Positions 1 to 34,746 of a stretch of DNA of 34,746 nucleotides are shown here, piece after piece (the first letter of the stretch is position 1; each line of letters starts with the position of its first letter). A program made the translations under genes and the position numbers. The stretch covers positions 1 through 34,746 of the forward strand of contig JAIXWE010000023.1 in the NCBI GenBank assembly GCA_027482195.1. Direction: 5' to 3'. This stretch comes from Alphaproteobacteria bacterium (GTDB taxonomy: Bacteria > Pseudomonadota > Alphaproteobacteria > Micavibrionales > Micavibrionaceae). The notes below the pieces were generated by a model that saw nothing but the letters and a program-made list of their open reading frames with translations, made no database searches and was not told the DNA's origin.

Positions 1-1510
1 CACGGTAAAAACCCGGCTCATTCGACACAATCATTCCGGGTAACATCGCCTCTAACCCGCGTGGGGAAATGCTCGTCGCTTCTTCATGCACCGATAAATA
101 ACATCCCACACCGTGTCCCGTGCCATGCGCGTAATCTAACCCTTGCGTCCATAACGGCGCACGGGTCATCGCATCCAACTGCGCACCATTTGTGCCTTTG
201 GGAAAACGCGCGGTCGATAATGCGATATGCGCTTTTAACACATACGTGTAATGATTTTTCATCTCATCACTGATGCCGCCTAACGGAATAACGCGCGTGA
301 TGTCGGTTGTGCCGTCTTTATATTGCGCACCGGAATCAACCAGCAATAAACCAGGCGGCGTTATTTTTGCGAAATGATCTTTTGTGGCACGGTAGTGAAT
401 AATCGCACCATTTTCTGCCCACCCACAAATTGTTGCAAAGCTTCCACCGCGGTAACTTGGATGGGCTTTGCGCAAAGATTCCAAATAATCCGCAATAGTT
501 ATTTCATCCAAATCATGTGGTGACGGATGATGTTTTAACCAAAATAAAAATTTTGTGACAGCGACACCATCACGTATATGAGCCTGACGCATCGCGTTTT
601 GCTCCGCATCCGTCTTGCACGCGCGTGGAATGACGCAAGGATCACGCAGTGTTGCAATTTTCGCTTGAGAAATATTGCGTATGACAAAATCAGATGTCTT
701 GAAACCATCAACACCCGCAACACCTTTTAAATTCCGCAAATTTTGTGTGAAATCATGCGGTGGAAAAATGGCCACATCATTCCCCAAATGCGCGCGCACG
801 GAATCCGTTATCTTCTGCGCATCCATAAACAAATCGACCTGAGCGGTGTGCGTATTCAAAACCGCGCGGCATAATGGAATCGGATTATAATCAACATCGT
901 GCCCGCGAATATTCAACAACCACGCAACGGAATCGGGTGCGGTGAACACAAAAGAATCAATGCCTTTGCTTTTAAGTTCCGCCGCAATCCGCTCCCGCTT
1001 TTGTAAGGAGGAAAGCCCCGCAATCGCTTCGGGGAAAATCTCAACCTGCCCCATCACCTCGACAGGACGCTCCACCCAAATCTCATCAACAAGATTTCCT
1101 TCCGTGGGAACAAACGTGATGGCAAGCGGGTTTAAAATTTCTTCCATCTGGGTTATTTGCTGGCGTGTATGCAAGTTGGGGTCATAGCCAATACGCATCC
1201 CGTGCGCCGCATGTGTTTTCAACCAAGAGGCAATGGATGTTTTGGTGCTATCATCTACCATGAACATATTTCCATCGACTTGTGATTTTAACTGAAGCGT
1301 GTAACGCCCATCACTCATCACAACCGCTTTGTCTGTCAAAATAATGGCAACACCGGCCGAACCGCTAAAGCCCGTCAGGAACTCCAAACGCGCCGCATGC
1401 GCGGGTATAAATTCATTTTGATATTCATCTGTTTGCGGAACAATAACACCATCCAGCTTCAAACGGAGAAGACGATCACGCAAGGCATCAAGAGGGGCTT
1501 TTTGAGTCAT
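1..1510 (-). CDS. pepP: Xaa-Pro aminopeptidase (M24 family, long form), 3' end missing
   Basis: Metal-dependent cytosolic peptidase that removes N-terminal residues preceding proline. The frame is open from the ATG at 1510 to the left edge (about 503 codons), so the C-terminus lies outside. Residues 1 to about 300 look like the two creatinase-type N-terminal domains (early motif LTGFSGSAG). The M24 pita-bread domain follows. Metal ligands are D392 in VDSGAQY and D403 in GTTDITR, 11 residues apart as in E. coli aminopeptidase P. H466 lies in GTGHGVG and E498 in SNEPGFY. The last glutamate ligand is expected just beyond the edge. The layout matches the roughly 600-residue XPNPEP1-like form rather than the 440-residue E. 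coli form. No strong ribosome site is visible before the start. It is divergent from mipZ. The family call is firm; the exact symbol is less so. Confidence 0.9.
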   Translation of the reverse strand, partial: MTQKAPLDALRDRLLRLKLDGVIVPQTDEYQNEFIPAHAARLEFLTGFSGSAGVAIILTDKAVVMSDGRYTLQLKSQVDGNMFMVDDSTKTSIASWLKTHAAHGMRIGYDPNLHTRQQITQMEEILNPLAITFVPTEGNLVDEIWVERPVEVMGQVEIFPEAIAGLSSLQKRERIAAELKSKGIDSFVFTAPDSVAWLLNIRGHDVDYNPIPLCRAVLNTHTAQVDLFMDAQKITDSVRAHLGNDVAIFPPHDFTQNLRNLKGVAGVDGFKTSDFVIRNISQAKIATLRDPCVIPRACKTDAEQNAMRQAHIRDGVAVTKFLFWLKHHPSPHDLDEITIADYLESLRKAHPSYRGGSFATICGWAENGAIIHYRATKDHFAKITPPGLLLVDSGAQYKDGTTDITRVIPLGGISDEMKNHYTYVLKAHIALSTARFPKGTNGAQLDAMTRAPLWTQGLDYAHGTGHGVGCYLSVHEEATSISPRGLEAMLPGMIVSNEPGFYR

Positions 1511-1585
1511 GTGGATATTAAAGCATAAAAAAAAACGTCTGACTATCGCATGGATGAAGATAAAAACTTGTGGTACATAAAGAAA

Positions 1586-2380
1586 ATGGACGCAGTCATT
1601 TTGACATTCGGCAATGAAAAAGGCGGGTCGGGGAAATCCACCACCGCGATTCAAGTTGCCATTGGGCTTTTACGTTTGGGGTACCGTGTGGGAAGCCTTG
1701 ACCTTGATGCGCGCCAAGGAACAATGACACGGTTTTTTGCAAACCGCTTTTCAACAATCCAGCAACAGCGAATTCCCCTTCCCTCACCGACCCATTTTCC
1801 GTTAGAGCCCCAAGCGGGAGACACAACCCAAGACATTGAGAAAAAAGAACCCGACTTTTTTCTCAGCGCTTTGCATGAAATGAAACCCCATCATGATTTT
1901 ATCGTCATTGACACGGCGGGCGCACACACATTTTTGGGTCAATTGGCACATGCCCATGCTGATATCGTCATCACACCCTTGAATGACTCCGCGGTGGATC
2001 TTGACGTGATTGCACGCCGCGTGGCGGGCGATGTTGATTTTATCGAATCCGTTTATACGACGATGATTAAGGCAAGCCAGCGTGATGCAAAATCCATGCG
2101 CAATATCACCCCGCGCTGGATCGTTCTGCGAAACCGGCTTGTGAAAAATCAGGACCAGCTTGGTAATGATTTAAAAAATTTAGCGGAAAAATTTCACTTC
2201 GAACTCATCCACGGCATTCATGAGAACGTAAAATTTCGTGATTTGTTCAGTCAGGGTTTGAGTATTCTTGATCCTCTTCCCACGACGGAACTGTCCGACA
2301 TTACCGCGCGCCAAGATGTGCGCCAATTACTGCGTGCTCTTGATCCGGTGAAATTAAAAGGCTATCGTAGAAAACTATGA
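1586..2380 (+). CDS. mipZ: MipZ-type ParA ATPase, division-plane positioning
   Basis: P-loop ATPase of the ParA/MinD superfamily. In alphaproteobacteria MipZ binds ParB near the origins and forms a gradient that blocks FtsZ assembly at the poles. The deviant Walker A motif GNEKGGSGKST starts at residue 9, with the signature lysine at 12 and the P-loop lysine at 17. LDLDARQGT follows, and FIVIDTAGA is the Walker B-like region. The G-N-E-K-G-G start and the ENR-like segment after LDLDARQ match MipZ rather than ordinary ParA. The ATG at 1586 gives 264 residues and the short family-like N-terminus; an in-frame ATG at 1550 would add 12 residues of no family resemblance. Neither start has a clear Shine-Dalgarno. 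The stop overlaps the next ATG by four bases (ATGA), so the two genes are probably translationally coupled. Confidence 0.88.
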   Translation: MDAVILTFGNEKGGSGKSTTAIQVAIGLLRLGYRVGSLDLDARQGTMTRFFANRFSTIQQQRIPLPSPTHFPLEPQAGDTTQDIEKKEPDFFLSALHEMKPHHDFIVIDTAGAHTFLGQLAHAHADIVITPLNDSAVDLDVIARRVAGDVDFIESVYTTMIKASQRDAKSMRNITPRWIVLRNRLVKNQDQLGNDLKNLAEKFHFELIHGIHENVKFRDLFSQGLSILDPLPTTELSDITARQDVRQLLRALDPVKLKGYRRKL

Positions 2381-3333
2381 AAAGATTGAATGATTTAACT
2401 GAGCAAGAAGTTTTGGCACTCGCCATCTCGAACGAGGAAGAAGACTCCCGTATCTATCATAATCTCGCGTCCAAGCTTGCGAAAGACTTTCCGGCAACGG
2501 CAAAAATTTTTGAGGATATGGCGGCGGAAGAACAAGAACATAAAAATATGCTTCTTGATCTTCATCAAAAACAATTCGGGGACACACTTCCCTACATCAC
2601 TCGCCAAGATGTCAAAGGCTTTATGAAGCGTCAGCCTTTATGGCTGATGGATAAATTGAACATTGATGCCGTGCGCCGCATGGCGGAAATGATGGAATAT
2701 CAAGCGGCGGAATTTTACACCCAAGCGGCCGCCAAGGCGCAAAATGTCGAAGTGCGTAAATTGCTAGGTGATCTTGCGATCATTGAACGCAGTCATCAAC
2801 ATATGGCTGAAAACGCGGCGGAAATTCACGTCGCCGGTGATGCAAAATCGCAAGAAGATTTAAATGCGAAACGCATGTTCTTGTTACAAATTGTCCAACC
2901 GGGCTTAACCGGTTTGATTGATGGGTCAATTTCAACCTTGGCACCGATTTTTGCCGCCGCCTTCGCGACACACAGCTCACACGACGCGTTTGTTGTGGGG
3001 CTTGCCGCCTCAATCGGAAGCGGAATCAGCATGGGCTTAACCGAAGCCATGTCCGATGACGGGAAATTGACGGGTCGCGGTCACCCCGTCTTGCGCGGAA
3101 CTGTGTGCGGGGTCATGACCACGGTGGGTGGTTTGGGTCATACGCTCCCTTATCTTATTACTGATTTTTGGACGGCAACGACTGTTGCGGTCATTGTTGT
3201 TATTCTTGAATTATGGGCCATTTCATGGATCCGTTGGAAATATATGGACACGCCCTTCTCCTCGGCGATGGTTCAGGTGATTTTGGGTGGTATTTTAGTA
3301 CTCCTGACCGGTGTTTTAATCGGTGGATTTTAA
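2377..3333 (+). CDS. mbfA: MbfA-like membrane ferritin/VIT1 iron transporter
   Basis: 318 residues in two parts. Residues 1-160 are a ferritin/rubrerythrin-like four-helix domain with iron ligands in E20-E22, the EEQEH segment ending at H55, the MMEYQAAEFY helix and IIERSHQH. Residues from about 165 to 318 are a hydrophobic VIT1/CCC1-type domain with roughly five membrane spans, including DGSISTLAPIFAAAF and a GLTEAMSDD segment. This order is that of MbfA of Bradyrhizobium and Agrobacterium, which exports iron and protects against peroxide stress, and whose gene is usually controlled by Irr. No Irr box was identified here, and the gene begins inside the mipZ stop, so it may lack its own promoter. 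Function is assigned by domain architecture and is quite secure; the symbol rests on that architecture. Confidence 0.87.
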   Translation: MKRLNDLTEQEVLALAISNEEEDSRIYHNLASKLAKDFPATAKIFEDMAAEEQEHKNMLLDLHQKQFGDTLPYITRQDVKGFMKRQPLWLMDKLNIDAVRRMAEMMEYQAAEFYTQAAAKAQNVEVRKLLGDLAIIERSHQHMAENAAEIHVAGDAKSQEDLNAKRMFLLQIVQPGLTGLIDGSISTLAPIFAAAFATHSSHDAFVVGLAASIGSGISMGLTEAMSDDGKLTGRGHPVLRGTVCGVMTTVGGLGHTLPYLITDFWTATTVAVIVVILELWAISWIRWKYMDTPFSSAMVQVILGGILVLLTGVLIGGF

Positions 3334-3376
3334 AAATACGTCTTTCCAACAGGTCTAAAATCATTATCATCGCGTC

Positions 3377-4255
3377 ATGACATTTCGACCGATCCGTAAG
3401 GCTGTTTTTCCCGTGGCGGGTTTGGGCACGCGCTTTCTTCCCGCAACCAAAGTGATGCCGAAAGAAATGCTCACCCTTCTTGATCGCCCTCTCATCCAAC
3501 ATGCGATTGAGGAAGCAAAAGACGCGGGGATCGAAGAATTTATTTTGGTCATCTCGCGCGGCAAAGAAATTTTGGTGGATCATTTCAATTCTGCACCGGA
3601 ACTAGAAGATATTTTACAATCCCGTGGAAAAAAAGATGCCCTCGCCAAGGTCTCTGAATCAACACTTGATGACGGCACCTTGCAAACAGCCCTTCAAACC
3701 GAAGCGCTGGGTTTGGGCCATGCGGTGTGGTGCGCACGCAGTCTTGTGGGTGATGAACCCTTCGCGGTGTTGCTTCCCGATGATGTCATTCAAAATCCGA
3801 AAGGATGTTTGTCACAAATGGTTGAAACCTATAACCAATATGGTGGCAATGTTATTGCGGTTGAAAATGTTCCGCGTGAACTTGTTTCCAATTATGGTAT
3901 CATCGAAGGCGAAAATGATAATGGCCAAACGATTGACATTCGCGGCCTTGTTGAAAAACCCGCCGTGGAAACATCTCCGTCAACACTTGCGATTATTGGG
4001 CGTTATATTTTGCAACCTGAAATTTTTGGGGAATTGGCACGCAAAGAAAAAGGCTTGGGCGGTGAAATTCAATTGACCGACGCCATGGCGCGGCTTTTGA
4101 AAAACCAAAAATTTACGGGCTTGCGTTTTGCCGGAACACGTTATGATTGCGGGAATAAACTGGGTTTCATTGCCGCCAATGTGGCTTACGCGCTTCAAGA
4201 TACCGATATTAAAGACTCTTTGCGTCCTCTTGTTCAAAAATTAATAGGATCATAA
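3377..4255 (+). CDS. galU: UTP-glucose-1-phosphate uridylyltransferase
   Basis: Makes UDP-glucose from UTP and glucose 1-phosphate for surface polysaccharides. The nucleotide-binding signature GLGTRFLPATKVMPKEM begins at residue 16, followed by DRPLIQHAIEEA. Other family segments are EALGLGHAVWCAR, VLLPDDVI (the metal/nucleotide aspartates), the VEKP segment (GLVEKPAVETSPS), GRYIL and GGEIQLTDAMARLL. Length is 292 residues, normal for bacterial GalU. The ATG at 3377 has only a weak ribosome site. It lies 43 bases after the MbfA-like gene and only 3 bases before the ChpT-like gene, so galU and that gene are likely cotranscribed. Confidence 0.94.
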   Translation: MTFRPIRKAVFPVAGLGTRFLPATKVMPKEMLTLLDRPLIQHAIEEAKDAGIEEFILVISRGKEILVDHFNSAPELEDILQSRGKKDALAKVSESTLDDGTLQTALQTEALGLGHAVWCARSLVGDEPFAVLLPDDVIQNPKGCLSQMVETYNQYGGNVIAVENVPRELVSNYGIIEGENDNGQTIDIRGLVEKPAVETSPSTLAIIGRYILQPEIFGELARKEKGLGGEIQLTDAMARLLKNQKFTGLRFAGTRYDCGNKLGFIAANVAYALQDTDIKDSLRPLVQKLIGS

Positions 4256-4258
4256 ATC

Positions 4259-4900
4259 ATGACTGATACAAAAAAAATTGCGGCTATTTTAGAACTGCTT
4301 TCCTCGCGCATTTGCCACGATGTCATCTCACCGATCGGGGCCATCAATAACGGCATTGAATTCATGGAAGATGCCGGGGATGATTTGGAAAGTATCAAAC
4401 AAGCGTCTGAGCTGATCGCCCATTCCGCGCAAGCGGCGGCCGCACGGGTGCAAGCCTTTCGCATCGCTTATGGTGCGGGCGGGCGTGATGGAAATATCAA
4501 ACCTGAAGATATTCAAAAAGCCTTTGGTGCCTTATGCCGCGGGGATGGCAAAATTCGTCAAAGCTGGGATCCCTTCTCACCACTGGGGATTGATTCTAAA
4601 CGTACCGGATTTTGCAAAGTGTTGATGGGCGCTTTGATGCTCGCGGCGGAAACCTTGCCAAAAGGCGGCACAGTTTTTGTCGATGATGGAAAAGATAAAA
4701 CCATTATCCGTACTGAGGGCGTTGACGCAACCTTGCGCGAAGGGGTGGAAAATGCGTTGAACGGTGACACGTCCCCCGATGATCTTGACCCCCGCCTCGT
4801 ACATCCGTATGCGCTGGGTCTCATTGCCAAAAGTTACGGGCTTGAGGTCAAGCTTGCAAATAAAGGCGAAAACAGCGTTTCTTTCGAAATTTCTGCTTAA
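4259..4900 (+). CDS. chpT: ChpT-like histidine phosphotransferase
   Basis: 213 residues resembling ChpT, the dimeric histidine-kinase-like phosphotransferase that passes phosphate from CckA to CtrA and CpdR in alphaproteobacteria. The N-terminal helix carries the H-box SRICHDVISPIGAINNGIEF with the candidate phospho-histidine at residue 20. A degenerate kinase-like domain follows without N or G boxes, ending in an ALGLIAKSYGLEVKL segment typical of the family. No transmembrane or sensor region is present. The start sits 3 bases after galU. It is followed by the chemotaxis operon, so a role in that pathway instead of the CtrA relay cannot be excluded. The family assignment rests on the H-box and length. 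Confidence 0.78.
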   Translation: MTDTKKIAAILELLSSRICHDVISPIGAINNGIEFMEDAGDDLESIKQASELIAHSAQAAAARVQAFRIAYGAGGRDGNIKPEDIQKAFGALCRGDGKIRQSWDPFSPLGIDSKRTGFCKVLMGALMLAAETLPKGGTVFVDDGKDKTIIRTEGVDATLREGVENALNGDTSPDDLDPRLVHPYALGLIAKSYGLEVKLANKGENSVSFEISA

Positions 4901-4909
4901 AAACCAAAC

Positions 4910-4942
4910 CCCTTCCCAAGTTTGCTAACAACTTGTTAAGGG
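4910..4942 (+). promoter_or_regulatory. Hairpin overlapping a CtrA-like half-matched box before cheA
   Basis: The 108-base gap between the ChpT-like gene and cheA holds an inverted repeat: CAAGTT (4917-4922) and AACTTG (4930-4935) with a 7-base loop, extended by outer arms CCCTT (4910-4914) and AAGGG (4938-4942). The same bases read CTAA-N7-TTAA at 4925-4939, one base from the CtrA consensus TTAA-N7-TTAA. There is no U-run, so it is a poor terminator. It could be a transcript hairpin or a CtrA-family site; sequence alone does not decide. Confidence 0.35.
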
Positions 4943-5008
4943 CTTTCAGGCAATGTGAAAAGTGGCCTTTACGGCTTTTCTTTGCGTGAGCCTTTAGCGG
5001 AGAATTCC

Positions 5009-7684
5009 ATGGACGATCTTATTGCCGAATTTATCACCGAAACCAATGAAAGCTTGCAAGAGCTTGATACGGATCTCATCCGTTTGGAGCAAAATCCAAA
5101 TGATAAAGATCTCATTTCAAAAATCTTTCGCCTTATGCACACCATCAAAGGCACATGCGGATTTTTAGGCTTGCCGCGTTTGGAAACGGTGGCGCACCGT
5201 GCGGAAAATGTTATGGGGCGTTTTCGTGATGGTGATTTGAATGTCACCCCGGCTTATGTGAGCTTGATTTTAGAATCACTTGACCGCGTGCGCTCCCTTC
5301 TTGGGCATATTGAAAAAAATGGTACGGAACCCGATGGGTCAGATGCGGAATTGATCGCCAAACTTGATGCTGTTTACGAAGGGCGTGATCACGAATCTAC
5401 ACCCGCAAAGCCCGCCCCCGCCGCCCCAACATCTGATATGCCGATTATTCCCGAAGGGCGGGAGTCAACTTTGGAAGAATTGGATGCAATTTTTGCGGCC
5501 ACGCCCGTTCTTGCACCAACGCTGAGCGCGCCGACCCCAGTCATCACAGAAGATCTTGCCCCTGTGAAAGAAGATCCCCGCGAAGAAAATAAAGAATCAT
5601 CACTTGCCAATCAAACATTGCGCGTCAATGTTGATGTGCTTGAGAACCTGATGACCATGGTGTCGGAATTGGTTTTGACACGCAATCAATTGTTGCAAAT
5701 TTCGCGCGCACAACGTGCGGAATCCGCCAAGGAAAAAACAAGTTACACGGGCCCGTTGCAACGGCTTAATCACGTTGTCTCGGATTTGCAAGACGGCGTA
5801 ATGAAAACGCGCATGCAACCGATTGGCAATGCGTGGGCGAAATTGCCGCGCATTATTCGTGATTTATCACAAGAATTAAAAAAGAAAATTGATCTTGTGA
5901 TGATCGGTCAAGAAACGGAACTTGACCGCCAGGTTCTTGAGATGATCAAAGACCCTCTCACACATATGATCCGCAATTCCGGCGATCACGGAATTGAAAT
6001 TCCTGCGGATCGCGTTAAGGCGGGCAAGCTTGAGACCGGAACAATCACCCTCAAGGCCTTTCATGAAGGCGGGCACATCATCATTCAAATTATTGATGAT
6101 GGTAAAGGCTTGCCGATGGCGAGAATCAAACAAAAAATCATCCAAAATGGGCTGGCAACAGAAGCAGAACTTGCCACCATGTCGACCCAGCAAATTCAGC
6201 AATTTATTTTCAAAGCCGGATTTTCAACCGCGGATAAGGTCACATCCGTCTCTGGTCGCGGCGTGGGCATGGATGTTGTGCGCACCAATATTGAAAAAAT
6301 TGGTGGCTCGATTGAATTGCAATCGATTGAAGGCAAGGGTTCAACCTTCACCATCAAAATCCCCCTCACCTTGGCAATTGTGTCATCCCTCATTGTGGAA
6401 TCAGGTGGGGAACGTTTCGCGATTCCGCAATTGTCGGTCAATGAATTGGTCTTAACCTCGGAAAAATCAGATCAGCAAATTGAGATGATCAAAGGCACGC
6501 CGGTTTTTCGCCTGCGCAACAAACTCTTGCCGCTTGTGTCGTTAGAGAGGTTGTTAAATCTCTCCCCTGAATCTGAGGTGCAAAATTTTGATCATAAATA
6601 TATCATCGTGACCCAAGTTGGGGCCTATCGTTTTGGTATTATTGTTGATCGTGTTTTTGATACGGAAGAAATTGTTGTGAAGCCCGTTTCAAAAATCTTG
6701 CGTAATATTGAGATGTTCTCGGGCAATACCATCTTGGGCGATGGAAGCGTCATTATGATTCTTGATCCGGGCGGTATTGCGAAAATGGCGGGCGAGAATG
6801 ATGCACCGATTGAACAAGATCTTGATCAGGCGAATGATCTTATCGCCGGGCGTGAGAAAACATCGCTTCTTCTTTTCATGGCTGGAAACGACACCTTAAA
6901 GGCGGTGCCATTATCACTTGTGGCGCGACTTGAAAATATTGCGGTGTCGCAAATCGAATATGCTTCAAACCAAATGATGATTCAGTATCGCGGTAAATTG
7001 ATGCCGCTCATCGCCTATAACGATGCGGTCAAACTTCATGATCAGAAAACAAAACCTGTTCTTGTCTTTACCGAACGCGGTCGCAGCATGGGTTTAATTG
7101 TCGATGAGATTGTTGATATCACTGAACAATTTATCGACCTTCAAACTGACTCCAATTCCCAAGGTGTTTTGGGAAGCACCATCATTAATGGCAAAGCAAC
7201 GGAGCTGGTTGATGTGAATCATTACCTGCGCAGTGTGTTCACCGACTTTTTCAAAAATCATGGCGATGACCCTTACCTCACGCCTCATGGTACGGCCGGG
7301 TCACGCAAGCGCCGCGTGTTGTTGATTGATGACAGCCCATTCTTCCGCAATATGCTGACGCCACTTTTATCGGTTTCAGGATATGAAGTTGTTTCACTCG
7401 AAAGCCCGATAAAAGCCTTGGAAATGGCTGAGAATGGCGAACATTTTGATATCATCATTTCCGATATTGAGATGCCAGACATGTCCGGTTTTGAATTTGC
7501 AACCCGTGTGCGGGCTGGAGGGCAATGGCAATCCATTCCGCTTTTGGCTTTGTCGTCACACGCGACACCGCAAGATATGGATCACGGATTTAAAGTTGGC
7601 TTTAACGGTTATGTTGCAAAATTTGATCGCGACACCTTGTTAAGCGCGATTAATCAAACCTTGATCGGAGGGCAACAATCATGA
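5009..7684 (+). CDS. cheA: Hybrid chemotaxis kinase CheA with second CheW-like domain and receiver
   Basis: 891 residues, longer than classical CheA (about 650). Order: P1/Hpt with H44 in MHTIKGTCGFLG; a Pro/Ala-rich linker at about 140-190 with no recognisable P2; the P3 dimerisation helices (LRVNVDVLENLMTMVSELV); the P4 kinase with N323 and H327 in RNSGDHGIE, IDDGKGLP and the GRGVGMDVVR G2 box; a P5 CheW-like domain; a second CheW-like domain near 620-740; and a C-terminal receiver with D774/D775, phospho-acceptor D819 and K871. The ATG at 5009 is preferred because AGCGGAG lies just upstream and P1 begins directly. A GTG at 4955 would add 18 unrelated residues. The stop overlaps cheW by ATGA. 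The receiver may act as a phosphate sink or switch for the kinase; that is inference. Confidence 0.95.
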   Translation: MDDLIAEFITETNESLQELDTDLIRLEQNPNDKDLISKIFRLMHTIKGTCGFLGLPRLETVAHRAENVMGRFRDGDLNVTPAYVSLILESLDRVRSLLGHIEKNGTEPDGSDAELIAKLDAVYEGRDHESTPAKPAPAAPTSDMPIIPEGRESTLEELDAIFAATPVLAPTLSAPTPVITEDLAPVKEDPREENKESSLANQTLRVNVDVLENLMTMVSELVLTRNQLLQISRAQRAESAKEKTSYTGPLQRLNHVVSDLQDGVMKTRMQPIGNAWAKLPRIIRDLSQELKKKIDLVMIGQETELDRQVLEMIKDPLTHMIRNSGDHGIEIPADRVKAGKLETGTITLKAFHEGGHIIIQIIDDGKGLPMARIKQKIIQNGLATEAELATMSTQQIQQFIFKAGFSTADKVTSVSGRGVGMDVVRTNIEKIGGSIELQSIEGKGSTFTIKIPLTLAIVSSLIVESGGERFAIPQLSVNELVLTSEKSDQQIEMIKGTPVFRLRNKLLPLVSLERLLNLSPESEVQNFDHKYIIVTQVGAYRFGIIVDRVFDTEEIVVKPVSKILRNIEMFSGNTILGDGSVIMILDPGGIAKMAGENDAPIEQDLDQANDLIAGREKTSLLLFMAGNDTLKAVPLSLVARLENIAVSQIEYASNQMMIQYRGKLMPLIAYNDAVKLHDQKTKPVLVFTERGRSMGLIVDEIVDITEQFIDLQTDSNSQGVLGSTIINGKATELVDVNHYLRSVFTDFFKNHGDDPYLTPHGTAGSRKRRVLLIDDSPFFRNMLTPLLSVSGYEVVSLESPIKALEMAENGEHFDIIISDIEMPDMSGFEFATRVRAGGQWQSIPLLALSSHATPQDMDHGFKVGFNGYVAKFDRDTLLSAINQTLIGGQQS

Positions 7685-8166
7685 TCGACACCGCCTCACA
7701 AAACGCATCCGAGACGCGCGCGCGCACAGGAACCACGCGTGATTTCTTGACCTTGCGCATCAATGGCCAGTTGTTCGGAATTCCCATTCTTCAAGTTCAA
7801 GATGTTTTGGGCGAAGTGCATTTAAGCCGCGTTCCTCTCGCCCCGCCTCAGGTTGCGGGCTCGCTCAATTTGCGCGGGCGTATTGTGACCGCAATCGATG
7901 TGCGTAAATGTTTGGGGCTTTCACAACCTGATTCCACATTGAAACGTATGAGCGTGGTGGTGGAACAAGATCATGAGCTTTATAGCCTGATGATTGATCG
8001 CGTTGGTGATGTTTTATCCTTATATGACGAAGATTTTGAGCACACCCCCGCAACGCTTGACCCTGCTTGGCGGGCGATGGCCACGGGCATTTACCGTCTC
8101 GAATCTGACTTGCTTGTTATTCTTGATGTGCCAAAATTACTCAAGACGCTGACTTTGATGAATTAG
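7681..8166 (+). CDS. cheW: Chemotaxis coupling protein CheW
   Basis: 161-residue adaptor that links chemoreceptors to CheA in signalling arrays. It consists of a single CheW/SH3-like domain: FLTLRINGQLFGIPILQVQDVLG, then VAGSLNLRGRIVTAIDVRKCLGL with the conserved NLRG turn, and VDRVGDV-like MIDRVGDVLSL near the C-terminus. About 20 residues of polar N-terminal extension precede the domain. The ATG overlaps the cheA stop (ATGA), implying coupled synthesis with the kinase, and cheY follows after 20 bases. Confidence 0.95.
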   Translation: MIDTASQNASETRARTGTTRDFLTLRINGQLFGIPILQVQDVLGEVHLSRVPLAPPQVAGSLNLRGRIVTAIDVRKCLGLSQPDSTLKRMSVVVEQDHELYSLMIDRVGDVLSLYDEDFEHTPATLDPAWRAMATGIYRLESDLLVILDVPKLLKTLTLMN

Positions 8167-8186
8167 GTTTATAAAGGATCTTGATA

Positions 8187-8558
8187 ATGTCAAAATTATG
8201 TTTGGTGGTGGATGATAGTGGTGTGGTGCGCAAGATTGCACGCCGCATCGCCGAAGAATTAGGATTTAGTGTGCGCGAGGCCGAAGATGGGCAAAAAGCC
8301 TATGAGGCGTGCCAAGACACGATGCCCGAAGCGATTTTGCTTGATTGGAATATGCCGGTGATGAGCGGGATCGAGTTTTTGGAAAAATTGCGGCAAATGC
8401 CAAATGGCGCATATCCAAAAGTTGTCTTTTGCACAACGGAAAATGACATGGCGCATATTCAACGTGCGATGATTGCCGGGGCCAATGAATATATTATGAA
8501 GCCTTTTGACACCGAAATCGTTCAATCAAAATTCATTCAAATCGGCCTGATTGATTAA
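8187..8558 (+). CDS. cheY: Single-domain response regulator CheY
   Basis: 123 residues, one receiver domain and nothing else. Acidic pair D9/D10, phospho-acceptor D53 in LLDWNMPVMSG, T83 in VFCTTEND, and K105 in YIMKPFD complete the active site. The DWNMP motif after the phospho-aspartate is typical of true CheY proteins. The ATG at 8187 is chosen because AAAGGAT lies about 8 bases upstream; a TTG two codons earlier is less likely. It lies in the che operon between cheW and cheB and is presumably the output that binds the flagellar switch. Confidence 0.94.
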   Translation: MSKLCLVVDDSGVVRKIARRIAEELGFSVREAEDGQKAYEACQDTMPEAILLDWNMPVMSGIEFLEKLRQMPNGAYPKVVFCTTENDMAHIQRAMIAGANEYIMKPFDTEIVQSKFIQIGLID

Positions 8559-8587
8559 AGAAACCCCAACAAACGCGGAGTTTTTGC

Positions 8588-9700
8588 GTGTCATCCCCTT
8601 CCCATCCTATTCGTGTTTTGTTGGTGGATGACTCGGCCGTTGTGCGCGGTTTTATCGGACGTATTTTAGAAAAAGATCCCGCTATTCATGTGGTTGGTTC
8701 GGCGGCGAATGGCGAAAGTGGCGTAAGTCTTGCCTCTGGTGCAAAGCCGGATATTATTTTACTTGATGTGGAGATGCCGATCATGGATGGCTTGACGGCC
8801 ATTCCGCACCTTCTTGAAAAATCACCGCATTCCAAAATCATCATGTGCTCAACCCTCACCACCCGCAACGGGGCGACAACCTTAAAAGCTTTGTCACTTG
8901 GTGCGGTTGATTGCATTGCGAAACCAACCGCGCTTCAAGATATTTATGCGCAAGATTCTTTTCGTGACCAACTTCTTCATAAAATAAAATCCATCATGGG
9001 CGCACGCCCGCACATCAACGCGGATACCGCGCCCACCGCGCCCGCTTCACAAAAACCCTTATTGCATCCGCATTTACCGCGCCAAATCACCTTGCGGGAC
9101 CCTAAAACTCTCTATCAAGGCAAGCCGCAAATTCTTGCTTTGGGAAGTTCAACAGGCGGGCCGAATGCCTTGATGAAAGTCATTCCGCATTTCAAAGATT
9201 TTGATATTCCTATTGTGCTGACACAACACATGCCGCCAACTTTTACACGCATCTTGGCCGAACATATCACAAGCGCAACCGGCGTGACGGCCATCGAGGC
9301 CGAAGATAAAATGGAGCTTAAAAACGGCGTTGTGTACGTCGCACCTGGTGGGTTTCATATGTTGGTGACATCAACGCCAACAGGCCGGAAAATGATTACC
9401 CTTGATGATGGGCCGATGGAAAATTTTTGCAAGCCGGCTGTTGACCCGATGCTGCGCTCTCTCATGCCTTTGTATGAGGAGAAAATTTTAACCGTCATTT
9501 TAACCGGTATGGGACAAGATGGGTTAAAGTCATCACGTGATTTAGCAGCACGCGGAGCCCCGATCATCGCGCAAGATGAACAAACATCTGTTGTGTGGGG
9601 TATGCCGGGCGCGGTTGCATTGGATGGATTATGCGCAAGCGTTCTCCCTCTCGACCATATCGGCGCGGCGGTGCGCAAACGTGTCTTGCAACTCGGATAA
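8588..9700 (+). CDS. cheB: Chemotaxis methylesterase/deamidase CheB
   Basis: Response regulator that demethylates receptors during adaptation. It is 370 residues long and begins at a GTG codon (8588), supported by a CGGAG site about 8 bases upstream. The receiver domain has D14/D15 and phospho-acceptor D60 in LLDVEMPIMDG. A linker near 140-175 precedes the esterase domain. The catalytic serine is S188 in LGSSTGGPNAL, the histidine is in LTQHMPPTF, and the aspartate is in LTGMGQDG near the C-terminus. All catalytic elements are present. cheR follows after 20 bases, giving a complete adaptation pair; no cheD or receptor gene is in the window. Confidence 0.95.
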   Translation: MSSPSHPIRVLLVDDSAVVRGFIGRILEKDPAIHVVGSAANGESGVSLASGAKPDIILLDVEMPIMDGLTAIPHLLEKSPHSKIIMCSTLTTRNGATTLKALSLGAVDCIAKPTALQDIYAQDSFRDQLLHKIKSIMGARPHINADTAPTAPASQKPLLHPHLPRQITLRDPKTLYQGKPQILALGSSTGGPNALMKVIPHFKDFDIPIVLTQHMPPTFTRILAEHITSATGVTAIEAEDKMELKNGVVYVAPGGFHMLVTSTPTGRKMITLDDGPMENFCKPAVDPMLRSLMPLYEEKILTVILTGMGQDGLKSSRDLAARGAPIIAQDEQTSVVWGMPGAVALDGLCASVLPLDHIGAAVRKRVLQLG

Positions 9701-9720
9701 GAGAGGGTTAGAAAACATCT

Positions 9721-10572
9721 ATGAAAGTTGCAGATTTTGAACTTTACAAAGATCTTTTATACACGAAATCGGGGTTGGTCATCACGCCCGACAAATCTTA
9801 TTTGCTCGACTCACGCTTAACCCCAATTGCGAAAAAATGGGGGTTTGCCGATATCGACGCCATGACGTTGAAACTGCGCGCACTTCCTGACCCGAAATTG
9901 GTCATCGATATTGTCGAGGCCATGACCACCAATGAAACATCTTTCTTTCGTGACCTGAAACCCTTTACCCAATTCGAAGATACAATGTTGCCGGCCATGT
10001 TGGCGGCGCGGCAGAATAAAAAAACATTGCGCATTTGGTGTGCGGCGTGTTCTTCGGGTCAAGAACCTTATTCGCTTGCGATGATCTTGCGGGAACGCGA
10101 AGCCCAATTAAAAGGATGGCGTATTGAAATTGTTGCAACCGATATTTCACAAGAAATTCTTGATAATGCGCGCGCGGCGACGTATTCACAATTCGAAGTG
10201 CAACGCGGCCTTCCCATCACTTATTTGATGAAATATTTTGTTCAAGATAATGAGAAATGGAAGTTGAAGGACGATATTAAATCAATGATCAAATATTCCA
10301 TGTTCAATCTTTTGGACGATATGTCACGCCTTGGAACGTTTGACATTATTTTTTGCCGCAATGTGTTGATTTATTTTGATGAGAAAACAAAATCCAAAGT
10401 CTTGACCCAACTGGCCTCACGCCTTGAAAAAGATGGATTTTTGTTGCTTGGCGGTGCGGAAACCGTTTTGGGCATTTCCGATAAATTCAAATTAATGCCC
10501 GAAAAACGGGGGCTTTACATTCACGCCGCCCCGGGTGAGGCCAACACCATCTTACGCACGCAACAGGCTTGA
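9721..10572 (+). CDS. cheR: Chemotaxis methyltransferase CheR
   Basis: 283-residue S-adenosylmethionine-dependent enzyme that methylates receptor glutamates, opposing CheB. An N-terminal helical domain leads into TNETSFFRD, followed by the SAM-binding segment [20 protein letters not shown] (motif I variant), [11 protein letters not shown], and [14 protein letters not shown], then a C-terminal [13 protein letters not shown] element. Length is usual for the family. A GAGAGGG site lies rather far (about 12 bases) before the ATG. It is the last che gene; purH follows after 31 bases without a visible terminator, so read-through is likely. Confidence 0.95.
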
Positions 10573-10603
10573 TTTTAAGGTGTGGCCGCGCTACCAAAGG
10601 CGC

Positions 10604-12157
10604 ATGACAAACACGCCCCCATCTCCAATACGCCGCGCACTTCTTTCTGTTTCTGATAAAACAGATTTGGTTGAGTTTGCACATCTGCTTATCTCTCACA
10701 ACATTGAAATTCTCTCGACCGGTGGTACGGCACAAACCTTGCGCGAAGCAAAAATTCCGGTGACGGATGTCTCCGCTGTCACACAATTCCCCGAGATCAT
10801 GGAAGGGCGCGTGAAAACGCTTCACCCAAAAATCCATGGTGGTATTTTGGCCAAGCGTGACCACGAAGATCACCAACGCGCCATGAGTGATCATAACATC
10901 ACGGGCATTGATTTGGTTGTCGTGAATTTATATCCGTTCGAAAAAACGGTGAATGATGGCGCAGATTTTAAAACCTGTATTGAAAATATTGATATCGGCG
11001 GACCGGCAATGGTGCGCGCGGCGGCGAAAAATTTTCAACATGTGACTCTTCTCACGACCCCTGCCGACTATGCTTTGTTAAAAGACACACTTCCCCACCC
11101 GCCTTCTGTTGAAATACGGCAAAAGCTTGCGCAAAAGGCTTTTGCGATGACGGGTGCTTATGATTGCGCCATACAAAATTGGTTGGCACAGCAAAATAAT
11201 GACTTGTTCCCCGAACGTCTTTTGCTGTCTGCAACCAAGATTCAAGATTTACGCTATGGCGAAAATCCACATCAAGCGGCTGGCGTTTACCGCACGGATC
11301 AGCAACTTGGCGTTGTCAACGCAACACAACTTCAAGGAAAAGAACTCTCCTTCAATAATTTAAATGATACCGATGCCGCTTTTGCTTTGGTGTGTGAATT
11401 TGAAGAACCCGCGGTGGCGATCATCAAACATGCCAATCCGTGTGGTGTTGCCATTGCTTCTGATTGCGTGACCGCATACACGCGCGCGCTTGCCTGCGAC
11501 CCCGTCAGCGCGTTTGGCGGCATTATTGCGCTGAACCGTCCTCTCGATGGCGCAACCGCTTGTGAAATTATCAAGATATTTTCCGAAGTGATCATTGCGC
11601 CGCACATCACCCCTGAGGCGCGTGAGATACTGAAAACAAAGGATAAAATCCGCGTTCTTGAAACGGGTGGGTTGAGTGCGCCGCGCGCGCCCTCACTCAA
11701 TATCCGCACACTCAATGGTGGACTTTTGGTGCAAACAACAGACACCGCACATATCACACAGGATAATTTGCGCGTGGTGACACAGCGCGCCCCAACACCT
11801 GACCAAGTACGTGATCTTTTATTCGCGTTCACTGTGTGCAAGCACGTAAAATCAAATGCGATTATTTATGCGAAGGATGGACGCACATTGGGAATTGGCG
11901 CGGGGCAAATGTCGCGCATTGATTCAACGCGTATCGCCGCGTGGAAAGCGGCGGAAGCAAAGCTTGATCTGCGTGATTGTGTTGTCGCATCGGATGCCTT
12001 CTTCCCCTTTGCGGATGGTTTAATTGCCGCCGCAAACGCTGGCGCCACGGCCATCATTCAACCGGGGGGATCCATCAAAGACCAAGACGTGATCGCGGCG
12101 GCAGATGATCATAACCTTGCCATGGTTTTTACCGGCATTCGCCATTTCCGGCATTGA
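10604..12157 (+). CDS. purH: Bifunctional AICAR transformylase/IMP cyclohydrolase
   Basis: Performs the last two steps of IMP synthesis. 517 residues. The N-terminal MGS-like cyclohydrolase domain has [30 protein letters not shown] and the NLYPFEKTV segment. The transformylase domain has [19 protein letters not shown] with the key Lys-His, DAFFPFADG and QPGGSIKDQ, ending in [10 protein letters not shown]. The ATG at 10604 is preferred because AAAGG is just upstream and the protein then starts as family members do; an upstream extension to 10535 would run into cheR. It is convergent with the unknown gene ending at 12177, only 19 bases away, with no terminator seen. Confidence 0.96.
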
Positions 12158-12176
12158 CATTACACGGGGTTCTTAA

Positions 12177-13955
12177 TCAAGGGGCAATGATCATTCCGCC
12201 GGATCCGGGTACACCGCGCAACCCATCTTGAATTGCTTTTCTTTCCGATGCGGCACGCGCTTGTTCCTCCGCCTTAATTTCTTGACCTTTTTCTGCTGAC
12301 CGTTCTCGCGCAAATGATGCGAGGTCTTTATTATCATCAGCAGAGGTCGCCATAATACCACTTTCCATTCCGAGTTCTTCTCTCAACACTTCCAGTGTCT
12401 CTTGACGTGCAGCCGCATCATATTTTCCATGACCTAAATCAAATTCCGCTCCCGGGGTAACCACATTCGCCATGAATCTGAGTGAAAAAATTTCTGAATC
12501 CGTTAATCGTTCTCCGCTTAACGCTCTGGCCGATAAATCATAAAATGATCTTTGAAAAACTTTATCTTCTTGAAGTTTTTTCGTGATACTTAAATCATCA
12601 AATTTTGTTGTGCGTTCCGTATCAAAAGGTGTAAAGGGCGTTTCGCGACGATGCGCCGTTAATCCACCTGTTGAAAGTTCTGCCAACCGCTCATAAGGGC
12701 TTTCTTTTCCTCTCAAAGAAGGAACATAAACAGCAGATGACCACGGACCCTCTTTGTGTGAATAATCATATAAAAGAGTATTCGTTAATTCTCTCAATCT
12801 ATCCGGGTTTAAACTTGAGGGATCTTGGAAAGCTCGCGCAAGGTCACGCACAGCCTCTGGTTTGAAAATTAACGGCTCTGCGAATTCTCTTCCAGCCAGA
12901 GCCGCATTCCCTATATCAGAAGCGGTAATCCCGCGGTTAATCCATCCTGCTGCGCTCCCTGACTTTGATAGCCAACCCCCTACAAACATTGTTCCAACTT
13001 GGCCTGTCATATATGGACCAGCAATATCATTAAAACGGGGATCGCGATTATCAAGAATCTCCGTTGATCCATTATTATTTTTTAAATAGATCGATAACAA
13101 CGCACTTACTTCATATCCTTTAGAGCCATCTGGATTTACTCTTTCAACTAAATACCCTTCCTTTATGAGCTGCTCTGCGCGCTCTTGTGTAAGGGGTTTT
13201 CCGTTATACATCATCCCCATTTTTGCTTCGAATCCAGTCGCCATACGAAATTCAAACTCACCACTGCCAGTTACAGGCTTAATATAAGTATCCCATAAAT
13301 CCTCCACACCCTGCATGGCCCAATCACTGTAACCTTGATCGGATTTATTTCGAAAAGAGTCCATAACAAGATATGTTGCTCCTCCCGCCACATCTCGGAA
13401 AAAGTCGCGCAGCGTTTCGTTAGCGCCCCCTCTGGCATATTCATTTGTCGCTAATGTAAGCCCTAATCGTCCACCTGGGACGAGATTAGCAAGCGTTGAA
13501 GTGAGTGTAGCTCCAGCACTCCGATTAAACGTTGCCCGAAGCGTTGCTCCATCAACGCCAATGACACTCCCTGCAAGATCGAATCCTTGATCAATTTTCT
13601 GGTCCGCCATTTCGCCAAGATTTTGTAACGTTTGTTTAGCGTCGCGAATCGCCTCTGATGCCGCGCGCGTTGTTACGCCAACAGGATCTTCGGTAAGCTC
13701 AGATACCGCCGTAGCCACTGGCTCGACATAAGGCTTTACAGCCTTCACAACGGGTTCCACATAAGGTTTTGCCGCACGAACAACAGGTTTTACAACATAT
13801 GTGTCGACAACATTAGCGACAGGTTCGACGTAAGGCTTTACGGCGCGAGCAACAGGCTTAACAACATACTTATCTGCAGCAGCCGCCGTTTCGCCTAATG
13901 GATCTCTAACGAAATCCCTGCCAAACTCATACCAGCTTCTTTCTTTTTGAGCCAT
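12177..13955 (-). CDS. Unrecognised 592-residue protein with N-terminal undecad repeats
   Basis: I recognise no family. Residues 30-84 consist of about five 11-residue units, alternating YVVKPVxRAxK and PYVEPVxxAVx; the core KPYVEPV recurs at 40, 63 and 74. Such undecads usually form long amphipathic helices, as in LEA-like or membrane-surface-binding segments; that role is inferred. The rest is mixed globular sequence with glycine-rich stretches (for example TMFVGGWLSKSG) but no convincing membrane span or signal peptide. The C-terminus is a charged Glu/Lys/Arg helix followed by PGSGGMIIAP. A good ribosome site (AAGGTG) precedes the ATG at 13955. It is divergent from the next unknown gene across a 201-base AT-rich region. 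Codons look AT-richer than in neighbouring housekeeping genes. Coding status is well supported by length; function is unknown. Confidence 0.75.
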   Translation of the reverse strand: MAQKERSWYEFGRDFVRDPLGETAAAADKYVVKPVARAVKPYVEPVANVVDTYVVKPVVRAAKPYVEPVVKAVKPYVEPVATAVSELTEDPVGVTTRAASEAIRDAKQTLQNLGEMADQKIDQGFDLAGSVIGVDGATLRATFNRSAGATLTSTLANLVPGGRLGLTLATNEYARGGANETLRDFFRDVAGGATYLVMDSFRNKSDQGYSDWAMQGVEDLWDTYIKPVTGSGEFEFRMATGFEAKMGMMYNGKPLTQERAEQLIKEGYLVERVNPDGSKGYEVSALLSIYLKNNNGSTEILDNRDPRFNDIAGPYMTGQVGTMFVGGWLSKSGSAAGWINRGITASDIGNAALAGREFAEPLIFKPEAVRDLARAFQDPSSLNPDRLRELTNTLLYDYSHKEGPWSSAVYVPSLRGKESPYERLAELSTGGLTAHRRETPFTPFDTERTTKFDDLSITKKLQEDKVFQRSFYDLSARALSGERLTDSEIFSLRFMANVVTPGAEFDLGHGKYDAAARQETLEVLREELGMESGIMATSADDNKDLASFARERSAEKGQEIKAEEQARAASERKAIQDGLRGVPGSGGMIIAP

Positions 13956-13965
13956 TTCACACCTT

Positions 13966-14011
13966 CATTTTAACGGCCATTTTATCGGCGAAATATTTTC
14001 CTGTTAAAATG
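13966..14011. repeat. 9-bp inverted repeat in the 5' leader of the 592-residue gene
   Basis: CATTTTAAC at 13966-13974 and its exact complement GTTAAAATG at 14003-14011 are separated by 28 bases. They lie between the candidate minus-strand promoter and the ATG at 13955, so they could be a leader hairpin, which would place the gene's AAGGTG site beside the stem, or an operator pair. Arms are AT-rich, so chance is not excluded. Confidence 0.35.
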
Positions 14012-14014
14012 AAA

Positions 14015-14044
14015 TTTATATGAAAATAATTAATATGAAATTAA
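14015..14044 (-). promoter_or_regulatory. Candidate promoter of the 592-residue gene
   Basis: On the minus strand TTAATT (14039-14044) is followed after 18 bases by TATAAA (14015-14020), five of six matches to the -10 consensus. The -35 element coincides with one half of the CtrA-like box at 14030-14045, the arrangement typical of CtrA-activated promoters, whose own -35 is weak. Confidence 0.4.
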
Positions 14045-14045
14045 C
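14030..14045. promoter_or_regulatory. CtrA-like binding box TTAA-N7-TTAAC
   Basis: Bases 14030-14045 match the alphaproteobacterial CtrA consensus TTAA-N7-TTAAC exactly (spacer TATGAAA). The box lies in the intergenic region between the two divergent unknown genes, overlapping the candidate -35 of the leftward one and about 40 bases upstream of the -35 of the rightward one. The region is AT-rich, which raises the chance of a random match. A ChpT-like gene elsewhere in the window makes a CtrA relay in this organism likely. Confidence 0.4.
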
Positions 14046-14085
14046 TTTTCCAGATTATCGTAAATTTTATTACGTAATGTAATTT

Positions 14086-14114
14086 TTGCAAATCGAGCCG
14101 TCTTGTGCTAGAAT
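14086..14114 (+). promoter_or_regulatory. Candidate sigma-70 promoter for the 760-residue gene
   Basis: TTGCAA at 14086-14091 and TAGAAT at 14109-14114 are 17 bases apart, a good match to the vegetative consensus. The start codon is about 40 bases downstream of the -10, with CGGAG at 14144-14148 as ribosome site. Confidence 0.5.
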
Positions 14115-14156
14115 TGGAAAAAATAAATAAGAAATAATAATTTCGGAGTGTGTGAT

Positions 14157-16439
14157 ATGGGCATTAAATCAAGATTATTGAGCTTAATTGAAGATGTTGA
14201 TTCTTTGAAATTAGGCCGCGCCACGAAACTGGCTTTAAATAACACCTCCATCGTCTCTACTTTAGATGCCGCCGTCGCCAAAGCGGTGCGCCCCGGAGAA
14301 GCCGTCTTCACCGAAGCTGAGCAATTAAATCTTGCGCGCTCTTATAAAAAAATCGCGGACGCGATGAGGCAAGATAATCCGAAAATATCTGATGCACAGA
14401 TTTATCAGAATTTCACACGCTCTATACAAGATGAGTTTGGCTCTAACCGTGGTGCTTTTAAGGAGTTTAGAAGAGCTTTGATGACCGGGCTCGATCAACT
14501 AGATTCTTCGCCTCGTCCTGCAAGACCCACCACAGCAAGACCCGCCGCTGCCGCCGCAGAAGTTGCGGGCGATGCCAAAAAAGGCGCCGAGATGGCTGAA
14601 AGCTTGACTCGGTTCAAAGGCGATGCAGTAGTAGAAAACTATGGTGGCAAAGGGGAAGATGCTCTTGCCGAATATAATGCCGCCTTTTTGCAAACACGCC
14701 AGACCGCAAGACGCCTGGATCTAATCAGCAGTAAATCAAACCTGGATCCTCAAGATGCTGGCAAGGCTCAAAAGATTGCAGACGCATTGCGTGACGGGAT
14801 TCCTGTAACCCCAAATGAGCTTGATGTTCTCGAAGATTTTTACAAAGGTAAGTTAAAAACTCACCTTGATACAAAAGCGGCTGACGCCGCCCGCGCGGCG
14901 CGCGAGGCGGAAGAGGCAACAGCTCGCGCAGCGCGCGAAGCGGAAGCAAAAGCCGCCGCAGACGAAGCAGCGAAAATACCAGAAGAAAAAGCATTGAGAT
15001 CACAAGAACTCTCACAAGAATACATGGCACTTGCATCTGAACTAAATGGATGGCGCTTGGGGAATAGAAGATTCGATGTCAATGAATATTTTGGCAAGTT
15101 AAATGCAATCACAAGAAATCCTGATTTTTCGGATAATGCTCTTGCCTCTTCTGCAAAAACACCAAAAACTATTCAAGAAGATATGATGGCGGGTCTTTCT
15201 GTCAATCCAGAGCAATTGGGTCAACTTAGAGCTTTTTATTCAAGGTTTTATAGCCAAAAAACAACTCAAGCCATGCCAACTTCTGGTGGCATTATTCCTG
15301 GTCAAGGAGGATTAGCCCGCGTTGCCGGTGATATTGTAGCAAACTCAACAGATAATGGCGCAGCTAAAGGTATAGCTTCAAAATATATTAGTTGGAATTA
15401 TGGCGTTAACCTCCCTGCGCTCAGAGTGGCTGCTCCTCTTGTGCTCGTTGGAACCGGCTTAAGCCTTGGTACATATGGTTTTATAAATCCAGATGGGGGT
15501 TTGCCAAGATTTGCCGCCAACATCTTAAACAACAAAGTTTTTGATTATATGACTGGAAATCCAGGACTTCCTGACGGTACGCCTGAGCAAGTACAGCAGA
15601 TTTTCACAATATATAATCAAGATGGCATAAAAAAAGGTGGAGCTGTTGATAAACTTTTTCAAACCTCCTTCAATGTTGACATCAATGATCCAAATGGCAA
15701 AGGTTTTATTGCTGCAGCCCAAGCATTTTACGACCCAAATAATCCTGGCCGTTCATCCATACCCGGCCCTGATTATGCAGCGATGGATTTCTACTTAAAA
15801 ACACAAGCCCGGGTAAAAATGGACGCTGACGGCTCTGCGGTTCTTGCAGGCTTTGAAAAACTATATATTGATACCTCTGCATCGCGCATGCGAACGGATG
15901 TAACTTTCCGCTCTCAAATTTTCAGAGATGCGGGAATAACTAATCCACCAAGCGAAACAGATATTCCGCCTGCAAAGATTCTTGAGATTGCACCATTACT
16001 CTCCGCCAATACGTTGGAAGGTCGTGCTGTTGTGGCTTTCCTTGCTAAATCGAGCGGTATGAAACTTGAAGAAGGGAAAGAGCCTTCTATTCAAGAAATT
16101 GTTGAAGCAGCAAGAAATTCAGCAAAAGACCAAAATGACCTTAAAGTCTCTCAAGCAATGTGGGGAGACAATCAAGGTGATGGTTCGGCCGCTGCGCCTG
16201 CTCAAAATCCTACGGATACCGTAAGTGCTACGCCTGCCAAAATCAAAGGCATCTTTAATGTGATGGCGGAAGACGATCCGAACCTTCAAAGAAATATGAG
16301 CACGATCATGAAAGACTTTGAAGCGGCCACAAAAGGCGGCCAACAGATGACCCGCGATCAGTGGAACGCATTGATGCAACGACATAAGGTTGATCCATCG
16401 ACTGTTGACGCCATGGCACCCAATGTTTTTGGGGGATAA
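14157..16439 (+). CDS. Unrecognised 760-residue protein with duplicated domain around a coiled coil
   Basis: No family recognised. The ATG at 14157 is chosen because CGGAG lies 8 bases upstream. Residues 1-120 are helical and polar. A unit at about 175-240 (LDLISSKSNL ... GIPVTPNELDVLEDFYKGKL) is repeated at about 285-370 (LNAITRNPDF ... GLSVNPEQLGQLRAFYSRFY). The copies flank an Ala/Glu/Arg-rich helix near 240-280 that looks like a coiled coil. One hydrophobic stretch near 418-443 (LRVAAPLVLVGTGLSLGTYGF) may span the membrane, without a signal peptide. The C-terminal part contains several short EF-hand- or Asp-rich-looking loops (INDPNGKG, KMDADGSA), but I would not call calcium binding. It ends in a helical segment with PNVFGG. 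It is followed by another unknown gene on the same strand after 75 bases. Confidence 0.75.
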   Translation: MGIKSRLLSLIEDVDSLKLGRATKLALNNTSIVSTLDAAVAKAVRPGEAVFTEAEQLNLARSYKKIADAMRQDNPKISDAQIYQNFTRSIQDEFGSNRGAFKEFRRALMTGLDQLDSSPRPARPTTARPAAAAAEVAGDAKKGAEMAESLTRFKGDAVVENYGGKGEDALAEYNAAFLQTRQTARRLDLISSKSNLDPQDAGKAQKIADALRDGIPVTPNELDVLEDFYKGKLKTHLDTKAADAARAAREAEEATARAAREAEAKAAADEAAKIPEEKALRSQELSQEYMALASELNGWRLGNRRFDVNEYFGKLNAITRNPDFSDNALASSAKTPKTIQEDMMAGLSVNPEQLGQLRAFYSRFYSQKTTQAMPTSGGIIPGQGGLARVAGDIVANSTDNGAAKGIASKYISWNYGVNLPALRVAAPLVLVGTGLSLGTYGFINPDGGLPRFAANILNNKVFDYMTGNPGLPDGTPEQVQQIFTIYNQDGIKKGGAVDKLFQTSFNVDINDPNGKGFIAAAQAFYDPNNPGRSSIPGPDYAAMDFYLKTQARVKMDADGSAVLAGFEKLYIDTSASRMRTDVTFRSQIFRDAGITNPPSETDIPPAKILEIAPLLSANTLEGRAVVAFLAKSSGMKLEEGKEPSIQEIVEAARNSAKDQNDLKVSQAMWGDNQGDGSAAAPAQNPTDTVSATPAKIKGIFNVMAEDDPNLQRNMSTIMKDFEAATKGGQQMTRDQWNALMQRHKVDPSTVDAMAPNVFGG

Positions 16440-16451
16440 GGGTTAAAAACT

Positions 16452-16480
16452 TTGACTTTTTCGATGAATTAAAGTAATTT
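16452..16480 (+). promoter_or_regulatory. Candidate sigma-70 promoter for the 310-residue gene
   Basis: TTGACT at 16452-16457 and TAATTT at 16475-16480 are separated by exactly 17 bases, just after the preceding stop and 35 bases before the next ATG. It suggests the third gene of the trio can be transcribed on its own. Confidence 0.45.
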
Positions 16481-16514
16481 TGAAGAAAGAAATAAGAAAG
16501 AAAAGAGGGTTAAT

Positions 16515-17447
16515 ATGAGCACAGGAACAGCAGGTCAAGGAACGAACGTTACTCAAACCTTAGTTGACGAGTACAACAAAAGAATTGCCGCGGCTGATAC
16601 GCCTGAAAAAAGAGCCGCCGCAGATGCTTGGCTGCAAGAATCTCTCGGCAGAATCAACATTTATGACTCTAAAAACCGTACTTATGCCAGCTTGCCTGAA
16701 GATTTCAGAAATCTTGTGCTGGATATCTTCAAAAGTAATGCGGAACTCGCAAGATCCAAAGGCTTAGCTCAACAAGAGTTAGATAAAAATACCCAACAAG
16801 CAATCACAGGGCTTTTAACCTCTGCCGAGCAAGGCATCCTTCAAGCAAAACTGTCGGTTGTTCAAGCGCAAGCAGGCATATATGGAATCTTTGGAATGGT
16901 AAGCACCATTGCAAGATTTTTTGGACATAGCCAACTTGCTGACCGTATTGATAATTACATCCAAGATTGGAATCCTGAAGTTGACGTTAATACCGCGAAG
17001 ATCGAAGCACGCGTAGGAAACATGGTCGTTGGCGAGCATGCTGGACACATACCTGGCACAGCGTCAAGAGCTGTGGGCGGAATGTCCACTGTGCTCCCTG
17101 CTGCGGTTGAGAAAGGTGGTAATGCTGCGGATCAGGGTGTTTCTGAATCTGCGGCACCAGATGTCAGATCAGATGCGGGGGCTGCAACCGGGTCAACTGG
17201 CCCGTCCATCGGTGGCGTTGTTCAGTCAATTCGTGGCCTTGCTTCGTCAACGGGTGTTGATGACAACGAAAAATTACGCCTTGATCGTGCTGCACGTAAG
17301 GCCGCAGGGGATGATGGCATGATGAGCCCAACTGATCTTCGTTCTTTTGAAGAATCAAAGGCTTTCAAGGCTCTTTCAGCGAAAGAACAGCAAGCGGTCG
17401 ATAGCGCCGTGCGCAAAAGCTTGGGCCTCGCTCTTGAACCAACTTAA
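16515..17447 (+). CDS. Unrecognised 310-residue helical protein
   Basis: No family recognised. A GAGGG site lies before the ATG. The N-terminal 110 residues are charged and helical (LVDEYNKRIAAADTPEKRAAADAWL). A long amphipathic region follows at about 75-120 (LAQQELDKNTQQAITGLLTSAEQGILQAKL). A modestly hydrophobic patch follows (GIYGIFGMVSTIARFFG), too short for a clear membrane span. Residues 170-245 are Gly/Ala/Ser-rich and probably disordered. The C-terminus (SPTDLRSFEESKAFKALSAKEQQAVDSAVRKS) is again helical. No cysteine is present. A strong terminator follows directly. Position and composition suggest it works with the preceding 760-residue protein; that is inference. Confidence 0.75.
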   Translation: MSTGTAGQGTNVTQTLVDEYNKRIAAADTPEKRAAADAWLQESLGRINIYDSKNRTYASLPEDFRNLVLDIFKSNAELARSKGLAQQELDKNTQQAITGLLTSAEQGILQAKLSVVQAQAGIYGIFGMVSTIARFFGHSQLADRIDNYIQDWNPEVDVNTAKIEARVGNMVVGEHAGHIPGTASRAVGGMSTVLPAAVEKGGNAADQGVSESAAPDVRSDAGAATGSTGPSIGGVVQSIRGLASSTGVDDNEKLRLDRAARKAAGDDGMMSPTDLRSFEESKAFKALSAKEQQAVDSAVRKSLGLALEPT

Positions 17448-17456
17448 CACTCTCCC

Positions 17457-17483
17457 AAAACCCCCGATTAAGGGGGTTTTTTT
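17457..17483 (+). terminator. Rho-independent terminator after the unknown trio
   Basis: AAAACCCCC (17457-17465) pairs with GGGGGTTTT (17472-17480) around a six-base loop, and the T-run continues to 17483. It begins 10 bases after the stop of the 310-residue gene and separates the trio from lepA. Confidence 0.9.
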
Positions 17484-17569
17484 ATGGGGTTGGGTTATTG
17501 TTGGGCTGTGGACGTGGCTGAAATAAAAAATCATTGAAAATCAACGCTTAAACCCCTATCACGGTGGGC

Positions 17570-19387
17570 ATGAGCTTGACCGAAAAAATCCCCCAATCCC
17601 GAATCCGCAACTTTGCGATTATCGCCCATATTGATCATGGCAAATCGACCCTGGCTGACCGCCTTATTGAGACGTGTGGCGGCTTGGAAAAGCGCGAGAT
17701 GAAAGAACAAATTCTCGACAACATGGATATCGAGCGCGAGCGCGGAATCACCATCAAGGCGCAAACGGTGCGCCTGAATTGGAAAGGGCCTGATGGTGAG
17801 ATTTATCAGCTCAACCTCATGGACACGCCCGGGCATGTTGATTTTTCTTATGAAGTTTCCCGCTCGCTCGCGTCGTGCGAAGGCGCGTTGTTGGTAGTGG
17901 ATGCGTCCCAAGGTGTTGAGGCGCAAACATTGGCGAACGTGTATCAAGCGTTGGATAATAATCTCGAAATTATTCCCGTCATCAATAAAATTGATTTGCC
18001 GGCGGCCGATGTGGATCGCGCGAAACAACAAATTGAAGATGTCATTGGGCTTGATGCGTCCAACGCGGTCGCCGTATCGGGTAAAACGGGTTTGAATATT
18101 ACGGATCTTTTAGATGCGATTGTCACGCGTTTACCGGCACCCACAGGTGATCCGGCTGCGCCAACAAAGGCTTTGTTGGTTGACTCCTGGTACGATTCGT
18201 ATTTGGGCGTGGTCATTTTGGTGCGTGTCATTGACGGCACGTTGAAAAAAGGACAAAAAGTGCGTTTCATGAACACGGCCGCCACGCGCGAAGTTGACCG
18301 CGTCGGAATTTTCACACCTAAACATATATTGCTGGATCAATTAGGCCCCGGTGAGATGGGATTCATCACCGCCGGAATCAAAGAGATTTCCGAGACAAAA
18401 GTCGGCGACACGATCACAGATGAAAAACATCAAACGGTCAAAGCCCTTCCCGGCTTTAAACCTTCGGTGCCGATGGTGTTTTGCTCCCTCTTCCCGGTGG
18501 ATAGTTCCGAGTTTGAAAAACTGCGTGAATCGCTGGCGCGCTTGGCTCTCAATGATGCCTCATTACATTACGAGGCCGAAAGCTCTCAAGCGTTGGGAAT
18601 GGGTTTTCGCTGTGGCTTTTTGGGTCTTCTTCATATGGAGATTATTCAAGAACGGATGGAGCGGGAATTTAATCTCGACCTCATCCCCACGGCACCGAGC
18701 GTGGTATATAAGGTTTATAAAACCGACGGTACGATGCAGGAAGTTTATAACCCCGTTGATCTTCCCGACATGGCGCGCATTGAAAAAATTGAAGAGCCAT
18801 GGATCAAAGCCACCATTTTAACCCCGGATGAATATTTGGGCTCGCTCTTGCAACTGTGCCAAGAACGCCGTGGCGAGCAATTGAATTTAAGTTATGTGGG
18901 CAACCGCGCAATGTTGGAATATCGCTTGCCCTTAAACGAAATTGTTTTTGATTTTTATGATCGCCTTAAATCCATCTCGCGTGGGTATGCGAGTTTTGAT
19001 TACCATCTTGATAAATTCATGGAAGGTGATTTGGTACGCATGGATATTTTGGTGAACCAAGAATCGGTCGATGCGTTGGCGATGATTGTGCACCGTTCGC
19101 AATCAGACCGGCGCGGACGGCATTTATGTGAGCGTCTTAAAGACCTTATTCCAAGGCAATTATTTAAGGTCGCGATTCAAGCAGCCATCGGCGGCAAGGT
19201 TATTGCCCGCGAAGATTTATCCGCCCTGCGCAAAGATGTGACGGCGCGGTGTTATGGTGGTGACGTGACGCGCAAGCGGAAACTTCTTGATAAGCAAAAA
19301 GAAGGTAAGAAGAAAATGCGTCAATACGGGAATGTTGACATTCCGCAATCGGCCTTTATCGCCGCACTTAAAATGGGTGATGAGTGA
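17570..19387 (+). CDS. lepA: Translation elongation factor 4 (LepA) GTPase
   Basis: Ribosome-associated GTPase of the EF-G family that acts on translocation or initiation under stress. 605 residues with the usual LepA layout. The G domain has AHIDHGKST (P-loop), [14 protein letters not shown] (switch I), MDTPGHVDF (G3) and NKIDLPAAD (G4). It continues through domains II, III and V to the LepA-specific C-terminal domain, with [25 protein letters not shown] and an [10 protein letters not shown] end. The ATG at 17570 fits family members; a GTG two codons upstream is an alternative. No strong ribosome site is visible. It is convergent with purS, 19 bases apart. Confidence 0.96.
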
Positions 19388-19406
19388 TTATCTCACGCGA
19401 ACAAAT

Positions 19407-19646
19407 CTATGATTTGCTTCGCAGCTCCACCCGATAATCTTCAATCACCGGATTTGCCAAAAGCTTGTCGCACATATCTTTCACTTGGGCTTCGGTGGTG
19501 TTTGCCGCGACATCCAACTCAATAAATTTTCCTTGGCGTGCATCCGTCACACCATCAAAACCCAAATTATGCAGGGCCTGCGCAATCGCTTTGCCTTGTG
19601 GGTCAAGAACGCCTTTTTTCAATGTCACATGAATAATCGCTTTCAT
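19407..19646 (-). CDS. purS: FGAM synthase subunit PurS
   Basis: 79-residue small subunit that bridges PurL and PurQ in the three-part formylglycinamidine ribonucleotide synthase. The sequence runs IHVTLKKGVLDPQGKAIAQALHNLGF, then DARQGKFIELDV, and ends in a helix with NPVIEDYRVEL, all family hallmarks. Its ATG lies 3 bases after the purC stop, so both are one minus-strand transcript. The partner genes purQ and purL are on the opposite strand about 1.3 kb to the right. Confidence 0.94.
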   Translation of the reverse strand: MKAIIHVTLKKGVLDPQGKAIAQALHNLGFDGVTDARQGKFIELDVAANTTEAQVKDMCDKLLANPVIEDYRVELRSKS

Positions 19647-19649
19647 GAT

Positions 19650-20531
19650 TTATGCCTTCCATGGTTTTGTGGGGGATGATGTTTTGCTCACCGAACGCAA
19701 TTTGCGCTCACGCCCGACCTCGTTTTCAATTTCACCAAGTGATGCCGCAATTTGCTCATCCACATTTCCGCCTTGAATGATGCCACTTTCGGGGATCAGC
19801 CCCAAACGCTTCGCCACATCTTGATACGCGTCAACAAGCCCGCCTAAATCTTCGCGGAAACGGTCTTTGTCCAATTTTTCACCCGTTTTTTCATCCCACA
19901 GCCGGCAATTATCGGGAGAGATTTCATCGGCCAATAAAATATATAATTCATCATACTCACCCCATAACCGCCCGAACTCAACTTTAAAATCAATCAAACG
20001 GATTCCGATGCCGGAAAATAATCCGTTCAAATAATCATTGATGCGCCATGAAAGCGCGACCATCTCCTCCAACTCATAAGGATCCGCCCAGCCAAGCGTG
20101 ACGATATGATTTTCCGAGATCATCGGATCACCCAATTCATCATTCTTGTAATAAAATTCAACGATGGGATAAGGCAACACCGTGCCCTCTTTAATTCCTA
20201 AACGTTTTGACAATGATCCGGCGGCGACATTGCGCACAACGAGCTCGATCGGAATAATTTCGACTTGGCGCACCAATTGTTCGCGCATGTTAATCGATTT
20301 CAAAAAATGTGTCGGAATGCCGATAGATTCAAGGCGCGTCATAAGATGAGCCGAGATACGGTTGTTTAAAACCCCCTTGCCGGCAACGATGGCATGTTTT
20401 TGTTTGTTAAACGCCGTCGCGTCATCCTTAAAATATTGAATGACTGTGCCGGGCTCGGGCCCCTCATAAATGGTTTTGGCTTTGCCGTCATATAAAACAC
20501 GGCGTTTAGGGCGCGAGGTAGAAAATAACAT
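19650..20531 (-). CDS. purC: SAICAR synthetase with C-terminal extension
   Basis: Ligates aspartate to CAIR with ATP in purine synthesis. Core segments are [63 protein letters not shown] and [14 protein letters not shown] with the [11 protein letters not shown] end motif. The enzyme core ends near residue 250 as in other alphaproteobacteria, but the protein continues to 293 with a glycine- then Arg/Lys/Ser-rich tail ending [10 protein letters not shown]. The AGGTTGA stretch upstream can serve as ribosome site. It is the first gene of a purC-purS transcript and is divergent from the zeta-purQ-purL genes. Confidence 0.95.
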
Positions 20532-20551
20532 CGTTCAACCTATATTGTTTC

Positions 20552-20579
20552 TTGATCAGGAAGTGATCCCTGATATAAC
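20552..20579 (+). promoter_or_regulatory. Candidate promoter with internal palindrome for zeta-purQ-purL
   Basis: TTGATC (20552-20557) and TATAAC (20574-20579) are 16 bases apart. An inverted repeat, ATCAGG (20555-20560) and CCTGAT (20569-20574), lies exactly between the two elements, so a repressor bound there would block polymerase. The 86-base gap also serves purC on the other strand, so the palindrome might control both purine units. Confidence 0.4.
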
Positions 20580-20617
20580 AGTCTGACGCAACCCTGTAAA
20601 TAAATTTGGAGTGTTTT

Positions 20618-20941
20618 ATGGCCCTTTTTGATGATCGCGAACAAGCTTTTGAAAAGAAATACGCCAATGACCAACAAACCCGTTTCCGTATCGAAGCGCG
20701 CACGGCAAAATTGTTGGGTTTATGGGCGGCCGCACTTATGGGTATGAGCGGTGATGTGGCTGAAAACTATGCCAAAGATGTTGTCGGTGCAAATTTGGAT
20801 GAGCCTGGTTTTGATGATGTAAAACGCAAAGTGCGCCATGACCTCAAAGGCCGCGATGTCGCGTTTGATGAAAATGAATTTGATCAAAAATTGGTCGAGT
20901 TTTTAGCGGAAGCAGAACACCAAATCATCACTCAAGGATAA
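20618..20941 (+). CDS. F1-ATPase inhibitor zeta subunit (DUF1476)
   Basis: 107-residue protein of the DUF1476 family, shown in Paracoccus denitrificans to be the zeta inhibitor that blocks ATP hydrolysis by F1. The inhibitory N-terminus FDDREQAFEKKYANDQQTRF is present, then the four-helix domain with RTAKLLGLWAAALMG, ENYAKDVV and DVKRKVRHDL. Starting at the ATG 20618 with GGAG 7 bases upstream gives the canonical MALFDDRE beginning. It lies 6 bases before purQ. No functional link with purine synthesis is shown, but ATP status may be a shared theme (inference). Confidence 0.92.
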   Translation: MALFDDREQAFEKKYANDQQTRFRIEARTAKLLGLWAAALMGMSGDVAENYAKDVVGANLDEPGFDDVKRKVRHDLKGRDVAFDENEFDQKLVEFLAEAEHQIITQG

Positions 20942-20947
20942 AGTTGC

Positions 20948-21637
20948 ATGAAAGCGGCGATCATTGTTTTTCCCGGCACGAACCGCGAGCAGGATATGGG
21001 GCTGGCGTTACAAGCGGTGACGGGACACGCACCGCATATGATGTGGCACAAAGATTCCACACTCCCAAATTGTGATCTTATTGTTCTTCCCGGCGGGTTT
21101 TCGTACGGGGATTATTTGCGCTGTGGTGCGATGGCGGCACATTCGCCGATCATGCGTGATGTGATTGCGCGGGCAAAATCTGGTACGCGTTTATTGGCTG
21201 TGTGCAACGGGTTTCAAATGTTGGTGGAAACGGGGCTTGTGCCGGGTGCGTTGTTGCGTAATGCCTCGCTTCATTTTATTTGCAAACAAGTTCATTTGCG
21301 CGTTGAGTCAAACGCCTCCCCCTTCACATCTTCTTTCAAAGCCGGAGACGTTATTCACGTGCCAGTTGCGCATGGGGAAGGGAATTATTTTGCTGATGCT
21401 GACACCATCAAACGTATGGAAGATAAGGATCAAATCGCCTTTCGTTATTGCAACGAAAACGGCGTGGTGGATGAATCTGCGAACCCGAACGGGTCGCAAT
21501 CCAATATCGCGGGTGTGTTTAATGACACAAAAACTATTTTGGGCATGATGCCGCACCCAGAAGATTCCGTAACGATGCCGGCCAAAAAATACGATGGCCG
21601 CAAAATTTTTGAAAGTCTGGTGGGGAGTTTGTCATGA
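20948..21637 (+). CDS. purQ: FGAM synthase glutaminase subunit PurQ
   Basis: 229-residue class I glutamine amidotransferase that delivers ammonia to PurL. The N-terminal [11 protein letters not shown] segment is typical, followed by [19 protein letters not shown], the nucleophile cysteine in [13 protein letters not shown], and the His/Glu pair in MMPHPEDS near the C-terminus. It starts 6 bases after the zeta gene and overlaps purL by four bases (ATGA), consistent with stoichiometric synthesis of the complex. Confidence 0.96.
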
Positions 21638-23895
21638 CCCAAACACAACGAAACGCAACAGATCATCATCTTCCGCCCGAACCACCCGTCACATTAACAT
21701 TGGCAAAAACATTCGGGCTTTCGGAATCCGAGTATAAAACTATGCTGGATATTCTCGGGCGGGATCCGAGTTATACCGAGCTTGGAATTTTCTCCGTCAT
21801 GTGGTCGGAACATTGTTCTTATAAATCATCGCGTCTTCATTTGAAAAAATTGCCGACCTCGGCCCCATGGGTGATTCAAGGCCCGGGGGAGAATGCAGGT
21901 GTGATTGATATCGGCGATGGTCAAGCCGCCATTTTCAAAATGGAAAGCCACAATCACCCATCTTACATTGAACCGTATCAAGGGGCCGCCACCGGTGTTG
22001 GTGGCATCATGCGCGATGTGTTCACCATGGGGGCTCGGCCCATTGCGAATATCAATGCGCTTCGTTTTGGTGATCCGTCACATCCAAAAACACGCGCACT
22101 CATTGCCGGCGTGGTTGCGGGTATTGCGGGGTATGGCAATTGCGTTGGTGTTCCCACGGTAGGTGGCGAGACGAATTTTCACCCCGCCTATAATGGTAAT
22201 ATTCTTGTCAATGCGATGACCGTTGGTTTGGCGGATCAGGATAAAATTTATTATGCGCGCGGTGCGGGCGTGAACCAACCCATTGTCTATGTCGGGTCAA
22301 AAACCGGGCGCGACGGGATCCATGGCGCGACCATGTCGTCGAAAGAATTTTCCGATGGTGACGAAGATAACCGACCAACCGTGCAAGTGGGCGACCCGTT
22401 CATTGAAAAACTCTTGATCGAAGCATGCTTGGAACTCATGCAACATGACGCGATTATTTCCATCCAAGATATGGGGGCGGCGGGCCTTACATCATCCTCG
22501 GTGGAGATTGCGTCAAAAGGTGAGATCGGTGTGGAGCTTTATTTAGACGCGGTGCCACAACGCGAATTAAACATGGTTCCGTATGAAATTATGCTTTCGG
22601 AATCGCAAGAACGCATGTTGATGATTTTGAAACCGGAATGTGAATCCCTTGCCCGTTCCATCTTTGAAAAATGGGATTTGGATTTTGCGGTGATCGGTCA
22701 AACGATTCCGGAACAGCGTTTAAAATTATTCATGTATGATAAATTATGGTGCGATATTCCGGTGCCGCCCCTTGTTGATCAATCCCCGCTTTATGATCGC
22801 CCCCATGTGCCAACACCAAAACGCGATGCGGTGGATAATGATCACTACGCTCTTCCCGATGGCGGATTTAAAAACGCGGTGACAAAACTTTTATCCTGTC
22901 CTGATTTATCTTCTAAACGCTGGATCTGGGAGCAGTATGACAGTCTCGTTGGCGCGCAAACAATTTCCTCACCCGGTATTGCAAAAACGCAATCCCATCG
23001 CGCCGCCGATGCGGCCTTGGTCAAAATTCCCAACCATGAAAAGGCATTGGCCATCACGTCTGATTGCACGCCGCGTTATTGTTTTGCCGACCCTGTGGAA
23101 GGTGGCAAACAAGCGGTGGCGGAAAGTTACCGCAATATTTCGGCGACCGGTGCCACACCTTTGGCTGTGACCAATAATTTAAATTTTGGTAATCCGGAGC
23201 GGGTTGAAATTATGGGGCAATTTGTTGGCTGCCTCGACGGGATGGGTCAAGCCTGCCGCGCTTTGAATTACCCGATCATTTCGGGCAATGTGTCGCTTTA
23301 TAATGAAACGGACGGCAAAGGAATTTTGCCAACACCCGTCATTGGCGGTGTCGGTGTGATTACAGATTGGAAAAAATCTGTGGGCTTAGGATTTGTTGAT
23401 GACAATCACACCATCATCCTTATCGGTGCGACACACGGTCACCTTGGTCAATCTCTTTATTTGCGTGAACTTCACGGATTGGAGATTGGCGCAGCCCCAC
23501 CCGTTGATTTGAGTTTAGAGAAAAAGCACGGCGAAGCGGTGCGCGAATTGATCACACAAAACCTTGTCACTGCGTGCCATGATGTGTCGGATGGCGGCGT
23601 ATTAATCGCACTTTGTGAAATGGTGATGGCGGGGAATATCGGTTTTACTCTGGCCGCCCCTCACACCTCCCCCGCTTTTTGGTTTGGCGAAGATCAAGGC
23701 CGTTATGTTGTGACGACTGCGCTGAGTGATGAGCTGCAAAATTTTCTAACAAGAAACGGCGTTTCTTTTGAAATTTTAGGCCAGACACAAGGGAAAGCTG
23801 CGCAACTCCCGGATGGCGAATCGGTAAATATTGCAGATTTGGTGACAATTAATGAATCGTGGTTACCGAACTTTATGGCTGGGGCAAAATCTTAA
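21634..23895 (+). CDS. purL: FGAM synthase large subunit PurL (small-type)
   Basis: 753 residues, the size of the PurL that works with separate PurS and PurQ. It carries out the ATP-dependent amidation of FGAR. Segments include [12 protein letters not shown], the ATP/Mg site in [73 protein letters not shown] and, in the second half, [19 protein letters not shown] and CHDVSDGGV. Start overlaps the purQ stop. All family landmarks are intact. Confidence 0.96.
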
Positions 23896-23935
23896 TTTAT
23901 TTGACTTTAACTGATAATTGCCTACATCCTTATTT

Positions 23936-24166
23936 ATGCCTATGCCCGCATCTGACATTGAACGCATGATCAAAACCGCTCTTCCCGATGCGGTGATCGA
24001 AATTATTGATCTGGCCGGTGATGATAATCACTTTAAGGCGCGCGTGACCTCGGTTGCTTTCGCGGGAAAATCGCGTGTGCAACAACATCAAATGGTCTAT
24101 GCGGCGTTGGGCACAAAGATGGGAAATGAATTACACGCGCTTGCACTTGAAACTTTTGTTCCGTAA
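23936..24166 (+). CDS. BolA-family protein
   Basis: 76-residue BolA-like protein. The fold signature is visible: IERMIKTALPDAVIEIIDLAGDDNHF, then VTSVAFAGKSRVQQHQMVYAAL with the conserved RVQQHQ turn, and MGNELHALALETF with the C-terminal histidine used for [2Fe-2S] ligation in BolA-glutaredoxin complexes. The ATG at 23936 gives the usual start; upstream codons are not family-like. There is no clear ribosome site. The next gene, 19 bases away, is a monothiol glutaredoxin, the standard physical partner. Confidence 0.88.
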   Translation: MPMPASDIERMIKTALPDAVIEIIDLAGDDNHFKARVTSVAFAGKSRVQQHQMVYAALGTKMGNELHALALETFVP

Positions 24167-24185
24167 TTTTTTGAAGGAGTTATTT

Positions 24186-24518
24186 ATGTCTGAACCCGAA
24201 ATTTTTGCCACCATCCGGTCTGATCTCGCCAATAATGATGTTGTCCTTTACATGAAGGGCACGGCGGTGTTCCCGCAATGTGGTTTTTCGGCAGCCGTGG
24301 TTCAGGTTTTAAATTCGTTGGATGTCACGTTTAAATCCGTCAATGTTTTGGACGACGAAGAGATTCGCCAAGGCATTAAACAATTTGCCAACTGGCCGAC
24401 CATTCCCCAACTTTATATCAAGGGGGAATTTATCGGCGGGTGCGACATTATCCGTGAAATGTACACATCGGGTGAGTTGCAACAAATTATGGCGGATAAG
24501 GGCGTCAAGGCCGCATAA
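24186..24518 (+). CDS. grxD: Monothiol glutaredoxin (Grx4 type)
   Basis: 110 residues, class II glutaredoxin that holds and delivers [2Fe-2S] clusters. The CGFS active site is in FPQCGFSAAVVQVL, preceded by VVLYMKGT, and followed by WPTIPQLYIKGEFIGGCDI with the cis-proline and glutathione-binding GGCD loop. GAAGGAG six bases before the ATG at 24186 decides the start. It pairs with the upstream BolA gene. Its stop TAA abuts the rodA stop on the other strand with no base between. Confidence 0.95.
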   Translation: MSEPEIFATIRSDLANNDVVLYMKGTAVFPQCGFSAAVVQVLNSLDVTFKSVNVLDDEEIRQGIKQFANWPTIPQLYIKGEFIGGCDIIREMYTSGELQQIMADKGVKAA

Positions 24519-25658
24519 TTACACCGTGCGCGGCAAACGCGCATCGCGGTAAATATTGCATGATTGCATCATGCCAAATCCGATCATCACCGCGATCATC
24601 GACGTTCCGCCGTATGACATGAGCGGAAACGGAATTCCGACCACGGGAAGAAGCCCCATCACCATGCCGATATTGATGAAAATATAAATTGAAAAATTGA
24701 TCATCAAGCCAAACGCCAAAAGCCGGGCGAAAACAGAACGACAACGAAATGCAATCCACAATCCATTCAAAAATAAAAGCGCCAGAACAAAAAACAGAAA
24801 TAATCCGCCCATCAATCCCCACTCTTCCGCCCAAAGAGTGAAAATAAAATCCGTGTGTTTTTCGGGCAGGAAGTTGAGGTGAGATTGCGAACCTTCCAAA
24901 AATCCTTTGCCAAAAACCCCGCCCGACCCCAAAGCGATTTTCGATTGCGTGATGTGAAACCCGGTTCCCAGCGGATCCGATTCCGGATTCAAAAACGTCA
25001 TCACCCGATTTTTTTGGTAATCATGTAAAAAGTGCCACACAATTGGGATGGAACCCGCAACCGCAACACCGGCCACAATAAAAATCCATAGGGCGATTCC
25101 GGCGGCGAACATCACGGCAACGCTTGCAAACACAAGTGAAAGCGAGGTTCCCAAATTGGGCTGGGTCACGATCAATAAAAACGGCACGCCAATGATAAGA
25201 ATGGGGAAGAACAAGGTTTTGATTTTTTTGATGTCTTGCACCTCAACCCCGTGGAAAAAACGCGCCAGCACCATGATGGTGGCAATTTTTGCCAATTCCG
25301 ATGGTTGAATTTTCATCACGCCAATATCAAGCCACCGTTGCGCCCCGCCGCCGACATGGCCAAAAAGATGGACACATATCAGCAAAACAAGACACACGCC
25401 GTAAAATGGCCATGCTGTGCGAAAGATCAAACGCAAATCGGTCAAACCAATCACCACCATCATGACAAAGGCAAACATAAAACGCGTGATTTGTTGCGTA
25501 GCCCACGGGTCAAAATTTCCATTCGCGGCGGAATAAAGTGATAAAAATCCAATCACCGCAATCACGCTGATGAGAATGATCAACGACCAACTCATTTGCT
25601 TTAAACGGCCGTAAAAAGAAACATCATCAATCAAGATATCAGAACGAAATAAACTCAT
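24519..25658 (-). CDS. rodA: Rod-shape peptidoglycan polymerase RodA
   Basis: SEDS-family glycosyltransferase that polymerises glycan strands in the elongasome with PBP2. 379 residues with about ten membrane spans. Recognisable segments are GGGAQRWLDIGVMKIQPSELAKIATI, QPNLGTSLSLVF, GSGGVFGKGFLEGSQSHLNFLPEKHTDFIF with the functional E-H-D, and PFPLMSYGGTSM at the C-terminus. RodA rather than FtsW is indicated by the adjacent mrdA and mre genes. The start overlaps the mrdA stop by four bases (ATGA on the minus strand). Confidence 0.95.
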   Translation of the reverse strand: MSLFRSDILIDDVSFYGRLKQMSWSLIILISVIAVIGFLSLYSAANGNFDPWATQQITRFMFAFVMMVVIGLTDLRLIFRTAWPFYGVCLVLLICVHLFGHVGGGAQRWLDIGVMKIQPSELAKIATIMVLARFFHGVEVQDIKKIKTLFFPILIIGVPFLLIVTQPNLGTSLSLVFASVAVMFAAGIALWIFIVAGVAVAGSIPIVWHFLHDYQKNRVMTFLNPESDPLGTGFHITQSKIALGSGGVFGKGFLEGSQSHLNFLPEKHTDFIFTLWAEEWGLMGGLFLFFVLALLFLNGLWIAFRCRSVFARLLAFGLMINFSIYIFINIGMVMGLLPVVGIPFPLMSYGGTSMIAVMIGFGMMQSCNIYRDARLPRTV

Positions 25659-27496
25659 ATCTTCACCTCAATATCTTTGGCGGCCGGGTTTCGTTTTTGA
25701 CATTCCAACATAATGTCTTTGGCAACCGGTGCGGCTGCGCCCGATCCTGATCCGCCATGCTCCACCACCACCGCGCACACATAACGCGGGTTGATCAGCG
25801 GCGCATAACCAACGAAAAGTGCGTGATGGCGAAACCGCCACGGCAAATCTTCTTGGCGGCGCAACCCTTGCGCACGTTCGGCACGTGTGATGCGTTTGAC
25901 TTGGGATGTGCCGGTTTTTCCACCCATCTCTAACCCGGGTTCAATGATGCGTTGCGCGTAAGCCGTGCCGCCCGGTTGCAAAACCGCATCCATGCCGGAA
26001 CGTATCAATTTTAAATGTTCATCACTCACATCCATTTTGGGCCAGGCTTGGGTGTGGGTGTGTTGTGTACCCACCGCCCCCGTCACCCACGGACGCACTT
26101 CATAACCACCATTGACCAAACGCGCCGTCATGGTTGCCAATTGCAACGGTGTTGTTTGAAGATATCCTTGACCGATGGCGGCGATGATGGTTTCACCTTG
26201 ATGCCATGGCTCTTTCATCGCTTTGCGTTTCCACGCCGCATCGGGAACCAAACCGGCTTTTTCCTCCGCCACATCAAAATTGACCTTTGCCCCTAAACCA
26301 AATTGGCGCGCCGTATCCGCAATCCGGTCCATTCCCACCATGGTTGCCAAGCGGTAAAAATAAACATCACATGATTCCGCAATGGCTTTGTGCAAATTGA
26401 CGGTTCCATGTCCGCCTTTTTTCCAACAATGAAAACGATGATTACCAAAATCATAATGACCCGGACAAGATACAGACCAATTTTCATCAATCACACCCGC
26501 ATTTAATCCCGCCAACGCCGTCAACATTTTGAATGTAGATCCGGGTGGATATTGTCCTGTCAAAACTTTGTTATTTAATGGGTGGGTAATATCATCGCGC
26601 AATTGTTCCCATTCCATCGGGGAAATGCCGCGCGAAAATGTGTTAGGATCAAATGCCGGATGGGACGCCAATGCATAAACCGCCCCCGTTTGTGCATCCA
26701 TGATGATTGCGGATGCGCTTTTTTCTTGCGCCAAGCGTTGTTGTACAAAACGTTGCAATTCCCCATCAATCGTCAATGTTAAACGCGATCCGGAAACGGG
26801 CGGAGTCTTTCCCAATGGCCGCACTTCGCGCCCATGAACATTCACTTCCATTTCGGCTTTTCCGGGTGTGCCGCGCAATTCATTTTCAAAGGCACGTTCC
26901 AATCCATTTTTGCCAATCTGAAATCCGGGTAAGCGTAAGACCGGCTCATCCGTCATATCTTTTTCCGACACACGCCCGACATATCCGACAAGATGCGCCG
27001 TTGTTTCGCGATACGGATAATTGCGCACTTCACCACTTTGAACGGAAATTCCGGGAAGATCGGGAAGTTGCAATTCAATTTGCGTCACATCATCCCATGT
27101 GAGATTGTTGCGCACTTCAACCGGCATAAAACGCGGATTGTTTTTGATGTCGCGCATTACACGGCGCATATCGCGATCATCGACCATGATAATTTTGCGC
27201 AATTCGCGCAAGGTGCGGTCAACATCACTTGTTTGCTCGGGCGTTAAGACCACGCGAAAATCTTGAATATTCACCGCCAAGGGCACACCGAAACGATCGG
27301 TGATCATCCCGCGTGAGGGCGGCAAGATGCGTAAGCTGATCCGGTTATTATCGGCAAGTGTTTTATATTTCTCGCCTTGCGCCACTTGCAACCATGCAAG
27401 CCGCCCGGCCAAAACCCCCAAAACAAGTCCTTGGCCCGCGCCGATGATCAGCGCGCGGCGGGTAAACATGTTTTGGTAATCTTGATCGTTTTTCAT
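25655..27496 (-). CDS. mrdA: Penicillin-binding protein 2, elongasome transpeptidase
   Basis: Class B PBP that cross-links peptidoglycan during side-wall growth. 613 residues: one N-terminal membrane anchor (about 13-33), the dimerisation/pedestal domain, and the transpeptidase domain with catalytic S320 in PPGSTFKML, the second motif SCD in ESCDVYFYRL, and KTGTSQV near the C-terminus. RGMITDRFGVPLAVN is the usual early family segment. The order mreC-mreD-mrdA-rodA, with a 12-base gap to mreD and a four-base overlap with rodA, indicates one operon. Confidence 0.96.
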   Translation of the reverse strand: MKNDQDYQNMFTRRALIIGAGQGLVLGVLAGRLAWLQVAQGEKYKTLADNNRISLRILPPSRGMITDRFGVPLAVNIQDFRVVLTPEQTSDVDRTLRELRKIIMVDDRDMRRVMRDIKNNPRFMPVEVRNNLTWDDVTQIELQLPDLPGISVQSGEVRNYPYRETTAHLVGYVGRVSEKDMTDEPVLRLPGFQIGKNGLERAFENELRGTPGKAEMEVNVHGREVRPLGKTPPVSGSRLTLTIDGELQRFVQQRLAQEKSASAIIMDAQTGAVYALASHPAFDPNTFSRGISPMEWEQLRDDITHPLNNKVLTGQYPPGSTFKMLTALAGLNAGVIDENWSVSCPGHYDFGNHRFHCWKKGGHGTVNLHKAIAESCDVYFYRLATMVGMDRIADTARQFGLGAKVNFDVAEEKAGLVPDAAWKRKAMKEPWHQGETIIAAIGQGYLQTTPLQLATMTARLVNGGYEVRPWVTGAVGTQHTHTQAWPKMDVSDEHLKLIRSGMDAVLQPGGTAYAQRIIEPGLEMGGKTGTSQVKRITRAERAQGLRRQEDLPWRFRHHALFVGYAPLINPRYVCAVVVEHGGSGSGAAAPVAKDIMLECQKRNPAAKDIEVKI

Positions 27497-27508
27497 GTCC
27501 CCAGAAAA

Positions 27509-28045
27509 TCAGGGATGATGCATTTTGGCAATATGCAAGCGACGTAAAAAAATATGAAGCGGCAAAACCACCAAAGGGTATAAAAGCCCGCCCAAAATCA
27601 CATTGGTCACAAACGGCAAAAGAGATGGCCACGAGAGCGCCATCACCGCATGTAAAAGATAAGTAAAAACGGCAGCCGCAAGACTTGCCGCCCAAAACCC
27701 CGCCCAAATGACCAACCATCCTTGCCCACTTAAAAAACGTTTTTGGGCATGAACGGTTAATGCCAGCAATAAAAAAACCAAGGCATTCAACCCAACCAAA
27801 TCCCCCGTCAACAAATCAAACACAACGCCAATCATAAACAACGCCACAAGAGGCAAAAGATCCGCGCGCATCAGCAAGACAAAATAAATTCCCATCAGCA
27901 AAAAAGGGGGCTTTATGGACGCGGCAAGAAAAACAGGCAAAGCCGCCAAGTTTAATGCGAATAAAATGAGTAGATAGAGATAAGTGGCTCCAAGCCATAA
28001 GCCGGTTTGCAGGCTCGTAAAAATTCTTTGCGACGGTTCAATCAT
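27509..28045 (-). CDS. mreD: Rod-shape protein MreD
   Basis: 178-residue inner-membrane protein of the elongasome. It is dominated by about five or six hydrophobic spans, with the family segment LVALFMIGVVFDLLTGDLVGLNALVFLLLAL, in which FDLLTGDLVG matches the MreD core. The C-terminal LHIFLRRLHIAKMHH is basic. It starts 12 bases after mreC and ends 12 bases before mrdA. Assignment relies on hydropathy, the core motif and strict gene order. Confidence 0.9.
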   Translation of the reverse strand: MIEPSQRIFTSLQTGLWLGATYLYLLILFALNLAALPVFLAASIKPPFLLMGIYFVLLMRADLLPLVALFMIGVVFDLLTGDLVGLNALVFLLLALTVHAQKRFLSGQGWLVIWAGFWAASLAAAVFTYLLHAVMALSWPSLLPFVTNVILGGLLYPLVVLPLHIFLRRLHIAKMHHP

Positions 28046-28057
28046 TCAATCAGTCAA

Positions 28058-29005
28058 TCATTCGTCAGCAGAAAATTCGGAAGGACGTGCGGGCGCAGAC
28101 ACGCGCGCAGGTGTTTCATCGGGCGCATTTAAGGCGTCAACACTTTGACGCACATGGGGGTCTTCGGGTTTTTCGATGATCTGAATAAAATTTGCATTAT
28201 TGGGATCGGTAAACGGGCGCACATAAAATGTGCCGTCTTCATTTTTTACCACGCGCCCAATGGGAAGACCCGCGGGGAACATGCCGCCATGACCCGACGT
28301 CACAATGCGCGCACCTTCTTCGATGAGACTGTCGGACGGCATATGCTCCAATGTCAATAAATCCTCATTATTTCCGGCCAAAATCGCACGTTGATTGGCG
28401 CCTTCGACCACCACCGGAACGCGGGAATTGATATCGGTCAACAACAACACGCGTGAGGCGCGTGACCCGGGTTCAATAATGCGTCCAATCATCCCTTGGC
28501 CACCCATGACGGCTTGACCTTTATTGACACCATCTTGTGTTCCGGCCGCCACCAATAATGATCTTACAAAACTTGTGCCGGAGTCAGCGATGACGCGCGT
28601 GGTGATATAACTTTGGGATGGGTCGGGTAAAACATTCAAGACATCTTTTAATGATCTGTTTTCTGCTTCCAACAACAAGGCTGTTTGATACCATTCTTTC
28701 AAACGCGTATTCTCTGATTTCAAACGTTCATTTTCGGCTTTGAGTTGCGTGATGCCGGTCATGCCGCCGACAATATCGGCAACGTAATGAAACGGTTGCG
28801 AGATCGTGGTGATGATCGGTGCAAAAATATCGGTGACGGAAATGCGCGACCCTTGCCACATGTGCGGTGCCGCAAGAGAAAGGATCATCAACACACATGC
28901 CCCCCCCACCAGCGAGAGCGGCGCGTGACGCAACGCGGATGCCACGATCGCATGAATATGGATCATGGGTTTACGGGTTGAACGTGCAAGATTACGGCGC
29001 GCCAT
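28058..29005 (-). CDS. mreC: Rod-shape protein MreC
   Basis: Periplasmic scaffold that activates PBP2/RodA. 315 residues: a basic cytoplasmic start, one membrane span at about 32-50 (LSLVGGACVLMILSLAAP), a coiled coil at about 85-120 (LKAENERLKSENTRLKEWY), and the paired beta-barrel domains with VGGQGMIGRIIEPG, VLLLTDINSRVPVVVE and SGHGGMFPAGLPIGRV. A Pro/Ala-rich tail of about 30 residues ends the protein. It begins the mreC-mreD-mrdA-rodA block; mreB lies 1.9 kb upstream, separated by two Sel1 genes. Confidence 0.95.
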   Translation of the reverse strand: MARRNLARSTRKPMIHIHAIVASALRHAPLSLVGGACVLMILSLAAPHMWQGSRISVTDIFAPIITTISQPFHYVADIVGGMTGITQLKAENERLKSENTRLKEWYQTALLLEAENRSLKDVLNVLPDPSQSYITTRVIADSGTSFVRSLLVAAGTQDGVNKGQAVMGGQGMIGRIIEPGSRASRVLLLTDINSRVPVVVEGANQRAILAGNNEDLLTLEHMPSDSLIEEGARIVTSGHGGMFPAGLPIGRVVKNEDGTFYVRPFTDPNNANFIQIIEKPEDPHVRQSVDALNAPDETPARVSAPARPSEFSADE

Positions 29006-29138
29006 GGGCGGCTTGTTCCCCTTGAAAGATATCTCAAATTTTAGTGTGCCCTTAAGGACTTAATAAAAGATGGAGATCAACGCAAGGGGCTCAATTTTCA
29101 TGCGGGTAAATGTGTGCCCTATTATGAAATATACTTAC

Positions 29139-29828
29139 TCACGGCGTTGGTTCCGGGCCAGATGGCGCAGAGCTGGGCATTGCACTGACCGCTTGGGTTT
29201 CTGATACGCCAAGACTTGCCAGCAAGAAATCAACTTTTGCTCTTTGCTGCTTTGTCAAACTGACAACTCCTTGAAACAAAATATCATTTTGCAAATACTG
29301 AACCACAGCTTTGCTGACCTCACCGTCTTGGGCTGCGGCTTCGGATAATAATGCCATTCCTTTGGTAAAGTTTTGAGTCACTCCGAGACCTTGGGTATAC
29401 AAGGTGCCCAAGTGGAATTTACCTTCGGCATAACCCAAATTGGCGGCTTTGCGAAACCATTTCAGTGCGTTCTCGTGATCGATGTCAGTCCCTGCACGAT
29501 TGAGATACGCCAAACCCAAATTCACTTGCGCTCGCGGATGCCCATTTTCTGCGAGTAAGCGCAGATTGTCAAAAGCCTCTTCTGAATGATTATCATCGGC
29601 CATAAGAAGCCATTTCGCAGCTTCTTCATAATCTTGCTCAACTCCAATACCGTTGACGTACATAAAGCCCAAATCATTCTGTGCGTCGGCATAACCACGT
29701 TCCGCTAGAAATTTGAAAAGATGAAAAGCTGAATCAACATCGCTCATATTGTAATACTCCCTGGCAATCGTATAAAGCAGTGTTTCAGCGGGAATAGATG
29801 TATTAAATTCAACATTTATACGAAGCAT
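29139..29828 (-). CDS. Sel1-repeat protein, shorter paralogue
   Basis: 229 residues with four or five Sel1-like repeats (TPR-like helix pairs of about 36 residues): AERGYADAQNDLGFMYVNGIGVEQDY, AENGHPRAQVNLGLAYLNRAGTD and LGYAEGKFHLGTLYTQGLGV. Such proteins are adaptors for protein complexes; no enzyme domain is present. There is no signal peptide, so it is probably cytosolic. AGGAAG upstream of the ATG can serve as ribosome site. The C-terminus (SAPSGPEPTP) is nearly identical to that of the next gene, marking a tandem duplication. Partner and pathway are unknown; its place beside mreC hints at, but does not prove, a cell-shape role. Confidence 0.85.
   Translation of the reverse strand: MLRINVEFNTSIPAETLLYTIAREYYNMSDVDSAFHLFKFLAERGYADAQNDLGFMYVNGIGVEQDYEEAAKWLLMADDNHSEEAFDNLRLLAENGHPRAQVNLGLAYLNRAGTDIDHENALKWFRKAANLGYAEGKFHLGTLYTQGLGVTQNFTKGMALLSEAAAQDGEVSKAVVQYLQNDILFQGVVSLTKQQRAKVDFLLASLGVSETQAVSAMPSSAPSGPEPTP
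29149..29178. repeat. 30-bp direct repeat, copy in the shorter Sel1 gene
   Basis: This block is identical over 30 bases to 29903-29932 and encodes the shared C-terminal tail SAPSGPEP in both Sel1 genes. Exact identity at wobble positions, while the rest of the genes differs, suggests recent duplication or gene conversion at the 3' ends. Confidence 0.85.
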
Positions 29829-29892
29829 GATAAAAATCTTCCTGTTATTGGTGTGTAAAATAATTTGATGTGAGCTTCAATCCTCACGTCAT

Positions 29893-30729
29893 TCACGGTG
29901 CGGGTTCCGGGCCAGATGGCGCAGAGCTGGGCGCTGCAGAATCCGCAGGGGCTTCTGATACGCCCAAACTCGCCATAAAGAAATCAACCTTTGTTTTTTG
30001 CCGTTGTGTTAATTTCACATCTGGATCAGTGAGCCCTTCTTTCAAAATCTCAACAGCCTCGGGGCCGAATTTAGGATCTTGTGCGGCTAAAGAAAATAGT
30101 TCTATTGCCTTGCTCAGATTCCGTCTTAATCCATAGCCGTACAAGAACATCGTCCCAAGATTTAAAGCGGCATGCGCATCGCCCGCCGCAAAAAACCATT
30201 TTATGGCCTCAGAATAATTTTGCTCAACGCCTCGGCCGTGAAGATACACAACACCAAGATTATTTTGCGCATCACTAAATCCCTGTTTGGCGGCCTTAAG
30301 ATACCATTTCGCCGCCTCTTCATCATCTTTCTCAACACCTAGACCGTTAGAATAACAAAGGCCAATATTGAATTGAGAAGAAGCGTGTCCTTGTAATGCG
30401 GCATCCATAAAAAACTTGAACGCTTTCGCCGCGCTTGGCGGCGTGGCTTTTCCATCGCTGTAGTACAAACCAAGATTAATCTGCGCCTTATCTAAACCTT
30501 GGTCGGCCGCCTCGTGAAACCATTCAAAGGCTTTGGAATAATCCTGCTCAACGCCATGACCTTTATGGTACATGATGGCCAAATTATTTTGTGATTTCGC
30601 GTAACCTTGTTCCGCGGCAAATTTAAAAAAATCAAAGGCCGCTTTAAAATTGCCCTCATCATAAAATGATTTTGCTGTCTTATTTATCTGATCAAGCAGC
30701 TGATCTAAATTTCGTGAATTCTGAGACAT
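29893..30729 (-). CDS. Sel1-repeat protein, longer paralogue
   Basis: 278 residues, about six Sel1-like repeats: AEQGYAKSQNNLAIMYHKGHGVEQDY, ADQGLDKAQINLGLYYSDGK, ALQGHASSQFNIGLCYSNGLGVEKD and AKQGFSDAQNNLGVVYLHGRGVEQNY, followed by a less regular pair. The ATG at 30729 is chosen because GGAGG lies about 8 bases upstream; the ATG 15 bases earlier would be part of that ribosome site. No signal peptide or membrane span is seen. The C-terminal tail SAPSGPEPAP matches the shorter paralogue. The pair interrupts the usual mreB-mreC adjacency. Binding partners are unknown. Confidence 0.87.
   Translation of the reverse strand: MSQNSRNLDQLLDQINKTAKSFYDEGNFKAAFDFFKFAAEQGYAKSQNNLAIMYHKGHGVEQDYSKAFEWFHEAADQGLDKAQINLGLYYSDGKATPPSAAKAFKFFMDAALQGHASSQFNIGLCYSNGLGVEKDDEEAAKWYLKAAKQGFSDAQNNLGVVYLHGRGVEQNYSEAIKWFFAAGDAHAALNLGTMFLYGYGLRRNLSKAIELFSLAAQDPKFGPEAVEILKEGLTDPDVKLTQRQKTKVDFFMASLGVSEAPADSAAPSSAPSGPEPAP
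29903..29932. repeat. 30-bp direct repeat, copy in the longer Sel1 gene
   Basis: Second copy of the block at 29149-29178, same orientation, encoding the same proline-rich C-terminal tail. Confidence 0.85.
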
Positions 30730-30847
30730 ACGCAGTACCTCCATGCGGTTATGCGTTCTTGTGTAACAAGAGCAATCTTAAGCCGCAAGAAAATTATGTA
30801 TTTCTGTTGAGATAAGTATTTTTATTATGTATATTAATTCATTCACT

Positions 30848-30864
30848 TATGAATCTTATTCATA
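30848..30864. repeat. Palindrome upstream of the Sel1 pair
   Basis: TATGAAT and ATTCATA form a perfect 7-bp inverted repeat around CTT, in the AT-rich 178-base gap between mreB and the longer Sel1 gene. A third TATGAATA copy lies at about 30880. It could be an operator for the Sel1 genes or a weak transcript hairpin after mreB; it lacks the GC content of a good terminator. Confidence 0.3.
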
Positions 30865-30907
30865 GTTTCGCGTGAATTTATGAATAGAATTTATAAGCTG
30901 GGGGGAA

Positions 30908-32044
<1,137 letters not shown>

Positions 32045-32170
32045 TTAGCCTTGACGCACTTTACAGCGTTTTTTTGTTTTGTTGATAATATAAACGCGTC
32101 CTTTACGACGAATGAGACGGTTGTTCCGGTCGCGCGTTTTTAACGTTTTGAGTGAGTTGACGACTTTCAT
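32045..32170 (-). CDS. rpmJ: 50S ribosomal protein L36 (41-residue form)
   Basis: Translation gives 41 residues starting [19 protein letters not shown] and ending with [12 protein letters not shown]. This is the longer zinc-ligand-poor L36 form common in alphaproteobacteria: only one cysteine is present, so the classical C+ zinc site is absent. AAGGA lies about 8 bases before the ATG, a near-consensus promoter precedes the gene and a strong terminator follows, so it is a single-gene transcript. Confidence 0.93.
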
Positions 32171-32213
32171 CGTAAAATTCCTTAAAATCTATATGAATCA
32201 GTGTTGAGCGCGG

Positions 32214-32242
32214 ACAATACAAACCCCATCCCCCTTAGTCAA
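32214..32242 (-). promoter_or_regulatory. Promoter of rpmJ
   Basis: On the minus strand TTGACT (32237-32242) and TATTGT (32214-32219) are separated by exactly 17 bases. The start codon is about 44 bases downstream of the -10. It is the best sigma-70 match in the window on this strand. Confidence 0.65.
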
Positions 32243-32294
32243 GGAATTTTCTTAAAAAAATGGTTATTTGTGGGAGTTCACAGCAACTCCTTAT

Positions 32295-32340
32295 ATAAGA
32301 CATAATTTTATTGACAGAATTCTGAAATCGGGGGTATGAA
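32295..32340 (+). promoter_or_regulatory. Conserved promoter block of the first repeat-protein gene
   Basis: TTGACA (32311-32316) is followed after 18 bases by TATGAA (32335-32340), 46 bases before the ATG. The -35 and the 16 bases upstream of it (32295-32316) are identical to 33352-33373 ahead of the second paralogue. A small hairpin (GGAGTT 32273-32278, AACTCC 32285-32290) lies just upstream. Confidence 0.55.
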
Positions 32341-32386
32341 GAGATATCGTGCGCCAATATTACAAAACTGCGTAAAGGAGAAAGAT

Positions 32387-33313
32387 ATGTACACCAAAGA
32401 ATTACCCAAGGATTTGAAACGATATGTGCCCATCAGTCACGACGATCGTAAACTTGGCCTTGCGCATATTCAAAGTAAAATTGGTGAGGCCGCAGAAAAA
32501 TTCTGTGCTACGAAATGGTATGAGGATTTTTTGCGCATACTACGAGCTGCTAGCCGCTCACCGGAGTTGCTTGCGGGTGTTTCACCTGATCTGCTGAGAC
32601 AAGCTGTAGAGGAGTGTTTGAATAAAAAAGAATATGATTTTCTCTCAGGTGTGGTAGGGGCCGTCAGCCAAGTACCGGAATTGCTCGCGGTCATCTCCCC
32701 CGACATGATCACGCAAGGCGCACAAGGGTTGTTGGATAATGGGTGGTATAATGATTTTTCTGATATTGTAAAATCCGTAAGCTCTCAACCGGAGTTAATA
32801 ACGGCCATCTCCCCCGCCATGGTTACCCAAGCCGCGCAAGGATGCTTGGATAAAGGGTGGTATCATGATTTTTCACTTCTTGCAGAAGCCGCCAACCAAG
32901 TACCAGAATTTCATGCGGCCATTACACCATTTGTTACCCAAGCCGCCAATAATTTGTTGGATAAAGGCTGGATTAGTGACTATTCCGACGTGGTAAAAGC
33001 CGTAAGCAACTCACCAGAATTATTGGCGGCTGTGAAACCTTCTGCGCATTTGGAGTTTTTGTCTTCGCGCGAAACGGGGCACGACTATGATGTTCTCATC
33101 GCCTTTCCGAAAGATGGCCTCCTAGCTGAGCTTTCGGGCGGGTGCAAGCACATAACAGGTCTTAAAAAACTTCAAGATCATTGGGCGGCTAAAGATGATC
33201 GCCAAGTAATTTGGGGGCGTGTTGTGGGCGTGTTTCAAAAAGTCGCCGCCGACCCCGAAAACCCATCAGCCCCCATCGCCCAACGCGAATTACGTGCGGT
33301 TGGATTGGGTTAG
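32387..33313 (+). CDS. Unrecognised helical-repeat protein, paralogue 1
   Basis: 308 residues; no named family recognised. The N-terminal cap MYTKELPKDLKRY ... DRKLGLAHIQSKI aligns without gaps to the two following genes. Five repeats of 37-38 residues then run from about 43 to 228, with a consensus like WYxDFSDIVKAVSxxPELLAAISPDMVTQAAQGLLDKG; each looks like a helix pair, so an alpha-solenoid is likely. The C-terminal cap contains LIAFPKDG and ends APIAQRELRAVG. Three successive repeat junctions near 32732, 32846 and 32957 are also alike in DNA, spaced 114 and 111 bases, so expansion looks recent. No signal peptide or membrane span is seen. AAAGGAG six bases before the ATG decides the start. 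Confidence 0.82.
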   Translation: MYTKELPKDLKRYVPISHDDRKLGLAHIQSKIGEAAEKFCATKWYEDFLRILRAASRSPELLAGVSPDLLRQAVEECLNKKEYDFLSGVVGAVSQVPELLAVISPDMITQGAQGLLDNGWYNDFSDIVKSVSSQPELITAISPAMVTQAAQGCLDKGWYHDFSLLAEAANQVPEFHAAITPFVTQAANNLLDKGWISDYSDVVKAVSNSPELLAAVKPSAHLEFLSSRETGHDYDVLIAFPKDGLLAELSGGCKHITGLKKLQDHWAAKDDRQVIWGRVVGVFQKVAADPENPSAPIAQRELRAVGLG

Positions 33314-33351
33314 GCGCGCCTGCCCCCACTAAAGAAAGGGCTACCAAGCTC

Positions 33352-33396
33352 ATAAGACATAATTTTATTGACAAAAATATGTGTTTATGACAATAT
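33352..33396 (+). promoter_or_regulatory. Second copy of the conserved promoter block
   Basis: Bases 33352-33373 repeat 32295-32316 exactly (22 bp, ending in TTGACA). CAATAT at 33391-33396 is a possible -10 after a 17-base spacer. The copy lies about 57 bases before the second paralogue, so this gene has its own start even though it directly follows the first. Confidence 0.5.
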
Positions 33397-33429
33397 CTTG
33401 GAAATTTAAGCGTAAATGAGGAGCAACCC

Positions 33430-34602
33430 ATGTACTTCAAAGGATTACCAGAGGGGTTAAATCGCCATGTCGACATCACCTTTGGTGATCGCGTCGCGGG
33501 CCTTGCACAGATTTGCAAAAAAATTACACACGCCGCACAAAAAATTTTGGATGACGGTACCACACGCGAAAAATCTTATGCGGATTTTTTTGATTTGGTT
33601 GCCATGACACAATCGCAACATGATCTTAACGGAACCATCACCGGGGAAATTTTACAACATGCCGCGTGTGATCTTTTGAACAACGAAGATTTTTATTCTT
33701 TTGTGCGTCTTGCAAAAGCGGCAAGCGTGCATCCCGAATTTTATCAAGAAATTCCGGCGAAGAGTGTGAAAGACGCCGCACGGGGTCTTTTGCAACATAA
33801 TGATTTTCATTCCTTTGCGGAGCTGACCGAAACAGCTGGCGCGGTTCCTTCGTGGCGGACGGCCATCACCAGCGAGATGATGATTGACGCAATAAAATCA
33901 GCAATAAAACGTGATTTTTATGGACATACGGTGAGGCTTTTAAGCGCGGCAAATTCTCATGAAGATGTAAGACAATCTCTTTCATCCTCTCTGGTTGCAC
34001 CGATTGCGCAAGAGCTTCTTAAAAGAAATCAGTATAAAGATTTCTTGGAACTGAGCCGCATTGTCGATGACAACAAATCTTGGCATGACGCGCTGCGCCC
34101 TGAGATGATCATGCACCATGCGGATGATTTATTGCGTCAACGCGCGTATTATACTTTTTACACACTCGCAAAAGCGACAGAAATCCATCCAACCTCACAT
34201 GTTGCTCTTATTCCACCCTTACAACGTACGGCTACAAATCTTTTAAACGAACATGATTTTAAGACGCTTATGCATCTTCTTGATTGCATCAGCGACACCC
34301 CAAAATTGCAACAAGCGGCTTCGATCAATTCTGATTTAGTGCGTTTGGTGAGAAATAATGACGCACAAAAAACCCCTATCCTCATTACCTTTCCCGAAGA
34401 TGGGCAAGGTGATGTCGGGCTTTATACCGTCTATGCAAAGTTTACAGGGCTTTTGTCACTCACAGCGGAATGGGGCGGATTGCCCAATCCTGACCCCATG
34501 ATGAAAAGAGTTATTGACGCTTTTCGTTCTGTTGCAAATGACCCTACACAAAAGGGTGCAGAAATTGCGCAACGCGAATTACGCTCTATCGAGCCCAATT
34601 GA
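33430..34602 (+). CDS. Unrecognised helical-repeat protein, paralogue 2
   Basis: 390 residues with the same plan as paralogue 1. The N-terminal cap is MYFKGLPEGLNRH ... DRVAGLAQICKKI. About seven helix-pair repeats of 36-38 residues follow (for example DFYSFVRLAKAASVHPEF, DFHSFAELTETAGAVPSW, YYTFYTLAKATEIHPTS). The C-terminal cap has LITFPEDG and AFRSVANDP and ends GAEIAQRELRSIE. Its repeats are far more diverged from each other than those of paralogue 1, and it has two more. GAGGAG precedes the ATG. The next paralogue starts 13 bases after its stop, so those two are cotranscribed. Confidence 0.82.
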   Translation: MYFKGLPEGLNRHVDITFGDRVAGLAQICKKITHAAQKILDDGTTREKSYADFFDLVAMTQSQHDLNGTITGEILQHAACDLLNNEDFYSFVRLAKAASVHPEFYQEIPAKSVKDAARGLLQHNDFHSFAELTETAGAVPSWRTAITSEMMIDAIKSAIKRDFYGHTVRLLSAANSHEDVRQSLSSSLVAPIAQELLKRNQYKDFLELSRIVDDNKSWHDALRPEMIMHHADDLLRQRAYYTFYTLAKATEIHPTSHVALIPPLQRTATNLLNEHDFKTLMHLLDCISDTPKLQQAASINSDLVRLVRNNDAQKTPILITFPEDGQGDVGLYTVYAKFTGLLSLTAEWGGLPNPDPMMKRVIDAFRSVANDPTQKGAEIAQRELRSIEPN

Positions 34603-34615
34603 AAAGGAGTTAAAA

Positions 34616-34746
34616 ATGTATTTTAAAAAATTACCCAAAGCTTTGGAACGTTATATCGAGATTGGAATTATTGATCGCCTGCGTGGCCTTGATCATATCC
34701 GATCAAAAATCACCGCGCGCGGACAAGATATTCTTGATCAAGGTCA
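34616..34746 (+). CDS. Helical-repeat protein, paralogue 3, cut by right edge
   Basis: Only the first 43 residues are inside the window. MYFKKLPKALERYIEIG, then DRLRGLDHIRSKI, match the N-terminal caps of the two upstream genes position for position, and AAGGAG lies six bases before the ATG. The short 13-base gap and lack of a promoter block place it in the same transcript as paralogue 2. More copies may lie beyond the edge. Confidence 0.85.
   Translation, partial: MYFKKLPKALERYIEIGIIDRLRGLDHIRSKITARGQDILDQG

Follow-up and report, generated by a model that had tools for sequence, protein, structure and literature searches.

Three genes of no recognizable family occupy a family-wide variable site between purH and lepA in a member of the Micavibrionaceae

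The window analyzed here, the whole stretch of 34,746 nt, is one of the 125 contigs of a 1.8-Mb genome (designated G000). Three large genes, here called A, B, and C, lie in it between che genes and purH on the left and lepA on the right (Table 1). An initial annotation, made from the sequence alone, had reported three large genes of no recognizable family at this position, and both their coordinates and their lengths were right. For B, the mechanically called open reading frame begins 9 bases further upstream, at a GTG, and the ATG at 14157 is preceded by a good Shine-Dalgarno sequence, CGGAGTGTGTGAT. The gap between A and B contains sigma-70-like sites on the plus and minus strands and is AT-rich in the relatives as well (17 to 31% GC); a shared palindrome was sought in this gap across the relatives, and none was established. 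The strong terminator that had been proposed to close the rightward pair was borne out, since a 9-pair stem followed by a run of T lies 3′ of C (−23.7 kcal/mol; z, −2.9). Extended Shine-Dalgarno sequences resembling AGGTGTGTG were seen upstream of many genes carried in the purH-lepA interval (here referred to as cargo), a feature for which no special character was demonstrated.

Table 1. Genes and control elements of the purH-lepA interval and its borders in the window
Feature	Position	Strand	Length	Remark
purH	10535-12157	plus		left edge of variable site, convergent with A
Gene A	12177-13955	minus	592 aa	
A/B divergent control region	13956-14156		201 bp	26% GC; promoter-like sites on both strands
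Gene B	14157-16439	plus	760 aa	length counted from the ATG at 14157
Gene C	16515-17447	plus	310 aa	
Intrinsic terminator of B-C operon	17457-17485	plus		
lepA	17564-19387	plus		right edge of variable site

The product of A begins with a long helical extension in which KPYVEPV stretches recur (the relatives lack them), followed by a conserved core (approximately residues 200 to 530) that includes the motifs GEFEFRMATGF, YNGK, PEA(V/I), and Y(V/I)PSL. Two weakly hydrophobic helices are predicted at approximately residues 306 to 354, and no segment of A in G000 exceeds 1.2 on the Kyte-Doolittle scale. The N-terminal part of B is helical and Ala-rich and contains a 35-residue helical unit, I..L..G.P(I/V)(T/S)..EL..LE, one copy of which is present in G000 and G076 and two copies in G066, G072, and G073; a single predicted membrane helix (approximately residues 419 to 437) separates it from the C-terminal part. 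C is likewise helical, with a hydrophobic helix at approximately residues 115 to 133, followed by an FG that is invariant in the C family, and a compact helical C-terminal domain predicted at residues 230 to 307. One membrane segment of modest hydrophobicity is predicted in most of the B and C proteins of G000 and its relatives. Where the segment is clear in B, positive charge is higher before the membrane helix than after it, suggesting that the N terminus lies inside. No signal peptide is apparent in any of the three proteins, and neither a surface anchor nor a secretion system was found for them.

Sensitive searches left the three families without a name, as the initial annotation had them: no curated family and no credible fold was assigned. 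Pfam, NCBIfam, PADLOC, and PDB sequences gave no match to A, B, or C; PHROGs gave one weak and uninformative match; and phages, plasmids, and IMG/VR yielded nothing usable. AlphaFold2 modeled A and C poorly (pLDDT, 47 and 46, respectively), and searches with the models by Foldseek (PDB and viral structures) and VIA-align returned no credible fold match. Matches to PNPase and spidroin domains were dismissed because scores of that order carry little weight for helical bundles.

The three genes had also been described as Ala/Glu-rich and AT-richer than their neighbors, and each description held in part. Alanine is abundant (11 to 14%), and glutamate, at 5 to 8%, is unremarkable. The whole-gene GC content of A, B, and C (0.46, 0.46, and 0.49) lies within the range of the neighboring genes (0.44 to 0.52); the AT bias is found at synonymous sites, where GC3 is 0.34, 0.36, and 0.39, versus 0.40 to 0.56 in the 23 other window genes tested and about 0.49 nearby. 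All three genes have a codon index of 0.60, the lowest among 26 genes. Cargo of the relatives has a similarly low GC3 in G066, G069, G070, G073, and G076, and this is less clear in G072. Codon usage that differs from that of the neighbors, as expected of a horizontally acquired island, is found for A-B-C by GC3. No integrase or transposase was detected in A, B, or C or in the cargo of the relatives where Pfam was run, and the window contains no tRNA gene that could mark an island border.

Sequence searches identified relatives of A in five genomes, all from a single other genus, g29 (E values of 6e-41 to 9e-8; 26 to 35% identity). These relatives have open frames, and A is a selected coding gene; the reality of B and C rests on position and on weaker similarity. 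An arrangement with A pointing leftward and B and C rightward, in that order, is common to G000, G066, G072, G076, and G073. In G066, G072, and G076, this unit adjoins lepA, with additional genes preceding lepA in G066 and G076, and purH lies in front of it in G072 and G076, the contig of G066 ending within A. An intact A-B-C unit is located at a different chromosomal site in G073, between dapB and an M16 peptidase gene. G071 is consistent with this layout but split on two contigs, one with A beside purH and the other with the end of B and C near lepA. A positional triplet was also found between purH and lepA in G092, of genus g32, where genes of 552 aa (minus), 676 aa (plus), and 299 aa (plus) occur. 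The 676-aa gene is found by the B profile at 1e-6 and ranks first for B when hhalign is run against about 30 families plus controls, the 299-aa gene ranks second for C by hhalign, and the counterpart of A is recognizable by its place only.

The sequence relationships of B and C are faint. Pairwise BLAST of the G000 proteins against those of G066 gave 7e-6 for B and 1e-4 for C; a B profile built without G000 fails to find G000, and profiles that include G000 find it by construction. A first contig search with B as the query found no relative, an alignment search with C matched four g29 records, and a profile of A run over 385 genomes of the class matched G000 only. Homology of B and C in G000 to their counterparts is thus weakly indicated by sequence, and the argument for a module is carried by position. 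G069 and G070 have B-C-type genes in which a different, co-directional first gene, D, replaces A; D was considered as a relative of A, and this was not supported (hhalign E value of 0.38). The proposal of the initial annotation that the three genes form a single functional module is supported by the layout common to five genomes, and the linkage is not absolute, as B-C-type genes occur apart from A in G069 and G070. Three apparent orphan genes can therefore have true relatives that are masked by divergence, with position revealing what sequence search did not.

The same interval was then compared across the order by locating lepA and purH in 142 genomes and measuring the gap wherever the two genes share a contig and an orientation, with purH ahead of lepA by no more than 35 kb. 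Left out of the count were family genomes arranged differently, such as G061 (in which purH and lepA converge 1.7 kb apart), G054, G055, G026, G021, and G111, and genomes with the two genes split between contigs. The gap was at least 2.9 kb in 47/47 genomes of the family (19 genera; median, 7.5 kb), G067 and G068 standing out at 25 to 34 kb. Five genomes from two further families have gaps of 0.9 to 2.5 kb. We take this family (f1) to be the Micavibrionaceae, the family of Micavibrio, with G047 being Micavibrio aeruginosavorus ARL-13 and G046 a member of the same genus. In other genera, the gap holds related proteins of about 550 to 2,100 aa, mostly longer than 1,000 aa (29 in one cluster), and a pair of 120- and 160-aa proteins (50 in one cluster). 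A hydrophobic segment is present in most giant proteins, and some of the genera that carry them also encode an A-like protein of 320 to 880 aa, which starts with an amphipathic stretch and has a hydrophobic hairpin. We know of no description of giant proteins of 1,000 to 2,100 aa accompanied by a 120/160-aa pair. No solid Pfam match was obtained among the cargo proteins scanned from these genera, and hhalign gave no significant relation between them and A, B, or C; the best comparison, of A with the A-like family, reached an E value of 0.03 over 31 columns, which is suggestive only. The gene content of the site changes completely between genera. Thus, the purH-lepA interval is a fast-changing site throughout the family, and its layout can outlive sequence similarity. 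That the site is filled in some 19 genera, that its layout can persist as sequence is lost, and that it holds undescribed protein families strongly points to an important, rapidly adapting function.

Divergence at the site far exceeds that of its border genes. Within g29, LepA proteins are 88 to 98% identical, versus 21 to 34% for A and 13 to 36% for C; the g29 A and C proteins are hardly closer among themselves than to those of G000, from another genus, and identity in A is uncorrelated with identity in LepA (r = 0.11). At the DNA level, identity in the che, purH, and lepA flanks is mostly 67 to 85% in g29 comparisons. The genomes therefore represent well-separated species, saturation explains part of the divergence, and any exchange at the g29 site must be old. 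The PurH proteins of G072 and G076 are unusually similar (88%), and recent exchange by way of purH and lepA was considered on this account and rejected in view of the flank identities. In the one close pair, G067 and G068, the cargo shows no clear sign of being younger than the flanks: its dN/dS values are 0.10 to 0.24, versus 0.01 to 0.15 for the flanking genes, at similar dS. The cargo genes of this pair are under purifying yet looser selection.

B of G070 is a chimera. Its first two thirds match the protein of G069 (138/257 aligned residues identical) and its last third that of G068 (79/115), with a sharp switch between them, and C of G070 follows the last third of B (70% identity to G068). 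C may therefore pair with the end of B, although adjacent genes would be co-inherited in any case, with or without contact. High divergence can come from relaxed constraint too, and the three proteins might simply be coiled-coil or disordered envelope scaffolds evolving under relaxed selection alone, with neither exchange nor an arms race. The helical, low-complexity composition suits such scaffolds, as do dN/dS values below 0.25 with flank-like dS in G067/G068, but the mosaic B of G070, the complete change of gene content between genera, and the intact A-B-C unit at another site in G073 argue against it, and we consider this explanation unlikely.

A connection to the cell wall comes from the additional cargo of the relatives. 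In g29, the versions of the module also include a single-pass protein, X, and a lytic transglycosylase SLT domain (PF01464) is encoded in the cargo of G076 (E value of 5e-11) and G066 (3e-9), with a homolog in G070. An NlpC-like protein is found in the cargo of G070, G075, G067, and G068, and a C and an H are invariant in these four members. Its homologs in G028 and G092 have the motif DCSGF or DCSGL and match PF00877 below its cutoff (E values of 4e-4 and 0.02). In G070, the SLT and NlpC-like genes have their N-terminal 100 residues in common (52% identity), which points to the same anchor carrying different wall-cutting heads. At the purH-lepA site of G000, both SLT and NlpC-like genes are absent, and the X and NlpC-like profiles have no match anywhere in the G000 genome. 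The link to the wall therefore runs via the relatives only and is a weak step of the argument.

We tentatively favor the reading that A-B-C is a rapidly diversifying envelope module associated with the inner membrane; from the features above we infer its function, topology, complex formation, action on the wall, and cause of divergence. A-B-C would be the local version of the fast-diversifying cargo that the Micavibrio family carries between purH and lepA. Most likely, the three proteins would build an assembly at the inner membrane, in which B would be a single-pass anchor with a long cytoplasmic helical and repeat part and a periplasmic C-terminal part. A and C would start out as soluble helical proteins and then join B at the membrane by their hydrophobic helices. 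The assembly would probably act at or through the cell wall, because the same slot in relatives adds membrane-anchored lytic transglycosylases or NlpC/P60-like enzymes. Its partners may diversify jointly, perhaps from meeting something variable, such as other cells, hosts, or phages. Of the surface, envelope, or secreted assembly suggested initially, the predicted membrane segments and the relatives' wall enzymes favor the inner membrane and periplasm; a surface or secreted location lacks a signal peptide, a surface anchor, and a secretion system. Envelope-spanning machines equipped with a lytic transglycosylase (type III, IV, and VI secretion and conjugation) offer a partial parallel, as they share single-pass inner-membrane proteins, predicted here, and a peptidoglycan hydrolase encoded in the relatives' loci. 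The intervals inspected differ from these machines in that no gene for an ATPase, an outer-membrane ring, a pilus, or a sheath was recognized there and no domain of an energizing ATPase or outer-membrane ring was found in A, B, C, or the other cargo proteins scanned; the window version also has no hydrolase. A broader proposal is that the purH-lepA site encodes an undescribed class of envelope machine that acts on or through walls, with A-B-C and the giant-protein versions as divergent forms and with contact with cells or phages driving diversification. We regard this as speculative and rather improbable.

The wall enzymes also bring to mind phages. Podovirus ejection proteins are large, Ala-rich, and helical, with hydrophobic hairpins and an SLT enzyme, and A-B-C together with the relatives' SLT enzyme recall such a set (T7 gp14 to gp16). 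The site could thus hold domesticated phage cargo, that is, internal virion or ejection-type proteins and lysis enzymes that are now kept and exchanged on the chromosome. PHROGs gave an endolysin family as a match for the SLT gene of G070 (1e-16), but this match is generic. A has no relative in 50,697 phage records, and A and C have no match in IMG/VR. Unlike the ejection proteins, A-B-C has no phage sequence or fold match and no accompanying phage structural or replication genes; capsid, portal, terminase, and integrase were not recognized in the intervals inspected. The locus is a stable chromosomal one, occupied in 19 genera, and a phage origin is very unlikely.

A hypervariable cassette flanked by housekeeping genes is a typical form of defense and competition loci. 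The purH-lepA site resembles known sites of variable cargo, such as surface-polysaccharide islands and polymorphic toxin or defense hotspots, in its fixed conserved borders, cargo turnover, mosaic genes, and atypical codon usage, and differs from them in having no known cargo family, a layout partly kept despite lost sequence, and no mobile-element gene seen. The low GC3 of the cargo would fit a rapidly changing, membrane-based module for anti-phage defense or exclusion of competitors. Such a role is nevertheless distinctly improbable: A, B, C, and D have no PADLOC model, and X reaches one only at 0.09; no nuclease, NTPase, protease, or toxin domain was found; and the module is detected in close relatives only.

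The group with this site includes epibiotic predators, which raises the further explanation of a module for attacking prey or hosts, with A and C released or injected into the membrane of a neighboring cell, the wall enzymes of the relatives helping, and an arms race driving change. Its hyperdivergence, the swapping of parts, the peptidoglycan hydrolases in relatives, and the presence of Micavibrio aeruginosavorus in the family are all in keeping with this. M. aeruginosavorus is an obligate epibiotic predator, and for strain ARL-13 type I and II secretion were reported, with no type III or IV (PMC3189940). However, the profiles of A-like proteins, B, C, X, and the NlpC-like protein list no match in the Micavibrio genomes G046 and G047; in these two genomes purH was not matched at 1e-100 either. 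The family's best-known predator therefore apparently does without the module, and this lowers the predation idea. With neither a secretion signal nor adjoining secretion genes, an attack function is unlikely for A-B-C. If the wall link of the envelope module is true, the module would be a candidate, open to testing, for the means by which these small bacteria interact with other cells.

Two minor observations concern EF-hand/S100-type calcium domains. The C-terminal domain of C gave weak matches to S100/calbindin (E values of 0.04 and 0.02), and no EF-hand was present among the fold matches. An EF-hand-like loop, DQNKDSMLQPAE, occurs in B only in G067, G068, and G070.

In the relative G070, gene B (L028:6925-8061), the second of the three genes A, B, and C (592, 760, and 310 residues in the window) located between purH and lepA, is a clean chimera of two parts, one of the G069 type and the other of the G068 type, as seen by comparison with L024 and L033. 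The purH gene of another relative, G072 (L008:8750-10336), looks as though it was acquired, because its GC3 is 0.64 versus 0.37 to 0.48 in the neighboring che genes and lepA, and because its protein product is unusually close (88%) to the PurH of G076.

The lepA site of G073 (L029:1-1635) lacks A-B-C and bears the terminal part of a long cadherin/VCBS-like protein, repetitive in sequence, as well as polysaccharide-type genes. Other genera of this family carry, in their purH-lepA interval, proteins of 1000 to 2100 residues accompanied by a conserved pair of 120- and 160-residue proteins (L035, L037, L038, L042, L044, L054, L056, and L059-L074); no solid family match was found for either the large proteins or the pair.

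Two adjacent genes of G070 (L028:11563-13308 and L028:13408-15057) have their N-terminal 100 residues in common (52%) and differ in their wall-enzyme heads, lytic transglycosylase (SLT) versus NlpC-like. In G092 (L051:8962-11009), a glycosyl hydrolase 108 (lysozyme-type) gene adjoins an NlpC-like gene ∼20 kb from lepA, and neither protein seems to carry a signal peptide.

Many of the cargo genes filling the purH-lepA interval are preceded by an extended Shine-Dalgarno sequence (AGGTGTGTG- or GGAGTGTGTG-like) that sits within an A-rich leader, as at 14145-14159 of the window and in the leaders of relatives' cargo genes.

Other genes of the window
Gene	Position	Location	Pfam match	GC3
Sel1-repeat protein	29893-30744	Adjoins mreB/mreC/PBP2/rodA cell-shape cluster		Low (0.41)
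325-residue protein	32336-33313	Towards right end	None	
390-residue protein	33430-34602	Towards right end	None
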